A DNA stretch of 64,000 bases from Candidatus Zixiibacteriota bacterium (GTDB lineage Bacteria > Desulfobacterota > Binatia > UBA9968): assembly GCA_035574315.1 (NCBI GenBank), contig DATLYW010000033.1:62001-126000 (forward strand), given 5' to 3'. The translations under genes and the position numbers were made by a program. The notes under the pieces are model-generated. The model worked only from the letters and a program-made list of their open reading frames with translations, searched no databases and had not been told where the DNA came from. Numbering within the stretch: position 1 is the stretch's first letter; each line of letters opens with the position of its first letter. Positions 1 through 64,000 of the stretch are shown here, piece by piece.

Positions 1-20
1 CCGCAGTCCTGACACGAACC

Positions 21-1106
21 CTAGTGGGCTATCTTGACGTCGAAGATCTCGCGGAACAGCTTGATGTAGTGCTTGTATTTGGGGCCGAAGGCTTCCGGGG
101 TCATTACCGAGGGATTCTCGACCGCCAGCTCCGGATACTTGGGTCTGGCGTTCGCGAGAATCGATACTCTCGCGTACTTCTGCAACGCTGCCTGCCCTTT
201 TTCGGACAGGGCCCAGTCGTAAAAGAGGGCGGCTGAAAAAGGATTGGGGGCTGCTTTCGCCAACATCATCGGATACGGTTTGATGATGTGCGGTTTCAGC
301 AGCACAAAGCCGAGAGGCGCCCCCGCCGCCTTCATGCCGTAACCGGTCTCGCCGTAAACCTTTGGAGCGATCTCCACCTCGCCGGCAGCCAAAAGCTGGA
401 GTTGAAGGCGGTGGCCGCGGCGAAAATGAATCTCCTGTTTTGCCAGCTTCCGGCCGTACTCGACGGCTCTTGATTCTCCCCAGGCTTCGGCAAGCATCCC
501 GAACCAGTCGGTCGCCGCCACATCCAGGATGAGCTTTCCTTTCCACTTCGGATTCAACAGATCCTCGTAGCCCCTGGGGACCTGCTGCGCGCTCACCAGA
601 TTCGTGTTGTAACCCAGCGCCATGGTGCTGTAGGTCAGGGACGTCCAGTATCCCTTGGGGTCGTAGTAGCCTTTTTTCACCTCCGCGGCGTAGGGAGAGA
701 GATAGCGATCGACGATGCCGGCGTTCAGCAACTCGTACGCCTCGTCGGGCGATATCTCGATGAGATCGGCCTTCAGCGCCTTGGCTCGGAGCTCCGTGAA
801 GATCCTCACCATGATCGCATCGCGCCCCGCCCTCAGGTAGTTGACCTTTATAAATGGATACTGTTTCTGGAACTCCGACACCAATGGCTGCCCCTCGCTG
901 ACGGCGAGAACGAAATACAGATTGAGCTGCCCCTCTTTCTTCGCTCCTTCGACCAGCGCCTTTTCTCTTTCGCGTCCCGCCAGAGACAGCACGGGACGGA
1001 GGCGTTCGCCGGCCGTACCTTCCTGAGCGAGCGTGGCTCCGGCGCCTGCGAGGACTCCGGCGCCGGACATCAGCAGGAGGAAAAAAAACCTGTGGAAAAG
1101 CTTCAC
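21..1106 (-). CDS. Extracellular solute-binding protein, Fe3+-type
   Basis: Periplasmic binding protein of 361 residues in the class II (Fe3+/AfuA-like) fold, expected to capture a small ligand for an ABC importer. The mature part opens with a lysine-rich helix (EGAKKEGQLNLYF) followed by the EFQKQYPFIKV strand, both typical of this family, and later has the LLNPKWKGK motif. Residues 1-28 form a signal peptide (KLFHRFFFLLLMSG, hydrophobic core, AxA-like cleavage at ATLAQ). I chose the GTG at 1106 because it follows an AAGGAGG ribosome site and begins the signal peptide; an in-frame ATG far upstream adds 85 unlikely residues. It is the last gene of the etf operon, 64 bp after another binding protein. 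No permease or ATPase is nearby. The ligand is unknown. Confidence 0.85.
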   Translation of the reverse strand: MKLFHRFFFLLLMSGAGVLAGAGATLAQEGTAGERLRPVLSLAGREREKALVEGAKKEGQLNLYFVLAVSEGQPLVSEFQKQYPFIKVNYLRAGRDAIMVRIFTELRAKALKADLIEISPDEAYELLNAGIVDRYLSPYAAEVKKGYYDPKGYWTSLTYSTMALGYNTNLVSAQQVPRGYEDLLNPKWKGKLILDVAATDWFGMLAEAWGESRAVEYGRKLAKQEIHFRRGHRLQLQLLAAGEVEIAPKVYGETGYGMKAAGAPLGFVLLKPHIIKPYPMMLAKAAPNPFSAALFYDWALSEKGQAALQKYARVSILANARPKYPELAVENPSVMTPEAFGPKYKHYIKLFREIFDVKIAH

Positions 1107-1170
1107 CGCCCCCTCCTTTCTTGGATGCCGGATAGCGCATGCATGTTGCGACTCGATCCCTTGCACGGAC

Positions 1171-2205
1171 CTACCGCCCCCTGGAGACGCTGCCGACGAA
1201 TCCCGACCTTTCGAGATCGGCCACCAGGCTCGCATCCAGGACCGACTCCGGCCGGACGGTCTGGAGCTTGGGGTTGAGCGAGGCGAGAACCTCGTGAAGG
1301 ATCTTGATCCCGTCCACGTTGGGGTAAGGCACGCGGTCGTAGGATTCCACGACCGCGGCATACGCTTCCTCCGCGGCGGCGGCGCTGTCGAGGCGCAGGT
1401 TCGCCGCGATGATCTTGAGGACAGCCGGTTTGTTCGCGGGATCGAGCACGAAGGCGATCGCCTCGATGAGCCCCTTGAGATAGGCCTCCACGACCGGGCG
1501 CCTGGTCGCGATGGTTCGGCGGGTCGTCGCGAGCGCCGTCTGCGACAGGATCAGGCCGGAGCCCTTCAGGTTGAGAAGCATCGTGTAGCCCTTGGCCGCG
1601 TACATGTCCCCGACCGAGCCGTTCAGAGGCGAAGCGTCCACCTGCCTGGTTTCGAGCGCCGCCCGGCGATTGATCTCGGTTCCAGGGATGGTGATGAACG
1701 AGATTCTCGCGCGGTTGGGGTCGATGCCGAGCTTGCGAAGGGACAGCAGGGCCACCACGTGCGATACGGATCCGGGGCCGCTGATCGCCACACGCTTGCC
1801 GTGCAGGTCCTCCGGTTTGCGGACCTCGGGCCGGCCGACGAACCTGTAGTTGAGGCGCTGAACCAGGTTGGCGATTCCCACCACGTCGGCCGCACCGGAA
1901 GCGGCGTTGAGGAGGTGGCCGGGACCGATGATCGCCACGTCGATTTCCCGGGCGAGCAGGGCGGCCACCGTGACCGCCGAGCGCGGCATCAGGATGAACC
2001 GGCTCTCCAGGCCGTATTTGCGGAAAAGGTCCCTGTCCTTCGCCACCCACAGCGCAGCGACGCTCTCGCTGGTGATGCTCGACGCGTAGTAGCTCTGGGT
2101 CAGGCCCGACTCCGCCGCTCCCGGCTCGCCGCGCCCCAGGAAAAAAACGCCGGAGACGGAGAACGCCAGAGCCAGCGACCCGATCCTCCCTCGCGTGCGT
2201 TTCAT
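1171..2205 (-). CDS. ABC transporter substrate-binding protein, NMT1/TauA-like
   Basis: Periplasmic binding protein of 344 residues in the NMT1/THI5/SsuA superfamily. Signs are the ESVAALWVAKD segment, then AREIDVAIIGPGHLL, and the two-lobe layout with a short hinge. Residues 1-30 look like a signal peptide (LALAFSVSGVFFLG). The ATG at 2205 overlaps the etfA stop by 4 bp (ATGA) and has a GGAGG site inside etfA, so translation is probably coupled. Known relatives bind taurine, sulfonates, pyrimidines or aromatic acids. Its position directly after the ETF genes suggests it delivers the substrate of the dehydrogenase encoded upstream; that is inference. No membrane components are adjacent. Confidence 0.85.
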   Translation of the reverse strand: MKRTRGRIGSLALAFSVSGVFFLGRGEPGAAESGLTQSYYASSITSESVAALWVAKDRDLFRKYGLESRFILMPRSAVTVAALLAREIDVAIIGPGHLLNAASGAADVVGIANLVQRLNYRFVGRPEVRKPEDLHGKRVAISGPGSVSHVVALLSLRKLGIDPNRARISFITIPGTEINRRAALETRQVDASPLNGSVGDMYAAKGYTMLLNLKGSGLILSQTALATTRRTIATRRPVVEAYLKGLIEAIAFVLDPANKPAVLKIIAANLRLDSAAAAEEAYAAVVESYDRVPYPNVDGIKILHEVLASLNPKLQTVRPESVLDASLVADLERSGFVGSVSRGR

Positions 2206-3194
2206 CGCTTTGCCTCCTTCTTCGCTTCTTTCGTGAGAGCAGGCACGATCTCGTGAAGATCGCCGACGACACCGTAGTGAGCCACCTGGAAGATGGGCGC
2301 GTTCGCGTCCTTGTTGATGGCGATGATCCGCCCCGACTCGATCATCCCCGAAAGATGCTGGCTCGCTCCCGAGATGCCGCAAGCGATGTAGACCTTCGGA
2401 GCCACGCTTTTCCCGGAGGCGCCCACCTGCCGGTCACGCGGGAGCCAGCCGACGTCGACGACAGGCCGGGAGCAGGCCATGACTCCTCCCAGAGCCTCCG
2501 CGAGCTCTTCGATGATGGGGATTTTTTCCCTGCCACCCAGTCCCCGGCCCACGGAAACGATCACCTCGGCGCGGGAAATGTCCACCTCGGCCGCCGGCTC
2601 CTCCACGATTTCCAGCGTCCTGCCGCCGCGGGGAACGCCGTCGAGGGCGATCTCGACTCGCTCGATCTCCGCGACGCGCGCGCGGGGCGGCACCGGGGGC
2701 GTCGGCGCTTTCTGGAGCGCCACCACGAAGAGCTCGCCTTCCTCCAGGGCGATCTCGGCGTGGAAGGTGCCGTCGAACAGCGGGCGGGTGACCGTCACGA
2801 AGCCGCCTCGCGGCTGCAGATCGATGCAGTTCGTCATCGCCGTCGATCCGAGCCGGGCCGCCACGGCGGGAGCCAGCTCCATGCCGGCCAGAGAGTAGCC
2901 GATCAGGATCAGGCATGGGCGCGTTCGCGCGGCGACCTCGCAGACCACGTGGGCGTGGAGCTCGGCTCCCGCATCTTTCAACGCCGGATCGTCGACCACG
3001 AGGATTCCGTCCGCGCCTTTGTCACTGAGCCCTTCGGCGACCGGGCCCGTCCCGCACCCCGCGACGAGAAGCGAAAGGCGCGCGCCGAGCCCGTCGGCGA
3101 GCGATCGCCCTTTGGCGAGCATCTGATAAGTGATCGTTTCCGCCCGGCCGCCGCGGTGTTCCGCGACGACGAGGATATCGCGCCCCGCGCTCAC
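2202..3194 (-). CDS. etfA: Electron transfer flavoprotein alpha subunit
   Basis: EtfA, 330 residues, the FAD-carrying subunit of the soluble heterodimer that takes electrons from flavin dehydrogenases. The C-terminal FAD domain is clear: [13 protein letters not shown] around residue 210, then the [25 protein letters not shown] stretch and [16 protein letters not shown], all hallmark EtfA motifs. It starts at GTG overlapping the etfB stop by 4 bp and ends overlapping the next gene by 4 bp, so these genes form a tightly coupled operon. Together with the membrane oxidoreductase encoded at 5501-7480 it should deliver electrons to quinone. Confidence 0.95.
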
Positions 3195-3955
3195 AAAGCC
3201 TCCTTGATCCTGGCCAGCAGCGCCGCCGCGACCGTTTCCGGGGTTCCGTCGAGCAGCTCGACCCGAGAGGTGCGCCGGGGCTGGAAAACCTCCACGAAGC
3301 GGTAGCCACGCGGCACGAGCTCGTCCGGCTCCACGCCGAGGTCGGCGAGGGAGAGCGAGCGGACCGGCTGCTGTCGCGCCCGCATCATCCTCGCGGGCGG
3401 AACGTAGGTGAGCGGCTGAATGCCGGTCTGCACGCAGAGAAGCGCCGGGAGGGGAAGCTCCGCGCGCGCGTAGCGGCCTCCGCCCAGCTCCTTGCGGACC
3501 CGGACGGCGCCGGCAGTAACCTCGACGTCCACGACGGCGTACGCGAACGGGATGCCGAGCCGATGGGCGATGGCGATACCGACCTGTCCGGCAAGTGTGT
3601 CGCGCGACTGGGCTCCGGTAAGAATCAGGTCATAGTCGAGCTTCCCGAGCGCGGCGGCCAGAACCCGGGCGGTACCCCGCGGGTCGTGAGCGACGGCGTC
3701 GACGCGCACGGCCCGGTCGGCGCCCTTGGCGAGCGCCACGTACTGGACATCGAGAGCCGTGATCGGCCCCATCGTGAGGGCGGTGACCTCGCCGCCGTGC
3801 GCTCGCTTGAGGGCGAGCGCTTCCTCGAGCGCGGATTCATCGCACTCGTTCATCGCCAGGAACTGCCCCTCGTAACGCAGTGCTTTTCCGCCGGGCTCGA
3901 TCGCGACCCCGGTGACCACTCCGGGCACCGCCTTGCAACAGACGACGATCTTCAC
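3191..3955 (-). CDS. etfB: Electron transfer flavoprotein beta subunit
   Basis: EtfB, 254 residues, the AMP-binding partner of EtfA. The N-terminal start MKIVVCCKAVPG is typical of the family, as are the NECDESALEEALALK segment and the AKGADRAVRV run. The signature region near residue 180 (PLPALLCVQTGIQPLTYVP) is close to the usual P-A-L-L-T-V form. It lies 18 bp after the flavoprotein gene and overlaps etfA by 4 bp. Nothing in the sequence indicates a bifurcating ETF; I treat it as an ordinary electron carrier for the adjacent dehydrogenase. Confidence 0.95.
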   Translation of the reverse strand: MKIVVCCKAVPGVVTGVAIEPGGKALRYEGQFLAMNECDESALEEALALKRAHGGEVTALTMGPITALDVQYVALAKGADRAVRVDAVAHDPRGTARVLAAALGKLDYDLILTGAQSRDTLAGQVGIAIAHRLGIPFAYAVVDVEVTAGAVRVRKELGGGRYARAELPLPALLCVQTGIQPLTYVPPARMMRARQQPVRSLSLADLGVEPDELVPRGYRFVEVFQPRRTSRVELLDGTPETVAAALLARIKEAL

Positions 3956-3973
3956 TTTCCGACTCCTGGACGG

Positions 3974-5467
3974 TCAGTCGCCCGCCGCGTTTCTCCCGGC
4001 GATGCGCCCGGTCACGGCTCCCCGCATGAGACCGCCGCCGCTCGGGTAATTGTAGTAGAAGAAGCCGGCGGTCAGCTCGCCGGCCGCGTAGAGACCCGGG
4101 ATGGGCCGGTCGAGGCGGTTCAGCACCTGGCAGCGCGTGTCGATCTTCAAGCCGCCGAAGGTGAACGTAAGGCCACACGTGGCGGCATAGGCCACGAACG
4201 GCGGTGTGTCGATCTTTTGCGCCCAGTTGCTCTTGGGCGGATAGATGCCGCGAGTTCCCTTCCCGTCGCGGATCACCTCGTCGAACGGTCGGTCCTCCAT
4301 GACGGCCCGGTTGAATTCCTCGACGGTCTGGACGAGCGTGTTCGGATCGATCTCGAGCTTCTCGGCGAGCTCCGGGATGGAGTCGGCGATGACCGGCGTG
4401 GCGCCGTCGTAGAGCTGGCGCGCCAGAGGCTCCTTGACCTTCTCGTCGAAGATCTGGTACGCGATCCCGCCCGGCTGCTTGAGGATTTCCGCGCCCGTCT
4501 TGGCGTAGGTGAAGGCGTGGAAGTCCTCTCCCTCGTCGACGAAGCGCCGCCCTTCGCTGTTGACCATGATGCCGAGGGTCCAGCCGTAGCGATGCGTCCG
4601 ATAGCGACGGTTGACCGGATCGAGAAAGCCCCCCTCGTAGTCGCCGGCGTCGGCGTCGATCGGCGTCGCGTGGCTCCCGCTCCAGTGGCCGAAAGGCTGG
4701 GCGCCGATGGCGAGCGCCATCTGGATGCCGTCGCCGGTGTCGTATCGCGTTCCTCGCAGCTTCGCCAGATCCCAGCCGCTTCCCAGGTACTGGGCGCGCA
4801 GGGCGGGATTCGCCTGAAAACCGCCGCACGCGAGGACCACCCCCTTGCAGCGGAACTCTACGAGACCTTCGGGAGTTTGAGCCACCACGCCGCGGACCGC
4901 GTTCTTGTCGTCCGTCACGAGGCGGACCGCCGCGTGCTCGTAGCGGACCTCGATCCCCTTGCTCTGGAGGATCCGGTACCACATATCCACCAGCCCGGCG
5001 CCTCCGTCCTTGGAATGAATGAAGCTGCTCCCGTGGTGCCACCGCTTTCGCCCTCCCTCCGGCTTGGCGGCGCTGTACAGGATCTCCCACTGGATGCCGG
5101 TTTCCCGCATCCACTTGACCGTGGGATACGACTCGTTCACCAGGAGCGCGGCGAGCTCCGGCACCGCCCGGCCGCGCGTGACGCGCATGATGTCGGAATA
5201 AAAATCATCTTTCGTGTAGGGAGGAAGGTCGATGGTCGCCCATTCGCTCTCCGGCACGTGCGGCAGCAGGGGTTTTACGTCGGGAATCCCGTTGTGGTAA
5301 TGGCGGAACTGGGCGCCGTGGCTGAACCAGGTGTTGCCCCCCCGTTTTTTTTCTGGAGCTTTTTCCAGCACGATCACCCTGGCTCCCGCTTCGTGAGCGG
5401 ACGCGGCCGCCGCCTGCGCGGCGTTCCCCAGTCCGACGACAATCACATCGCAATCGAACGCGGCCAT
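3974..5467 (-). CDS. FAD-dependent dehydrogenase, TcuA/fumarate-reductase flavoprotein family
   Basis: Flavoprotein of 497 residues in the FAD_binding_2 family. The dinucleotide fold is at the start (VIVVGLGNAAQAAAA, with Ala in place of the third Gly), followed by the ribose-binding VIVLEKAP and the GGNTW loop seen in tricarballylate dehydrogenase TcuA. The C-terminal signature (TFTFGGLKIDTRCQVL, then PGLYAAGELTAGFFYYNYPSGGGL) closes the FAD site. Known relatives oxidise tricarballylate, succinate-like acids or steroids. In Salmonella, TcuA is re-oxidised by the membrane protein TcuB; here the gene lies between a membrane Fe-S quinone reductase and etfBA, so electrons probably pass through ETF. 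The substrate is not determinable. A GGAGGAGAAG ribosome site precedes the ATG. Confidence 0.85.
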   Translation of the reverse strand: MAAFDCDVIVVGLGNAAQAAAASAHEAGARVIVLEKAPEKKRGGNTWFSHGAQFRHYHNGIPDVKPLLPHVPESEWATIDLPPYTKDDFYSDIMRVTRGRAVPELAALLVNESYPTVKWMRETGIQWEILYSAAKPEGGRKRWHHGSSFIHSKDGGAGLVDMWYRILQSKGIEVRYEHAAVRLVTDDKNAVRGVVAQTPEGLVEFRCKGVVLACGGFQANPALRAQYLGSGWDLAKLRGTRYDTGDGIQMALAIGAQPFGHWSGSHATPIDADAGDYEGGFLDPVNRRYRTHRYGWTLGIMVNSEGRRFVDEGEDFHAFTYAKTGAEILKQPGGIAYQIFDEKVKEPLARQLYDGATPVIADSIPELAEKLEIDPNTLVQTVEEFNRAVMEDRPFDEVIRDGKGTRGIYPPKSNWAQKIDTPPFVAYAATCGLTFTFGGLKIDTRCQVLNRLDRPIPGLYAAGELTAGFFYYNYPSGGGLMRGAVTGRIAGRNAAGD

Positions 5468-5500
5468 GACTCTTCTCCTCCCTCGTTTTGTTGCCGACCG

Positions 5501-7480
5501 TCAAGCCTGGTTTGCCGCCTCCAGGAGCTCGGCGATGTCGGCGACCTTGACGTCGCGAGCGTTCCCGGCGGCCTTGATCCCGTCTTCGAGCATCGTCATA
5601 CAGAAAGGGCAGGCCACGCCGACGATACCGGCCCCGGTCTGAAGGGCCTGACCGGCCCGCTCGTTGTTGATCCGTGCGCCGGTTTCGTCGGCCCACATCA
5701 AGCCTCCCCCTGCGCCGCAGCAGAAACTCCTCTCGCGCCGCTGCTCCATCTCGGCGATTCCCGAAGCGGACATCGTCTCGATCACCGCGCGGGGCTCGTC
5801 GTAGATGTCGTTGTAGCGGCCGAGATAACACGGGTCGTGGTAGGTGACTTTCGCATCGCTCTTCTGCGGGGCGCGCAGCCTTCCCTCTCGGAGGAGCTCC
5901 GCCAGCATCTCGCTGTGGTGGCGGACCTCGAAGGAGCCGCCGAGCCGCGGATAGTCGTTTTTCAGCGCGTTGAAGCAATGCGGGCAGGCGGTAACGATCC
6001 GCTTGACGCCGTGGGACTTGAGGATCTCGATGTTCCGCTGGGCCAGGGTCCGGAACAGGTATTCGTTGCCGATGCGCCGGGCGGGATCGCCCGAGCAAGA
6101 CTCCCGCTCCCCGAGAACCGCAAAATCGACGCCGGCCCTGCGGAGCAGGCGGGCGAGGGCGCGTGCAGTCTTTTGCTGCCGCACGTTCATCGCCGCGGAG
6201 CAGCCGACCCAGTAGAGGGTTTCGGCCCGATCGCCCTCCGAGAGGACTCGCAGATCCAGCCCCTCGCACCATTCCAGGCGGGATGCGGAAAGCCCCGCGT
6301 ACGGGTGGCCGCGCGACTCCAGGCTGCGCAGCGCCTGCTCCATCGGTCCCGGCAACCGCCCTTCTTCCATGACCAGATAGCGCCGCATGTCGATGATCTT
6401 GGGTACGTGCTCGACGAACACCGGACACTGCTCCATGCACGCCATACAGGTCGTGCAGGACCACAGCGTCTCCTCCCGGACGGCGCCTCCGACCAGAGGG
6501 GTCGGGTTTCCTTCTTCGGGCGGCCGGGAGTCCGGCGCATGCAGGTGGCGCCGCAGGTCCAGGACAATAGCCTTGGGCGAGAGCGGCTTGCCGGTGGCAT
6601 AGGCCGGGCAGGCGTCCTGGCAGCGGCCGCATTCGGTGCAGGCGTCGAGATCGAGGAGGTCCTTCCAGGTGAACTGATCCAGCCGGCTTACGCCGTAGCT
6701 CGGCGCCTCCATGTCGATCGTCTTGAGGCGGGCGCCTTTGGGCTCCAGCGACCGCAGATAGATGTTGGCCGCGGCAGCGAAGACGTGAAACAGCTTCGAG
6801 TAGGGAAGCCACGCGATGAACGCGAGCACCGCCACGAGATGGAACCACCAGAGGAAGCCGTGCAGCGGGCGAAGCGCCCCGGCCGGCAGCAGAGCCGCGA
6901 GCAATCTGCCCGTGGCCAGACCGACCGGAGACCAGTCTCCCCAGGGGTCACCCGTCACGACGATGCGCAAGCCTTCGACCGCAAAGCCGGTCAGCAGGAT
7001 CAGCACGATCCCGCTCAGGATGACGGCGTCCTGCCACGTGCTGCCGAGACTTGCGGGCCGCGCCACGTAACGGCGGCAGACGGCCATCAGGCACCCGGCG
7101 ATCGCCAGCGCTCCGAACAAATCGAGGGTGAGCGACTGGAAGTAGAGATAAAAACGGCCCTGCATGATGCGCCAGCCCAGATCTTCGTGGACCATGACGA
7201 CCACGGTGCCGATGAACAGGACGAAAAACCCGAAGAAGAGAAGCGCGTGGAAGACGCCGGCATAGCGGCGGCGCAAGAGCGCCGCGTGACCGAAGCCGTA
7301 GAGAAGCAATCCTTGCAGCCGCTCGCCGGCGGCATCGAAGCGCGCCTCGGGTCTGCCCCGTCGCCAGAGGCGGAAGCGGCGGCGAATGCCCCACGCGCAG
7401 ATGAGCAACGCTGCAATCAGCAGAACGTACATCGGCCAGGCCCTGCCGACGTTCCAGTACACTTCGCGCGTCGGGATCAT
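5501..7480 (-). CDS. Membrane ETF:quinone oxidoreductase-like Fe-S protein (EMO/EtfD type)
   Basis: Membrane protein of 659 residues joining a NarI-like cytochrome b part to a heterodisulfide-reductase-like part. Hydrophobic helices lie near residues 15-30, 75-97, 117-135, 152-168 and 205-225. Two ferredoxin clusters follow: Cys 281/284/287/291 and Cys 342/345/348/352. The C-terminal half carries two CCG domains, one with a CSGDPA variant and one with RSFCCGAGGGLMW. Proteins of this shape (EtfD, EMO) pass electrons from ETF to membrane quinones. It is the first gene of the operon with a dehydrogenase and etfBA, which fits that role. ATG at 7480 is preferred over TTG at 7489; neither has a strong ribosome site. 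Confidence 0.85.
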   Translation of the reverse strand: MIPTREVYWNVGRAWPMYVLLIAALLICAWGIRRRFRLWRRGRPEARFDAAGERLQGLLLYGFGHAALLRRRYAGVFHALLFFGFFVLFIGTVVVMVHEDLGWRIMQGRFYLYFQSLTLDLFGALAIAGCLMAVCRRYVARPASLGSTWQDAVILSGIVLILLTGFAVEGLRIVVTGDPWGDWSPVGLATGRLLAALLPAGALRPLHGFLWWFHLVAVLAFIAWLPYSKLFHVFAAAANIYLRSLEPKGARLKTIDMEAPSYGVSRLDQFTWKDLLDLDACTECGRCQDACPAYATGKPLSPKAIVLDLRRHLHAPDSRPPEEGNPTPLVGGAVREETLWSCTTCMACMEQCPVFVEHVPKIIDMRRYLVMEEGRLPGPMEQALRSLESRGHPYAGLSASRLEWCEGLDLRVLSEGDRAETLYWVGCSAAMNVRQQKTARALARLLRRAGVDFAVLGERESCSGDPARRIGNEYLFRTLAQRNIEILKSHGVKRIVTACPHCFNALKNDYPRLGGSFEVRHHSEMLAELLREGRLRAPQKSDAKVTYHDPCYLGRYNDIYDEPRAVIETMSASGIAEMEQRRERSFCCGAGGGLMWADETGARINNERAGQALQTGAGIVGVACPFCMTMLEDGIKAAGNARDVKVADIAELLEAANQA

Positions 7481-7567
7481 GGCGAGCAAGCCGCGGGCGG
7501 GGATGCCCGGGCGCAGGATAATCTACTGCGGGCGGGGAAGGCTGTCTAATGGTATTTTTTCATGGCT

Positions 7568-7589
7568 GTTATAGCGCTTGCGTTATAAC
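7568..7589. promoter_or_regulatory. 22-bp palindrome, probable LysR operator
   Basis: A near-perfect inverted repeat with arms beginning GTTATA and ending TATAAC; ten pairs with one G/T mismatch around a TT centre. It lies in the divergent gap, 87 bp before the ETF-oxidoreductase start and 89 bp before the LysR start. LysR regulators usually bind such T-N11-A dyads between themselves and their target operon. Confidence 0.6.
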
Positions 7590-7678
7590 CGGCCGGCTCC
7601 CATCTGTTGTTTTCCGGTCGGCGCCGGCCTATATTCGGGCCGCGGAAACCTCCCGCCGCGGGGGAAGGACGGAGAACG

Positions 7679-8725
7679 GTGGTAGACCTGGACCATCTCC
7701 TGGTTTTCACGACCGTAGCGAGACACCGGAACATCAGCCGGGCGGCGGAGGAGCTCCATATCAGCCAGCCTGCCGTTACCAAGCAGCTCAAGCGCCTGGA
7801 AGAGAGCTACCGGGCGAATTTCTACAAGAAGGGGGGCCGGGGCGTGGAGTTGACGCCCGCCGGACGGGTCTTTCTCAACTATGCGAGGGCCGCCTTGCGG
7901 CAGCACGAGAGGCTCAAAGAACGGCTTCTGGCCGCGGGACCTCAAAGCAGGCCCGAGTCGCTCACGGTCGGCGCCAGTCAGAGCCCTTCGCTGGCGCTTT
8001 TGCTTTCAAGGCTCACGGCCTTCAAGAAACGTCGGCCTCACGTCCAGGTGAGCCTCAGGACCAACAATCGCACCATCATCGAGAAGCAGGTGGAAAACGC
8101 GGAAGTGGACGTGGCGGTCGTCAACAAGCCTCCCTCCTCCAGGTCGCTGGCGGCGGAGCCCTACCTCGAAGAACCGTTCGTCGCCTTCGTTTCGAGCAGG
8201 CATCCGCTGGCGAGGAAAAGACGGCCGAGCCTGAAGGATTTTGCCCGTGTGCCCCTCGTCGTGCGGGAGGGAAAAGGAGGAAAAGAGACGAGCGAACAGA
8301 TCCTGGCGGGCCTCAGAAGGGCCGGCTTGAACTGTGAGATCGGCATCCGGTGCGAGTCGCCCGAAGCGGTGAAGATGGCGGTGAAAAGGAGGCTCGGGCT
8401 GGGTATCCTGTACAAGAGCACGGTGGAGCCGGATATCAGGGAAGGGGTGTTCAGGAGAGTTCACCTGCCGGGACTGAACCTGATCGGCAAGAGCTTCATC
8501 GTCTACCACAGGCAGAGACCGCTGTCGCCGCATGCCCGCGAATTCCTCGCTCTGCTACGCAAGGACCACGAAGAGTTGCCGCAGTCCAAAGTCGCCGGGG
8601 CGGCGTCCGGGCTGAAAGCGGCCGAGCGCGGTGACGGGCCGCCGCCCGTCGCGGCTCAACCGTACGGGATCGCCGATCACGAAGTCGCGCGTGCCGCGCT
8701 GCGGGCGCTGTCGCGACGATGGTGA
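7679..8725 (+). CDS. LysR-family transcriptional regulator
   Basis: DNA-binding regulator of 348 residues. The N-terminal winged helix-turn-helix is plain (LLVFTTVARHRNISRAAEELHISQPAVTKQLKRLE in segments), with the usual effector-binding domain after about residue 90. I place the start at GTG 7679, 8 bases after a GGAGAA site, because the family begins a few residues before the first helix; an earlier ATG at 7607 would add 24 atypical residues and cover the palindrome's flank. It is divergent from the etf operon, so it most likely controls that operon and itself. The last 40 residues are a proline- and alanine-rich tail of no known function. Confidence 0.9.
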   Translation: MVDLDHLLVFTTVARHRNISRAAEELHISQPAVTKQLKRLEESYRANFYKKGGRGVELTPAGRVFLNYARAALRQHERLKERLLAAGPQSRPESLTVGASQSPSLALLLSRLTAFKKRRPHVQVSLRTNNRTIIEKQVENAEVDVAVVNKPPSSRSLAAEPYLEEPFVAFVSSRHPLARKRRPSLKDFARVPLVVREGKGGKETSEQILAGLRRAGLNCEIGIRCESPEAVKMAVKRRLGLGILYKSTVEPDIREGVFRRVHLPGLNLIGKSFIVYHRQRPLSPHAREFLALLRKDHEELPQSKVAGAASGLKAAERGDGPPPVAAQPYGIADHEVARAALRALSRRW

Positions 8726-8737
8726 GGGGTTGAACCG

Positions 8738-8905
8738 TTACACCCGGCCGCTCAGCTCGCGGATGCCCGGTCGAGCGGCGCAGCGCGCGCAGCAGTAGAA
8801 AACACCGTCCGCCTCGACGGTAGCCGATCACTTTGCAGCCGCAGCGGCTGCACTCCGGAGCGAGCGCGTGGCGATGGCTTGCTTCCGGAGGCGCCGGCGG
8901 ATTGG
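8738..8905 (-). pseudogene. Frameshifted small Cys-rich zinc/metallothionein-like protein
   Basis: On the minus strand one frame encodes ECSRCGCKVIGY (about 8850-8815) and a second, reached by a single-base shift, encodes VEADGVFYCCARCAARPG and ends at TAA 8738. Joined, they read like the small two-knuckle Cys proteins with CxxCxC then YCCxxCA. No convincing start codon lies upstream in the first frame. It is either a decayed gene or a sequencing indel; the left boundary given is approximate. Confidence 0.35.
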
Positions 8906-8978
8906 CGGCGCCAACTTTCCTGTGATAGAAGGGGGCGGTCTCGCAGAGCGCAAGAAATCACGAGAGGAGCCTTTGACC

Positions 8979-9314
8979 ATGAAACTTCCGCGGCCTTACG
9001 AAACCTTCAAGCGCGCGCACCCGGAGATCTGGAAAGCCTACGATCAGCTGGGCGCCCTGTCGTCCAGAGCAGGACCTCTCGACAGGAAAAGCACCGAGCT
9101 GATCAAGCTCGCGATGGCGATCGGCGCGGGCATGGAAGGGGCCGTCCATTCGCACACGCGGCGGGCTCTGGAGGCGGGCGCAACGCGGGCCGAACTCTCG
9201 CACGTTGTCCTGCTCGGCGTCACCACGCTGGGATTTCCCTCGATGATGGCGGCAAAGACGTGGGTGGAAGACGAGCTCGGGAAAAGGCCGGTCAGGTCGC
9301 GGCGGCGAGGGTAG
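8979..9314 (+). CDS. Carboxymuconolactone decarboxylase (AhpD-like) family protein
   Basis: Small all-helical protein of 111 residues in the CMD/AhpD fold. The core helix pair is recognisable (ELIKLAMAIGAG followed by HSHTRRALEAGATRAELSHVVLLG). In redox-active AhpD proteins this place holds a CxxC pair; here the cysteines are absent and the motif reads AVHSHT, leaving only the histidines. It is therefore more likely a decarboxylase/isomerase-like or structural member than a peroxidase. A GAGAGGAG ribosome site precedes the ATG. The next gene, 88 bp on, is a VOC enzyme in the same direction, which fits a small catabolic pair. Confidence 0.8.
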   Translation: MKLPRPYETFKRAHPEIWKAYDQLGALSSRAGPLDRKSTELIKLAMAIGAGMEGAVHSHTRRALEAGATRAELSHVVLLGVTTLGFPSMMAAKTWVEDELGKRPVRSRRRG

Positions 9315-9402
9315 TTGCAGCTTCGCCCGGAACGCAGCGCGCTCGTGCGGCTGGCGGGACGTGCTCGCGCCGGCTTTTGCGGGCCCGCCGAGGAGGACCG
9401 CG

Positions 9403-9801
9403 ATGATCAAGACCAGGGGCGTCCATCATATCGGCATTCCGGTGAACGACGTCGCGCACGCCGTCAAGTTCTACACCGAAGTTCTCGGGATGCGGGTGGC
9501 GAAGCTCAACCGCGACGACATGGGGGACGGGCTCCAGCGTGCCGATCTCCGGTCCGGTGACGACATGGTGGTTCTCTTTCAACGCCCGAAGCCCGTGCGC
9601 CGGGACGCGCTCGCCGAGGACGGGGCGACGCACCACGCTTTCATCGTCGACCGCGAAGACTTCGAGCTGGCGAAACGAAAGATGGCGGAGTGGGGCGTGA
9701 AAGTCCATCGCATTCCGTCGGTCGACCGGCCGACGGGAAGCGGTTTCTACTTCTTCGATCCGGACGGCAATCTGCTGCAGCTCTACGCCCCGCCCGCGTA
9801 A
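9403..9801 (+). CDS. VOC family (glyoxalase/dioxygenase-like) protein
   Basis: Single vicinal-oxygen-chelate domain of 132 residues. It begins with RGVHHIGIPVNDVAHAVKFYTEVLG, giving the first metal-ligand His, and ends with FYFFDPDGNLLQLYAP, giving the usual Glu/Gln position near the C-terminus (Gln here instead of the more common Glu). The ATG at 9403 follows a GAGGAGGA ribosome site; a GTG at 9361 is in frame but has none. Reaction unknown: members include glyoxalases, fosfomycin-resistance enzymes and epimerases. Confidence 0.85.
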   Translation: MIKTRGVHHIGIPVNDVAHAVKFYTEVLGMRVAKLNRDDMGDGLQRADLRSGDDMVVLFQRPKPVRRDALAEDGATHHAFIVDREDFELAKRKMAEWGVKVHRIPSVDRPTGSGFYFFDPDGNLLQLYAPPA

Positions 9802-9834
9802 CGCTTCGGGCTCCCCGGCGCCCTGTCCCCGGGG

Positions 9835-10890
9835 CTAGACCAGGCGCACCCAGGCTTTCTGGAGCGAGGTGGCGTAGCCGACCTCGGTCGCGATCTTCAC
9901 GCCGGCGGCGTGCAGCTCATCGATCAGCCGGGCGGCGTGGCGCTTGGCGATGGCGATCAGCAGTCCGCCGGAGGTCTGCGGGTCGAGCGCCACCTGGACC
10001 AGCCCCTCGCGGATCGAGCGGTCGATGGTGATCTTGTCCTGGAGGTACTCGCGGTTGCGTTTGCAGCCGCCGGTGATGTAGCCCTTCTCCGCGAGCCGGG
10101 CGGCGCTACGCATCAGTGGCAGCTTCCCCGACTCGATCACGAGCGTGACGCCGCTGCCGCTCGCCATCTCCAGGGCATGGCCGAGAATGCCGTAGCCGGT
10201 CACGTCCGAGCAGGCGTGCACCTGAAACTTCCGCATCACCGCCGAGGCGGTCGCATTGAGCGTGGTCATGGATTCTACCGCCTCGTCAACGCTTTCCTTC
10301 GACGCCTTGCCTTTCTTGAGAGCCGTGGTGATGATGCCGGTGCCCAGGCTCTTGGTGAGAATCAGCACGTCGCCTTCCTGGACTCCGACATTGCGGAAGA
10401 TGCGCTCGGGATGGATGGTGCCGGTCACCGCCATCCCGTACTTGATCTCGTCGTCGATGACGCTGTGGCCGCCGACCACCACCGCCCCGCTCTCCTTGAC
10501 CTTGTCCGCGCCGCCCTTGAGGATCTCCCCGAGAATCGACAGGTCCAGCTTGCCTTTCGGGAAGCAGACGATGTTCATCGTGGTCTTCGGGTCGCCGCCC
10601 ATGGCGTACACGTCGCTCAACGCGTTCGTGGCGGCGATCTGGCCGAAGACGTACGGGTCGTCCACGATCGGCGTGAAAAAGTCGACGGTGTTGACGATGG
10701 CCAGGTCGGGACGTAAGCGATACACCCCCGCGTCGTCGGAAGTTTCCGTTCCGACCAGCATGTCGCTGTTATTGAACTTGGGCAGGCTGTGCAAAACTTG
10801 CACGAGGTCGGCGGGGCCGAGCTTGGCGGCTCAACCCGCGGCCTTGACCTCTTGCGTCAGTCGCACGGTCCTGGATCTTCCCAATCGCAT
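9835..10890 (-). CDS. selD: Selenophosphate synthetase SelD, itself a selenoprotein
   Basis: SelD makes selenophosphate from selenide and ATP for selenocysteine and selenouridine synthesis. Complete length is 351 residues when the TGA at 10833-10831 is read as selenocysteine 20; the active site then reads AAG-U-AAKLGP, exactly where other SelD proteins have Cys or Sec, with the conserved Lys at 23. The upstream ATG at 10890 has a GGAGAT site and lies 17 bp after selB. Ignoring the Sec codon forces a false GTG start at 10803 and loses the catalytic loop. Later motifs (DFFTPIVDDPYVFGQIAATNALSDVYAMGG, in pieces, and GILGHALEM) confirm the family. An inverted repeat just after the UGA may be its SECIS. 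Confidence 0.93.
10789..10833 (-). promoter_or_regulatory. UGA-Sec codon and candidate SECIS hairpin of selD
   Basis: The TGA (10833-10831) is followed by two possible hairpins: TCGGC/GCCGA around a CCC loop, then GTGCAA/TTGCAC around a GTT loop at 10803-10789. The second has its loop 33-35 nt past the UGA and a G at the loop start, within the 16-37 nt window usual for bacterial SECIS elements. The pairing was judged by eye only. Confidence 0.5.
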
Positions 10891-10907
10891 AGGGATCTCC
10901 AACTCTT

Positions 10908-12839
10908 TCAACGGACCGCGTCGGGCTTTCCCGACGGCGGAGATTTCAAGCGCCGAATATCGCCGATCCGCACCGTCGTACCGACCCGGTCGAAATACTC
11001 TAGCAGGGCGATCGTGTATTTGCGACTGGAACCCAGCAGGTCGCGGAAAGCGGCGGCGGTGATCTCGCCCTTGTCCGATAGGAACCTATATAGAAGGTCC
11101 CGCACCCTGTCAACGTAAGCGCCGGTGAAATAGAGCTCCGAGGCGACCCGAACCACGGAGCCGTCGCGCTCCAGCAGGCGCATCACTTCGGCGAGCTTCG
11201 CCCGGCCGACGCCGAGATGCTTCTCGATTTCCTTCAGCTCGGGCGGCGTCCCGGGCTGCTCGGCGAGAAGCCTCTTGATCCTTTCCATCAGCGCTTTCTC
11301 GGCTCCGCCGAGCTGGACGCGGTGCGTGGACAGGCGCAGCAGGTTTTCCTCCTTGGCGATCGTTTTCTCGGCCAGCAGGGTGTCCACGACCGCGCGAAAA
11401 ATCTTCGGCGACAGCCGATAGAGCAGCTTGCCCCGAAGCTCCTCCATGTCCATGCCCGGAACGAGCGGGTGGCTCGCATGGAACGCGCCGAGCGCGTCGA
11501 GCAGCGCCTGGCGCAGCCGCTCCCATTTCGCCTGCGTCGTATAGACGCGTTCGCCCTCGGCGTTGAACGAGCGCAGCCCCGCGGTCTTCTGGATCGAGTC
11601 TCCCAGCTCCTCGGCCGTGAGGTTGAGGAACTGCTGGATCGCTTCGACCGGGAGCGCGAACTCCTTGCTTTCGTCGAGCAACGCCTGCGTCAGCGCGTCC
11701 TGGTCGCCCCGACGCAGCGTGTCCAGCCTCTCCTCGAGTCCGGTCTCGCCCCGTTTGTGCCGCTCGGCCCAGGGATGGAGCACCGTGCCTCCGGCGAGCG
11801 TCCGCTGTGCGGTTTCGTCGCGGAGGATGAAATGGTCGCCGCGGAGCGCCAGCAGCGGCTCGGCGAGCACGATCTGGCAGAAGGCCGACTGCTTCGGCTC
11901 GACGCGCTCCTCCCCGCCGAGCAGCACGATCCTGCCGAGCCGTTCCGCGGTGCCGAGGTGCACGCGGATGCGCTGATGGTTCTTGATGCCCTTGGCGGCC
12001 GCCGGCCGGACCTCGAGAAAGGCGTCGAAGCGTTCCGACGTCCGGGTGATGCTCTCGTGGCAGATCACGTGGCCCCGCTCGACCTCGGCGCGGTCCGGGC
12101 CGGTGAGGTTGAGCGCGACACGCTGGCCCCAGCCCGCTTTTTCGACCGGCCGGCCGTGGACCTGAAGGCTGCGGACGCGAAAGATCTGATCGCCCGGCAG
12201 GCAGCGCACGCGGTCCCCGGTCCCGATCTCGCCGCTCAGGGCGGTCCCGGTGACGATCACGCCGTGGCCCTGGAGGATGAAGGCACGATCGACGGGAAGC
12301 CGGAAATAGCCGCGCGGCGCCGGCCGATCGCACGATCTGAGCGTCTCGGCAATCCTGGTTTTCAATTCCTCGAGCCCCTGCCCGGTAACCGTCGAGACGG
12401 CGACGACGGGCGCTCCCTCGAGCGCGGTGCCAAGCGTCAGGATGCCGATCTCTTCCTCGACCTCGGCGATGCGCGCCGGCGGCACGAGATCGGCCTTGGT
12501 GATGACGAAGATCGCCATCTTGACGCCGAGAAGGTGGACGATGTCCAGGTGCTCCTCGGTTTGCGGCATCACGCCGTCGTCGGCGGCGACGGTGAAGAGC
12601 ACCAGGTCCATTCCGTGAGCGCCGGCCAGCATGTTGCGGATGAAGCGCTCGTGGCCTGGCACGTCGACGACGCCTGCTTCGGTGCCGTCGGGCAGCGTCA
12701 GGTGGGCGAACCCCAGATCGATCGAGATGCCGCGCTCTTTTTCTTCCTTGAGCCGATCGGTATCCTGGCCCGTCAACGCCTTGATGAGGCTGGTTTTGCC
12801 GTGATCGATGTGTCCCGCGGTGCCGATAATGTAGGGCAT
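10908..12839 (-). CDS. selB: Selenocysteine-specific elongation factor SelB
   Basis: Special translation factor of 643 residues that carries Sec-tRNA to UGA codons marked by a SECIS. The GTPase domain is intact: GHIDHGKT at 9-16, DVPGHE at 59-64 and TKAD at 114-117. Domains II and III follow, and the C-terminal ~270 residues form the winged-helix repeats that bind the SECIS hairpin. Length is close to E. coli SelB (614). It lies between selA and selD; a GTTCAA-type repeat fills the 163 bp before it. Both selenoprotein genes in this window would depend on it. Confidence 0.97.
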
Positions 12840-12848
12840 GTTCGGCGG

Positions 12849-12990
12849 TTCAAAAGATAAAAGTCGCTTCGCTCCAGTTCAAACCGTTCAAGCGGTTCAA
12901 CCGCTTGCTCCGCTCCGGCCGCCCGGCGCCGGGAGACGCCGATCGAACGCCCATGCCGGTCGCCGGTCCGCGGTCCCCGGCCGGCGCGGC
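12849..12990 (+). repeat. GTTCAA-type intergenic repeat, copy A
   Basis: Lies between selA and selB. Module 1 is CGCTTCGCTCC followed by GTTCAA units spaced 9 bases; module 2 is a GGCGCC-rich inverted stretch; module 3 is CCGGTCCGCGGTCCCCGG. The same modules occur at six other sites in the window. Confidence 0.7.
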
Positions 12991-13002
12991 AAGACGAAGG
13001 AA

Positions 13003-14400
13003 TCAGGCGCCGCCGGGGAAGTTCGGGACCAGATCCGAGGGTTCGAGGATCGCTCTCGGATCGAGCAGAAAACAGCCATCCTTGATCCTTCCGATGATCG
13101 GCGGATCCGCGGCGCGAAACCGACGCGCGATCCGCTCCGCGCTCTCGCTCGGATGCTCGATGGCGATCACCACGGTCGGGAGCTCCTCGGTCGGCAGGGC
13201 CCCGCTGCCGATCTGGGAGGTCGAGTCGCGCAGCGTGAAGCGGTATTCCGCCCCGAGCGCCGCCTGCAGTCGCGGCAGGGCCTGCTCGGCCACCGCGCGA
13301 ATTTCCTCCACAGGCCGGACAAAGGCCCGGAGCGTCGGGATCTCCCGGACGATCTCCGGCGATTGGACGTAGCGGCGGAGCGTCGCCTCGAGAGCGGCCA
13401 GGGTGAGCTTCCCGCAGCGGAGCGCTCGCTGCAAATGGTTCTTGTTGATCCGGGCGATCAGGTCCTTCTTTCCGACCATCAAGCCCGCCTGAGGTCCGCC
13501 GAGGATCTTGTCGCCGCTGAACGTGACCAGATCGGCGCCGGCCGCGAGGCTGTCGGCGACCACCGGCTCTTTCGGCAGACCGTAGCGGCCGAGATCGAAC
13601 AGCGCGCCGCTGCCGAGATCCTCCATCACGGGAAGATTGTGCCTGCGGCCGATCGCGACGAGCTCGGGGAGCGTCACCTCCGAGGAAAAGCCGACGATCC
13701 GGTAGTTGCTCGTATGGACTTTCAGCAACAGCGCGGTCTTTTCCCCGATCGCCTTCTCGTAGTCCTCGGGGTGGGTGCGGTTGGTGCTGCCGACTTCCCT
13801 CAGGACCGCGCCGCTCTTCGCCATGATCTCGGGGATCCGAAAGGAGCCGCCGATCTCTATCAGCTCGCCGCGGGAGACGATCACCTCTCTGCCGTCGGCG
13901 AGCGTGTTCAGCCCCAGGAGCACCGCCGCGGCGTTGTTGTTGACCACGGTCGCGGCCTCGGCGCCGGTCAGCTGCACCAGGAGCTTCTCGACGATCTGCT
14001 CGCGCCGCCCGCGCCGGCCCTCGGCGAGATCGTATTCCAGGTTGACGGGCCGGCCTGCGACCGAGACGACGGCATCGATGGCCGCGTCGCACAGGAGGGC
14101 GCGCCCGAGATTGGTATGCAGGATCGTTCCGGTGGCGTTGACCACCCGGGCCAAGCCGGGGCGGCTTTCGATCTCGACTTCCCGCTCGACGCGCTCGAGG
14201 ACGGCGGGCTCGCTCAAGGCGCCGGGCGGAAGGCTGCCGCCTTGCCGGAGCTCGCCCCGGATTTCGTCGAGCACTCGGCGGCACGTCCGGATCAGGTAGT
14301 CGCGGTTGTAGCGGCGCAGCAGCGCCTGGCACTTCGGATGGCTGACGAGGCGATCGATCGACGGCAAGTCGCGCAGAAGGGTTCCTGCCTGCTTCGCCAT
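13003..14400 (-). CDS. selA: L-seryl-tRNA(Sec) selenium transferase SelA
   Basis: PLP enzyme of 465 residues that converts Ser-tRNA(Sec) to Sec-tRNA(Sec) using selenophosphate. The PLP lysine is K298 in FSGDKILGGPQAG, matching E. coli K295. N-terminal PSIDRLVSHP and ARVVNATGTILHTNLGRA are also diagnostic. The ATG at 14400 gives a length equal to E. coli SelA; no strong ribosome site is seen. An upstream extension in frame (to 14595) has no family similarity and overlaps the divergent promoter region. First gene of selA-selB-selD. The Sec tRNA gene (selC) was not found in the window. Confidence 0.97.
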   Translation of the reverse strand: MAKQAGTLLRDLPSIDRLVSHPKCQALLRRYNRDYLIRTCRRVLDEIRGELRQGGSLPPGALSEPAVLERVEREVEIESRPGLARVVNATGTILHTNLGRALLCDAAIDAVVSVAGRPVNLEYDLAEGRRGRREQIVEKLLVQLTGAEAATVVNNNAAAVLLGLNTLADGREVIVSRGELIEIGGSFRIPEIMAKSGAVLREVGSTNRTHPEDYEKAIGEKTALLLKVHTSNYRIVGFSSEVTLPELVAIGRRHNLPVMEDLGSGALFDLGRYGLPKEPVVADSLAAGADLVTFSGDKILGGPQAGLMVGKKDLIARINKNHLQRALRCGKLTLAALEATLRRYVQSPEIVREIPTLRAFVRPVEEIRAVAEQALPRLQAALGAEYRFTLRDSTSQIGSGALPTEELPTVVIAIEHPSESAERIARRFRAADPPIIGRIKDGCFLLDPRAILEPSDLVPNFPGGA

Positions 14401-14606
14401 GGGAAAATTCAGGTTCGCACAAGGCGCGGCCGATTTCAATCCGATCGATCCGCGCGCGGCTCGCGATTGACAGCCGCAACGGCAGTCTGATAGGGGGCAG
14501 CTTGTCCCGGCCGGAATCAGCGTGTGAAGACAAGAATCGTCTTTCGCAGAAGACCGGCGGCTCGACGTCCGGCCGAGCCGCGGGCCGAAACCCAAAGGAG
14601 ACGGTC

Positions 14607-15659
14607 ATGAACAAGGCGGCCGTAAGAGTTGCGTGGATCCTCTGCTTCCTCGGCGCTTTTCTTACCCACAACCCCCGAGCCGCAGGGCAGACGGAGCCGT
14701 TTTACAGAGGAAAGACGCTTCGCATCGTGATCGGATCGACGTCGGGAGGGTTCTACGACCGCTGGGGCCGTCTCTTGGCTCGACACCTGGGCAGGTACAT
14801 TCCCGGCCAGCCCGAGGTGATCGCTCAGAACATGCCCGGGGCCGGCTCGGTGATCGCCGCCAACCATGTCTTCAACGTCGCCCGCCCCGACGGGTTGACC
14901 GCGGTGATGCCCCTGAACAGCCTCTACGTCGACCAGCTGGTCGGGCGCAAAGAGGTGCAGTTCGACCTGCGCAAGTTCCACTGGATCGGCTCGCCTGCGG
15001 TGGAATCGGTGATCTTCTACATGCGGGCCGACGCGCCGTACAAGACGATCGCGGACATCATCAAGGCCAAGGAGCCGCCCAAATGCGGGTCGACCGGGAC
15101 CGCGAGCAGCGACTACATCCTCTCCAAGGTCCTGGAGGAATCCGTCGGGGCGAGGTTCAACACCGTGCAGGGCTACCCGGGAGGAAGCGAGATCGATCTG
15201 GCAGTGGAGAAGGGGGAGGTGGTCTGCCGGGCCCACAGCACCTCGGCTCATTTCGGGCGCGAGCCGTTCGATTCCTGGCACAAGAAGGGGTTCGACCGGC
15301 ATCTCATCCAGACGGCGCGCACGCGGGATTCCCGCGCGGCCGACGTGCCGACGCTTCAAGAGATTTTCGATCAGCACAAGGTCTCGACGGCGAGCCGCCG
15401 GGCGGCGCAGATCGTGCTGGCGGCGGGCGATTTCGGCCGGCCGATGATGGTGACGCCGGGCACGCCCGCGGACAGGATCAGGATCCTGAGGGAGGCATAT
15501 CAAAAAGTGCTGAACGACCCCGAGCTTCGCGCCGAGGCGAAGAAAGCGCGACTGGACGTCGAACCGACCTCGGGGGAGGAACTGGAGCAGCTGGTCCGGG
15601 ACATCTTCGACGCGCCTCCCGAAGTCCTGGAGCGGGCGAGAAAGATCCTCGGCAAATAA
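14607..15659 (+). CDS. Tripartite tricarboxylate transporter receptor, TctC/Bug family
   Basis: Periplasmic binding protein of 350 residues. After a signal peptide (residues 1-26, WILCFLGAFLTHN) comes the family opening FYRGKTLRIVIGSTSGGFYDRWGRLLARHLGRY (in segments), then PGAGSVIAANHVFN, both standard for TctC/Bug proteins that bind carboxylates or amides. The ATG follows an AAAGGAG site. A possible promoter is TTGACA at 14467 with TGATAG at 14488, though the 15-bp spacing is short. No TctA/TctB membrane genes are next to it, so it is an orphan receptor. Confidence 0.88.
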   Translation: MNKAAVRVAWILCFLGAFLTHNPRAAGQTEPFYRGKTLRIVIGSTSGGFYDRWGRLLARHLGRYIPGQPEVIAQNMPGAGSVIAANHVFNVARPDGLTAVMPLNSLYVDQLVGRKEVQFDLRKFHWIGSPAVESVIFYMRADAPYKTIADIIKAKEPPKCGSTGTASSDYILSKVLEESVGARFNTVQGYPGGSEIDLAVEKGEVVCRAHSTSAHFGREPFDSWHKKGFDRHLIQTARTRDSRAADVPTLQEIFDQHKVSTASRRAAQIVLAAGDFGRPMMVTPGTPADRIRILREAYQKVLNDPELRAEAKKARLDVEPTSGEELEQLVRDIFDAPPEVLERARKILGK

Positions 15660-15700
15660 TCCGGTACGCTTCCGGGAAAAATCGGGCCGCGCAGAAGCGG

Positions 15701-16825
15701 TCATCCGCCGTATTCGCGGACGGCGTCGTCGTTGAGCTCCAGGCCCAGTCCCGGCCGTTCGCTCAAGGTCACCCAGCCCTGAACCGGCTCCGGGACTTCT
15801 TTGTAAAGCGTCTTCCACAGGAGCCAGTTGCTCACGTGGAACTCCGCGCGCCACCCGTTGGGCACGGCGGCGTGCAGATGCAGGTCGAACTGATCCCCGT
15901 TCCCGACCGGAAGGCTGAACGCCTGCGCCACGCCCGCCGCCTTCATCCCCATCGTGAAGCCGCCGACCGAAAGGACATGGATGTTCAAGAAGTCCACGGC
16001 TCCGGCTCTGACGAGATCGCAGAGCGTGTAGAAGCCGTCCCATTGACCGGCGGCGATCGGGATGCGGGTTCGCCGGCGCAGCTCCGCCAGTAAAGCCCGA
16101 TCGTTCCTCACGATCGGCTCTTCGAACCACATCAAGTCGTACGGCTCGAGCCGCTTGCACCATCTGAGCGCCGTGTCGTACTTCATCAGGCAGTTCGCGT
16201 CGACCATCAGCTCGACTTTCTCCCCCACGGCTTCCCGAACGGCGCGGACCCTTCGTTCGTCTTCCGCGGGGCTCTCCTCGCGATGCGACGATCCGGCGCC
16301 GCTCGGATCCGTCCGTCCGCGGGCGTCGAGCCGCCCGACCTGGATCTTGAGCCGCGTCTGCCCCGCCGCGACCCAGTATCGCGCCGCTTCGATGAGCGCG
16401 TCGGGGTCGTAAGCGCGGAGACCGAAGGTGACGTAAGCCGGGAGCGACTTTTGCGCGCCTCCGAGCAGGCGCCACACCGGCGTCTTGTAGAACTTTCCCT
16501 TGATGTCCCACAGCGCGACGTCGACGGCGCTTGCCGCGAAGCTCCAGACGCCGCCGTGAGCGCGGCTGTTGAATTTCCACAGCATCTCGTGCATCAGCCG
16601 CTCCGTCTCCAGCGGGTCCCGGCCCTCGAGGAAAGGCGCCAGATCGTCGCGGAGAAACGCCATGGTCGCGGAATGCATGAAGCCGCCGATCTGGCTGGTG
16701 CCGGTGATGCCCTCGTCGGTCTTGATTCGGAGCAGGCGCGCGGCGACACGGAGCGGTTGCTCGAACAGCGGCGGGGTGACCGGGATATTGCGCAATTGCA
16801 GGATCTCGAGACCGGTGATCTTCAA
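15701..16825 (-). CDS. Enolase-superfamily (mandelate racemase/muconate lactonizing) enzyme
   Basis: Two-domain MR/MLE-type enzyme, 374 residues from the TTG start. The N-terminal capping domain begins KITGLEILQLRNIPV; the barrel carries RLKIQVG (catalytic Lys side), VDANCL (first metal Asp), WFEEPI (second metal Glu) and FLNIHVLSVGGFT. An insertion of about 24 polar residues sits between the KIQ strand and the next helix. TTG at 16825 is chosen because GGAGGG lies 7 bases before it; GTG at 16843 adds 6 residues without a ribosome site. Substrate unknown; family members dehydrate sugar acids, racemise or cycloisomerise. Confidence 0.82.
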   Translation of the reverse strand: MKITGLEILQLRNIPVTPPLFEQPLRVAARLLRIKTDEGITGTSQIGGFMHSATMAFLRDDLAPFLEGRDPLETERLMHEMLWKFNSRAHGGVWSFAASAVDVALWDIKGKFYKTPVWRLLGGAQKSLPAYVTFGLRAYDPDALIEAARYWVAAGQTRLKIQVGRLDARGRTDPSGAGSSHREESPAEDERRVRAVREAVGEKVELMVDANCLMKYDTALRWCKRLEPYDLMWFEEPIVRNDRALLAELRRRTRIPIAAGQWDGFYTLCDLVRAGAVDFLNIHVLSVGGFTMGMKAAGVAQAFSLPVGNGDQFDLHLHAAVPNGWRAEFHVSNWLLWKTLYKEVPEPVQGWVTLSERPGLGLELNDDAVREYGG

Positions 16826-16968
16826 GTCCGTTCCCTCCGCCACGCTTCATATGGCAACCGCCGGCCGGGCGTCAAGCGAGCGCTCTACGCGAAACGGAGC
16901 TCTTCTGCCCGTTGACGCTTGCGGGGATTTCGTTTGAACTTTCGTCCAGCGTTCGCTAAGGAAGGCCG

Positions 16969-17697
16969 ATGCTCTTTTCCGGTCGCCGGTTTGGCCAGGG
17001 AATGAGGGCCGCGGTCCCGATCTGGATCGCGTTCGTTCCGTCTTCGATCGCCTGGGGAATCGCCGCGCAGACCCACCGCCTCCCGCTCGCCGAGGTGGTG
17101 TTCATGTCGGCGTGGGTTTACTCCGGTCCGGCGCAGTTCGCGGTTCTGGGGCCGCTCAGCGAGGGAAGGCCGGCGCTGCAGGTCCTGATCACCGGCTTTC
17201 TCATGAACCTGCGCTTCCTGCCGATGAGCGCCGGCCTCGCTCCTTATTTCGGCGGCACGCCCCGCCTGAAGCTGCTTCTCGCCTCGCATTTCGTCAGCGC
17301 GAGCAGCTTCATCGTTCCTTACCTGCAGTTCCAGAAAGAGGCCTCGGCGGCGCCATCGCCGCCCGGCGCGGGACAGCGCAACCTATGCTTTTTTCTCGGG
17401 GTTGGGGCAAGCAGCTTTCTCGTCTGGGTGGCCGGCACGGCGGCGGGGTACGGCTTTGCGCTGAGCGTGCCGCCGGGTTTCGAGGAGGCGCTCAAATTCA
17501 TCCTGCCGGGCTACTTTACGGGCTTGCTGGCGGTCGAGGCGCGCGACCGCACGGCCCGGCAGATCTGCCTTGCGAGTCTGGTGCTCGCCGTGCCCGCGGG
17601 AGCGGCGAGCGCGGACTGGGGATGGCTCCTGTCGGCCGCAGCGGTCGCCACGGCGGGATGGAGTCTGGAGCGATGGATCGCACGGGCGTCATCCTGA
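16969..17697 (+). CDS. azlC: AzlC-family branched-chain amino acid exporter, large subunit
   Basis: Integral membrane protein of 242 residues with about six to seven hydrophobic segments. The AzlC signature is near the start: GMRAAVPIWIAFVPSSIAWG, then VVFMSAWVYSGPAQF, and FLMNLRFLPM. AzlC acts with the small AzlD protein to export branched-chain amino acids or analogues. It overlaps azlD by 25 bp, indicating co-translation. Confidence 0.9.
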   Translation: MLFSGRRFGQGMRAAVPIWIAFVPSSIAWGIAAQTHRLPLAEVVFMSAWVYSGPAQFAVLGPLSEGRPALQVLITGFLMNLRFLPMSAGLAPYFGGTPRLKLLLASHFVSASSFIVPYLQFQKEASAAPSPPGAGQRNLCFFLGVGASSFLVWVAGTAAGYGFALSVPPGFEEALKFILPGYFTGLLAVEARDRTARQICLASLVLAVPAGAASADWGWLLSAAAVATAGWSLERWIARASS

Positions 17698-17987
17698 TCA
17701 TGGGCCTCATGGCCTACGCGCTCCGCGTCGTGCCGCAGGTTCTCCTGGTCGGGCGGAGGTTTCCCGAGGGCTGGGACCGCTGGCTTCGCTGCCTTTCCTA
17801 CGCCCTCATCTGCAGCATCGTCGCAATGACGCTCTTCATGACCGGCGGACGGTTCGAGAGTAACGCCGCGCCGCGGCGCGTGGCGGCGCTGGCCGCGGCG
17901 GCTCTTGTCGCGCACCGCACGCAAAGCCCGGTGGCGGGAATGATGGCGGGAACGGCGCTGGCGGCGGTTCTCGGATGGCTGGGCTGA
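17673..17987 (+). CDS. azlD: AzlD-family small transporter subunit
   Basis: Membrane protein of 104 residues with about four hydrophobic segments, the size and layout of AzlD. The opening (GVILIMGLMAYALRVVPQVLLVG) and the later CLSYALICSIVAMTLF match the family. The ATG at 17673 lies inside the end of azlC and is preceded by GGAGTCTGGAG. It is followed directly by GTTCAA repeat copy B, which may end the transcript. Confidence 0.88.
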   Translation: MDRTGVILIMGLMAYALRVVPQVLLVGRRFPEGWDRWLRCLSYALICSIVAMTLFMTGGRFESNAAPRRVAALAAAALVAHRTQSPVAGMMAGTALAAVLGWLG

Positions 17988-17989
17988 GA

Positions 17990-18170
17990 GTCGCTTCGCT
18001 CCCGTTCAAACCGTTCAAGCCGTTCGATCGCTCCGCCGCTTCGCGGCGGTTCAAGTTCAATGTCGGACGATCGCGGACCAGGCAGGGGAGACCGGCACGG
18101 ACAGAAACCGGGAACCAGGAAGCCCGCTTGATGGAGCGACGGACATTAGGCGCTGAACGCCGCCAGGCGG
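17990..18170 (+). repeat. GTTCAA-type intergenic repeat, copy B
   Basis: Fills most of the gap between convergent azlD and the MFS gene. It has CGCTTCGCTCC, three GTTCAA/GTTCGA units at 9-base spacing, a 7-bp hairpin CCGCCGC-TTC-GCGGCGG, an inverted GACCGGCACGG module, and ATTAGGCGCTGAACGCCG, which recurs in copy F. Confidence 0.7.
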
Positions 18171-18192
18171 AGCCCGAAGCGGCGCCAACTGC

Positions 18193-19497
18193 TCATCGGT
18201 CGCCTGTGACTCCCCCGTCGAGCGCGGGCTCCCGAACGGCCCCGATCAGGGCGCCGTACAGCAGCAACGGGATCGAGGCTGCAAGGACCATCGCGACGAC
18301 GATGTCTCCGGCCGCGGCGATCAGGCGGGCGGCGGCCAAAGGGGCCAGCACGCCCGCGGCGTAGTGCAAGGCCATGATGATCCCGCTGGCGGTGCCGGCG
18401 GCGCCGGGGGGCGCGGTTTCCTGGGCGAGCGCCACCACGAGAGCGGGCACCGACGCCTTGAGCGTGCCGAAGATGAAGATCCCCGCCGCAATTGCGGGCG
18501 CCGACTGGAGCCAGTAGAAAACGACGAACGCGGCGGCCGCGGCGGGGAGCGCGCTCAGGACGATGACCGGCTTGCGCCCGAAGCGGTCCGATAGCGCGCC
18601 CAGGGCGAAGGAGCCGAGCATGTTCGCAACGCTCAGCAGCCCCATGACCCAGCCGGTTTCCTCCAGCGTAAGCGATTTCGCCTCGCGCAGCAGCGTCGGA
18701 GTCCAGGCAGCCGAGCTCCAGAACACCGATCCGCCGACGAATTCGGCGAAGGCGAGAAGCAGGACGGGCGCCGCGGCGGCGTCCCGGAACGGGACCTTGC
18801 GCGCCGCCGCCGTGGAGCGGCGTCGATCGCGGACGGTGCTCAGCTGCAGCAGCATGTCCGCTGCGGCGATCCCCGCGACGGCGGCGAAGGCGGCACGCCA
18901 GTCGCGGGCGGCGATCAGCCGGCTCGAAAGCACGGCCCCGAGCGCGCCGCCGACGCCGTACGCCACGGAAACGAGGCTTGCGGCAAGGCCGCGCCGCCGC
19001 GGCAGCAGATCGGACATGATCGCGTAGAGCGAGGGCGGGGTGAAGCCGTAGCCGATCCCGGTGGCGGCGAGGGAGAGGAAAAACTCGGGGCGCCCGCCGC
19101 TCGCGCCCGCGCCGCCGAACCCGAGCGCCAGGAGAGTCAAACCGCTCACGAGCACCGTTTTCCTGCCGATCCTGTCGGCGAGGCGGCCGGCCGCGGCGCT
19201 GGTCACCGCCGCCACGAGCATCATCACGGCGAACAGGCTCCCGGCCTCGACCTCGGTGAGCGAGAACGCCCGCCTCACCTCCGGCAGCGAGATGCCGAGC
19301 GTCGCCACCGCCATCGAGGGCATGAGATTGGAGAGGGCGGCGGTCAGTGCCGCACGCCAGTGGCTGTCGTCGGAAGAGCTACGGGCGGGAGCCGGCGGCA
19401 AATGCCGAACTTCTAAAGGATGCGAAGCGGAAAAGCAAGACGCCCGCCTCGTTGCAGGTTCGCCCCGCGCGGCGCGACGCTTTGATGCGGCGGGCAA
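18193..19497 (-). CDS. Major facilitator superfamily transporter
   Basis: Twelve-helix MFS protein of up to 434 residues. The loop 2-3 motif GRLADRIGRKTVLVSG and its repeat GALSDRFGRKPVIV in the second half are both present. The first about 50 residues are charged and poorly conserved in look, so the true start may be later (around SHWRAALTAAL); the ATG at 19497 is kept because no better site is seen. The direction of transport and substrate cannot be read from the sequence. Confidence 0.85.
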   Translation of the reverse strand: MPAASKRRAARGEPATRRASCFSASHPLEVRHLPPAPARSSSDDSHWRAALTAALSNLMPSMAVATLGISLPEVRRAFSLTEVEAGSLFAVMMLVAAVTSAAAGRLADRIGRKTVLVSGLTLLALGFGGAGASGGRPEFFLSLAATGIGYGFTPPSLYAIMSDLLPRRRGLAASLVSVAYGVGGALGAVLSSRLIAARDWRAAFAAVAGIAAADMLLQLSTVRDRRRSTAAARKVPFRDAAAAPVLLLAFAEFVGGSVFWSSAAWTPTLLREAKSLTLEETGWVMGLLSVANMLGSFALGALSDRFGRKPVIVLSALPAAAAAFVVFYWLQSAPAIAAGIFIFGTLKASVPALVVALAQETAPPGAAGTASGIIMALHYAAGVLAPLAAARLIAAAGDIVVAMVLAASIPLLLYGALIGAVREPALDGGVTGDR

Positions 19498-19544
19498 AAT
19501 GGCCTATAACGAGGCAGGGAACTTGCCTGGAAGGGAGTCCGCTC

Positions 19545-20981
19545 ATGAGCGCCGACGCGATCCTGGAACGCCTGGCCGAGGATCTTGGAAGCCTGCTGAA
19601 GGAGCCGCCGGGGAGCCGGCGGGTGAAGATCACCGACCTCACGCCGCGGGACGGCCAGCAGTGCAAGCTCGCCACGCGCGTCACCACCGACGACCTGCTT
19701 CCGCTCTGCGCCGCGCTCGACGGCTGCGGCTTCTACGCCGTGGAGGTCTGGGGAGGAGCGACCTTCGACGTCTGCATGCGCTATCTCAAGGAAGACCCGT
19801 GGGAGCGGCTGAGACGGATCAAGGCGGTGATGCCGAAAACCAGGCTGCAGATGCTGCTGCGCGGCCAGCACATCCTCGCCTACCGGCCATACACCGACCG
19901 GATCGTGTGGAAATTCGTCGAGCGGGCGATCGCCAACGGGATCCACGTGTTCCGCATCTTCGAGGCCACCAACGACTTCCGCAACATCGAGTCGGCGACG
20001 CGCGCGGTGAAGGAGCTCGGCGGCGAGGCGCACGTGGAGGTGAACTACACGGTGAGCCCCGTGCACACGCTGGAGAAATGGATGGAGTACGCGGAGCAGC
20101 TGATCGACATCGGCGCGGACTGGCTTTCGCTCAAGGACGCCACCGGGATCCTGACCCCGTTCGACAGCTACCGGATCGTCCGCGGCATCAAGGAGCGGGC
20201 CGGGGACAAGCTGCCCGTGCTGCTCCACTGTCACGACATGGGCGGCACCTCGAGCATGTGCCACTGGATGGCGATCCTCGCCGGCGTGGACATGATCGAC
20301 ACCGTGCTGTCGCCGCTCTCCTTCGGCTCGTCGCATCCCGCCACCGAATCGATGATCGCCTCGCTCAGCGGGACGCCGTTCGACCCGGGCATCGACCTCA
20401 AGCTTTTGGAAGAACCCGCCCGGATCACCCGGCAGATCAAGGAGAAGTACGAGAAATACGAGACGGGTTACACCGGCGTCAGCGGCGACGTCTTCATCCA
20501 CAAGATCCCGGGCGGCATGATCTCCAACATGGTCGCGCAGCTCAAGGAGGCCAAGAGGATGGACCTGATGGAGGCCGCCTTGAAGGAGACGCCGAACGTC
20601 GAGCGGGATCTCGGCCACCCGCCGCTGCTCACGCCGACGAGCCAGATCGTCGGCGTTCAGGCGGTGCTGAACGTGCTCGCGGGCGAACGCTACAAGATCA
20701 TCACGAAAGAAACCGCCGACTACGTCAAGGGGAAATACGGCCGTCCGCCGGGGCCGGTCAGCAGGGAGCTGATCCGCAAGGTGATGAAGGACAAGGAGCC
20801 CGACTACTCGCTGCGCGCGGGGGAGCTTGCCGATCCGGCTGACTGGGACAAGGCGGTCGAGAATCTCGGTCCGCTGGCCAAGAGCGACGAGGACATTCTG
20901 CTCGGCGTGCTCTTCCCGATGCAGGCCAAAGAATTCCTCGCGCTGAGAGAAAGCGGTCAGCTCGGGCGGCAGTCCGCCTGA
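19545..20981 (+). CDS. Carboxyltransferase-domain protein (pyruvate carboxylase B / oxaloacetate decarboxylase alpha-like)
   Basis: DRE-TIM metallolyase of 478 residues. The active-site strand is DLTPRDGQQCK, the Lys strand is SLKDATGILTP and the metal ligands are in LLHCHDMGGT. These match the carboxyltransferase domain of pyruvate carboxylase/oxaloacetate decarboxylase alpha, followed by the PYC conserved domain (GGMISNMVAQLKEA). The C-terminal biotinyl domain and its MKM lysine are missing, so it either works with a separate carrier or has another reaction. ATG at 19545 has an AAGGGAG site. No biotin carboxylase gene is in the window. Confidence 0.82.
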   Translation: MSADAILERLAEDLGSLLKEPPGSRRVKITDLTPRDGQQCKLATRVTTDDLLPLCAALDGCGFYAVEVWGGATFDVCMRYLKEDPWERLRRIKAVMPKTRLQMLLRGQHILAYRPYTDRIVWKFVERAIANGIHVFRIFEATNDFRNIESATRAVKELGGEAHVEVNYTVSPVHTLEKWMEYAEQLIDIGADWLSLKDATGILTPFDSYRIVRGIKERAGDKLPVLLHCHDMGGTSSMCHWMAILAGVDMIDTVLSPLSFGSSHPATESMIASLSGTPFDPGIDLKLLEEPARITRQIKEKYEKYETGYTGVSGDVFIHKIPGGMISNMVAQLKEAKRMDLMEAALKETPNVERDLGHPPLLTPTSQIVGVQAVLNVLAGERYKIITKETADYVKGKYGRPPGPVSRELIRKVMKDKEPDYSLRAGELADPADWDKAVENLGPLAKSDEDILLGVLFPMQAKEFLALRESGQLGRQSA

Positions 20982-21025
20982 CGGAGGATCGCCAGCGCCG
21001 CGGGAGGCGACCCGGTCTTCGGCCG

Positions 21026-21934
21026 ATGCCCGAGCTTCCGGACGTTGCGGTTTACATCGAGGCGCTCTCGGAGCGGGCGCTCGGCCGAACGCTCCAGCGC
21101 GTCCGCGTCGCGAGCCCGTTCCTCCTCAGGTCGTACGATCCGCCTGTTCAATCCGCCGAAGGGAAGCGACTGCTCGCCCTTCGCCGGCTGGGGAAGCGCG
21201 TCGTCTTCGAGCTCGAAGGCGGGCTCTTCATGATCGTTCATCTGATGGTCGCCGGGCGGCTCCACTGGAAGCCGCCGAAGGCCGCAATCCCCCGGAAGTA
21301 CGGCCAGGCGGCGTTCGACTTTTCCAACGGCACGCTGCTGCTCACGGAGGCGGGCGCCAAGAAGCGCGCTGCGCTCCACCTCGTGCGCGGCGAGGATGCT
21401 TTACGGCAGCACGACCCGGGAGGGATCGAGGTGCCGGAGGCGGACCTCGAGGCGTTCGCCGCCGCGCTCACGCGGGAAAACCACACCCTCAAGCGCGCGC
21501 TCACGGATCCACGGATCTTTTCCGGAATCGGCAACGCCTACTCCGACGAGATCCTGCACCGCGCGCGGCTCTCTCCGGTGCGGCTCACGGCGCGGATGAC
21601 ACGGGAGGAGATCGCGCGATTGCATCACGCGGCGCAGGAGACTCTGCGCGAGTGGACGGAGCGGCTGGGGCGCGAACGGGCAGGAGGCTTTCCCGAAAAG
21701 GTAACCGCCTTTCATCCCGCGATGGCGGTCCACGGCAGATACCGCCGGCCCTGCCCGGTGTGCGGCTCGCCCGTGCAGCGGATCGTCTACGCGGAAAACG
21801 AAACGAACTACTGCGCGACCTGCCAGACCGAGGGGAAGCTGCTCGCGGACCGCGCGCTCTCGCGGCTGCTCAGATCGGACTGGCCGAAAACCCTCGAAGA
21901 GCTCGAAGAGATCAAGAAGGCGCGGGGTTCGTAA
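21026..21934 (+). CDS. mutM: Fpg/Nei-family DNA glycosylase
   Basis: Base-excision glycosylase/AP lyase of 302 residues. The N-terminal MPELPDV gives the catalytic Pro2 and Glu3 (the usual next residue is Glu, here Asp). The helix-two-turn-helix has NHTLKRALTDPRIFSGIGNAYSDEIL (in segments), and the C-terminal zinc finger is CPVCGSPVQRIVYAENETNYCATCQ in segments (C-x2-C...C-x2-C). It probably removes oxidised bases. Whether it is Fpg or a soil-bacterial Nei variant cannot be settled, so the symbol is tentative. Confidence 0.85.
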   Translation: MPELPDVAVYIEALSERALGRTLQRVRVASPFLLRSYDPPVQSAEGKRLLALRRLGKRVVFELEGGLFMIVHLMVAGRLHWKPPKAAIPRKYGQAAFDFSNGTLLLTEAGAKKRAALHLVRGEDALRQHDPGGIEVPEADLEAFAAALTRENHTLKRALTDPRIFSGIGNAYSDEILHRARLSPVRLTARMTREEIARLHHAAQETLREWTERLGRERAGGFPEKVTAFHPAMAVHGRYRRPCPVCGSPVQRIVYAENETNYCATCQTEGKLLADRALSRLLRSDWPKTLEELEEIKKARGS

Positions 21935-22018
21935 ACGATCGCTCAAGCCGTTCGAACCGTTCAAACCGTAGCCGTTCGACGGGTTTGAACCGCTCGAATC
22001 GTTCCCGCGATTCGAGCG
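21935..22018 (+). repeat. GTTCAA-type intergenic repeat, copy C
   Basis: Occupies the whole gap between the convergent glycosylase and LVIVD genes. It contains GTTCGAACC and GTTCAAACC units and their inverted partner GGTTTGAAC (21982-21990), followed by the hairpin described separately. Confidence 0.65.
21991..22018. terminator. Perfect 11-bp hairpin between convergent genes
   Basis: CGCTCGAATCG and CGATTCGAGCG pair perfectly around the loop TTCCCG, ending one base before the LVIVD stop codon. Together with the 9-bp GTTCAAACC/GGTTTGAAC dyad just before it, this could stop transcription from both sides. There is no T-tract. Confidence 0.45.
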
Positions 22019-23155
22019 CTAGATCTCCGGCTCCAGGATCTCGAGACCGTCGAGGCGGTCGACGAGATAGAGGAGGCCGTCGGGCGCGCGGAACACGTCG
22101 TTGCTCTGAACCGCCTTTTGCCCCCGGCCGGGAAACGGCACGTAGTAGCCCACCTCCCTGGGCGCGAACGGGTTGGACAGATCGAGCGCTCGCAGCCCGC
22201 CCGCGAACCAGGTGACGTAGTGGATGTGGTCGTAAACCTGCTCCGCCGGCTGGTGGGCGCCGAAGCGGCTTCCCGGCTTCGACTCGCCGTCGTACGGAAT
22301 CATGTAGTTGGCCACGGGGATCGGCCGGGTCTCCTCGGTGATGTCCACGACCCAGAGAAACGCGTTCGGCGTGGGCATGAGCTTTTCGCCGACCTCCTCG
22401 TCGGTGACGATCATGAAGTCGCGGTCCATGATCCTGCCGGCCAGGGGGAGCGTGGTGTGGGTCGGGCAGGGATACGGCGGGCTCCAGTCGAAGATGCTCA
22501 GCGTCCTCGGCCTGGACATATCCGAGATGTCGACGATGGCGAAGCCGCCGTGCCAGTAGCTGATGTAGAGCCGATCCCCGCGGCGGATCGGATGGTGGCA
22601 GCGATGGTCCCAGCCGTGCCAGGTCGGCGTCTCGCCGCCGGCCGTCCACTGGCCGGGCATCCACCAGCGGCCCACCTCTTCCGGCCTTTCCGGGTTCTTC
22701 AGGTCCAAGATCAGCGCGATGTTGCCGACGTAGCCCTCCATGTGCGGGGAAAGGTAGGCATAGCGGCCGTCGAAAGTGAACCGGTGCACGCCTTTGGCCG
22801 CGGCCTCGAAGAAGGCGATCTCCCTCGGCCTGGCGCGGTTGGAGATGTCGAAGATCTTGAGCCCGCCCTGGGGCTCTTTCTGAGTCTTGTAGCGCTCGTA
22901 GTTGACGAGCATCACGTCGCCGCTCACCCGGACCTTGTGGGAGTGGATGCCCTCGGGGACCTCGAGCTGCGCGACGAGCCGGGGGTTCTTGGGGTCGCGG
23001 ACGTCGATGATGGAAGTTCCCAGCGGCGGCTCGATGTGGCCGACGTAGGCGTAGCCGTTCTCGACGACGATCGACCCGCCTCCGGGGAGATCCATGCGCC
23101 CGACCTGGCGGATCTTGTGACGGATGCCGACAGGGGGATTGCCGTTCGATGCCAT
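22019..23155 (-). CDS. LVIVD-repeat beta-propeller protein
   Basis: Protein of 378 residues built of repeats with the LVIVD pattern: GTSIIDVRDPKNPRLV, GLKIFDISNRARPREI, ALILDLKNPERPEEVG, FAIVDISDMSRPRTL, LWVVDITEETRPIPV and LRALDLSNPFAPREVG. Such repeats fold as a propeller; no catalytic motif is evident. No signal peptide is seen. ATG at 23155 has GGAGGT seven bases upstream. Last gene of a long minus-strand run and 38 bp after an isochorismatase-like gene. Function unknown. Confidence 0.85.
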   Translation of the reverse strand: MASNGNPPVGIRHKIRQVGRMDLPGGGSIVVENGYAYVGHIEPPLGTSIIDVRDPKNPRLVAQLEVPEGIHSHKVRVSGDVMLVNYERYKTQKEPQGGLKIFDISNRARPREIAFFEAAAKGVHRFTFDGRYAYLSPHMEGYVGNIALILDLKNPERPEEVGRWWMPGQWTAGGETPTWHGWDHRCHHPIRRGDRLYISYWHGGFAIVDISDMSRPRTLSIFDWSPPYPCPTHTTLPLAGRIMDRDFMIVTDEEVGEKLMPTPNAFLWVVDITEETRPIPVANYMIPYDGESKPGSRFGAHQPAEQVYDHIHYVTWFAGGLRALDLSNPFAPREVGYYVPFPGRGQKAVQSNDVFRAPDGLLYLVDRLDGLEILEPEI

Positions 23156-23193
23156 GGGTTCGACCTCCGTTGTCTGCCGCCTGCCGGCGGGGT

Positions 23194-23832
23194 TCAGGCC
23201 CGGCTTTTCTCGATCATCGCGACGACCTGGTCGGTCGTGCGGACGCGCGCCATCCGGGGAAAGACGAGCTCCATCAGGAAATCGTGCGCGCGCTGATCGT
23301 GGGACGTTCCGCAGGCGTCGCTTACGACGATCATGTAGTAGTCCAGGTCGCGCCCCGAGTAAACCGTGGCGGCGACGCCCACCTCCGTGGAGCCGCCGGA
23401 GATCACCACGGTATCGATGCCGCGCGCGCGCAGCGCGAGGTCCAGATAGGTCTGGTGAAAGGCGCTCCACCGGTACTTCGGGATGTAATAATCGTCGGGT
23501 TGAGGCTCCAGCTCGGGGATGACCTCCGAGCTCTCGCTCCCCGCGTAGACGCGCATCGAGGGCTTGCTCACCTCGCCGCCGGGCCACGGCCGCAGGGCGT
23601 TGTCGGTGTCCGTCAGCAGGAGGGCCGAGGTCGCGCCGTCGGGACGGTGATTGCCCCTGGCGAAAAAGATCGGGATGGAAGCCTGCCGCCCGGCCTTCAT
23701 CAGGCGCACGGCGTTGTCGATCCACGGCTTCATGCGCGCCCTGGCGGCGTCGCCGGCGTGGTGATAGTAGCCGTTCAAGATGTCGAAAAACAGGATGGCG
23801 GTCTTTTCACGCTCGAAACGGTTGACGTTCAT
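23194..23832 (-). CDS. Isochorismatase-like hydrolase with Gly in place of the catalytic Cys
   Basis: Alpha/beta protein of 212 residues in the isochorismatase superfamily. The Asp of the active site is in ILFFDILNG and the Lys in YIPKYRWSAF. The position that is Cys in amidohydrolase members reads STEVGVAATVYSGRDLDY, with Gly. Known isochorismatases such as PhzD also have Gly here and hydrolyse a vinyl ether without a covalent thioester, so a non-amidase reaction is plausible. It lies 9 bp after the TrmJ-like gene. Confidence 0.85.
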   Translation of the reverse strand: MNVNRFEREKTAILFFDILNGYYHHAGDAARARMKPWIDNAVRLMKAGRQASIPIFFARGNHRPDGATSALLLTDTDNALRPWPGGEVSKPSMRVYAGSESSEVIPELEPQPDDYYIPKYRWSAFHQTYLDLALRARGIDTVVISGGSTEVGVAATVYSGRDLDYYMIVVSDACGTSHDQRAHDFLMELVFPRMARVRTTDQVVAMIEKSRA

Positions 23833-23841
23833 GCAGGCTCC

Positions 23842-24600
23842 TCAGCGGATCTTGATCCCGCGCTTTTGCTTTTCCTCAACGACCTTCCAGCCCCGCCCCG
23901 CGTACCACTCGATCTGGCGAAACAGCCCGGTAAGGATCCGCACGTCCTTGTCCTCGAGGCCGGCCCGCCCGAGAATCCGCCGCAGGGCGAGCAGGATGTG
24001 CTCCGGGTTCTCGGAGTCCAGAAAGCCGATCTTGAGGAGCGACGAGCGCATCCGGTCGAAGAGCCGCTCGACGCTTTCCGCCGGAGCGCGGTCGATCTCC
24101 GGCTCCGGCGGCGATCCCAGGAAGGCGACGTAGATCTCGTAAAGGCAGATGGCCGCCGCCTGGGCGACGTTGAACGATGCATAGTCCGGATGCGCGGGGA
24201 TCGTCAAGAGGAGCTGGCACGGTTCGAGGTCCCGGTTCGTGAGCCCATGGTCTTCGGGGCCGAACACGAGCGCCACCTTGCCCGCGCGCGCCGCGGCGGC
24301 GATCTCGGGCGCGAGCTCTCGCGCCGTGCGGCTGTGCCTGCGGTAGAGGCCGGAACGGCAGGTGGTCCCGACCACCAGCGAGCAGTCGGCCACCGCGTCC
24401 CGCAGGGTCGGATAGGCGCGCGCCCGCGCGAGGATGTCTCGCGCGTGCACCGCCATGGCCCGGGCCCAGAAGGTCCCGGTGCGCGCTTTGCCGACGATCG
24501 CGAGGTCGGTAAGGCCCGTATTCTTCATCGCGCGCGCCACCGAGCCGACGTTGCCGGAGCCTCGCGGGTGAACCAGGACGACGCGGACGTTCGACAGCAT
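23842..24600 (-). CDS. trmJ: TrmJ-like tRNA 2'-O-methyltransferase (SPOUT)
   Basis: SpoU/TrmH-type methylase of 252 residues. All three SPOUT motifs are present: PRGSGNVGSVARAMKNTG near residue 13, VALVFGPEDHGLTNRDLEPC near 108, and IPAHPDYASFNVAQAAAICLYE near 132. A C-terminal helical extension of about 85 residues is typical of TrmJ, which methylates position 32 of tRNAs. It is separated by 42 bp from the metzincin gene and probably co-transcribed. Confidence 0.85.
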   Translation of the reverse strand: MLSNVRVVLVHPRGSGNVGSVARAMKNTGLTDLAIVGKARTGTFWARAMAVHARDILARARAYPTLRDAVADCSLVVGTTCRSGLYRRHSRTARELAPEIAAAARAGKVALVFGPEDHGLTNRDLEPCQLLLTIPAHPDYASFNVAQAAAICLYEIYVAFLGSPPEPEIDRAPAESVERLFDRMRSSLLKIGFLDSENPEHILLALRRILGRAGLEDKDVRILTGLFRQIEWYAGRGWKVVEEKQKRGIKIR

Positions 24601-24642
24601 GGGGAGCAGGGCGCCGTTTCGCCGGGAGCCGGGACCGGCCCG

Positions 24643-25296
24643 CTATTCGTCGGCGAAGGGGCACTCGCGGTTTTTCAGGATCACGTTCCGGTTCTTCATA
24701 TCAAACTCGGAGCGGTATTCGAAGCGCTCGTGCATGACGGAGCTCGGGTCGTCGACGTGCTCGGCGCCGAAGACATGGCCCAGCTCGTGGATCAGAACGG
24801 CGACGTCGTATTTCGGTTCGTCCCGGATTCCGGTGTAGCGGAAGGGTTCCGTCACGGGCGCGACGACGTACCGGCCGAGCCCCTCGCGGCAGTTGCCGAT
24901 CCGGTCGACGCGTGGCCGTCCCGATCTGAAGTAGCGGCTGCCAGCTTCCGCGGTGAAGGCGATCACGATGTCGTACCGGCCGGCGGACTTCCTCGGAGAA
25001 AACTCCCGTTTCAGCCGGGACAGGAGCTCCAGAGTCGAAGCAACGGGTTCCCCCGGCCACGCCGCGGCGCTTTCGGTGATCAGCCGGATGCCGAATTCGC
25101 GCTCGTAGTAGTCGGAAGCGGCCTCGACGAGGCCGCGGACCTCTTCCGGCCATCGCGGGTTGCGCTCTCTCAGGCCGGGGCTCGCGAGCGCTTTGACGCG
25201 GACGACGCGATGGCGCGGCTCGGGGCCGACGGCGGCGCAGGAGGAAAGAAGGGCTGCGCTAAGGATGCAGCAGATTGTCCGTCGGCGCGTAGTCAT
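24643..25296 (-). CDS. Metzincin-type zinc metalloprotease lipoprotein
   Basis: Putative secreted protease of 217 residues. A lipobox LLSSC ends a short signal peptide (Cys 20), so it should be anchored to a membrane. The zinc site at 170-180 is the full metzincin consensus HELGHVFGAEH, followed by a Met-turn SVMHE. This resembles matrixins/archaemetzincins but the rest is not recognised. The ATG at 25296 lies within the end of the spermidine-synthase-like gene (38-bp overlap). Confidence 0.75.
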   Translation of the reverse strand: MTTRRRTICCILSAALLSSCAAVGPEPRHRVVRVKALASPGLRERNPRWPEEVRGLVEAASDYYEREFGIRLITESAAAWPGEPVASTLELLSRLKREFSPRKSAGRYDIVIAFTAEAGSRYFRSGRPRVDRIGNCREGLGRYVVAPVTEPFRYTGIRDEPKYDVAVLIHELGHVFGAEHVDDPSSVMHERFEYRSEFDMKNRNVILKNRECPFADE

Positions 25297-26773
25297 CGGT
25301 GAGCACCGGAACGTCATGGTCCGGCAGGGCGCCGTCGTAGTAGGCCACGCCGATGTCGCTGATGCGGTCCGGAAAAAGGCCGCGATCGAGCGCGGACGCC
25401 CGGCGGAGAATCTCTCTGATGTCGAGCCGGCGCTTGTCCTTGGTGGCGACCACGATCACGTTCTGAACCGTCTCGATACTCACGTTGTCGGGCCGCCGCG
25501 CGGCGAAGATGTAGGTCTGGGGGAAGACGCGCCGCTGGGTCTTGACGAAGGCGCGCGCGATCCTGCCCGACGGACCGGTGACGGCGCTGATGAGGTTGGT
25601 GACCACGATTCCGTTCGGCGTCAGCTTTTTCTGCGCGAGCTCGAAGAATTCGCGGGTCGCCAGGTGAAACGGCATCGCGTCGCTGTAGTAGGCGTCGATC
25701 AGGATGATGTCGTACAGATTCTGCGTCCGCGCGAGAAACAGGCGGCCGTCCTGCGCGTGAATGCGCAGGTTCTTTCCTTCGCGCACGTTGAAGTGGCTCC
25801 TGGCGATCCGGATCACCTCGGGGTCGATCTCGACCGCGTCGATCTCCAGGTCCGGAAACTCCTTCTGGACCTTTTTCGGGATCGAGCCGCCGCCGAGGCC
25901 GATCAGCAGCATCTTCCTGGCGTCGGGCCGGAAGACGAAGGCGAGCGAGGTGTAACGGGAGTACGTCAGCCTCAGCGCCGTGGGGTCGTTGAGGTTCATC
26001 GCGCTCTGCAACGTGCGGTCGAAGTACAGGTAGCGCGCCTCGTCGTCCTCCTCCACGCGGATGCGATGATAAAAGGTGTCCTTTTCCAGGATCGTGCGCA
26101 CGCGAGCCCATGTCGGTAAAGGCCAGGAAGCCAGCACCGACCCGATCACGGAGAGCGCCGCGACCGCGCGGCCGAGCGCCGGGCTCCGCAGCCGCACCAG
26201 CGGCACGACCACGAAGGACAGTGCGATCAGCGTGAGCCCGAGCGAGTGGATGATGTTGCTCACGCCCATCACGGGGATGAGGTAAAAAGCCGTGAGCAGC
26301 GTGCCGAAGATGCTGCCGCAGGTCGAGACCGCGTAAAGGGTTCCGGCGGTGCTTCCGACGGTCGCCAGGCGGGTGGCGGCGAGGCGGATGACGTAGGGCG
26401 AGATCGTTCCCAGGAACACGCCTGGAAGCAGAAAATAGATGCTGCAGGCGATCAGCGGATTGAGCCGGGTCCCGAAATCGATCCCGGCGATCCACTCGTT
26501 CACCGTGGGATAGACGAACGGCAGGAAAAAGATGAGAACGCCGGGAATCAGGAGCAGCACGAGCAGCTTGCCGTACGACGGCTCGCGGGCCGAAAGCCAC
26601 CCGCCCCAGTAGTACCCCAGGCTGAGCGCCGCCATCACCACCGAGATCAGGCTTCCCCAGACGAAGATCGAGCTGCCGAAATAGGGGGCGAGCACCCGGC
26701 TGCCGACGATCTCCAGTCCCATCAGGACGCCGCCGCTCACGAAGACGACGACATTGAGCAGCAAGTGTACCAT
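25259..26773 (-). CDS. Membrane protein fused to spermidine-synthase-like domain
   Basis: Protein of 504 residues. The first ~215 contain about seven hydrophobic helices starting LLLNVVVFVSGGVLMGLEIVGSR, as in the bacterial fused MFS/spermidine synthase-like proteins. The C-terminal domain has a SAM-type fold: LLIGLGGGSIPKK, then DAVEIDPEVIRIA, DGRLFLART and IILIDAYYSDAMPFHL. The Asp of DAYYSD matches the catalytic region of aminopropyltransferases, but real polyamine synthesis by membrane fusions is unproven. Starts 7 bp after the helicase gene. Confidence 0.82.
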   Translation of the reverse strand: MVHLLLNVVVFVSGGVLMGLEIVGSRVLAPYFGSSIFVWGSLISVVMAALSLGYYWGGWLSAREPSYGKLLVLLLIPGVLIFFLPFVYPTVNEWIAGIDFGTRLNPLIACSIYFLLPGVFLGTISPYVIRLAATRLATVGSTAGTLYAVSTCGSIFGTLLTAFYLIPVMGVSNIIHSLGLTLIALSFVVVPLVRLRSPALGRAVAALSVIGSVLASWPLPTWARVRTILEKDTFYHRIRVEEDDEARYLYFDRTLQSAMNLNDPTALRLTYSRYTSLAFVFRPDARKMLLIGLGGGSIPKKVQKEFPDLEIDAVEIDPEVIRIARSHFNVREGKNLRIHAQDGRLFLARTQNLYDIILIDAYYSDAMPFHLATREFFELAQKKLTPNGIVVTNLISAVTGPSGRIARAFVKTQRRVFPQTYIFAARRPDNVSIETVQNVIVVATKDKRRLDIREILRRASALDRGLFPDRISDIGVAYYDGALPDHDVPVLTDDYAPTDNLLHP

Positions 26774-26780
26774 GGTTCGT

Positions 26781-28778
26781 CTACTCCCACCCCCAGCTGC
26801 GTTCCTCGTCCACCACCGTCACGGGCTCGAGCAAATCCTCGGAAATTCCCTCGATGAACTGGGAAGGACGCGACAGCACCATCCTCAAGCCGCGGTCGAA
26901 GATCTTGATCGGGTAGCTGATGAAAAGGTTTTCCTTGGCCCGGGTGGCGGCGACGTAGAGCAGGCGCCGCTCTTCCTCCAGCTCCTCCTCGCTGTTCATG
27001 TTGTAAAAGGACGGGAAGCGCCCCTCCAGTGCCCAGATGATGAAGACCGAGTGCCATTCCAGACCCTTCGCGGAATGGATCGTCGACAGGACCAGCGGTC
27101 CTTCGTCGGGGTCCACCGCCAGCGTTCCGGCGACGCTGTCGGTCGGCGGCTCCAGCGCCATGTCCGAGAGCAGTCGCTCCAGGCTCCGGTACCGTTCCGT
27201 GATGCCCTGGAAATGCTCGAGGTCCCGCAGGCGCTTCGGGTAGTCGTCCGGATGCGTGCGTTTGAGAAGCGGGGCGTAGTATTGCATGAGGTATTGCGTC
27301 TGCTCGGCCGGGCGCTCCGCCGAGGCCGCGGCCTGCAGCACCTGGGCGAGGGTCTTGAGGCCGTGCGCGACCCGGTCCTTGGCGGGAAAGGAGCGCAGCG
27401 CCTCGAACGGCTGCGGCTCCTCGATCAGCCTCTCGCCGATCTTCTGGCTCATCTGGGGGCCGACGCCTTCGAGCAACAGCAGGACCCGGTTCCAGGAGAT
27501 GGAGTCGCGCGGGTTGGCCAGCACGCGCAGGTGCGCCAGCAGGTCCTTGATGTGGGTGGTCTCCATGAACTGGAAGCCGCCGCGCTTGATGAACGGTATG
27601 TTGTGGCGCGCCAGCTCCAGCTCCAGGTCGAACGAGTGGAAGCTCGAGCGGAACAGCACCGCAATGTCCCAGAGCGGCACCCCTTCCTCGCGCAGCTCCA
27701 GGATCTTCTGGCAGACGAAGCGCGACTGCATCTGCTCGCTTTCCGCCTGGACCAGGAGCGGAACGGCGCCGTGCCGCTTGCGCGTGTAGAGCCGCTTCTC
27801 GTAGCGCTCGCGGGCTCGCCGGATGATCTCGTTCGTGAGGTCGAGAATCGGCTGCGTGCTGCGGTAGTTCTCCTCCAGCTTGATGATGCGGGTTCCCGGA
27901 AAAGCCTTGGGGAAGTCCATGATGTTGCGGAAGTCCGCGCCGCGGAACGAGTAGATGCTCTGCGCATCGTCGCCCACCACGGCGACGTTGTCGTGCGTGG
28001 CCGCGAGCAGCCGGATGATCTCGGCTTGCAGCGGATTGGTGTCCTGGTACTCGTCGACCATGAGGAAGCGGTAGCGCTCGGAGAGCCGGCAGCAGATATC
28101 CTCGCGCTGGCGCAGCAGGTCGCGCAGCTTGATCAGCAGGTCGTCGTAGTCGACCAGCGCCTTGGCCTCCTTGTAGGCCCGGTAGCGCTCCTGCAGTCGC
28201 ACGAGATCGTCGAGCGACTCGAGCAGGTGCGGGTAGTCGCGCTCGACCAGGTCCGGCACCGAGGTCTGCTTGTTGACCGCCGTGCTGAAGATCTCGGCGA
28301 CGGTCTGCTTGCGCGGAAAACGGCGCTCCTTCTGGTGCAAGCCCATTTCCGTGCGCAGCAGCTGGAGCGCGTCCTCGGTGTCCGACCGATCCATGATCGT
28401 GAACGACGGCGGCAGCTGGACGTGTCGCCCGAGCTGGCGCAGCACGACGTTGGCGAAGGAGTGGAACGTACCGCCGGCGACCTCGCTGCAGCGCTTGTCG
28501 ACCAGCAGGCTGGCGCGGCGAAGCATCTCCTCGGCGGCGCGCCGCGTGAAGGTCAAGAGCAGGATCGAGCGCGGGTCGACGCCGACGTCGACCAGGTGGG
28601 CGACGCGGTAGACCAGCGTCCGGGTCTTGCCCGTGCCTGCGCCGGCGACGATCAGGAGCGGTCCTTCCACCAGCGTGGCCGCCTGGTACTGCGCGTCGTT
28701 CAGCTCCTTGCGGTAGTCGACGCCGGACGGACGCCGGGCGCTGTGGTTCGTGCTTTTGAGGACGTACGTCTTGGACAA
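26781..28778 (-). CDS. UvrD/Rep-type superfamily I DNA helicase
   Basis: ATP-dependent 3'-5' helicase of 665 residues. Walker A is GAGTGKT at 46-52; further motifs are LTFTRRAAEEM, LMVDEYQDTNP, VVGDDAQSIYSFRGAD, LVLSTIHSAKGLEW and LLYVAATRAKENL. No nuclease domain is appended. It starts at TTG 28778 after a GGGAGA stretch; the methyltransferase gene ends 23 bp upstream and the membrane spermidine-synthase-like gene follows 7 bp downstream. Confidence 0.93.
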   Translation of the reverse strand: MSKTYVLKSTNHSARRPSGVDYRKELNDAQYQAATLVEGPLLIVAGAGTGKTRTLVYRVAHLVDVGVDPRSILLLTFTRRAAEEMLRRASLLVDKRCSEVAGGTFHSFANVVLRQLGRHVQLPPSFTIMDRSDTEDALQLLRTEMGLHQKERRFPRKQTVAEIFSTAVNKQTSVPDLVERDYPHLLESLDDLVRLQERYRAYKEAKALVDYDDLLIKLRDLLRQREDICCRLSERYRFLMVDEYQDTNPLQAEIIRLLAATHDNVAVVGDDAQSIYSFRGADFRNIMDFPKAFPGTRIIKLEENYRSTQPILDLTNEIIRRARERYEKRLYTRKRHGAVPLLVQAESEQMQSRFVCQKILELREEGVPLWDIAVLFRSSFHSFDLELELARHNIPFIKRGGFQFMETTHIKDLLAHLRVLANPRDSISWNRVLLLLEGVGPQMSQKIGERLIEEPQPFEALRSFPAKDRVAHGLKTLAQVLQAAASAERPAEQTQYLMQYYAPLLKRTHPDDYPKRLRDLEHFQGITERYRSLERLLSDMALEPPTDSVAGTLAVDPDEGPLVLSTIHSAKGLEWHSVFIIWALEGRFPSFYNMNSEEELEEERRLLYVAATRAKENLFISYPIKIFDRGLRMVLSRPSQFIEGISEDLLEPVTVVDEERSWGWE

Positions 28779-28801
28779 GAGGTCTCCCGTCGGGGAGTAC
28801 G

Positions 28802-29512
28802 TTACCTATTTTCGCCCGGTGGAGCAAGGGACGGAGGACCGCCGGGCCCCTTGTGCGGGGAGGCCGCGTCGCCGCGCGGAGCGAAGATTTGAAACGACTG
28901 ACGGTCGAGGAAATCGAACCGCCCGCGCAGCTCGTAGCCGGCCCGGTTCATCTCGTCGAGGATGAGGGCCGCGGGCGTGTGATGCCCTCCCACGCCGGAG
29001 AACCAGGAGCGCTCGTCGAACTCGACGATCGCAACGCGCCCGCCGGGCGCGAGGTACTTTCGCAGGTTGCGAAAGTAGGCGACCCGGTTCCCGATATGGT
29101 GGTAAGTGTTGGCGGCGAAAACCAGGTCGATCTCGCGGTCCGGGAGCCGTGGATCGTCGGAGGCCGCCAGCACCGTCTGGACGTTGGCGAACCCCTCGCG
29201 CTGCGCCTGCTCCGCGACGAGCTCGATCATGTCGGGATCGATGTCGACCGCGTAGAGCTTGCCGGCCGGGCCGACCGCGCGAGCGAGGCGAAACGTGAAG
29301 TAACCTCCGCCGGCGCCGAGGTCGACCACCCTGTCGCCGGGGCGGAGCGCCAGCGACTCGACGACCCGATCGGGCTGCTGCCATTCATCGCGGCTCAGCC
29401 CCTCGTAGGCCCACTGCTTGAGCCTCCCGCAGGCGCCCGAAAGGGCGGCGACGAGAAAGAGCGCGAAAAACGAGCGGCGGAAGAAGACCCGGCTGCGGAA
29501 AACCCCTGTCAT
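28802..29512 (-). CDS. Class I SAM-dependent methyltransferase, exported or lipoprotein-like
   Basis: Methyltransferase of 236 residues with motif I VVDLGAGGGYFTFRLA, the acidic residue in LYAVDIDPDM and post-I LVFAANTYHHI. The N-terminus is unusual for this class: a hydrophobic stretch ending LSGACG that looks like a lipoprotein signal, placing the enzyme outside the cytoplasm if cleaved. Homologous exported methyltransferases are known in proteobacteria but their substrates are unclear. Proline-rich tail of 20 residues. Confidence 0.8.
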   Translation of the reverse strand: MTGVFRSRVFFRRSFFALFLVAALSGACGRLKQWAYEGLSRDEWQQPDRVVESLALRPGDRVVDLGAGGGYFTFRLARAVGPAGKLYAVDIDPDMIELVAEQAQREGFANVQTVLAASDDPRLPDREIDLVFAANTYHHIGNRVAYFRNLRKYLAPGGRVAIVEFDERSWFSGVGGHHTPAALILDEMNRAGYELRGRFDFLDRQSFQIFAPRGDAASPHKGPGGPPSLAPPGENR

Positions 29513-29533
29513 TGCGGCCCGCGCGGCAAACGG

Positions 29534-29920
29534 CTACGGCCGGGAGCGGTTGTGCGCCGCCTTGTCGAGCGCTTCTCCGACCTTGCGGCGCAGCTCGACC
29601 ACGTCGAAGGGTTTTCCGACGAAGTCGAACGCGCCGCACTCCATGGCCTTCCCCGCCAGCTGGCGGGAGTTGAGACCGGTGAGCACGATGACCTCGCAGG
29701 TCGGATGGATGCGCTTGATCTGCCGGAGCACTTCGAGGCCGTCGGCCTTCGGCATGAGCACGTCGAGCAGCACGACCTCCGGTCTCTCGCTCTCCACCTG
29801 AGGAATCGCGCGGTCGACGGAGTCGGCTTCCAGCAGGCGGAAGGCCTTGCCGAAAACCATCTTCAGCGATTCGCGAACGCCGACCTCGTCGTCGACCAGC
29901 AACAGGGAAGGAAGGCTCAT
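29534..29920 (-). CDS. Receiver-only response regulator
   Basis: Single REC domain of 128 residues (CheY/Spo0F-like). The acidic pocket is LLVDDE, the phosphorylation site is D53 in LLDVLMPKADG and the conserved Lys is in FVGKPFD. No output domain. The ATG at 29920 is chosen because the receiver fold begins right there; an earlier in-frame ATG adds 23 residues from intergenic DNA. No histidine kinase is adjacent; the nearest is at 45653-47542. Confidence 0.88.
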   Translation of the reverse strand: MSLPSLLLVDDEVGVRESLKMVFGKAFRLLEADSVDRAIPQVESERPEVVLLDVLMPKADGLEVLRQIKRIHPTCEVIVLTGLNSRQLAGKAMECGAFDFVGKPFDVVELRRKVGEALDKAAHNRSRP

Positions 29921-29994
29921 ATCGCCCGGCAAAACACCCGGATTGTCCAGTACTCTCGCATTAACCGGCGCGGCTCGCAAGGGGCGCAACCGAA

Positions 29995-30125
29995 GACCGC
30001 CTTCGGCGGTCGTTCAAGCCGTTCAAGCGGTTCAATCGGTTCAAATCGTCCGACGCCGAAAGGTGCCGGTAGAATGCTCCCGCCGGTCGACGGTTCGCGG
30101 TCCCGGGTGCTTCGAACCTTGAACC
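29995..30125 (+). repeat. GTTCAA-type intergenic repeat, copy D
   Basis: Begins with the hairpin GACCGCC-TTC-GGCGGTC (29995-30011), followed by four GTTCAA units at 9-base spacing and a GGTTCGCGGTCCCGGG module ending TTCGAACC. It overlaps the 3' end of the Cys-rich gene, whose last ~28 codons are repeat sequence. Confidence 0.7.
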
Positions 30126-31291
30126 GGAACCGGAAACTCGCTTCGGCCGATTTCCGGACAGAGCCGCGGCTGGTTCAGGTGGGCGGCGCATTCCTCGCGG
30201 ATCTCTCGGGCGGATTTCTCGAAGACGGTTTTCAGATAGCCGGCGGCTTCGCGAAGGCAGGCGGCGCGGTCTTCACCGCGGTCGAAGGCCGAGCAAAAAG
30301 GAAACGCGTAACGGCCGTCCCAGGAGTGATCGACGAGGGCGTAGACGACGCCGCGCATGCAAGCCAGCCGCTGGTCTTCGGAAGCAAGCTCGCATTTTTC
30401 CGCGGCGGGCTTGATCCGCCCGAGGCGGACGTCGTTCGAAACGTCGCGGCCGATCGACATGACGCATTGAATCCGGAACTCGCCCGCCCGCCCGCATTCG
30501 GCGAACAGCCGCGCTCCCGTGACACCCATCTCGATCATCCGCGAGGTCTGCATCAGGTAGCATTGCGGGCGGTATTTCGCGTCGATCGCGTTGCACGGAT
30601 AGTGATAATCGGTCGCGCTGAGATCGCGTTTCTCCGGGGCCGCGGCGGATACGTTTTCCATGAAGACGCCGCCGTAACAGGAGTCGCGGCTCCAGTCGTC
30701 CGGCAGCCCGTCGCAAATCTCCAGCGCCGCGTTGAGCCGATAGCGGGCAAAGAAGAGCAGCGCGTGGCCGAGGCCGTGAAGGCATTGAAAGCGCAGGCGC
30801 AGCGGCGCCTGCGGATCGCACGCCGAAGCCGCTTTTTCCCTGAGCTCGGCCTGGGAAGGATGTCTGCCCGCCTGCTCGTAGAGCCCGTCACCCCGCAGGA
30901 ACCTTTCCACCGCGCCGTGATAGCAGCCCGAATGGCAGGTCTGATCGCAGGCGGCGAAAGAGTCGTGAATATTGCCTTTCAGGAGGAAGGTCTCGCGTCC
31001 GATCGCGTGCGCGACCGGATGGCAGTCGCGGCGCAGGTCGGCGTCCCCGGCTTCGAGCCGGCGGAGGTCGCCCAGCGCGTCCGCCGTCGACTGCCGCCTC
31101 AGCGCGTCGCGATAGAGAAGATCCAGGCACTCGGCGGCGCCCGGAAGCTGCAAGCATTCCCTGATCGCTTCCGGCGCCGGCAGTGCGAGAGAGGAAGCGC
31201 TCGCTCGCCCGCCTGCCGCAATCGAGATCGAGAACAGGAGGCAAATCCGAAAGAAAAGGCGCTCTTTTCGCAGGGCGCTTCCCTTCGACAT
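30041..31291 (-). CDS. Exported Cys/His-rich repeat protein of unknown function
   Basis: Not assigned to a known function. It has 416 residues, a signal peptide (FFRICLLFSISIAAG) and about eight units of ~35-45 residues, most starting with C-x~10-C then a small-residue helix: CLHGLGHALLFF, CYGGVFMEN, CYLMQTSRMIE, CVMSIGRDVSND, CMRGVVYALVDH. The N-terminal units also carry His (DCHPVAHAIG, CHSGCYHGAVERF). The pattern suggests disulfide-braced helical repeats or a metal/heme site. The C-terminus after PEIGRSEF runs into repeat copy D and is probably a recent extension. ATG at 31291 has no clear ribosome site. Confidence 0.7.
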   Translation of the reverse strand: MSKGSALRKERLFFRICLLFSISIAAGGRASASSLALPAPEAIRECLQLPGAAECLDLLYRDALRRQSTADALGDLRRLEAGDADLRRDCHPVAHAIGRETFLLKGNIHDSFAACDQTCHSGCYHGAVERFLRGDGLYEQAGRHPSQAELREKAASACDPQAPLRLRFQCLHGLGHALLFFARYRLNAALEICDGLPDDWSRDSCYGGVFMENVSAAAPEKRDLSATDYHYPCNAIDAKYRPQCYLMQTSRMIEMGVTGARLFAECGRAGEFRIQCVMSIGRDVSNDVRLGRIKPAAEKCELASEDQRLACMRGVVYALVDHSWDGRYAFPFCSAFDRGEDRAACLREAAGYLKTVFEKSAREIREECAAHLNQPRLCPEIGRSEFPVPVQGSKHPGPRTVDRREHSTGTFRRRTI

Positions 31292-31408
31292 GAGACGGAG
31301 GTTAGCCGAAGCGGACGGCGCCGGCAACGGCCGCGTTGCCCCCCGCAGCGGCGGTCCGGGTCGCGATAGCGGCGGCCTTGCGATTCTGGTATTTTCGAAG
31401 AAGCTTTC

Positions 31409-32245
31409 ATGGCGAGGGTCACGGCGTTCTGCCTCTTGATCGGCTTATTCCTCCCCTCCGCGCTCGCCGCCGGCGAGACCTCGGCGGCGGTGCAGGTGCC
31501 GCTGTACGCGCCGCGCTATTTCCCGTTTCAAAACGGGGAGAAAGCCGTTTATCACGCCAGCTGGAACGGGATCCCGGTCGGAAGCGCCGAGGTCCAGACG
31601 AGGAGACTCTCGATCGAAGGCAAGCCTTTCTTCGCGGTCCGGGTCGATGCCCGGACATCGAGGGTCCTGGATCTGGTCTGGAAAATGCGCGACACGATCA
31701 GCTCGGTTTTCGACGCGAGGTCGCTGGCGCCGTCTCGTTACGTCTTCAACCAGCGCGAAAACCAGCGGGTGATCGACACCGATGCGCGCTACGATCCAGT
31801 GGCTAAGAAATGGTCGGTCGACCGCCGCCAGAAGGGCAAGAAGCCGCGCATCTACGAGTTCGACGGGCCCAACACGCTGGATCCGATCAGCGCCGTTTAC
31901 CTGGCGCGAAGCGTGGATTTCAAAGTCGGCGACCGACTGCTGTTCCACGTGTTCGGCGGCCGCTATCGTTACCTTCTCGAGCTCACGGTCGAGCGAAGGG
32001 AGCCGGTTGCGGTGGGTAATCGAGCGGTGGAAGCGTTCAGGATCGTGCCCAAGGTCACCAATCTGACCAAGAAAGGCTACGCCGGCAGGCTTAACGAAGC
32101 CACCATCTGGATCTCCGCGGACGAGAGGCGGATTCCGGTGAAGCTTACGAGCAGGATTTTCGTCGGCAGCGTGGAGATGGAGCTTGCGGAAGGCGAGACC
32201 GGCCTTCGGCCCACCGCCACGGCTGCGGCGGGACGCCCGGGCTAG
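31409..32245 (+). CDS. DUF3108-family exported protein
   Basis: Protein of 278 residues with a signal peptide (FCLLIGLFLPSALAAG). The DUF3108 pattern is present: FQNGEKAVYHASWNGIPVG near residue 40, RDTISSVFDARSLAPSRY and the C-terminal TIWISADERRIPVKLTSRIFVGSVEMEL (in segments). Family members are predicted periplasmic or outer-membrane-associated beta-rich proteins without a proven role. Divergent from the Cys-rich protein gene, 117 bp away. Confidence 0.82.
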   Translation: MARVTAFCLLIGLFLPSALAAGETSAAVQVPLYAPRYFPFQNGEKAVYHASWNGIPVGSAEVQTRRLSIEGKPFFAVRVDARTSRVLDLVWKMRDTISSVFDARSLAPSRYVFNQRENQRVIDTDARYDPVAKKWSVDRRQKGKKPRIYEFDGPNTLDPISAVYLARSVDFKVGDRLLFHVFGGRYRYLLELTVERREPVAVGNRAVEAFRIVPKVTNLTKKGYAGRLNEATIWISADERRIPVKLTSRIFVGSVEMELAEGETGLRPTATAAAGRPG

Positions 32246-32349
32246 GTTGCCGATTCCAGGAGTCCCTGCGCCGTTTTTCCCTGCCGGTGCCCCGCCAGGT
32301 AAACAAAGCCCCTGCCGAGCCGTCTAAGCCTGGCGGAGGGTCGTCCGTC

Positions 32350-32721
32350 ATGAAGCTCGGATCGTTGGCAGCCGGTCGCCCGGGTGCGGTTCTTGCCGCC
32401 TGTGAAGTCGCGATTTTCCTGCTCGCCGGATGCGCGGGAGGTGCTCTGACCACGCGGGAGAAAGCAGCCGGAATCGGCGCGCTCGGCGGCGCTGCTGCGG
32501 GAGGGATCATCGGGTCTGCGGTCCGCCATCCGGGAGCCGGGGCGGCGATTGGTGCAGCCCTCGGCCTGGGCGCGGGCGCGTTGATCGGCGACCAGCTCCA
32601 GGGAAGAGAGATCCAGGCCGCCGAGCAAGACGGCCGGATTCAGGCGAACCAACGGGAAATCGAGCGGCAACGGGCCGAGCTGGAAGAGCTCAAGCAGCGC
32701 CAAAGCGAGACCTACTACTGA
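32350..32721 (+). CDS. Glycine-zipper lipoprotein
   Basis: Small envelope protein of 123 residues. A signal peptide ends in LLAGC, a lipobox. A glycine-zipper 2TM region follows (GIGALGGAAAGGIIG and GAAIGAALGLGAGALIG), then a charged coiled-coil-like helix rich in Gln, Glu and Arg. Similar proteins are outer-membrane lipoproteins of the SlyB/OsmB kind. The ATG has GGCGGAGGG upstream. Confidence 0.78.
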   Translation: MKLGSLAAGRPGAVLAACEVAIFLLAGCAGGALTTREKAAGIGALGGAAAGGIIGSAVRHPGAGAAIGAALGLGAGALIGDQLQGREIQAAEQDGRIQANQREIERQRAELEELKQRQSETYY

Positions 32722-32746
32722 GGCATTCGAGGTCTTTGGCTCAACC

Positions 32747-32875
32747 ATGGAAAAAGTGCGGGACCGCATCGGCCGGGACTGGGAGGATTTCGCGCTCGCG
32801 CTCGTTCTCGCCCTCTACGCGATCCTCGGGATTCTCGCCCTCGGCGTTCTCTGGGCCGTGGCGCCCGGCTCGTAG
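32747..32875 (+). CDS. 42-residue single-helix membrane protein
   Basis: Short open frame starting MEKVRDRIGRDWEDF, followed by one hydrophobic helix (ALALVLALYAILGILALGV) and the end WAVAPGS. The charged amphipathic start plus one transmembrane helix is the usual form of small inner-membrane proteins. It begins 25 bp after the glycine-zipper lipoprotein gene, so it may be its operon partner. The ribosome site is weak. Function unknown. Confidence 0.5.
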   Translation: MEKVRDRIGRDWEDFALALVLALYAILGILALGVLWAVAPGS

Positions 32876-32935
32876 TCCTTCCGCAGCCGCCTCCGCGCTT
32901 GATACGCGCCGGCGGTCGTCCTAGATTCGCCTATC

Positions 32936-33787
32936 ATGCGGCTTCTGGTGACCGGCGCCGCCGGATTGATCGGGCGGCACGTCGCGGAGCGCTTCGCGCC
33001 AAAGCACGAGGTGGTGGCGCTCCGGCACGCCGATCTCGACATCACCGACCGAGAGGCCGTGCACCGAACCGTTGCCGCCGTCCGCCCTGCGTTGATCGTG
33101 AATGCCGCGGTCATCGAGGTCGACGAATGCGAGCGGGATCCTGCCTTGGCCCGGTCGATCAACGTCGACGGACCGCGCTGGCTGGCCGAAGCGGCGGCAG
33201 CCGCCCGCGCGGAGATCGTCCACTTCGGCACCAACTACGCGTTCAACGGCGCGGAGATCGGGCGCGCCCCCTACACGATCGACGATCCTCCGGACCCCGT
33301 GAACGTCTATGGCAGGACGAAGGTGGAGGGCGAGGAGGCGGTCCGGCGGGAGTGCCGGCAAAGTTACATCGTGCGCACTTCCTGGGTTTTCGGCCCCGGC
33401 AAGAGCGTCTTCCTGTGCTCCGTCCACAGGAAGCTGCGGGCGCGGCAAGCGGTGCGGGCCATCGCGGATCTCTGGTCGAGCACCACGTACGTGAGGGACC
33501 TGGTCTCCAGACTCGAAGCGGTGCTCGCCGCCCGGCGCCACGGGACCTATCACATCGTCAACGCGGGCGTCTGCTCGTACTACGAATTCGCGGTCGAGGC
33601 GGCGCGGCTGGTGGGTCTCGGTCCGCCCGAGATCGCACGGCTCGTAAGCGGGGTGAAGGAAGCCGATATGGCGCGCCTCGCCCCGCGCCCCCGCTACACC
33701 CCGCTTCGCTGCCGGCTTTCCGAAGAGCTCGGGTTGCCGCCGCTGCGCCACTGGCGAGAGGCGCTCGCGGAGTACGTCGTCTCGTGA
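32936..33787 (+). CDS. dTDP-4-dehydrorhamnose reductase-like SDR (RfbD/RmlD family)
   Basis: NAD(P)-dependent sugar-nucleotide reductase of 283 residues. The Rossmann start is LLVTGAAGLIGRHVAERF; the Tyr-Lys pair is in VYGRTKVEGEEAV; the conserved VIEVDECERDP and HFGTNYAFNG segments match RmlD. No other rhamnose genes are near, so the exact substrate is uncertain. It ends 15 bp from the convergent amidohydrolase gene. Confidence 0.85.
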   Translation: MRLLVTGAAGLIGRHVAERFAPKHEVVALRHADLDITDREAVHRTVAAVRPALIVNAAVIEVDECERDPALARSINVDGPRWLAEAAAAARAEIVHFGTNYAFNGAEIGRAPYTIDDPPDPVNVYGRTKVEGEEAVRRECRQSYIVRTSWVFGPGKSVFLCSVHRKLRARQAVRAIADLWSSTTYVRDLVSRLEAVLAARRHGTYHIVNAGVCSYYEFAVEAARLVGLGPPEIARLVSGVKEADMARLAPRPRYTPLRCRLSEELGLPPLRHWREALAEYVVS

Positions 33788-33802
33788 CCGGTACGGCGGC
33801 GC

Positions 33803-34879
33803 TCAACCGCGATTTTTCGCCGCGCGCGCAGCGGCCACGTCGCCCTCGCCAAGCCGGTAGAATCGCGCCGGGTTATCGAAGAGGATTTTTCTCTTGACCT
33901 CGTCGGTCAGGTCCGTGCGCCTCATCAAGTGGGGCAGGTCCCCGCCGAACTGGTCGCGCTCGCGCTCGTGCGGAAAGTCGGAAGCCCACATGACGACGTC
34001 CGGTCTGACGAGGTCGAGCACGTAGGGCGCGGTGCGCTCCTCCACCTCCATGGTGAAGAAGATGTTGCCGGACTTGAAGAAGCGGCTGGGAGGGGACGTG
34101 AGCTGCGGCGCCAGCCGGGCGGCGAACTTCTCGTAGTCCTCTTCCATCCTGTCCATCATGAACGGCACCCATCCCGCGCCGGCTTCGAGGTAGGCGACTC
34201 TGAGGCGCGGGAATTCCTGGAACACTCCCTGGAACATCATGTTGGTGAGCTGAATAAACAGCGCCACCGGGTGCTCCAGCGTGTGCGCCTCGAGGAAGCT
34301 CGCGACGCGGTCGAGGCCGAGGTTCTGGCTGACGCCCCCGTGGATGGCGAGAGGGACGTCGAGGGACTGTGCCTCGTCGTAGATCGGGTGGAAGACCGGC
34401 GAGCCGTAGAGGGGGAGCTTGTTGTTGGTCACGGCGGGCAGCAGGCCGCCGACGAAGCCGAGCTCCCTGACGGCGCGTCGCAACTCGGCGGCGGCCGCCA
34501 GCGGATCCTGGGGCGCCAGCAACGCCATGCCTTTCAGGCGGGGCGTCTGGCTCGTGAAACGATGATGGAGCCAATCGTTGTATCCCTGGGCCAGAGCCGC
34601 GGCCCAGGCCGGCAGCTGGATCATCCCCAGCGCCAGGGCCGAGGTAGGGTAGAGCACCGCGCAGTCGATGCCGTTCTCGTCCTGGAACCGAATCCACCCT
34701 TCGGCGTCGGGGTCTTCGCGCCGGCCCTTGCGCGAGAGCCCGCGCTGCCAGCCGTCGGCGTCGAACAGGGGCCAGGTGGCGTGCCAGTTCATCTCGGCGA
34801 ACGGGCCCCGAACGTGGCCGAAGAGATCCTGATGCTGTTCCATGACGTGTCCGTCGGCATCAATGACAAAACCGTTCAT
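33803..34879 (-). CDS. Amidohydrolase-related (ACMSD-type) metal-dependent hydrolase
   Basis: TIM-barrel enzyme of 358 residues in the amidohydrolase_2 family. Metal ligands are in VIDADGHVME (first His variant, D-x-H), IHGGVSQN and WASDFPHE (final Asp). The family includes decarboxylases such as ACMSD and gamma-resorcylate decarboxylase. The ATG has GGGAGG eight bases before it. A Fe3+-type binding protein gene lies immediately upstream in the same operon (36 bp), hinting that they serve one compound. Confidence 0.85.
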   Translation of the reverse strand: MNGFVIDADGHVMEQHQDLFGHVRGPFAEMNWHATWPLFDADGWQRGLSRKGRREDPDAEGWIRFQDENGIDCAVLYPTSALALGMIQLPAWAAALAQGYNDWLHHRFTSQTPRLKGMALLAPQDPLAAAAELRRAVRELGFVGGLLPAVTNNKLPLYGSPVFHPIYDEAQSLDVPLAIHGGVSQNLGLDRVASFLEAHTLEHPVALFIQLTNMMFQGVFQEFPRLRVAYLEAGAGWVPFMMDRMEEDYEKFAARLAPQLTSPPSRFFKSGNIFFTMEVEERTAPYVLDLVRPDVVMWASDFPHERERDQFGGDLPHLMRRTDLTDEVKRKILFDNPARFYRLGEGDVAAARAAKNRG

Positions 34880-34915
34880 GCGTGGCCTCCCGGATGCGCG
34901 CGCCGCCGCGCGATC

Positions 34916-35920
34916 CTACTGTAGAAAGATCTTGCGGTACTCCTTTTTCTTCACCTCGAAATCCTCTTTGCCGAAGCGATGCATCTGGACGAACTCGATC
35001 TTGTCCGCGTCCGGCAGCGGCGGATGGATGCCGCGGCGATTCACGAACTCGCCGGTCTGCGCCTGTATGTTCATGCTCTCGTCGTCGAGGAAAAAATCGA
35101 TGAACGCCTTGCCGGCGTTCGGCCGCGGCGCGCGGGCGCCCAGGCAAATGTACTGACCGTCTCCCAGAAGCCGGTAGTCGCGCACCCAGTCCAGGTTTGC
35201 TCCCTGCCTGTTGTAAGTCAGGACGAAGCGCACGAAGGTGATCCCGACCGGCGTCTCCCCGGTCCCGACGCGATCGGCGGCGGGGACGATCGACTCGACG
35301 AACACGGGCCTGGCCGCGGCGAGGTCGCGGATGAACTTCTCGGCGCGCGGCTTGGGCATGATCCTGTCCAGGCTTGCGAGCCATTGAATCGTGAGGGTGT
35401 GGTTCACGGGATGCGGCATCACCAGCTTGCCGCGGTATGCCGGCCTGACCACATCGGTCAGGGTTCTGGGAGCCTCGGAGGCCCTGATGCCGTTCTTGTT
35501 GTAGATGACCCCGTAGAGCACGTTGCGGTATCGCGCGCCGAGCACGGGATCGACGGCGTCTCTGGCGAACCCCTTCAGCGAAGGCGACTCGTAACTGGCG
35601 AAGGCTCCCTCCTTCGCCATCAGGTGCATGTGGTCTCCGGTGGTCGCCACGACGTCGAAAACGGGCTTCCCCACGCGGTGCTCGGCGAGGACGCGGTCCA
35701 TGACCTCGGTCGAGCCGCCGCGCCAGTATTCCATCTGCAGCCCGGTCTTCGCCTCGAAGGCCTTCTTGATCGCGTCTGCGGTGAAAGTCTCCATGGACGT
35801 GTACAGGACCACCTTGCCGCCCTCTTTCTTCGCGGCGGCGACCTGCTGGACCGTCTGGGCGAACGACGAGAGGGGCGCAAGCAACAGAACTCCGACGATT
35901 GCGATCGAAAGTCCGGCCAT
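34916..35920 (-). CDS. Extracellular solute-binding protein, Fe3+-type
   Basis: Periplasmic protein of 334 residues; signal peptide at 1-22 (LSIAIVGVLLLAPLSSFAQ). It has the KKEGGKVVLYTSM start, AFEAKTGLQMEYWRGGS and a C-terminal AFIDFFLDDESM segment of class II binding proteins. ATG at 35920 follows AAGGAGG. It probably forms a transcription unit with the downstream amidohydrolase gene. No permease gene adjoins it. Confidence 0.88.
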   Translation of the reverse strand: MAGLSIAIVGVLLLAPLSSFAQTVQQVAAAKKEGGKVVLYTSMETFTADAIKKAFEAKTGLQMEYWRGGSTEVMDRVLAEHRVGKPVFDVVATTGDHMHLMAKEGAFASYESPSLKGFARDAVDPVLGARYRNVLYGVIYNKNGIRASEAPRTLTDVVRPAYRGKLVMPHPVNHTLTIQWLASLDRIMPKPRAEKFIRDLAAARPVFVESIVPAADRVGTGETPVGITFVRFVLTYNRQGANLDWVRDYRLLGDGQYICLGARAPRPNAGKAFIDFFLDDESMNIQAQTGEFVNRRGIHPPLPDADKIEFVQMHRFGKEDFEVKKKEYRKIFLQ

Positions 35921-36016
35921 AGTCGCCTCCTTGGGGCCTCGACCCAACTTCGGACCCGGTGCGAACTTCAAAGGTTCCACGTTCGTTCGGGTTCAATACG
36001 AGAACCGGAAACCATC

Positions 36017-36046
36017 TTACTAGTGCAGGGCTTCCCGCCTCGTCAA
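36017..36046 (-). promoter_or_regulatory. Possible sigma-70 promoter of the binding-protein operon
   Basis: Read leftward: TTGACG (-35, 36046-36041) and TAGTAA (-10, 36022-36017) with an 18-bp spacer, about 100 bp before the binding-protein start. Confidence 0.3.
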
Positions 36047-36098
36047 GCGCATCCGCCGTCACCTTCGACACGAAGACGAAACGGGCCCCGCCGAAAAG

Positions 36099-36123
36099 GA
36101 CATTTTTGTCAATTACGGACAAA
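36099..36123. promoter_or_regulatory. GACA..TGTC dyads, candidate enhancer site
   Basis: Two overlapping dyads: GACATTTTTGTC (36099-36110) and TTTGTC-N7-GACAAA (36105-36123). They lie 85-110 bp upstream of the sigma-54 element, the usual place for an activator. A 12-bp palindrome differing at two positions precedes the histidine kinase gene at 45500. Confidence 0.45.
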
Positions 36124-36206
36124 GTCAAGCACCGAAAAATCTCGAGGCTGAGCGCGGCCTTCTCGAAATCAAGCGCAGAATCACGGGCTTACCTCCCCTG
36201 GAATGC

Positions 36207-36223
36207 TGGCACGGCAATTGCGA
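36207..36223 (+). promoter_or_regulatory. Sigma-54 (-24/-12) promoter
   Basis: TGGCACG-N4-TTGCGA, with GG and GC exactly 10 bases apart, is essentially the RpoN consensus. Transcription should start near 36233, leaving a 33-nt leader that holds the small hairpin GGCT-GCAA-AGCC and the GAGAGGG ribosome site of the zinc-finger gene. Confidence 0.8.
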
Positions 36224-36265
36224 CGGGGTGAAACCGGCTGCAAAGCCAGGACAGAGAGGGACAAC

Positions 36266-36466
36266 ATGGAAAACCAGGGAACACCAGAGTACTCGGATAT
36301 CCGTTTCGCGGACGAAACGTACCGCGCGGCCGTGTGTCCTCGCTGCAACACCAAGATTTTTCCAAGCGACCTTCTCGAGGCCCACATGGACCGCCACCAG
36401 ATAAAGGATCTCTATCTGGAGGGCGAGCTGAAGAAACTGCAGTTCGCGATGGCGCGAATGAGGTAG
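36266..36466 (+). CDS. Small single C2H2 zinc-finger protein
   Basis: Protein of 66 residues. The central CPRCNTKIFPSDLLEAHMDRH is a C-x2-C-x12-H-x3-H finger with the usual Leu before the first His. Flanks are acidic (N-terminal) and a Leu/Lys amphipathic helix (C-terminal). ATG at 36266 follows GAGAGGG. Expression should be under sigma-54 control. Single-finger proteins in bacteria may bind DNA or protein; Ros/MucR has a different spacing. Two hairpins follow the stop. Function unknown. Confidence 0.78.
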   Translation: MENQGTPEYSDIRFADETYRAAVCPRCNTKIFPSDLLEAHMDRHQIKDLYLEGELKKLQFAMARMR

Positions 36467-36496
36467 TCAAGGATCGTTCCACGACCGTGTTCCGTG

Positions 36497-36536
36497 GGCG
36501 CAAAGCCGGGTAAACCTCCTCGACTGGTTTTGCGCC
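36497..36536 (+). terminator. Hairpin downstream of the zinc-finger gene
   Basis: GGCGCAAAGCC (36497-36507) pairs with GGTTTTGCGCC (36526-36536), 11 pairs including one G-T, around an 18-nt loop. No T-tract. It may protect or end the short sigma-54 transcript. Confidence 0.4.
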
Positions 36537-36544
36537 GTTGCCGA

Positions 36545-36572
36545 GGGTGTCCCCTCCTCCTCGGGGACACCC
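36545..36572 (+). terminator. Second strong hairpin, 10-bp stem
   Basis: GGGTGTCCCC and GGGGACACCC pair perfectly around TCCTCCTC, followed by a C/T-rich run. It is the most likely end of the zinc-finger transcript. Confidence 0.5.
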
Positions 36573-36599
36573 CCTCCCCTCAAAAGGCCTTCTGCTTAT

Positions 36600-36760
36600 A
36601 GTCGCTTCGCTCCAGATCAAACCGTTCGACCCTTTCGCTCCGTTCAAACGTCTGGCGCCAAAGGGCGCTGGGTGTGCGCTCGTGCCGGTCCCGTCTGCGG
36701 TCCGCGGTCCCGGCTCCTTCGAACCTCGAGCTGCGAACGGTTTTTTCGAGCTCCGAGGTG
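36600..36760 (+). repeat. GTTCAA-type intergenic repeat, copy E
   Basis: Part of the 468-bp gap 36467-36934, which otherwise holds only the two hairpins and a possible promoter. It has GTCGCTTCGCTCC, degenerate ATCAAACC/GTTCGACCC/GTTCAAACG units, a GGCGCC-AAAGGGCGC stretch, GTGCCGGTCCC, GGTCCGCGGTCCCGG and TTCGAACC. Confidence 0.65.
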
Positions 36761-36854
36761 CGGCCGACGGGATACGAGAGACCGCCGGAGCGGCTGCGCC
36801 AGCTCCGATCTGGATTCGAATCCACGGGGAAAAACGCCCGCGCGGCGAGTATTG

Positions 36855-36884
36855 TTGACGCCAGGCGATCCGCTGGCGTAGGCT
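36855..36884 (+). promoter_or_regulatory. Possible promoter with internal dyad
   Basis: TTGACG and TAGGCT with an 18-bp spacer, 50 bp before the amidohydrolase start. Between them lies the dyad CGCCAG-N8-CTGGCG, a plausible repressor site. Confidence 0.3.
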
Positions 36885-36934
36885 CGGGGACGACGGGGCC
36901 GCAGACCTGCTTCCGGCAGCCCGACAGCTTCGCC

Positions 36935-38287
36935 ATGGCCGACCTCACGATCACGAACGCGCTAGTCATTCCCATGACCGAACGGCGGCACGCCCTGCGC
37001 GGTTTCGTCCGCGTCACGGGCGATACGATCGTCGAAGTGGCCGCCGGCTCCCCCGGCCGGGCTCGAGCGGACGAAATGGTGATCGACGGCGCCGGCTGCG
37101 TGCTCCTTCCGGGGCTCATCAACGCGCACACGCACCTCTACCAGGTTCTCATGCGGGCGTTGTGGGAGGATCTGCCCCTTGTGCCGTGGCTCAAGCGGAT
37201 TTACGGGGCCGCGCGCGTTCTGCGCCCGGAGCATTTCTACGCCGGGACGCTGCTCGGGTGCGTGGAGGCGATTCGCGGCGGAGTCACGACGGTTTGCGAG
37301 CACAACTTCCTCAATCCGCATCCCGACTGCGCCTTGGAGACCGCGCGAGCCATGGAGGCCGCGAAGCTGCGCGCCGTCCTGGCGCGAACGATCATGGATA
37401 CCGGCGAGATCGTGCCCGAATGCGTCCGGGAAAAGCCCGATGAAGCCTTCGCGCGCATCGAATCCCTGATGGCGCGCGGTCCCCGGTCGGCGACGTTTTC
37501 GTGGATGACCGGTCCCAACACGCCGCCGCTGAACGCCACCGCGGCGCTGCTGAAGGAGATCCGGCGCTTTGCCGACGAGAAAGGAATCGGTATCAGCGCC
37601 CACGTCGCGGAGGCGCGCGCGGTGGTGGAGCTGGCCCGCCGGGAGCACGGAAAATCGGGAGTGGTCGAGCTCCTGAGCGAGTTCGGCATCCCGGGACGCC
37701 GCTCGGTATTCGCGCACTGCGTCCATCTCGAGGCCCGCGAGATCGCGCTGCTCAAAGAGAGCGGCACGTCGGTCTCGCACAACCCGGTGAGCAATATGAT
37801 GCTGGGCGACGGTGTCGCACCGGTCGTGGAGATGCTGCAGCAGGGCGTCAACGTCGCGCTGGGCACGGACGGCGCGGCAAGCAATCACTCGCAGGACCTG
37901 TTCGAGACCATGAAGGTCGCCTCGCTGCTGCAGAAAGTCCATCACCGGGACGCGGCGATCATCGATCCGTATACCGTGCTGGAAATGGCGACTGCCGGCG
38001 GAGCGAAGGCGTTGGGGCTGGCCGGGCTTTGCGGGACGATCGAAACGGGCAAGCGCGCCGACCTGATTCTGGTCCGGATCGACGCCTGCCACATCGAGCC
38101 CGTCAACGACGTCTTCAGCCAGCTCGTCCACTGCGCCAGGTCGAGCGACGTCGTCACGACGGTGGTCAACGGCGAGATCTTGATGAGGGATCGGGTGCTG
38201 CTCGGGCTGGACGAGGAGCGCGTTCTCGAAGAAGCGCGCCGCGCGCACCGCGATCTCAGGGAACGCCTCGCGGGCATTTCCTTTTAG
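36935..38287 (+). CDS. TRZ/ATZ-type amidohydrolase (aminohydrolase/deaminase)
   Basis: Amidohydrolase_1 enzyme of 450 residues. Metal ligands: HTH in LINAHTHLYQ, His in ISAHVAEA, His in HCVHLEA and Asp in LGTDGAASNHSQDLF. This set and the SHNPVSNMMLGDG loop match the 8-oxoguanine deaminase/atrazine chlorohydrolase subgroup. The ATG at 36935 starts the N-terminal beta-sandwich (LTITNALVIPM); an open extension to 36674 is repeat DNA. Substrate probably an N-heterocycle or guanidine-type compound; not provable here. Confidence 0.88.
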   Translation: MADLTITNALVIPMTERRHALRGFVRVTGDTIVEVAAGSPGRARADEMVIDGAGCVLLPGLINAHTHLYQVLMRALWEDLPLVPWLKRIYGAARVLRPEHFYAGTLLGCVEAIRGGVTTVCEHNFLNPHPDCALETARAMEAAKLRAVLARTIMDTGEIVPECVREKPDEAFARIESLMARGPRSATFSWMTGPNTPPLNATAALLKEIRRFADEKGIGISAHVAEARAVVELARREHGKSGVVELLSEFGIPGRRSVFAHCVHLEAREIALLKESGTSVSHNPVSNMMLGDGVAPVVEMLQQGVNVALGTDGAASNHSQDLFETMKVASLLQKVHHRDAAIIDPYTVLEMATAGGAKALGLAGLCGTIETGKRADLILVRIDACHIEPVNDVFSQLVHCARSSDVVTTVVNGEILMRDRVLLGLDEERVLEEARRAHRDLRERLAGISF

Positions 38288-38289
38288 TA

Positions 38290-38436
38290 AGAGACGCTTC
38301 GCTCCCGTTCAAAACGTTCAAGCCGTTCAACCGCTCCGCTCCGTTCAAGCCGTGCCGGGCGGCAAAGCGGGGAGTAGCGGCGAACGCAAGACGCCCGACG
38401 TTAGGCGCTGGAGGCCGCTGAGCGCCGGCGGCTCGT
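38290..38436 (+). repeat. GTTCAA-type intergenic repeat, copy F
   Basis: Fills the gap between convergent amidohydrolase and selenoprotein genes. CGCTTCGCTCC, GTTCAAAAC, GTTCAAGCC and GTTCAACCG units, then GTGCCGGGCGG and GTTAGGCGCTGGAGGCCG, the last shared with copy B. Confidence 0.7.
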
Positions 38437-39048
38437 TTACCGGGAGGCCGTGTCCGCTTCGTCGATCGCCCGGCGAACCAGCCGTTCGAGCGTCTCGTAG
38501 GGGTGCGCGCCGACCAGCATGTAGCGGCCGGCCACGAAAGTCGGAACCGCGTCGATGCCCAAGGCGGCGCAGCGGCGCCAATCCTGGTCGACAGCCCCCT
38601 TGAAGGTGCGCGCGGCGAGAATTTCGAGGGCTTCGTCGGCGGGCAGCCCGGCCTCGGCGGCGATGGCGCCGAGCACGGCGGCCTTGCCGATGTTCTTGGC
38701 GTCCACGAAGTAAGCGCGAAAGATCGCGTCGTGGACCTCCCGGCCTTTGCCCCGGCTCTCGGCCCATTTGGCGAGCTCCTGCGCCAGCCGGCTGTTGTAG
38801 GACATGTCTCGTTCGGCGTTGTACGGGAGCCCTTCTCGGTCCATGCTCTCCTTCATCCGGAGGTTTCTGGCGACCGCCTCGGGGCCGCGCGGCGCGCCGT
38901 CCTCGGGCGTTTCCGGATGGAGCGGAAACTGAGTCGTTTTGACCGCCAGTCCGTAACTGGCCCTGAGCTTCTCGACACGCCCGGTGACGAGATAGCACCA
39001 CGGTCAGACAAAATCCGAGAAGACTTCCAGCACCACGGGCGGCGCCAT
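38437..39048 (-). CDS. Selenocysteine-containing DsbA/FrnE-family oxidoreductase
   Basis: Thioredoxin-fold protein of 203 residues if TGA at 39006-39004 is read as selenocysteine 15. The start then reads EVFSDFV-U-PWCYLVTG, putting Sec exactly at the first Cys of the FrnE/DsbA CPWC site (Cys 18 remains). The frame stays open on both sides, the cis-Pro loop is present (GIDAVPTFVAG) and the ATG has an AGGAGG site. The window also encodes SelA, SelB and a Sec-type SelD. A conventional caller would report only a 139-residue fragment starting at 38856. It lies 29 bp after the DUF488 gene. Substrate unknown. Confidence 0.9.
38971..39006 (-). promoter_or_regulatory. UGA-Sec codon and candidate SECIS hairpin of the DsbA-like gene
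   Basis: Twelve bases after the TGA, CTCGTCAC (38991-38984) pairs with GTGTCGAG (38978-38971) with one T-T mismatch, closing a CGGGC loop. The loop begins 21 nt past the UGA and has G at its second position, as bacterial SECIS hairpins do. Confidence 0.6.
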
Positions 39049-39077
39049 GATTTCCTCCTGATCGGGAATCGCCGATT

Positions 39078-39671
39078 CTACTTTTCCTCGCGCCACAAAG
39101 TCAAAGGCTCGCCGCCCGGAGTTGCGGCCGCGGCCGGATAGAAGATCCTGGTTCCTTCGGGCCGCGCGAACGGCGGCAGGCGATGCTCCCGGCAGCCGTC
39201 GTCGAGGATATGGCGCACGCGCCAGCCCCGCACCACGAACGCGTCCGCGAGCAGCTGCCGGTGGCACCGCCACGGCAGCGCTTCGGCGCACATCAGCGCC
39301 GTCGGTCGCTCCTTGGCGAGCCCGGCGATCTCCTCGACCCCGGCGGCGAATTCTTCCGTCAGCGCGAAGTCGGCGTAACCGCGAAAAGCCGCCGTCTTCC
39401 AGCCCGTGTTCGGCGAGCCGGGCGCTGGCTTGCGGAAGCCGCCGAGGTCCCCGCGCCAGCGGTAATCGATTCCCGCCCGGCCGAGCAGCTCCGCGAGCGT
39501 CTCGCGGCAGAAATGCGGCAGGCGGCGCGAAACGGGCCAGCGGCGCACGTCGACGAGGAGCGCAACGCGGTGGAGCGCGAGCAGCTCGATCAACGGCTGC
39601 GCTGCGCGCGTCGAGTGTCCGACGGTGTGGATGACGTTATTCAGGCGCGCGCAATCGGCAACGGCGTCCAT
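39078..39671 (-). CDS. DUF488-family protein
   Basis: Protein of 197 residues matching DUF488: NNVIHTVGHSTRAAQPLIELL at the start, LLVDVRRWPVSRRLPHF, and the Cys/His motif ALMCAEALPWRCHRQLLAD. These conserved Arg, Cys and His residues suggest an enzyme, but none has been established that I can name with confidence. It is 29 bp upstream of the selenoprotein gene in the same direction, so the two are probably one unit. Confidence 0.85.
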   Translation of the reverse strand: MDAVADCARLNNVIHTVGHSTRAAQPLIELLALHRVALLVDVRRWPVSRRLPHFCRETLAELLGRAGIDYRWRGDLGGFRKPAPGSPNTGWKTAAFRGYADFALTEEFAAGVEEIAGLAKERPTALMCAEALPWRCHRQLLADAFVVRGWRVRHILDDGCREHRLPPFARPEGTRIFYPAAAATPGGEPLTLWREEK

Positions 39672-39922
39672 GTTTCGAAGCTTACGGCGATCGCGCCGGT
39701 AAATCCACAGCGCGACCTTGCCGCTTATCCGGACATCCGTCGGCGCGATGGTAGGGCTTCGGCAACATCGGCCAGTTTCGGCCGAGCAGCTGACATTGGC
39801 CGATCGGGCAGGCGCGAGCGCCGGAAACCCGGGCCTGCAGCCTTTCCCCCTGGTTTTCGCCGCGGACGGGTGCTTGTCCGGAGGACTTTTGGAACCGCAA
39901 TGAACGCCGTAGTATTGGTAGA

Positions 39923-40018
39923 GTGAGGACCGGAGACCGGCACGAACTCACCCGGCGCCTGCAGGCGCGGGACCGCTTGAACGGAGCGAAGCGATCGAAC
40001 GGCCTGAACGGGGGCTCA
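39923..40018 (-). repeat. GTTCAA-type repeat, copy G (inverted, inside a coding start)
   Basis: Reading leftward it shows GTTCAGGCC, GTTCGATCG, CTTCGCTCC, GTTCAAGCG, a GGCGCC stretch and GTGCCGGTCTCCGGTCC, the same module order as the other copies. It encodes the first ~32 residues of the DUF2236 protein as annotated. Confidence 0.65.
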
Positions 40019-40840
40019 GTCCGCCAGCCGGAGGGCTTTTTTTCCCCGGGCACCTGGATCTGGCGCGTGCACCGCGAGGCCGGGCTGATCCTTGCCGGAG
40101 GGCGGGCGCTGCTGATGCAGCTCGCGCACCCGATGGTCGCCGCGGGCGTGGCCCAGCACAGCCATTTCCGCGACGCCCCTCTTTCCCGGCTCCAGCGGAC
40201 CCTTGCGCTCATGTGGTCGATCGTATTCGATCCGGCGGAACAGGCCCGGGCGGCCCTGGAACAGGTGCGCAAAGCGCATTTGAGAGTGGAAGGGGTCGTC
40301 CCCGAGGGCGAGCCGGCCTTCGGCGGGCGACCCTACCGCGCCCTCGACCCGGAGCTGCTTCTCTGGGTACACGCGACCCTGGTCGACTCGGCGATCGCCG
40401 GCTACGATCTCTTCATCCGCCCGCTCGCCGCGGCGGAACGCGCCAGCTACTACCGCAGCACGATCCGGCTCGCCGAGCTGTTCGAGATTCCCCGCGCTCT
40501 CGTGCCGCCGTCGCTCGGCGCATTCGAGGATTACATGGCCCGCATGCTTTTCGGCGGCCCCGTCGTCGTCGGACCCACCGCCCGGGAGCTCGCAATCGAG
40601 ATCCTGGCGCCCCGGCCGCTGCTGCTGCGGCCGGCGGGGCCTCTGTTTTCGCTGATCACCGCGGGACTGCTGCCGGCGCCGCTGCGCGAGGGCTACGGAA
40701 TTCGCTGGAGCGCCGGGCGCGAGAAAAGGTTCCGGGCGGCAGTGACCGCCGTGAGGGTTTTCCTGCCGCTCCTCCCGGCGGCGCTGCGCGTCGCTCCCAA
40801 CGCGCGGCGCGCCGAGAGGGCGCGCGCCGTCAATCGGTGA
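39923..40840 (+). CDS. DUF2236 (MpaB-type) oxygenase-like protein
   Basis: Protein of up to 305 residues in the DUF2236/MpaB family of heme-dependent oxygenase-like proteins. The core begins at SPGTWIWRVHREAGLILAGGRALLMQLAHPMVAAGVAQHS (in segments) with the conserved His residues. The GTG at 39923 is the only good start, but the first ~32 residues (containing RLNGAKRSNGLNGG) come from repeat copy G and are unlike family members; a TTG at 39977 is possible. Its 3' end overlaps the convergent VOC gene by 11 bp. Confidence 0.8.
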   Translation: MRTGDRHELTRRLQARDRLNGAKRSNGLNGGSVRQPEGFFSPGTWIWRVHREAGLILAGGRALLMQLAHPMVAAGVAQHSHFRDAPLSRLQRTLALMWSIVFDPAEQARAALEQVRKAHLRVEGVVPEGEPAFGGRPYRALDPELLLWVHATLVDSAIAGYDLFIRPLAAAERASYYRSTIRLAELFEIPRALVPPSLGAFEDYMARMLFGGPVVVGPTARELAIEILAPRPLLLRPAGPLFSLITAGLLPAPLREGYGIRWSAGREKRFRAAVTAVRVFLPLLPAALRVAPNARRAERARAVNR

Positions 40841-41642
40841 GATCCAGCAGGACGCCGTCCGGATCGGCCAGCGCGTGGCGGCAGAGGCTGCAGGCCTCCA
40901 GATTCTTCTGCCGCGTGGCGCCGTCGCGCCCGATGGCGATCTTGCGCGGCGCGGAGGCGGGCGCCGACGCGGCGAGCGCTTCGAGGTCCCTCTTCGCGCT
41001 TTCGAGGCTTTCCACCTTGAATCCGAAGTGGTCCAGTCCCGCCATGAGGCCGCGGTACGAAATCATGTCCCAGGGCCGCAAGGCGAGCGTGACCTTGCCG
41101 TCGGTCAGGTAGTAGTGTCCGTTGCCCGACAGGGCCTCCACGGGCCGCAGATCGAAAACGTTCTGGTAGAACTCGGCGAGATAGCCGGGGCGCGCGCTGC
41201 GGATGGCGATGTGGTTGATCCAGCGCGGCTGCTCCCAGCCTTCCTGCAGGTAGCCTTCGCGAACGTTGGCCATTCCTTTCTGCGACAGATCGAACTGGTT
41301 GCCGTCGGGATCGTGGGATCGCAGTCCGGCGAAGGGAACGTGGCTCTGGCTCTGGGCGATGCCGATCTCGGGATAGTGACGCTTCAACCGCTCGCGCACC
41401 TCCTGCACGTCGTCCACTTCCAGGCCGAAGTGATCCAGCCCCGCACCGAAGCCGGGCTGGCGTTGCAGCAGGGCGAGGCCGATCACGCCGTCGCTCAGGT
41501 GGCCGCGCTCCTTGTTGTAATTGCCGTGCTCGTCGGTCATGCCCTCGGTGATCTTCTTCATCCCGAAAACCGTCCTGTAGAACGTCGCCATGCGCGGGTA
41601 GTTTTCGGTATGGATCGCCACGTGCCGGATCTTGGTGACCAT
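40830..41642 (-). CDS. Two-domain VOC (extradiol-dioxygenase-like) protein
   Basis: Protein of 270 residues with two VOC modules. Module 1 begins TKIRHVAIHTENYPRMATFY and has LDHFGLEVDD; module 2 begins RWINHIAIRSARPGYLAEFY and has LDHFGFKVES. This duplicated layout and the FDPDG-like SHDPDGNQFDLSQ segment resemble catechol 2,3-dioxygenases. The ATG at 41642 has GAGAGGAGGG upstream; a longer frame to 41882 overlaps the divergent coxM gene and is rejected. Divergent from a molybdenum hydroxylase operon. Confidence 0.83.
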   Translation of the reverse strand: MVTKIRHVAIHTENYPRMATFYRTVFGMKKITEGMTDEHGNYNKERGHLSDGVIGLALLQRQPGFGAGLDHFGLEVDDVQEVRERLKRHYPEIGIAQSQSHVPFAGLRSHDPDGNQFDLSQKGMANVREGYLQEGWEQPRWINHIAIRSARPGYLAEFYQNVFDLRPVEALSGNGHYYLTDGKVTLALRPWDMISYRGLMAGLDHFGFKVESLESAKRDLEALAASAPASAPRKIAIGRDGATRQKNLEACSLCRHALADPDGVLLDLTD

Positions 41643-41720
41643 GGGCGCCCTCCTCTCGGGCGGATTCTTCTCCAGGTCGAGCACGGTTGTCAACAGGCGC
41701 GGCCTCGCGGCGCGGGCGGC

Positions 41721-41750
41721 TTGACTTGACGGAGAGGTCGGGGCTACAAA
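41721..41750 (+). promoter_or_regulatory. Possible sigma-70 promoter of the coxMLS operon
   Basis: TTGACT (41721-41726) and TACAAA (41745-41750) with an 18-bp spacer, 17 bp before the coxM-like ATG. Confidence 0.35.
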
Positions 41751-41766
41751 GGTCAGCGGTCCCGCC

Positions 41767-42627
41767 ATGACGATTCGTTCCTTCGATCTCTTGAGGCCGC
41801 GGTCGCTCGCGGAGGCCGCCGAGCTGCTGGCGCGGCACGGCGATCGGGCGCGGCCGATCGCGGGAGGCACCACGCTGGTCATCCTGATGAAACAACGGGT
41901 CGCCCATTTCCCGTACCTGATCGATCTGCAGTCGATACCCGGGCTCGACGGGATCGCGCCGGAAGCGGACGGGCTGCGAATCGGCGCGCTGGCGACACAT
42001 CGCGCGGTGGAGCTTTCGCCGGCGGTGCGCCGCGAGTACCGGGCGCTCGCCGAGGCCTTTCACGCGATCGGCAACGTGCGGGTGCGGCAGACCGCGACGG
42101 TCGGGGGGAATCTGGCGCACGCCGACTGCCGCCTCGACCCTCCTCCGGCGCTCCTGGTGCTCGGAGCGGAGGTGACCGCGTTCGGGCCGAAAGGCGAGCG
42201 CGTCATTCCGCTGGACGGTTTTTTCAGAGGTCCGTACGAGACCGCGCTCGAGCCGGGGGAGATCCTGACCTCGGTCAAGGTTCCCCGGCCGCCCGCGGGG
42301 AGCAGGAGCGTCTATCTGCGCTACACCACGCTTTCCGCCAACGACTGGCCGTGCCTCGGCGTCGCGGCGCTTCGGGTCGCGGACGGCGCGCGCTGCCGCG
42401 ACTTGCGCCTGGCGCTCGGCGGGCTGGCGCCGGCGCCGCTGCTGGTGCGGGGGCTGGAGTTCGCGCGCGGCGAGGCGCTCGAACCGCCCGTGGTCGAGCG
42501 CGTCCTCGAGCTGGTCGACGGCCAGATCGAGCCGTTCGGCGATCTTCGCGGCTCCGAATGGTACAAACGGCAAATGGCCCGGCTGTTCGTCAAACGCGCG
42601 CTCGAACAGCTGGCGGCCGATTTGTAG
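41767..42627 (+). CDS. Molybdenum hydroxylase FAD subunit (CoxM-like)
   Basis: FAD-binding medium subunit of 286 residues. FAD motifs are PIAGGTTLVILMKQ near residue 35 and ATVGGNLAHADCR near 112, with the C-terminal CO_deh_flav region after about 175. It passes electrons from the Fe-S subunit to an acceptor. First gene of a three-gene operon, 10 bp before the large subunit. Confidence 0.92.
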   Translation: MTIRSFDLLRPRSLAEAAELLARHGDRARPIAGGTTLVILMKQRVAHFPYLIDLQSIPGLDGIAPEADGLRIGALATHRAVELSPAVRREYRALAEAFHAIGNVRVRQTATVGGNLAHADCRLDPPPALLVLGAEVTAFGPKGERVIPLDGFFRGPYETALEPGEILTSVKVPRPPAGSRSVYLRYTTLSANDWPCLGVAALRVADGARCRDLRLALGGLAPAPLLVRGLEFARGEALEPPVVERVLELVDGQIEPFGDLRGSEWYKRQMARLFVKRALEQLAADL

Positions 42628-42637
42628 AGAGGATCCG

Positions 42638-44977
42638 ATGGCGGAATTCGCGGTCGTCGGCAAATCGGTGTATCGCAAGGACGCGCGTCAGAAGGTCCGG
42701 GGGGAGGCGCTCCACGTCGGCAACATCGAGATGCCCGGCATGTTGCACGTCGCCGTCCTGCGCAGCCCTTACCCGCACGCGCGCATCGTCGCGATCGACA
42801 GGTCCCGGGCCGAGAGACTCAGCGGCGTGGCGGCGGTGCTGACCGGCGCCGACATCGCGCGCATGCCGGGAGTCGATCCCTATTTCGGTCCGGCGTTTCG
42901 CGACCAGCCGATCCTGGCCGTGGACAAGGCCTGCTACGCGGGCGATCCGGTGGTCGCGGTGGCGGCGTGCGATCGGCGCACGGCGGAGGACGCGCTGAGC
43001 GCCGTCGAGGTCGAGTACGAGCCCCTTCCCGCCGTTCTGGACGTGCTCGAAGCGGTCAAGCCCGAGTCTCCGCTGGTTCACGAGCGCCACCGGCCCGCCA
43101 AAGCCTTCGCCGATCTCGCCCACGTCAAGGAGGGGCAGCGATCCAACATCTGCTACCACTTCAAGCTGCGGCGCGGCGACGTGGAGCGCGCCTTCGCCGA
43201 AGCCGACCGCGTCTTCGAGGACACCTATTCCTCGCCGCCGGCGCAGCACGTCCCGATGGAGCCGCACGTCACGCTCGCTTACCTCGACGAGGCCAGGCGG
43301 CTCAATGTGTGGAGCGCCACGCAGACCCCGTCCTACGTGCGCACGGAGCTGTCGCAAACCTTCGGCATCCCCATGAACCGCGTCCGCGTGCGCGTCCCCT
43401 ATCTGGGGGGCGGCTACGGTTCCAAGCTCTACGCCAAGCTCGAGCCGCTGGTGACGGCGTTCGCGCTGGTGACCCGGAGGCCGGTGCGCTACGCGCTCAC
43501 GCGCGAGGAGGAGTTCCTCACGATCACCAAGCACAGGGTGATCGCAAGGGTCAAGACCGCGGTCAAGAACGGCAGGATCACTGCGCGCAAGTGCGAGGTC
43601 TTCTGGGACACGGGCGCCTACGCCGAGATCGGCCCGCGGGTGGTGCACAAATCCGGGTATACCTCGGCCGGCCCGTACCGCATCCCCAACGTCTGGATCG
43701 ATTCCTACTGCGTCTACACCAATCACGTGCCGGCAGGGGCGTTTCGCGGCTTCGGTGTGCCGCAGGTCATCTGGGCCTACGACTCTCAGATGGACTCGAT
43801 CGCGCGCGCGATCGGGGCGGACCCGGTGGAGTTCCGCTTGCAGCACGCGCTGGAGGAGGGCGAGGAGTTCGCGACGGGAACGCCGGTGCGCTCCTTCGGG
43901 ATCAAGCAGGCGATCCGCGAGGCGGCCAGGGCGGTCGACTGGTCGGCGCCGCGGCCCGCGCCGGCGGGAACCAAACGGCGCGGCAAGGGCGTCGCCGCCG
44001 GCGTGAAGGCGGTGCTCACGCCTTCGATCTCGGGCGCGATCGTGATCCTGAACGCGGACGGCAGCGTCAGCGTGCTGAGCAGCACGGTCGAGATGGGGCA
44101 GGGGGCGGAGACGATGATGGGCCAGATCGTGGCGGAAGAGCTCGGCGTGTCGTTCGATCAGGTTCACGTCGTTCAGCCCGACACCGACGTGACGCCTTAC
44201 GACACCATCACCGCTGGAAGCCGCTCGACCTACCACATGGGCAACGCGGTGCGTATGGCCGCGGCGAAGGTCAAGGCCCAGCTGTTCGAGGTCGTGGCGC
44301 GAAAGCTCGAGGTCCATCCCGAGGATCTCGTCGCTTCCGGCGGGCGGATCTTCGTGCGCGGCAGCGAAGCTCGGGGAATGACGATCCCCGAGGCGTTCCT
44401 CGCTAAGTTCGGCAGCCTCGGCACCACGCTCACGGGGGAAGCGATCTGCCAGCCCGAAGCGATCCCGACCGATCCGGAAACCGGCCAGTCGGAAAAGTGC
44501 ACGGAGTACTGGTTTCCGTCGGCGACGTCGGCCGAAGTGGAGGTCGACATCGAAACGGGCCGGGTGCGGCTGCTGCAATTCTACAGCGTCGGCGACACCG
44601 GAACGGCGATCCACCCGCGACACTGCGAGCAGCAGCTGCTCGGCTCGGCCATCACCCACCTCGGCCTCACGCTGTTCGAGGAAATGGTTTTCCAGGACGG
44701 CCAGCTCGTCAACGGATCGCTGCTCGATTATCAGGTGGCGTCGATCCGGGATCTGCCGGAGGTCTTCCGGCCCGTGATCGTCGAGGTGCCGCACGAAACC
44801 GGGCCGTTCGGCGCCAAGGGGGTGGGCGAAACCGGAACCCTCACGGTGTCGGCCGCGATCGCGAACGCGATCGAGGACGCCATCGGCGTGCGGATCCGCG
44901 ACCTGCCGATCACCCCCGAGAAGGTGCTGCGAGCGCTCGCCGCGAAGCAGGGTGCCGCCGGAGGGCTCGCGCCGTGA
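42638..44977 (+). CDS. Molybdenum hydroxylase large subunit (CoxL/xanthine dehydrogenase-like)
   Basis: Molybdopterin-cytosine-dinucleotide-type subunit of 779 residues. Pterin-binding motifs include VPYLGGGYGSK, AGAFRGFGVPQ, AGSRSTYHMGNA and, at the C-terminus, FGAKGVGETG with the catalytic Glu. The CO-dehydrogenase-specific AYRCSFR loop is absent, so it is a hydroxylase of some heterocycle, aldehyde or aromatic acid, not a form I CODH. GAGAGGA precedes the ATG. The next gene overlaps by 4 bp. Confidence 0.92.
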   Translation: MAEFAVVGKSVYRKDARQKVRGEALHVGNIEMPGMLHVAVLRSPYPHARIVAIDRSRAERLSGVAAVLTGADIARMPGVDPYFGPAFRDQPILAVDKACYAGDPVVAVAACDRRTAEDALSAVEVEYEPLPAVLDVLEAVKPESPLVHERHRPAKAFADLAHVKEGQRSNICYHFKLRRGDVERAFAEADRVFEDTYSSPPAQHVPMEPHVTLAYLDEARRLNVWSATQTPSYVRTELSQTFGIPMNRVRVRVPYLGGGYGSKLYAKLEPLVTAFALVTRRPVRYALTREEEFLTITKHRVIARVKTAVKNGRITARKCEVFWDTGAYAEIGPRVVHKSGYTSAGPYRIPNVWIDSYCVYTNHVPAGAFRGFGVPQVIWAYDSQMDSIARAIGADPVEFRLQHALEEGEEFATGTPVRSFGIKQAIREAARAVDWSAPRPAPAGTKRRGKGVAAGVKAVLTPSISGAIVILNADGSVSVLSSTVEMGQGAETMMGQIVAEELGVSFDQVHVVQPDTDVTPYDTITAGSRSTYHMGNAVRMAAAKVKAQLFEVVARKLEVHPEDLVASGGRIFVRGSEARGMTIPEAFLAKFGSLGTTLTGEAICQPEAIPTDPETGQSEKCTEYWFPSATSAEVEVDIETGRVRLLQFYSVGDTGTAIHPRHCEQQLLGSAITHLGLTLFEEMVFQDGQLVNGSLLDYQVASIRDLPEVFRPVIVEVPHETGPFGAKGVGETGTLTVSAAIANAIEDAIGVRIRDLPITPEKVLRALAAKQGAAGGLAP

Positions 44978-45453
44978 AGCGTGAGATCGCGTTGCGGGTG
45001 AACGGCCGGCTCGAAACGCTGCCCGTCGACGACGCCGACACGCTGCTCGAGGTACTGCGCGATCGCCTGAAGCTCTGGAGCGTGCGCGAAGGGTGCGGCG
45101 TGGGAGCCTGCGGAACCTGCACGGTGCTGATGGACGGAAAACCGGTGAGCTCTTGTTTCCTGCTGGCGGCGCGCGCGGACGGAAAAGAGATCCTTACCGT
45201 CGAGGGGCTGGACGGCGAATCCGGCCTCCATCCCGTTCAGGAAGCGTTCGTCGAAGAGCGGGCGTTGCAGTGCGCGTATTGCACTCCGGGCTTCGTGCTC
45301 GCGGTCAAAGCGCTGCTCGACGAATACGCCGATCCGACCGACGAGGAGATCCGCGAGTATCTCGCCGGCCATCTCTGCCGCTGCGCGGGCTACGCCGACA
45401 TCCTGCGCGCCGTGCGCACCGCCCAGGCGAAGAAGCGCTCCGCCGGCCGTTGA
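44974..45453 (+). CDS. Molybdenum hydroxylase [2Fe-2S] subunit (CoxS-like)
   Basis: Small subunit of 159 residues. The plant-ferredoxin-type cluster is CGVGACGTCTVLMDG with the fourth Cys in SSCFLLA; the second cluster is QCAYCTPGF with HLCRCAGY. Starts at GTG overlapping the large-subunit stop by 4 bp. Completes the M-L-S set needed for an active hydroxylase. Confidence 0.93.
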   Translation: MKREIALRVNGRLETLPVDDADTLLEVLRDRLKLWSVREGCGVGACGTCTVLMDGKPVSSCFLLAARADGKEILTVEGLDGESGLHPVQEAFVEERALQCAYCTPGFVLAVKALLDEYADPTDEEIREYLAGHLCRCAGYADILRAVRTAQAKKRSAGR

Positions 45454-45499
45454 CGGAGGCGCCCGCTCCTGGCCCGCTGGCCGGTCCCTTTCAGCGGCG

Positions 45500-45511
45500 G
45501 CGACAAATTTG
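45500..45511. promoter_or_regulatory. Perfect 12-bp palindrome GACAAATTTGTC
   Basis: It lies 108 bp upstream of a sigma-54-like element and matches 10 of 12 bases of the dyad at 36099 ahead of the zinc-finger promoter. Candidate activator site. Confidence 0.45.
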
Positions 45512-45575
45512 TCCCGAAACGGATCGTTTTGGCCGCCCTTTCCGTACCGGCATCGCCGTCGCGGGGATTTTTGTC

Positions 45576-45600
45576 GTTCAAAGGCTTGCATTCCTTGAAC
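45576..45600. promoter_or_regulatory. GTTCAA/TTGAAC inverted repeat
   Basis: GTTCAA-A-GG and CC-TTGAAC form a hairpin around CTTGCATT, with one bulged A. It may be an operator or a single-unit relic of the GTTCAA repeats. Confidence 0.3.
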
Positions 45601-45619
45601 AATCGTGGCGCCGCGGCCC

Positions 45620-45635
45620 TGGCATGCAATATGCA
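45620..45635 (+). promoter_or_regulatory. Sigma-54-like element before the histidine kinase
   Basis: TGGCATG-N4-ATGCA keeps GG and GC exactly 10 bases apart but differs from consensus at two places. The kinase ATG follows only 18 bp after the GC, giving a very short leader, so the call is tentative. Confidence 0.35.
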
Positions 45636-45652
45636 ATTCGCCATGAGCGCCC

Positions 45653-47542
45653 ATGGATTCCGCCGCCGCGATCCAGCCTCGAGATTCTTTATTGTTCGGC
45701 CCGGGGGCTCCGGACCGCGTCTTCGCAGCGGCCGATAAAACCACGGTAATTCGGCTGCGCTGGCCGCTGGTCATCCTGTGCTCGTATCTGCTGCTCTATC
45801 CCTCGCAGCCGTGGTTGACGGAAAGTCAGACTTACGCGCTCGTGTTCTTCTACCTCGCGACCAACGCGGCGCTCTACTTCGTCGAGGACGATCGCTTCGA
45901 GTGCTCGTACTTCTACGGCCCGCTGCTGCTGTTCGACACGGCGGCCATGGCCGCCACGGTGGCGCTCAGCGGCGGGGCGACGACCGATTTCTACGTTGCC
46001 TGTTTCTTCACTCTGGTCCTGAGTTGCATTTGCAGCGACACCCGCGGCCTGCTCGTGGTCACGCTCCTGGCGCCACTGCTCTACGCCTACGTCGCTTTTC
46101 GCACGGAGGCCGCCGACCAGCCGAGCTTTTACCTCCGGCTTTCCTTTCCCCTCGTGATCGCGCTTTTCTACGGCTACTTCGCCCAGGTGGAACGGTTGCG
46201 TCGCGTCGTGCGGGAAAAAGAAGAGCAGGCCGAACGGGAACGGCGCGCCGCGAGCGAGATCCGGCGCCAGCGGGACCGGCTGGAGGTATTGCACGAAATC
46301 AACCTCGCGATGACTTCGACCCTGGATCTGCGGACGGCGCTCGAAGCGCTGCTGGAGAAGACGCTGGCCTATTTGCCGTACGCCGCCGGAGCGGTCCGGC
46401 TGCGGGATAACGATACCGAAGCGATGTGGACGGCAGCCGCCCGAGGGCTGGCCGCTCCCGGGCCGGAAGGGGCCGACTGCGAATGGTCGTTGCTCGATGC
46501 GGCCGCGGCGAGCCGGAAGGTCGAGGTGATTCGAGATCTCTCCGCCGAGCACGGCGAATTTCTGCGGCGGCAGGGACTGGCGGCGATGATCGCGCTGCCG
46601 TTGATCGCCGACGGCGAAGTGCTCGGCAGCTTCGGTCTGTTCGCGCGCCAACCGGTCGAGATTTCCGACGAGGAGGTCCGGTTTCTCCTCACGCTCGCCG
46701 GCCAGGCGGCCGTGACGGTTCAACGGGCGCGGTGGCTGCAGCAGATCCGGCGGCAGGCGGACGAGCTGCGCGACGCCAATCGGGTCAAGGACGAGTTCCT
46801 GGGCGTCGTCTCGCACGAGTTGAAGACGCCGTTGAACGTGATCTCCGGATACACCAACATGCTGCTGGAAGGAATCCTGGGCGAGGTCACGCCGATCCAG
46901 GAAAAAGCGCTGCAAACCATGCTGCGCCAGACCAAGGACCTCAACGCGACCATCAACAGCGTCTTGCAGGTGAGCTGCATCGAAGCCGAGATGGTGCGCG
47001 CGGAAATCCACGACACCAACCTCTGGGAATTCCTCTACGAGCTCAAGACGTACTACGACTACCCCCTGGCCAAGGACGTCCAGCTGGTTTGGGATTTCCG
47101 TTCGGACCTGCCGACGCTCCCGACCGACCGCGGCAAGCTCAAGCACGTTCTGCAGAACCTGATCAACAACGCCATCAAGTTCACCGACCAGGGATCCGTG
47201 ACCGTCTCGGCGCGATACCTCGCGAACAAGAAAACGATGGAGTTCAAGGTCGCTGACACGGGGATCGGCATTCCCAGGGAACTCTGTCCGAAGATCTTCG
47301 AGCGTTTCCGTCAGGGCGACAGCTCGGATACGCGGTCCTACGGCGGCGTCGGTCTCGGGCTCTACATCGTCAAGAAGTTCGTGGATCTGCTCGGCGGCAC
47401 GGTTCATGTGGCGAGCAAGCCGGGAGAGGGCTCGACCTTCACCGTGCGGATTCCCTGCCATCGCCGGGCGGGCGCGGAGCAGTTGCTGCTGTCGGGCGCG
47501 CGGCCGGAACCCGAGCCGGCGGCAAAGGCCGCCCTGCCCTGA
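45653..47542 (+). CDS. Membrane sensor histidine kinase with GAF domain
   Basis: Kinase of 629 residues. Four to six hydrophobic helices lie between residues 37 and 176, followed by a coiled coil (180-212), a GAF-like domain (about 220-357) and HisKA with His 388 in VVSHELKTPLNV. The ATPase has NLINNAIKF, ADTGIGIP and GVGLGLYIVKKFVDLLGG. No response regulator is adjacent, so its partner is unknown; the receiver-only protein at 29534-29920 is a candidate. The start lacks a clear ribosome site. Confidence 0.88.
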   Translation: MDSAAAIQPRDSLLFGPGAPDRVFAAADKTTVIRLRWPLVILCSYLLLYPSQPWLTESQTYALVFFYLATNAALYFVEDDRFECSYFYGPLLLFDTAAMAATVALSGGATTDFYVACFFTLVLSCICSDTRGLLVVTLLAPLLYAYVAFRTEAADQPSFYLRLSFPLVIALFYGYFAQVERLRRVVREKEEQAERERRAASEIRRQRDRLEVLHEINLAMTSTLDLRTALEALLEKTLAYLPYAAGAVRLRDNDTEAMWTAAARGLAAPGPEGADCEWSLLDAAAASRKVEVIRDLSAEHGEFLRRQGLAAMIALPLIADGEVLGSFGLFARQPVEISDEEVRFLLTLAGQAAVTVQRARWLQQIRRQADELRDANRVKDEFLGVVSHELKTPLNVISGYTNMLLEGILGEVTPIQEKALQTMLRQTKDLNATINSVLQVSCIEAEMVRAEIHDTNLWEFLYELKTYYDYPLAKDVQLVWDFRSDLPTLPTDRGKLKHVLQNLINNAIKFTDQGSVTVSARYLANKKTMEFKVADTGIGIPRELCPKIFERFRQGDSSDTRSYGGVGLGLYIVKKFVDLLGGTVHVASKPGEGSTFTVRIPCHRRAGAEQLLLSGARPEPEPAAKAALP

Positions 47543-47566
47543 TTTTCTGCTTCAGCGTTCGGCGCG

Positions 47567-48382
47567 TCAGCGCGGGACGTCGGAGAGCGCCCGCTGATTG
47601 CGCCTGAGATACATCCGCACCCAGAGATCGTAGAGATTGTCGGGCCGGAAGACGTCGATCTCGCGCTTTCCCTGAGCGGTTTCGACCACCACGCAAACCC
47701 CCAGGTCGCGCCACGAGACGGCAAGCAACCGCTGGTTTCGTTCGCTGACGAGCGCGCCCACCGTGCGCAGGAGCTGCGACAGGCTGTGGCCGTCGGCGGC
47801 CTTGCCCGCGGCGGTCCGGCGGCTGCGGCCCAGGGCGTCCAGCCGCTCGATCTCCGCCCGTGAATAGTGGAGGCGCGGCGCGGGGTGGTCGGGAGCAGGC
47901 GGTTCCCGCCGCCGCAGCCGGGCGGCCCACCATTTTCTCAGCCGCTCGCCGGGCCGGCGCCATCCGGACAGAGGCTCCGGCAGCGCGGCTTGTGCCGGCG
48001 CCCAGATACGGTAGGCCTTCTCGGTGCACTCCAGGTTGAACTCCCGGAGCCGGAGCTCCTCGAGCTGCTGACCCACGGTTCGCAGATGGCGGCTGAAAGC
48101 GCCCGGATCGAACGGCGGCCGGGCCGGCTGGCTCGGCGGCGGACTCTCGGGCGCTCCCGGCGCGCCTCCTTGCTCGGACTCGACGAGCTTGACCCAGCGC
48201 TTCCGAAAGGACGATACGACCCGGCGCGTTCCGCGAATTACGGTGTGCACGGGGAGCCTGTAGCCGCAGTTCAGGCAGAAGCCGGTGACCGCGGCCTGCT
48301 GCGCTCTGAAGAACGATCTGGCGACCGTGAAGCCTACATAGTACTTGCAGTTGGGGCAGGGGCGTGCCCGGTACTTGCTCAT
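47567..48382 (-). CDS. Zinc-ribbon protein of unknown function
   Basis: Not recognised. It has 271 residues. The N-terminus carries a zinc ribbon, CPNCKYYVGF then FCLNCGYRLP (C-x2-C ... C-x2-C). A Pro-rich linker (about 75-95) leads to an Arg/Trp-rich basic middle (GWRRPGERLRKWWAARLRRRE) and a C-terminal domain with hydrophobic strands (LLAVSWRDLGVCVVVETAQGK, in part). A nucleic-acid-related role is possible but unproven. Convergent with the kinase gene; 24 bp apart. Confidence 0.65.
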   Translation of the reverse strand: MSKYRARPCPNCKYYVGFTVARSFFRAQQAAVTGFCLNCGYRLPVHTVIRGTRRVVSSFRKRWVKLVESEQGGAPGAPESPPPSQPARPPFDPGAFSRHLRTVGQQLEELRLREFNLECTEKAYRIWAPAQAALPEPLSGWRRPGERLRKWWAARLRRREPPAPDHPAPRLHYSRAEIERLDALGRSRRTAAGKAADGHSLSQLLRTVGALVSERNQRLLAVSWRDLGVCVVVETAQGKREIDVFRPDNLYDLWVRMYLRRNQRALSDVPR

Positions 48383-48553
48383 TGGCGATTCCGCCCGGCT
48401 TGCCGCGGTTTTATTCGGTACCTTCGGGAATGTCAAGCAGATCCTGTCGGGCGGGTCGGGCGGCGCCCGCGCAGCATCCCGGCCGCCCGGGCCTTTTGCG
48501 CGCCGCGAGATCCGTGCTAAGAGAAGCGAGAGTTCGAGGTTCGGAGGTCCGCC

Positions 48554-49639
48554 ATGGAAAAGAGCAACTTCACGGTGGTCGACTGCGACGGCCACATCAT
48601 CGAGTCGATTCCGGAGATGGTGCCGTTCCTGGATCCCATCGATCGCGAGATCGCGCTGCGCCCGTCGCGCAACCGCCAGGGCGTGTTCGCCGGTCTTGAC
48701 GCCATCCACTATCCGCGCAATGTGCAGAGATCGGGGGAGGTGGAAGAGCCCCGCCGGCCCCGGGTGGACGCCAGCGAGCACCGCAGGGGCTCGGGCGAGG
48801 ACTGGCTGGAGTTTCTCAACAAGGCGGGCGTCGCCCAGGCCGTGCTGTTTCCGTCCGAAGGACTTTCCGTCGGCTTCTTCCAGCAGGCGGATTACGCGGT
48901 TCGCGTCTGCCGGGCCTTCAACGATTACGTTTCCGAGCGTTACCGCAGGGTCGACCCGCGGCTGCACCCGATGGGGTTGATCGCGATGCAGGACGTGCAG
49001 GCGGCGGTGAAGGAGCTGCGCCGCCTGGTGCTCGAGCTGAAGCTTCCCGGCGCGATGTTGCCCTCGCGCGGGCTGCCGCTGCACCTCGGCCACGACTACT
49101 ACTGGCCCGTCTACCGCGAGGCCGCGGAGCTGGGCTGCGTTCTCGGCATTCACGGCGGCTCGAGCCTGGGCTTCGGCGCCGACACGTTCACCGACGCCTG
49201 GGCGGCGCGCACGCTGCGTCACCCGATTCCGCTGGCCCTGGAGTTCGTCTCGCTCGTCTACCACGGCGTGTTCGACCGCTACCGCGATCTGCGGGTGGGC
49301 TTCTTCGAGGGGGGATGCGCCTGGGTTCTCCTGCTCAAGGACCGTATGGATCGCGACGAGAACGTCTACACGACGAGCACCGGCAAGCAACGAAGCCTGA
49401 ACGACTACCTGGCGAGCGGGCAGGTCCTGATCGGCTGCGAGGGCAACGAGTGGATTCTCCCCTACGTGATCCAGCAGGTCGGGTCCGGGTGCTTCGCCTA
49501 TGCGTCCGACTATCCGCACGAGGTCGATCTCGTCGCGGCGAAGCAGATGATCCACGAGACCGTCGAGCGCCCGGACATGACAGGCGCCGACAAGGCCGCG
49601 ATCCTCGGCGAGAACGCGAGAAAGTTCTTCCGGCTGTAG
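48554..49639 (+). CDS. Amidohydrolase-related (ACMSD-type) metal-dependent hydrolase
   Basis: TIM-barrel enzyme of 361 residues, paralogous in layout to the one at 33803-34879. Metal-site segments are VVDCDGHIIE, LGIHGGSSLG and FAYASDYPHEVDL. It has a distinct Arg-rich insertion at about 60-78. ATG has CGGAGG upstream. Likely a decarboxylase or hydrolase on an aromatic or heterocyclic acid. Divergent from the zinc-ribbon gene. Confidence 0.85.
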   Translation: MEKSNFTVVDCDGHIIESIPEMVPFLDPIDREIALRPSRNRQGVFAGLDAIHYPRNVQRSGEVEEPRRPRVDASEHRRGSGEDWLEFLNKAGVAQAVLFPSEGLSVGFFQQADYAVRVCRAFNDYVSERYRRVDPRLHPMGLIAMQDVQAAVKELRRLVLELKLPGAMLPSRGLPLHLGHDYYWPVYREAAELGCVLGIHGGSSLGFGADTFTDAWAARTLRHPIPLALEFVSLVYHGVFDRYRDLRVGFFEGGCAWVLLLKDRMDRDENVYTTSTGKQRSLNDYLASGQVLIGCEGNEWILPYVIQQVGSGCFAYASDYPHEVDLVAAKQMIHETVERPDMTGADKAAILGENARKFFRL

Positions 49640-49673
49640 GCGGGCGGCGGAGCGCTTCGAACCGCGCCGCGAC

Positions 49674-51158
49674 CTAATCCGGCGAGGCGGGGAAGACGAG
49701 CGACTTGATCACGACCGGCACGGAGCCGGAGGAGGGGATCAGCGCGCCGATGTCGATGTAGTCGAAGTCGTTCAGGGCGACGCCGTCGATCGAGATGATC
49801 GGGTTCGGAAGGCGCAGCTCCTCGAGGAAGTGAAGCCCGATGATCCCGCCGATGTCGCCGTCGTTGACCAGCACCAGCGGGTGCCCCTTGTCGAGAATGG
49901 CGCGCACGCCCTCGGCGATTCCCCTCGAGAAAGACTGCAAGCGCCAGTAGGTCGCCGAGCCCTGCCAGTGAAACGCCACCGCCACGGGCTGGCGGCCGCC
50001 GAGCAGATCCAGGCGGCGCAGCGCATTCTGAACGGCGCCCGCGACCCCGGCCTGATCGATCTCCTCCTCGTCGATGGAAAATTCGGGCGCCACCACCGGG
50101 ATATTGCGCACCGGCACCGCGTCCTCCGGGGTGATGAAGATCGTGTTGCCGCTCACCTGGATCGTGTACTGGGAGGCGCCGATGACCGTAGCGCGGATCC
50201 GCGCTGCCGGCTCGATGACCAGCAGCCCGAGGTCGGGAAGGCGCCGGCGCACCTCGTCCGCCAGCAGCGGTCCGAGATCGCCGAAGCTCGCCTGCGTCCG
50301 GTTGTAGATGAACTCCGAAACGCCGCCGGAAAACATCACGGCGTCGATCTCGCCGCGGTATTTCAGGGGCGGCAGCCGGAGGAGCGACTCGATCTCGGCC
50401 GAAAGCCCATCCGGCCGGATCAGGGCCAGCAGCTTGTCGACCATCCCGGCCACGATCCTGCGTAGCTCGGCCTCGGAGAGCTTGCGCCCGAGCGCCACGT
50501 CGATGCCGGCCCAGGCGGCGTGCCTGCGCCCGGCCTCCTCGATCCGGGCAAGGCGGCCGTCGGCGTCGAACGCGAGCAGGCGCGCCCCGATGTCGGCGGC
50601 GGAAACCTCCTGCACCCGGCCGTTGTTGCAGACGGCGAACTTGCTCGTCCCGCCGCCGATGTCGATGTTCAGCACCACGCCCCCGGTCTTGGCCGAATAG
50701 GCGGCGGCGCCGGAGCCGTGGGCCGCCATCGTCGCCTCCAGCCCGTCGCCGGCGCTCACCGCCACGAACTTGCCCGCCTCGCCCGCGAACAGCTCGGCGA
50801 TGGCGCGCGCGTTGCGCCGCCGCACGGCGACGCCGGTGAGGATCAGCGCGCCGGTATCGACCTCGTCGCGAGCGACCCGCGCCCGGGCATACTGCCCCTC
50901 GATGAACGCCTCGAGCGCCGCCACGTCGATCCGGGTGTCGTCCGTGTAAGGCGTGAGCAGAATCTCCGATTCGGCGAGGACCTCGCGCCGCGTGATGCGA
51001 TAGCGCGTGCCCTCGAGCTTGAGCTCGAGGCGGGAGAAGACCAGGTGGGAGGTCGACGACCCGATGTCGACCCCGACGCTGGTCAGCTTCAGCTCTTCCT
51101 CGTCGCTGATGTGGCGATTGGCGTTGGTGAACGCGGCTTTCGATGCGGCAGGATCCAT
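49674..51158 (-). CDS. EutA-like reactivating factor (ASKHA ATPase)
   Basis: Protein of 494 residues similar to EutA, the chaperone that exchanges damaged cobalamin on ethanolamine ammonia-lyase. The ASKHA phosphate loops are SVGVDIGSSTSHLVFS near the start and VLNIDIGGGTSKFAVC near residue 165; EIDAVMFSGGVSEFIYNR is the adenosine loop. EutB, EutC and other eut genes are not in the window, and the upstream gene is a bicupin. It may serve an EutBC pair elsewhere or a different B12 enzyme. Confidence 0.82.
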   Translation of the reverse strand: MDPAASKAAFTNANRHISDEEELKLTSVGVDIGSSTSHLVFSRLELKLEGTRYRITRREVLAESEILLTPYTDDTRIDVAALEAFIEGQYARARVARDEVDTGALILTGVAVRRRNARAIAELFAGEAGKFVAVSAGDGLEATMAAHGSGAAAYSAKTGGVVLNIDIGGGTSKFAVCNNGRVQEVSAADIGARLLAFDADGRLARIEEAGRRHAAWAGIDVALGRKLSEAELRRIVAGMVDKLLALIRPDGLSAEIESLLRLPPLKYRGEIDAVMFSGGVSEFIYNRTQASFGDLGPLLADEVRRRLPDLGLLVIEPAARIRATVIGASQYTIQVSGNTIFITPEDAVPVRNIPVVAPEFSIDEEEIDQAGVAGAVQNALRRLDLLGGRQPVAVAFHWQGSATYWRLQSFSRGIAEGVRAILDKGHPLVLVNDGDIGGIIGLHFLEELRLPNPIISIDGVALNDFDYIDIGALIPSSGSVPVVIKSLVFPASPD

Positions 51159-51215
51159 GGGGTACGCTCGCGTCAGGAAAAACCGACGGGTCTCAAATCC
51201 GCTGCGCCGACTCCC

Positions 51216-52403
51216 TCATTTCTGGTAGAGCTCGGGCTCCATCCGGGACTTCGCTCCCTCGCGGGCGAGCGTTTCCTCGAACTCCTTGCGCAGGAACGGA
51301 TCCTCCTCGTTGTAGGGGATCGCCGTGCCGCCGTCCTTGATGTCGATGGCGCCGTAGTCGATCGCCTTCTCCCCCGGCACCCCCCGCTCGCGCCCGGGAG
51401 CGTTCGGACCGAACCATGCGGTCAGCCGCAGCGGCTCCTTGCTCGCGCCGAAATGGGCGTGAAACCAGTTGCCGCTCATCGGTGCGGCGCTCACCATCCC
51501 TACGGGCTCGTAATCCTGGCGCCTGACCTGATCGGCCTTGCCGCTTTCCCACGGGCGCGTACCGAGCGAGGCCGGCCAGGTGTAGGTGTAGCCCTTGCCT
51601 TTCAGGCAGATCAGCACCGCGGCGGAGCCGTGCGCGTGCGCCTTGGAGTAGCGGCCGGTTTCGTGCTGGCCGATCCAGAAATAGAAATGGTTCCCGGCCA
51701 TGTGCGGCTCGATGCGCCGGTATCCCGGCGAGCGACGGTTGTCGAGCGGCAGCTCGCAATTGATCACGTCCGGGATGATGTTGGTCTCGCGCATCGCCAG
51801 GCCGCGGACGGGATCGGGCTTGATCTCTTCGCGGTACTTGAAGTAGTCGTCCGTCGGGTTGAAGCGGTCCTGGAAGTGATAGGGACAGTTGAAGATGAAA
51901 TCCTCGTTGCCGAACTGATTCATGACGTTCGGCGCGGTGGTTCCCGCGAGCAGGAGCGCGGGGCTCGACGTCGCGTTGACGATCCGGTGATAGGCGTTGA
52001 GCGGGATCGCGAAAATCGAGCCCTTCTGCCACTCGAAGGTGAGCTTTTTCGGGTTGCCGTCCACCCACACTTCGGTCGTGCCCCGGCCCTCGACGACCAG
52101 GAACTGCTCCTCGTAGAGGTGCTTCTCCACGTTCAGCGCGCCGGCCCCGGGGACCTCCACGACGTAGCAGCCCCAGAGCCCTTCCGTCCCGTAGAGCTGG
52201 ATGAAGGTGCCGCTCCCCCCCATCCGCTTCCAGGGCTTGCGCGGCAGGTCCTGGACGCGGCGCACGCCGATGTCGCGGTAGATCGGGATTCCCTGGGCCT
52301 CCATGAAAACGTCGTACGGGCTCTTCGGTCGGAGGAATTTGCCGTAGCCGGCCTTGGTCATGTTGTCCTTCGGCTCCTGCCATTCGGTAGCTGGATGATC
52401 CAT
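51216..52403 (-). CDS. Bicupin protein
   Basis: Protein of 395 residues with two cupin-like beta barrels. The first has EKHLYEEQFLVVEGRG (residues ~93-108) and the second KAHAHGSAAVLICLKGKGYTY (His, His, in part) with WFHAHFG later as the closing His. The double-barrel form recalls gentisate dioxygenase or oxalate decarboxylase relatives, but metal ligands of the first barrel are incomplete. AGGAGG precedes the ATG. Co-directional with the EutA-like gene, 57 bp downstream of it. Confidence 0.8.
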   Translation of the reverse strand: MDHPATEWQEPKDNMTKAGYGKFLRPKSPYDVFMEAQGIPIYRDIGVRRVQDLPRKPWKRMGGSGTFIQLYGTEGLWGCYVVEVPGAGALNVEKHLYEEQFLVVEGRGTTEVWVDGNPKKLTFEWQKGSIFAIPLNAYHRIVNATSSPALLLAGTTAPNVMNQFGNEDFIFNCPYHFQDRFNPTDDYFKYREEIKPDPVRGLAMRETNIIPDVINCELPLDNRRSPGYRRIEPHMAGNHFYFWIGQHETGRYSKAHAHGSAAVLICLKGKGYTYTWPASLGTRPWESGKADQVRRQDYEPVGMVSAAPMSGNWFHAHFGASKEPLRLTAWFGPNAPGRERGVPGEKAIDYGAIDIKDGGTAIPYNEEDPFLRKEFEETLAREGAKSRMEPELYQK

Positions 52404-52475
52404 AACGCCTCCTGCAAGGGTTGTCGGATTCTGCGACTCGGCAAGAGAAGGGATTGCCTAAGTTCAGCGTGGGTT

Positions 52476-52504
52476 AATGTATAGGCTCGCCGGGCGGGAG
52501 TCAA
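52476..52504 (-). promoter_or_regulatory. Sigma-70-like promoter of the bicupin-EutA unit
   Basis: Read leftward: TTGACT (52504-52499) and TACATT (52481-52476) with a 17-bp spacer, 73 bp before the bicupin start. A CGTGCG/CGCACG hairpin at 52514-52533, between this promoter and the exonuclease stop, could end the upstream operon. Confidence 0.5.
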
Positions 52505-52546
52505 ACGTGGCCGCGTGCGAGCGGCCGCGCACGGCCCTCAGGGGAC

Positions 52547-53137
52547 CTAGGAAGCGAACGTCAGGCGGCGATAGACCTGCCGCACCGACTCGACGTCCCG
52601 CTTGCAGTACTCGCAAATCTCGGCAAGCCGGCCCGCACGGAAATAAGGATAGACCTTGGAGCCGTCGAGCCCCTCCTTGGGCGAAGGGATGTCGAGCGCG
52701 CGCGCGAGCACGTCGAGGCTCACGTGCTCGCGGCCCCAGCGGCTCCACTCGTGCATGGTGTCGAACACCGGTGCGCTGCGGTAGCGGGCGAACGGGATGT
52801 CGCGCGAGGGCTTGATCTGATGGATGACGGAGCGCTGGTAGATGAAGCGCAGGTCGAAGTCGAGGATGTTGTGGCCGACGAACAGGTTGGTTTCGAACGC
52901 CAGGCGCCAGAACTCGCGCAGGATTTCCCGCTCGTCGCCGTCCAGGATCCGGGCGGGCGAGTCGGCAGGCGGCTCGACCGCGTAACCGATGCAGAGAATT
53001 TTCGCCGTGGCGGCCGAGAGGCTGAGCTTCTTGACGAGCTCGGCCTCGTCGAGCTGCATCTGCGGTTCCAGCAAACCGCGGCTCTCGAGCGCCTGTTCCG
53101 TGGGTACCGTCTCGATGTCGAAGAAGAGGATCTTCAT
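52547..53137 (-). CDS. DEDD-type 3'-5' exonuclease
   Basis: RNase H-fold nuclease of 196 residues resembling PolB-type proofreading exonucleases. Exo I is FFDIETVP, Exo II is VGHNILDFDLRF and Exo III is YCKRDVESV, supplying the four acidic residues. It starts with ATG overlapping the AddA-like stop by 4 bp, so it is translated with the helicase-nuclease genes and probably assists them in DNA end processing. Confidence 0.87.
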   Translation of the reverse strand: MKILFFDIETVPTEQALESRGLLEPQMQLDEAELVKKLSLSAATAKILCIGYAVEPPADSPARILDGDEREILREFWRLAFETNLFVGHNILDFDLRFIYQRSVIHQIKPSRDIPFARYRSAPVFDTMHEWSRWGREHVSLDVLARALDIPSPKEGLDGSKVYPYFRAGRLAEICEYCKRDVESVRQVYRRLTFAS

Positions 53138-56100
53138 GGACCGGCCGGCCGCGCCTCCTTTTCACTGAGCTGAGTTGCGCCGATTTCCACCGCCTCGCCG
53201 AGCCGCACGAAAATCACCTTGAAGCCGGCGACCTCGCGCCCGAGCGCGCTCGCCGCGGCGCACGCGTAGATACGCGCCTGCCCGCGGTAGCGCCGCGCCG
53301 CCTGCCGCAGCTCGGCGGGGCGGACCCGTTCGGTCTTGTAGTCGGCGAGATAGAGCCTTCCCTCCCTTTCGTAGACGAGGTCGATGACGCCCTCCATGAT
53401 CCGGCCGCCCCACGGCATCAGCAGCGGGACCTCGCGCCCGAGGATGTCGGCCGAAGCGAGCTCGGCAAAAGCCGGCGAGGAAGCAAACCCCTTAAAGATC
53501 TCGCGCAGCTCGCGAAGCATGGCGGCGCGGCTCGGTCCGATCCCGGCTTCCGGCAGGGCTTCGAGGAAGCGCTCGAGCTCGTCCTCGAGAGCAGCCCCGT
53601 CGCGCGCCGCGCGAAAGTCCAGGGCCTGGAGGAAGCGGTGCGCGAGGATGCCGACGAGCCGCGGGTCGAGCGCGGTGAACAGGTCGCGCCGGCGCCGCGG
53701 CGCGCCTTTCTCCTGCCGCTCGAGAGCGGTGGGCGAGACGAAAAGCGGGGTACGCCCGGCCTCGTCGTATTCGCGCTGGCGCGCCGCCCACTGGCGCGCG
53801 AACGATTCCCAGCTTTCGCGCGGCGGGGTCCTTTGCGCCGCCGGCCTGCGGCGCGGGGGCTGCGGCGTCTCGTAGACGACCTCGACCTGCAGCGTTCCCT
53901 TCCCGACCGCGATCCGTCCGGGCCGCCGGAGCGACGTCAGCTCGGGAACCGACTCCTGCAGCATCGCGACGAAGCTCCCCCCGTCGACCTTCAACGGCGG
54001 GCTCGACAGAACCAGATGCTCGCGGGCGCGCGTCATCGCGACGTAAAAGAGCCGCTTCTGCTCCTCCTCTTCCCGACGGCGCCCCGCCTCGTCCAGGTAG
54101 ATCGCGGCGGGGTTGGCGTGCTCGCCGGCGCGAAGCCCGATCAGCCCGGTCGACCAGTCGTAGCGGACCCCGGTTTCGGGGCGTCCCGGAGCGACCGCCC
54201 CGCGCGCGTCGGGGAGAACCACGATCGGGAACTCCAGACCCTTGGCCTTGTGGATGCTGAGGATCTTCACCGCGTCGACCGTCTCCTCGGCGAGCGCGCT
54301 CTCGCTCTCCTCTTCCACCTCGAGCACGCGCCGCTCGAGCTGCGCGATCACCGCCTTGAAGGTGGCCGGTCCCTGGCGGCTGAGGACCGCGGCCTGCTGC
54401 CGGATCTTCTCGAGGTTGGCGACCGCCTGTTCGCCGCTGAACGAGCGCGCCGCGAGGAGCCGGATCGGGACCGCGTCGAAAACACGCTCGACCGCGTCGG
54501 GTACCGGCATCAGGCGCGTCTCGAGGTGAAGACGGTCGAGAGCGGCATAGAGGTCGCGAACCGGTTCGAGAGCTCGTGCGGCGCCCGCCGCGGGGCGCCG
54601 CAGGCTGCGATAATCGAGCAGCCCTTCGGCGTGCAGCCGGTAGATCTCGGTGTCGGAAAGCCCGCCGACGGCCGAGCGCAGCAGCCCGACGAGCGCCGCC
54701 CGGTCGTACGGATTGTCAACCGCCCGCAGCAGGTTCACCGCGTCGACGATTTCCTGGGTCGCGTAAAAATGCTTCTCGCCCTCGACCACGTAACGGATTC
54801 CCCGGCGCCGCAGCGGCTCCAGGTAGAGATGCACGTCGGTGAGCTTGCGAAAGAGGAACGCGATGTCTCTCGGACGGGCGGGAGCTTCCCCGTTCGGGCC
54901 CGGCAGCATGACTTTTCCGAGGACGGCTTCTTCCAGCCAGCGCGCAAGACTCTCGGCCTCCAGCCGGCGCGCCCGGTCGGCATTGAGGGTCTCGCTCGAC
55001 TCGACCCTGCGCAAGAGCACCCGGGGCAGGGAGGATCGGTCGGGGCTCGCCTCGGGGCGCCGCGGCGGCTCGATCGGAACGTAGCGCGGTTGCAGCCCGC
55101 TCCGCTCGCGGATCAACGGTTCGAAGACGCCGTTGACCACGTCCAGGATCCCGGGGGCGCTGCGAAAATTGGTGGTCAGCCGGCACTCGGTCCCTCCCTG
55201 GGGCAGGATGAGACGCTCGACGACGTCGAGGTAGCCCTGGATGTCCGCGCGCCGAAAAGCGTAGATCGACTGCTTCGGGTCGCCGACGACGAACACCTTG
55301 CCGGGCTGAAGGCGCACGGCGCGCCAGTCGTTCGCGCTTTCCCCCGGCCGCTCGGAGAGATAGAGGATGAGCTCGTACTGCACGGGATCCGTGTCCTGGA
55401 ACTCGTCGACGAGGATCGCCTTGAACAGACCTTTGAGCTCCTCGCGCACGGCGTTATGATCGCGCAGCAGGTTTCTCGCCCGCACCAGTAACCCGTCGAA
55501 CGAAACGAAGCCCGCCTGAACGAAGCTCCGGCGGCAGGACTCCGCCAAAGGGACCAGCAGCTCGCGCAGCACCGCCGTCACCGCCCGGTCGCCGCCGAGC
55601 AGCCCGCGCGCGACGCGCGCCAGACGCTGGAGCTCGCGGAAATCGGCGTCACTCCACCCGCCCGCCCGCCGCAGGCCCTTCTCCGCAAACCACCGTTTCT
55701 GCTCGGCGAAGGCGCCAGGCGCGATCTCCCCGTCCTTCAACACCCCCTCGATGACCGCCAGACAGTGACGCAACCAGCGGTCGAGCTGGTGCCGCTCCTC
55801 GGGATACCGGCGGAGAAGCTCCCGGGCCGTCTGCGCCTCGGCTGCAAGCCAGCTCCGGAGGACGGCATCCAGTTCTTCGGCGGCGCCGGAGCCGCAAAGG
55901 CTTTCGAGCGGCACCATCTCCGAGCAGAGCGAGGACGCCACCTGCTCCAGCGTCTCCAGATCGATCGCGTCGAGCAGCGCCCGCCAGGCGCCGCGCCGCC
56001 CGCCCTCGCGTCCGAGCTCGCGATCGAGCCAGAGGCTCCATTGCTCCGCGAAGTGCTTGCGAAAGGCGAGGCCGTCGTCTTCGGAAAACTGCGGGTCGAC

Positions 56101-56559
56101 GCCGGCTTCCGCCGGGTAGAGCCGCAGCAGCAGGGCCGCGAAGCTGTGCAGCGTGCCGATATAGCTCCGCTCGATCTGCCGGAGCGCTTCCCCGCAGCGG
56201 CGGTCGATCTCGCCCTTGCTCAACTGGTACCGGCCGATCAGATCGCGCACCGCGGCCGCGGCCTTCGCGGCGTCCGCGTCGGGCGGGCTCGAGTCGAGCC
56301 GCACGGCAACGTAGGAGTGCAGCCGCTCCCGCAGGCGAAGGCGCATCTCCGCTGCCGCCTTGTTCGTGAAGGTCAGCGCCACGATGCGAGTGATCGGCAC
56401 GGGATCGGGCTCGCGCAGGACGAGATGCACGAGCCGGTCGACCAGGAGCGTGGTCTTGCCGGTGCCCGCGCCCGCGGTGACGACGACATTGCGGTCGAAG
56501 GTGGTCGCCGCACGCTCGCGTTCGCGGGCGTCGGGAAGGATCAGGTCCGCGCTACTCAT
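53134..56559 (-). CDS. addA: AddA/RecB-type helicase-nuclease
   Basis: Large protein of 1141 residues. Walker A is GAGTGKT at 30-36; further helicase motifs are IVALTFTNKAAAEM, ILVDEFQDTDPVQ, VVGDPKQSIYAFRRAD, VKILSIHKAKGLEFP and LFYVAMTRAREHL. The C-terminal PD-(D/E)XK nuclease has GVIDLVYE and LADYKTERV (D1073, K1075). It resects double-strand breaks with AddB. ATG at 56559 follows GGAAAG and overlaps the AddB stop by 8 bp; a longer frame upstream is out of place inside addB. Confidence 0.93.
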   Translation of the reverse strand: MSSADLILPDARERERAATTFDRNVVVTAGAGTGKTTLLVDRLVHLVLREPDPVPITRIVALTFTNKAAAEMRLRLRERLHSYVAVRLDSSPPDADAAKAAAAVRDLIGRYQLSKGEIDRRCGEALRQIERSYIGTLHSFAALLLRLYPAEAGVDPQFSEDDGLAFRKHFAEQWSLWLDRELGREGGRRGAWRALLDAIDLETLEQVASSLCSEMVPLESLCGSGAAEELDAVLRSWLAAEAQTARELLRRYPEERHQLDRWLRHCLAVIEGVLKDGEIAPGAFAEQKRWFAEKGLRRAGGWSDADFRELQRLARVARGLLGGDRAVTAVLRELLVPLAESCRRSFVQAGFVSFDGLLVRARNLLRDHNAVREELKGLFKAILVDEFQDTDPVQYELILYLSERPGESANDWRAVRLQPGKVFVVGDPKQSIYAFRRADIQGYLDVVERLILPQGGTECRLTTNFRSAPGILDVVNGVFEPLIRERSGLQPRYVPIEPPRRPEASPDRSSLPRVLLRRVESSETLNADRARRLEAESLARWLEEAVLGKVMLPGPNGEAPARPRDIAFLFRKLTDVHLYLEPLRRRGIRYVVEGEKHFYATQEIVDAVNLLRAVDNPYDRAALVGLLRSAVGGLSDTEIYRLHAEGLLDYRSLRRPAAGAARALEPVRDLYAALDRLHLETRLMPVPDAVERVFDAVPIRLLAARSFSGEQAVANLEKIRQQAAVLSRQGPATFKAVIAQLERRVLEVEEESESALAEETVDAVKILSIHKAKGLEFPIVVLPDARGAVAPGRPETGVRYDWSTGLIGLRAGEHANPAAIYLDEAGRRREEEEQKRLFYVAMTRAREHLVLSSPPLKVDGGSFVAMLQESVPELTSLRRPGRIAVGKGTLQVEVVYETPQPPRRRPAAQRTPPRESWESFARQWAARQREYDEAGRTPLFVSPTALERQEKGAPRRRRDLFTALDPRLVGILAHRFLQALDFRAARDGAALEDELERFLEALPEAGIGPSRAAMLRELREIFKGFASSPAFAELASADILGREVPLLMPWGGRIMEGVIDLVYEREGRLYLADYKTERVRPAELRQAARRYRGQARIYACAAASALGREVAGFKVIFVRLGEAVEIGATQLSEKEARPAGP

Positions 56560-59500
56560 CGCTCTTTCCGGCGACCTGCTGCCTGGCCAGCTCCGCGTGC
56601 GCCGCCGCCCGCGCATCCGAGGCCGCGCGCCACACGGTCGGCAAATGATCCTTGCGGCAGACGTTGGCGACCTCGCAGTAGCGGCAGGCCGGTCCCGGCC
56701 GGATGAAATGCAAACCGCGATAGACGCCCTCGATCAGAAAGGAAAGGGTTTGCCGCAGGCCCCTTCCCGTCGCTCCCTCCCAGCAGTCTTGCGGCAGGAC
56801 CCGGCGGAGGAGCGGCCCGCCGCTCCACCGGGGAGCGAGGTAGTAAAAGGCCGCTTCGACGGAGGACGGCCGGGGCGTTTTCGGCACGCCGCAGTCCCGG
56901 GCCAGGAGCACGTAGATCGGCGGCTGAAGTTTCTCGCCGCGGAGCGCGGACCGCATCAGGTCGACGTCGCTCGCGGACGGTTTCTTCCCCGCCTTGAACT
57001 TGTAGTCGATCACCCGCAGCCGGCGCTCCGCGGGGTCGAAGTCGATCCGGTCGAGCCGCCCCCGAAACCGCACCGTCGACGCGGGAGCGGGCCAGCCCGT
57101 GACGGTTCCCTCCAGCTCGGTCTCGAGCGCCACGGGCCGCCGGCCCGATTGCGCGAGGTCCTGAAGATCCGCCGCCACGGTTTGCTTGAGCCAGCGCAGG
57201 GTCTCGTCGCGCAGGATCTCCCACACCAGCGGGTATCCGGTCGGTGCTTCCCTTTCATAGGCGTCGAAGGTCGAGCGCGCCACCGACTCGAGCAGCGTCT
57301 CCGCGTCGATCCCCCTGGACCCGCGGGCGAAGTAGCCGCGATCCATCAGCTGCTGAAAAAAATCCTTCAAGATCCGGTGCACCAGCGACCCGATCTCGAC
57401 CGGCCTCACACCGCTCTGCTCCTCCGGGCGCTCCTGCGGTTCGAGTCCCAGCACGTTCAGCGCGAAAAACTGAAAAGGGCAGCGGGCATAGCGTTCGAGC
57501 GCGGTCGGTGAGACGCCGCCGTCCGCCAGACGTCGCCACGGGGATTCGAGGTGGCCGGTCATGCCGTCGTGGCCGCTCAGCGGCCCGTCCGCGTTCTCGA
57601 GCACCTCGAGAGCCTGCGCGCCCCGGCGGCAGAGCGCCTCCATCGCGGGGAAATGGGACAGCAGGGGGGCGGGCGATTGGCTGTCGAGGCTCAAACGGAT
57701 CGCCAGCTCTTCGGGGAGGAGGAACTCGTCGCGAAACGCGGGGAGCGTCCTTTTGGCCAGGATGCTTCTCGGGATCGCGACCGGCTCGGCGGCGAAGATT
57801 CGCCGCAGCTCGGCGACGTACCAGGACGGCTCCAGCGCGACGCCGTTCTCGTCGGACCGCGAGTACAGAGCGTAAAGCCGCTCGGTCGCCGCGTCCGCGA
57901 GCAGCGCCAGCAGCAGCTTTTCCTCCTCGAACCCGGCGAGCTTCTCCGCGATCTTGCAGCCGAGAACCGTTTCGATCACGCGCCGCGAGCGGTCGCGCAG
58001 GAACGCGTCCTCCCGGATCGTGCGCGGGAACAGGCCTTCGTTCAGGCCGAGAACGAAGAGCGCGCGGAAACGCGAGCCCCGGGCCGCCATGGCGTCCAGG
58101 ACGGCGACGCCGCCGGCGTGGGGATCGGAAACGGGGAGCGACTTCCGCTCCAACCAGCGCTCGAAGAGCGCCGCGAACGTGGCGCGCGACGGACGCGAAC
58201 CGAGGACGTCGAGAGTCGAGAGCGCGGAAAGCGTCTCCAGGACGGCGCGGCTGGCTCGTTGCGCCGCGGTCTCCTCCTCCGCCGCGTCGCCGTCGCGAAT
58301 GCCGAAGTATTTCTCCAGCAGCGCTCTCCAGGCGGAGGCATGCTCGTTCCAAGGCGCCGCGGCGGGCAGGCCGCCGAGGTCGCGCTCGAGCGCGCTGAAG
58401 AGACTCCAGAGCACGGACACCTGCTCGGCGGCGAATCGCAGGGTCCGCTCGCCTCCGTCCTCGTCCCCGCCCGCTTCGATTTCCAGGCCGCGATCCACGA
58501 AGCGCTTCAGGCGCGACCACTCCTCCACCCCGCGGGTGATGCCGAGGCGGCGGGTCAGCATGTCCCAAAGGTCGGGACGGGGCGCCGGTCCCGGCCCGAC
58601 ACAGGCACGGAAGTCGAAGTAGGGCGAGGAGACCAGGTCGACGAAATCGTTGCGCGGATAGTCCCGTTCCGCCAGGCGGAGCAGCAGCACCACCGATTTC
58701 ACCAGGGGCGATTCCACCAGCGGGAGCTCGAACGAGGAATGAACCGGAATTCGGTGCTCCCGGAAGACCTCCACGAGGTGGCGGGCGTAGGGTTCGGCGG
58801 CGCGCGCGACCACGCCGATCTCGGAGAAGGCCATGTCCTCGTCGTGCCTGAGGCGCAGAATCTCCTTGGCCGCGGCGACGCACTCGTCGCGCGGCGCGGG
58901 ACAGCTCCAGATCGCGCACGCGGGCCGGGTCGCCGCCGGATCGGGCCCGGCCGCCCCGCCGGTTTCGAAGAGCGGCAACGCGCCGCCGCCGGGGAGCAGC
59001 ACCGTTTCCTCGGTCACGAGCCCCTGGATGTGGCGCTCGTAGAAACGCTCGGCGAAGGCCCAGGCGGGATGACGCCGCACGCAGGGAAAAAACAACACGG
59101 TCGGGTAAGCGCGCGCGACGGTCCGAAACGCTTCGAGCTGAACCTGAGTGAGATCGTAAAAGCCGTAGTAGAAGATCCGGGCGAAGCCGCCGAGCATGCG
59201 CGAGGTCGCGGCGCGCTCGTTGGCCGCGGTGACAAAAGCGGCGTAATCGGCGAGCGACCGCTCGCGGCAGTGCTCGCTGAAGCCGGCGTGAAGGCGGGCG
59301 AGGGCCTCGAGCTTGGGGGCGTCCCGGGGCTCGAAGAGCCCCTCCTCGACGGCGGCCGCCAGGACCTCGGGGCCGACCGACGCGTCGCGCAAATCGCGCA
59401 GGGTCTGCCACAGGGCGGCGCAGCCGCCGGCCTTCTCGACGACCGGCAGGAACGACTGCGCTTGCGCTCCCGCGCCCCGGATCCAGGCTCCGAGCGCCTC

Positions 59501-59773
59501 CTCGAAGATCAGATCGTCCGCCGGGTCGGGCTCGACCGAGCGGGGGAGCTCGCGCAGCAGTTGCACGTAGAGTTGATGGAAGGTCCAGAGGTGAACGTTC
59601 AGCAGGGCGAGCCGGCGCTCGCTCGCGAGCAGCACGCGCACGCGCCGGCCAAGAGCCGCCGAGGGGACAACAACGAGGGCCGGCGCCATCGGGTCGGCCG
59701 CCTTGAGGCTGCGGATCGCCTCCGCCAGGGCATTCTCCAGTTCGGGATGGAAGGGACCCAAAAAGGCTTTCAT
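56552..59773 (-). CDS. addB: AddB-type nuclease subunit with Fe-S cluster
   Basis: Partner of AddA, 1073 residues. The helicase-like first half lacks a Walker A Lys (VVVPSAALGRRVRVLL), as in the AddB/Cas4-like class. The nuclease domain has LRVIDYKFK (D923, K925) and the iron-sulfur Cys set C765 (ARCPFQFF) with C1030, C1033 and C1039 (CRYCEVANVC). First gene of the triad addB-addA-exonuclease. ATG at 59773 chosen; the frame upstream runs through the divergent promoter region and a shadow of the next gene. Confidence 0.88.
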   Translation of the reverse strand: MKAFLGPFHPELENALAEAIRSLKAADPMAPALVVVPSAALGRRVRVLLASERRLALLNVHLWTFHQLYVQLLRELPRSVEPDPADDLIFEEALGAWIRGAGAQAQSFLPVVEKAGGCAALWQTLRDLRDASVGPEVLAAAVEEGLFEPRDAPKLEALARLHAGFSEHCRERSLADYAAFVTAANERAATSRMLGGFARIFYYGFYDLTQVQLEAFRTVARAYPTVLFFPCVRRHPAWAFAERFYERHIQGLVTEETVLLPGGGALPLFETGGAAGPDPAATRPACAIWSCPAPRDECVAAAKEILRLRHDEDMAFSEIGVVARAAEPYARHLVEVFREHRIPVHSSFELPLVESPLVKSVVLLLRLAERDYPRNDFVDLVSSPYFDFRACVGPGPAPRPDLWDMLTRRLGITRGVEEWSRLKRFVDRGLEIEAGGDEDGGERTLRFAAEQVSVLWSLFSALERDLGGLPAAAPWNEHASAWRALLEKYFGIRDGDAAEEETAAQRASRAVLETLSALSTLDVLGSRPSRATFAALFERWLERKSLPVSDPHAGGVAVLDAMAARGSRFRALFVLGLNEGLFPRTIREDAFLRDRSRRVIETVLGCKIAEKLAGFEEEKLLLALLADAATERLYALYSRSDENGVALEPSWYVAELRRIFAAEPVAIPRSILAKRTLPAFRDEFLLPEELAIRLSLDSQSPAPLLSHFPAMEALCRRGAQALEVLENADGPLSGHDGMTGHLESPWRRLADGGVSPTALERYARCPFQFFALNVLGLEPQERPEEQSGVRPVEIGSLVHRILKDFFQQLMDRGYFARGSRGIDAETLLESVARSTFDAYEREAPTGYPLVWEILRDETLRWLKQTVAADLQDLAQSGRRPVALETELEGTVTGWPAPASTVRFRGRLDRIDFDPAERRLRVIDYKFKAGKKPSASDVDLMRSALRGEKLQPPIYVLLARDCGVPKTPRPSSVEAAFYYLAPRWSGGPLLRRVLPQDCWEGATGRGLRQTLSFLIEGVYRGLHFIRPGPACRYCEVANVCRKDHLPTVWRAASDARAAAHAELARQQVAGKSDE

Positions 59774-59878
59774 GCGGTTGTTCGGGTGCAGAGCCAACGT
59801 TAACACAACGGCGCGGCGCGTCAAAGATTTCCGGTTGCAAAAGCACGGTCGAAGATTTAAACAGGGGCGGACATCGTC

Positions 59879-61555
59879 ATGTCCATCGAGCGCGCTTTCC
59901 GGGTCGTCGTTCTCCTCGTCCTGTTCTGGTCGTCGGCCGTCGGCGCGGCCGCCGGGCGTTCGGGCTTCGGCGGCCTCGTGGTATCGGACCACGAGCTGGC
60001 GACGAAGGCGGGAATGGAGGTGCTCGGCCGCGGCGGCAACGCGGTCGACGCCGCGGTCGCCACCGCGTTCGCGCTCGGCGTGGTCGACCCGGCGTCGTCT
60101 GGCATCGGAGGCGGCGGTTTCATGGTGATCTACGACGCGCGCGACCGCAAGGCGCACGCGCTCGATTTCCGCGAGACGGCGCCGGAAGCGGCGCGGCCGG
60201 AGCTCTACGTTCGGGGCGGCAAGGCGGTTCCCTCGCTCAGCGTGACCGGCGCGCTGGCGGTGGCGGTGCCGGGGGAGGTCGCCGGTCTGGCTCAGGCTCT
60301 CAAGCGATTCGGAACGATGCCGCTTGCGGCGTTGATGGCACCCTCCATCCGCTACGCGAGCGAAGGATTTCCCCTGGACGCCGCGCTGCGCTACGCCATC
60401 GAGCGCCAGGCGGAGAACATGAAGCGGTTCCCCGATCTCGCGCGGCTTTTCCTCGGCAACAACGGGGCACCGCCGGAGGGAGCACGCATTCGCCAGCCGG
60501 AACTCGCCGAGTCGCTGAAGGCGATCGCTTCGGGCGGGCCCGGGGTTTTCTACGAGGGCTGGATCGCCGAAGCGATCGTCGAGGCGGTCCGCAAGGAAGG
60601 CGGGGTGCTGTCACTCGCCGATCTCAAGCGCTACAAACCGGTCTGGCGCGAGCCGCTGCTCGGCAAATACCGCGGCCGGACGGTGATCGCCATGCCGCCG
60701 CCGAGCTCGGGCGGGGTGGCGATCCTGCAGATGCTCAACGTTCTCGAAGGCTACAGGCTCGGGGCGATCCCCCACAACTCCGCCACGTATCTCCACCTGC
60801 TCGCCGAAACGATGAAGCACGCTTTCGCCGACCGGGCCCAGTTCCTGGGCGATCCCGACTTCGTCAAGGTGCCGGTCGCCGCCCTGATCTCGAAGGCGCA
60901 CGCCGGATGGATCCGCGGCCGCATCTCGGCGGTGAAGACGCATCCCGCCGCCCACTACGGATCGGGTCGCGCCAGGGCAGAGCTCGGCGGCACCACCCAT
61001 TTCAACGTCCTCGATCGCCTCGGCAACGCGGTGGCCTGCACGCTGACGATCAACACTCGCTTCGGCTCCAAGGTGCTGGCCGGCCGGGCGGGCTTCGTGC
61101 TCAACAACGAAATCGACGATTTCGCCATTCATCCCGGGGGCAACGTCTACGGGCTCGTCGGCAACGGCGCCAACGCGCTCGCGCCCGGGAAACGGCCGCT
61201 GAGCAGCATGTCTCCCACCATTGTCATGCGGGGAGAGCGCCCGGAGGTGATCGTCGGCGGGGCCGGGGGGCCGCGCATCATCAGCGCCACGCTGCAGGCC
61301 TTGCTCAACATCATCGACTTCGGGATGACGGCAAGGGAGGCGGTCGAGGCGCCACGCATTCATCACCAGTGGGTGCCCGAGGATCTGCAGGTCGAGGCCG
61401 CGGTGGCGCCCGAGACCAAAAAGGCCCTGGAGCGGCGGGGCCACCGGCTCCGCGAGCGCAACGTTCTGGGAGTGGTTCAGGCGATCGTGGCGCGCTCGGG
61501 AAAGGTTTCAGGGGCCGCCGATCCGCGCAAGGACGAGCGGGCGCGCTCGGAATGA
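59879..61555 (+). CDS. ggt: Gamma-glutamyltransferase
   Basis: Ntn-hydrolase of 558 residues that cleaves gamma-glutamyl bonds of glutathione and related amides. A signal peptide (VVVLLVLFWSSAVGAA) sends it to the periplasm. The family start ATKAGMEVLGRGGNAVDAAVA (in part) and SGIGGGGFMVIYD are present. Autocleavage should occur before Thr 372 in LGGTTHFNVLD; the C-terminal GGAGGPRIISAT loop completes the site. Divergent from addB. Confidence 0.93.
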   Translation: MSIERAFRVVVLLVLFWSSAVGAAAGRSGFGGLVVSDHELATKAGMEVLGRGGNAVDAAVATAFALGVVDPASSGIGGGGFMVIYDARDRKAHALDFRETAPEAARPELYVRGGKAVPSLSVTGALAVAVPGEVAGLAQALKRFGTMPLAALMAPSIRYASEGFPLDAALRYAIERQAENMKRFPDLARLFLGNNGAPPEGARIRQPELAESLKAIASGGPGVFYEGWIAEAIVEAVRKEGGVLSLADLKRYKPVWREPLLGKYRGRTVIAMPPPSSGGVAILQMLNVLEGYRLGAIPHNSATYLHLLAETMKHAFADRAQFLGDPDFVKVPVAALISKAHAGWIRGRISAVKTHPAAHYGSGRARAELGGTTHFNVLDRLGNAVACTLTINTRFGSKVLAGRAGFVLNNEIDDFAIHPGGNVYGLVGNGANALAPGKRPLSSMSPTIVMRGERPEVIVGGAGGPRIISATLQALLNIIDFGMTAREAVEAPRIHHQWVPEDLQVEAAVAPETKKALERRGHRLRERNVLGVVQAIVARSGKVSGAADPRKDERARSE

Positions 61556-61562
61556 CCGCCGC

Positions 61563-61880
61563 CTAGGCGCGGCTCGCGGGCTGGCGCGGGCGCCGGTCGC
61601 GCCACCAGCGCCACAGCGGATAGGCGAGCTTCCAGGCCTGGACGACGCTCGACGAGGCGCGCCTGACCTTGCGGCGGTAGCTTCCGACGAACAGCGCGGA
61701 AAGAGCCGCGAGCAAGATCGGGTGAGTGCCGAGGAACCTTCCGGCGGCGCCGAGGACCCCGCTCCAGGTAAGCGATCGGCGCGCCTCGCGCCACGCGGCG
61801 GCGAGGGCGGCGCGGTCGCGGTCGCACCGGGCCACGAGCGCCTCGCGGCGTGCGGCGAGCTCCTTCAGGCGGCTATTCAT
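61563..61880 (-). CDS. YqjK-like small protein
   Basis: Protein of 105 residues: a basic/acidic N-terminal coiled-coil segment (RLKELAARREALVARCDRDRAALA), one hydrophobic helix (LLAALSALFVGSY) and an Arg/Trp-rich tail. It overlaps the preceding holin-like gene by 8 bp. Size, position and pattern match YqjK in the E. coli yqjDEK order. Function unknown; stress-linked in E. coli. Confidence 0.6.
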   Translation of the reverse strand: MNSRLKELAARREALVARCDRDRAALAAAWREARRSLTWSGVLGAAGRFLGTHPILLAALSALFVGSYRRKVRRASSSVVQAWKLAYPLWRWWRDRRPRQPASRA

Positions 61881-62283
61881 GGACGGATGACCTCAGCCGC
61901 TCGCAGTCCTTGGCGAGCTCCGCCAGCGTGGCGGAAAGCAGGGGGGGGCCGGCGAGGAACCTCCGGCGCAGGAGCAAGCCCGCTCCGATGCCGATCGCCA
62001 GATAGAGGGCGGCGAGCGCCCCGAGCGCGTAGACCCAACCCGCCTGCCAGAAAAGAGCGGCCGCAAAGACCGTCAGCAGGATCACGCCGAGGCTCAGTCC
62101 GAAAAACAGGAGGAGCGAGAGCAGCAGGGTCACCCTGAGCCTTTCGCGCTCCTCCTGCAGCTCGGTGGTCAGCAGCTCCAGCCGCGTGTGCAGGGCGGCG
62201 GCTGCGGCGGCGGCCGCCGCCCTGAACGAGGGCGCGATGCCCGCCGGATCCGGGGCGCTCCTGGGGGGCTCGGACTGGCTCAT
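61873..62283 (-). CDS. YqjE/holin-X-like membrane protein
   Basis: Protein of 136 residues with an Ala-rich helix, a charged segment (LLTTELQEERERLRV) and two adjacent hydrophobic helices (LLLSLLLFFGLSLGVILLTVFAAALF, and YALGALAALYLAIGIGAGLLL, in part). This is the YqjE / phage_holin_3_6 family layout. It is a chromosomal membrane protein, not evidence of a prophage. Confidence 0.72.
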   Translation of the reverse strand: MSQSEPPRSAPDPAGIAPSFRAAAAAAAAALHTRLELLTTELQEERERLRVTLLLSLLLFFGLSLGVILLTVFAAALFWQAGWVYALGALAALYLAIGIGAGLLLRRRFLAGPPLLSATLAELAKDCERLRSSVHE

Positions 62284-62292
62284 GCAGTCGGC

Positions 62293-62598
62293 TCAGCCGC
62301 GCCGGATCAGCATTCCGAGCACGAGCCCCAGACCGGCGGCGGCGCCGACGGCGGTCCAGGGGTTTTCGCGAACGTAGTCGTCGGCGATGTCGGCGAACTC
62401 CTTGGTCTTCTTCACGAAGACCGCTTCGGCGTCGGCGAGCGACTTCTTGCCTTCGATCAGGCTTTGCTCGATCTTCTGGCGCGCCGCGGCGACCTTTTCG
62501 CCCGCCTGGGTGGCGGTGACCTTCAACAGTTCCTCGGCGTCGTTGATCAGCGTCTTGAGATCCTGGACGAGTTTCTCCCTGGCCGCGTCTCCGTTCAT
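62293..62598 (-). CDS. DUF883 (ElaB/YqjD) family protein
   Basis: Protein of 101 residues: an amphipathic helical N-terminal part (LVQDLKTLINDAEELLKVTATQAGEKVAAARQKIEQSL, in segments) and a C-terminal anchor helix NPWTAVGAAAGLGLVLGML with a final RR. ElaB/YqjD proteins sit in the inner membrane and bind ribosomes in stationary phase. First gene of the yqjD-E-K-like operon; an AGGAGG-like site precedes it. Confidence 0.82.
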   Translation of the reverse strand: MNGDAAREKLVQDLKTLINDAEELLKVTATQAGEKVAAARQKIEQSLIEGKKSLADAEAVFVKKTKEFADIADDYVRENPWTAVGAAAGLGLVLGMLIRRG

Positions 62599-62696
62599 AA
62601 CTCCTCCTGCCCCCGGGGATTTCTATCCACGCATGATAACAGCCCCCGGCGGTGATGCAAGGACCGCCGGCGCCCCGGAAGCCTCCCCCGACGCCG

Positions 62697-62725
62697 TTGA
62701 TTTCGCCGGCGCCATTGCATACATT
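62697..62725 (+). promoter_or_regulatory. Sigma-70-like promoter of the last binding-protein gene
   Basis: TTGATT and TACATT with a 17-bp spacer, 42 bp before the ATG. The -10 is identical to that of the bicupin promoter. Confidence 0.4.
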
Positions 62726-62767
62726 ACGCGGGCGGAAGGACCGAATTACAGGGCCAGGAGGAAACCC

Positions 62768-63790
62768 ATGTTCAAGCACCGGCTTCCAATCGTCGCCTCG
62801 CTATTCGCCGCGCTTCTCTGGTTGCCGTCCGCCGCTCGGGCCCAGAAGGCTCCCGACCCGAAGGTCGTCGAGGGAGCGAAAAAAGAAGGACAGCTCGTCT
62901 ACTACACGACGATGACGCTGGACCAGAGCAAGGCGACCGTCGACCGGTTCGAGAAAAAATATCCCTTCATCAAGGTCACGTTGTTTCGAACCGGCGGGGG
63001 GCCGCTCCTGAACAAGATCCTCACCGAGTCGCGCGGCGGCCGGCACGACTGGGATGTCGTCGTCGGCAGAGGCGAGATGGTGCTGCCGCTGATGCAGCGC
63101 AAGCTCCTCGCCTCCTACCACAGCCCCGAGAGCAAGGCGATCGACGACCAGCTGGTCGACAAGGAGGGGTTCTGGACCGCCTACTACGTGAACAGTTACG
63201 TCCTCGGCTGGAACACCAAGCTGGTGAAGCGCGAAGACGTGCCCAAAACCTACGAGGGCCTGCTCAACCCGAAGTGGAAGGGTGGGCAGATCTCGCTCGA
63301 TACGGAAGCCTACGGGATGCTCGAGGGGCTCAAGGGCGTGTGGGGGGCGGAGAAGGCGATCGCGTTTTTCCGCAAGCTCGCGGCGCAGGAACCGGTCCTC
63401 AAGCGCGGCAACACGGAGAGAGTGCAGCTCGCGGTGGCGGGAGAGTACCCGTTGATCATCGCCTACAACCAGACGATCCAGCGCATGACGTCGCGCGGCG
63501 CGCCCATCGACTGGCTGCCGCTCGAGCCGGTGGTCACGCAGGTGAACCCGGCGATGATCGGCGCGAAAGCGCCGCACCCGAACGCCGCGCGGCTCTTCTA
63601 CGACTACATTCTCTCGAAGGAAGGCCAGGAGCAGCTGCGGGGCTTCCAGCGGATCCCCGTGCGGCGGGACGTCGATCCCGATCCGCCGCGGCTGTTCCGC
63701 GGCTTCAAGTACGTGATCGAGAATCCGGAGGATTACCAGGACTTCAACGCGACGGTGAAGCAGTACCTGGAGATTTTCAAGCTCCGCTGA
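62768..63790 (+). CDS. Extracellular solute-binding protein, Fe3+-type
   Basis: Periplasmic protein of 340 residues closely parallel to the one at 21-1106: signal peptide (IVASLFAALLWLPSAARAQ), EGAKKEGQLVYYT, FEKKYPFIKVTLF and LLNPKWKGG. ATG follows AGGAGG. Orphan: no permease or ATPase adjoins it. It ends 7 bp before the convergent purA end. Confidence 0.88.
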   Translation: MFKHRLPIVASLFAALLWLPSAARAQKAPDPKVVEGAKKEGQLVYYTTMTLDQSKATVDRFEKKYPFIKVTLFRTGGGPLLNKILTESRGGRHDWDVVVGRGEMVLPLMQRKLLASYHSPESKAIDDQLVDKEGFWTAYYVNSYVLGWNTKLVKREDVPKTYEGLLNPKWKGGQISLDTEAYGMLEGLKGVWGAEKAIAFFRKLAAQEPVLKRGNTERVQLAVAGEYPLIIAYNQTIQRMTSRGAPIDWLPLEPVVTQVNPAMIGAKAPHPNAARLFYDYILSKEGQEQLRGFQRIPVRRDVDPDPPRLFRGFKYVIENPEDYQDFNATVKQYLEIFKLR

Positions 63791-63797
63791 TCGTTCG

Positions 63798-64000
63798 TCA
63801 GCCGCGGTCCGGACCGTCGAAGGGGTTGCGACGCACGATCGTCTGCTCGCGGTCCGGTCCGACCGAGACCACGATCACTTCGGCCCCCACCACTTCTTCG
63901 AGCCGGCTCACGTATTTCTGAGCGTTGCGCGGGAGATCGGAAAACTTCCGCACGTGCGACAGCGGCTCGTTCCACCCCTCGCATTCCTCGAGGACCGGCT
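63798..64000 (-). CDS. purA: Adenylosuccinate synthetase, C-terminal end (partial)
   Basis: The last 67 codons of a gene that continues past the window edge. The residues GWNEPLSHVRKFSDLPRNA and VSVGPDREQTIVRRNPF match the C-terminus of PurA, which joins IMP and aspartate in AMP synthesis. The stop is at 63798-63800. Confidence 0.9.
   Translation of the reverse strand, partial: PVLEECEGWNEPLSHVRKFSDLPRNAQKYVSRLEEVVGAEVIVVSVGPDREQTIVRRNPFDGPDRG

Follow-up and report, generated by a model that had tools for sequence, protein, structure and literature searches.

The locus studied here raised the question of whether an in-frame TGA at the first cysteine position of a CPWC active site is read as selenocysteine (Sec) or marks a broken oxidoreductase gene. 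We addressed this question in the window, that is, the whole 64,000-nucleotide stretch of DNA analyzed, and concluded that its product is very probably a thiol-disulfide oxidoreductase of the cytoplasm, belonging to the FrnE branch of the DsbA family, with a Sec15-Pro-Trp-Cys18 site and cis-Pro169, in which Sec would be inserted by means of SelA, SelB, SelD, and a hairpin. The gene has the following features.

38437..39048, minus strand: predicted selenoprotein gene for a 203-residue FrnE-type DsbA-like oxidoreductase with a UPWC active site (reading frame, Pfam DSBA match, and AlphaFold model)
39004..39006, minus strand: UGA codon predicted to be read as Sec, at residue 15 in place of the first Cys of CPWC (TGA in 79 of the 80 best-scoring relatives)
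39054..39059, minus strand: ribosome binding site AGGAGG (from the sequence)

The minus-strand frame comprised 203 codons starting from an ATG at 39048, with AGGAGG 5 nt ahead of the ATG, and its sole in-frame stop was the TGA at codon 15. Around this codon the protein read FSDFV-U-PWCYL, and the frame then remained open as far as the stop at 38437. Thus, the original prediction was borne out in placing a TGA exactly at the first Cys of CPWC, in a frame open on both sides and behind an AGGAGG ribosome site, and also in expecting a cis-Pro loop, which we located at V168-P169-T170. Apart from Sec15, the only residues of this kind were the cysteines C18 and C160; no hydrophobic leader was present, and the first strand started at residue 6 of the AlphaFold model. 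A default ORF caller yielded just a 139-residue piece (38437-38856) from an in-frame ATG at 38856, as had been anticipated for standard annotation. Because such annotation trims the gene to a fragment without the active site, a widespread redox enzyme is missed.

That the ORF caller found this fragment alone would fit a pseudogene, produced by a nonsense mutation in an ordinary Cys-containing FrnE gene; however, the codon proved to be conserved. Among 58 genomes, all related to the window genome and including it, the gene with TGA at exactly codon 15 was present in 28 (same family or order). A second set of relatives, which overlaps the first in part since some of the organisms are the same, was obtained by querying a collection of genomes with the aligned post-TGA part only, a choice made to avoid bias. 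In the best 80 loci by score, codon 15 was TGA in 79 and TGC in one, a count in which distant Cys relatives may be under-sampled because the loci were ranked by score; this was the homologue comparison at residue 15 that the original prediction had called for. The 80 loci came from Binatia, "Deltaproteobacteria" metagenome-assembled genomes (MAGs), Alpha-, Beta-, and Gammaproteobacteria, Rokuibacteriota, Acidobacteria, SAR324, Pirellulaceae, Nitrospiraceae, Syntrophaceae, and Desulfobacterales. Compared with five relatives, pN/pS past the TGA was 0.28-0.41, and purifying selection therefore persists downstream of the codon. The identical TGA in several phyla, the frames open on both sides of it, the low pN/pS, and the conserved hairpin described below all speak against a pseudogene; since the TGA is shared and purifying selection has continued, this explanation is already refuted, and we leave it practically no chance.

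The in-frame ATG at 38856 would also allow the 139-residue downstream ORF to be a separate functional protein, with the UGA ending a leader peptide. We consider this very improbable, because the N-terminal part supplies strand beta1 and the helix that bears the active site in the DsbA fold, its residues D12, P16, W17, and C18 are invariant, and the stretch from the UGA to the ATG is conserved as protein.

We then compared the RNA downstream of the UGA, where a hairpin starting 12 nt after the TGA had been predicted and was found.

38971..38991, minus strand: predicted bacterial SECIS hairpin, with arms at 38984-38991 and 38971-38978 and the loop at 38979-38983 (CGGGC)

The hairpin, with a 5-nt loop and a stem of 8 pairs that includes one mismatch, began exactly 12 nt past the TGA. 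It occupied columns 16-36 of alignment A3, with the loop consensus C-G-[G/U]-G-C and an invariant G25. In the 80 sequences, 92% of the stem cells were paired, and pairing fell to 23-49% when the partner was shifted by 1-3 columns. Changes on both sides of a pair were observed in 23 cells against a mean of 4.4 in shuffled alignments, and none of 500 shuffles reached as high a value; for the pairs of the window, columns 21/31 went from U-A to C-G and columns 19/33 from A-U to G-C. When synonymous codons were shuffled in the 80 sequences such that the protein was preserved, 4.29 stem pairs were expected (sd 0.13, maximum 4.68 in 500), compared with 7.36 of 8 observed, and the stem held the codons CGT, AGT, and ATT, which form the minority in the rest of these genes. 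The minimum free energy alone was only mildly low (z -1.4 for the window hairpin under dinucleotide shuffling; mean z -0.88 for 81 sequences under synonymous shuffling), and the case for the hairpin thus rests on the pair-specific and covariation tests. An Rfam scan of the window matched no SECIS and no other RNA family. By comparative sequence analysis, the hairpin after the UGA is a conserved, covarying bacterial SECIS, and the 80 sequences make up a well-supported alignment of a bacterial SECIS.

The machinery for Sec was encoded in the same window.

13003..14400, minus strand: selA, selenocysteine synthase, 465 residues (TIGR00474, 596.6 bits, cut-off 267.9)
10908..12839, minus strand: selB, Sec-specific elongation factor, 643 residues (TIGR00475, 399.5 bits, cut-off 242)
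9835..10890, minus strand: selD, selenophosphate synthetase, with an in-frame TGA at 10831-10833 (GUAAK) (TIGR00476, 384.6 bits)

The three genes form one same-strand row (9835-14400), and SelD is itself a selenoprotein, with one in-frame TGA (GUAAK). A tRNA-Sec with anticodon UCA was found on the same contig, about 7.2 kb to the left of the window, so that selA, selB, selD, and tRNA-Sec were all present in the genome. As the inserted residue is not revealed by sequence alone, a changed code or a suppressor tRNA might in principle decode the UGA as some other amino acid. Yet the selA and selB frames both close on a TGA where their proteins should finish, and TGA is thus otherwise a stop; moreover, the genome has a complete Sec pathway including tRNA-Sec (UCA), the codon is followed by a dedicated hairpin, and the only other codon seen at this position was TGC. 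Non-Sec decoding accordingly appears highly unlikely. The pathway also accompanied the TGA elsewhere: selA was present in 26 of the 28 TGA-bearing relatives, and sampling of other groups gave 14 of 15 TGA-bearing genomes with selA. It was missing in G004, which also gave no strong tRNA-Sec match, in G010, where tRNA-Sec was present, and in the genome of L068, and incomplete assembly probably explains these three cases.

With Cys placed at the UGA, the protein matched Pfam DSBA (PF01323) with an E value of 8.6e-33 (114.2 bits, cut-off 25.6), as did all 26 of the aligned relatives. The best sequence matches in the PDB were Deinococcus radiodurans FrnE (E 1e-19) and SCO1869. An AlphaFold model built from an 81-sequence alignment (pLDDT 95.6, pTM 0.91) had FrnE structures as its top structural matches (Z 27, with an rmsd of 1.8 over 201 residues), clearly ahead of HCCA isomerase (Z 20-21), of kappa GST (Z 19), and of periplasmic DsbA (Z about 15-16). 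In the 81 sequences, D12, U/C15-P-W-C18, FPLHP 41-45, W157, V168, and P169 were invariant. C160 was considered as an invariant extra Cys and rejected, since it was near-constant in near relatives but was Ser in 54 of the 81. The common superfamily fold leaves room for a selenoprotein that, like HCCA isomerase or kappa GST, would use glutathione as an isomerase or transferase instead of acting as a disulfide oxidoreductase; however, FrnE was matched much better, and a UxxC motif with an invariant second Cys and a cis-Pro suggests a dithiol-type site, and we regard the isomerase or transferase alternative as unlikely. The modeled cytoplasmic DsbA-like fold, the UPWC site, and FrnE as the top structural match assign the protein, by structure and motif, to the FrnE subfamily (cd03024). 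As C18 and C160 are the only cysteines besides residue 15, the protein has no counterpart to the C-terminal CX4C pair seen in Deinococcus FrnE. This pair occurs in many FrnE proteins but not in all, being absent in those of D. maricopensis and S. roseofulvus (PMC8945050), and is not a defining feature of the subfamily. Taken together, conservation, Sec machinery, hairpin, and fold gave strong support to the proposed selenoprotein of FrnE/DsbA type with UPWC as its active site.

The original prediction had also paired the gene with its upstream neighbor.

39078..39671, minus strand: DUF488 gene, an upstream neighbor only (PF04343, E 5e-28)

Among all loci fetched, only this one and that of the closest relative (L011/L052, one and the same region) had DUF488 adjoining the selenoprotein gene. 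Adjacency confined to the nearest relative gives no signal of functional pairing; thus, this part of the prediction did not hold, and we rejected a functional DUF488 link as a conserved pairing. No conserved gene neighborhood was observed across the fetched loci; short-chain dehydrogenases, CoA-linked genes, and others recurred near the gene within close relatives only. A promoter-like site (39075-39104, minus strand; 10/12, 18-nt spacer) extends over the end of DUF488, immediately ahead of the selenoprotein gene.

We propose the following mechanism. SelD would produce selenophosphate, and SelA would charge the tRNA-Sec (anticodon UCA) with Sec. Homology and the conservation of the hairpin suggest that SelB binds this element 12 nt past the UGA and delivers Sec there. 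From thioredoxin-fold chemistry and from FrnE, Sec15 is the likely attacking nucleophile on a disulfide or an oxidized substrate, and Cys18 would resolve the mixed intermediate to form a selenenylsulfide. Because the C-terminal CX4C is absent, an outside thiol donor would be needed to reduce the selenenylsulfide again. In Deinococcus, FrnE works in the cytoplasm as a disulfide isomerase/reductase and contributes to tolerance of cadmium, diamide, and oxidants (PMC8945050), and our best guess, by analogy, is that the present enzyme may serve the same process.

In the phylogenetic tree, the main family formed one clade (100/99) beside Cys FrnE-type proteins, with a Cys member nested within it. 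This member, L082, was the only Cys form that the main clade yielded; it comes from a betaproteobacterial MAG and carries TGC at codon 15; it retains 3 of the 8 stem pairs, the hairpin being lost, and no selA was detectable in its genome. It thus represents a natural control, and a nearly all-Sec family with a natural Cys form makes the question of what selenium buys testable on matched proteins. The TGA was not confined to this family: more distant homologues in the same class, Binatia (23-32% identity), carried it at the same codon, in no fewer than three further types, namely UPFCW (L132, L133), UPWCY followed by N or V (L134-L136, L142, L143), and UPWCF/Y-PAA (L137-L140), which together form the distant Sec-bearing set (L132-L143 except L141). 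No clear hairpin was seen in single-sequence folds of these distant Sec subfamilies (L132-L143). The type with UPWCY followed by N or V had close Cys counterparts (L148, L150, L151, L153), and pairs such as L134 with TGA beside L151 with TGT indicated repeated switching between Sec and Cys; five such changes are the minimum that the tree requires. In other related DSBA-fold proteins (L146, L147, L149, L158), SSLCY, SSLSY, or SALCY replaced CPWCY and the first active-site Cys was missing.

Both the nearly Sec-only clade across phyla and the further Sec-bearing DsbA subfamilies in Binatia are new here. We give about even chances to the broader proposal of an old, nearly Sec-only FrnE-type branch for which selenium is almost obligatory, accompanied by further Sec-bearing DsbA subfamilies with repeated Sec/Cys switching. 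The extent of this branch is an equally balanced judgment, and it may include at least Binatota, Pseudomonadota, Rokuibacteriota, Acidobacteriota, Planctomycetota, Nitrospirota, Thermodesulfobacteriota, and SAR324. Most selenoprotein families among the thiol oxidoreductases have many Cys members, unlike the branch proposed here.

The original prediction had described a Sec form of FrnE as little described, and this has to be corrected. COG2761, which we take to be the FrnE group, is relevant in this respect. A survey of the Sargasso Sea in 2005 reported nine DsbA-like UxxC selenoprotein sequences and assigned them to COG2761 (PMC1088965); in 2016, DsbA-like selenoproteins ranked tenth among bacterial selenoprotein families by organisms, with 41 organisms (PMC5029168); and a 2026 review lists a "DsbA-like protein form 1, PF01323, UxxC" (PMC13188914). 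DsbA-like UxxC selenoproteins having already been reported, the present gene belongs to a known kind. In the collection of literature that we searched, nothing joined selenocysteine with a CPWC DsbA, or DsbA-like selenoproteins with FrnE.

Among the described selenoproteins, form 2 of the DsbA-like proteins (PMC13188914) is likewise a PF01323 selenoprotein; however, it has a crotonase fusion and a DxxUP Sec motif, and no fusion was present here. Form 1 shares with our protein the DSBA domain (PF01323), a single Sec first in UxxC, and a SECIS just downstream, and no difference was apparent at the level of its description, the clade being matched by family and motif only. Among Cys proteins, SCO1869 of Streptomyces coelicolor (PDB 3gl5), labeled a probable DsbA oxidoreductase by its depositors, shares the fold (Z 25.7 over 200 residues) at 29-30% identity. 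D. radiodurans FrnE (DR_0659; PDB 5cnw/5cp1) resembles our protein in its fold (Z 27, 30% identity), in the position of its CP(W/F)C site, in the cis-Pro loop, and in having no signal peptide, and differs in that Sec here takes the place of the first Cys and the C-terminal CX4C is missing.
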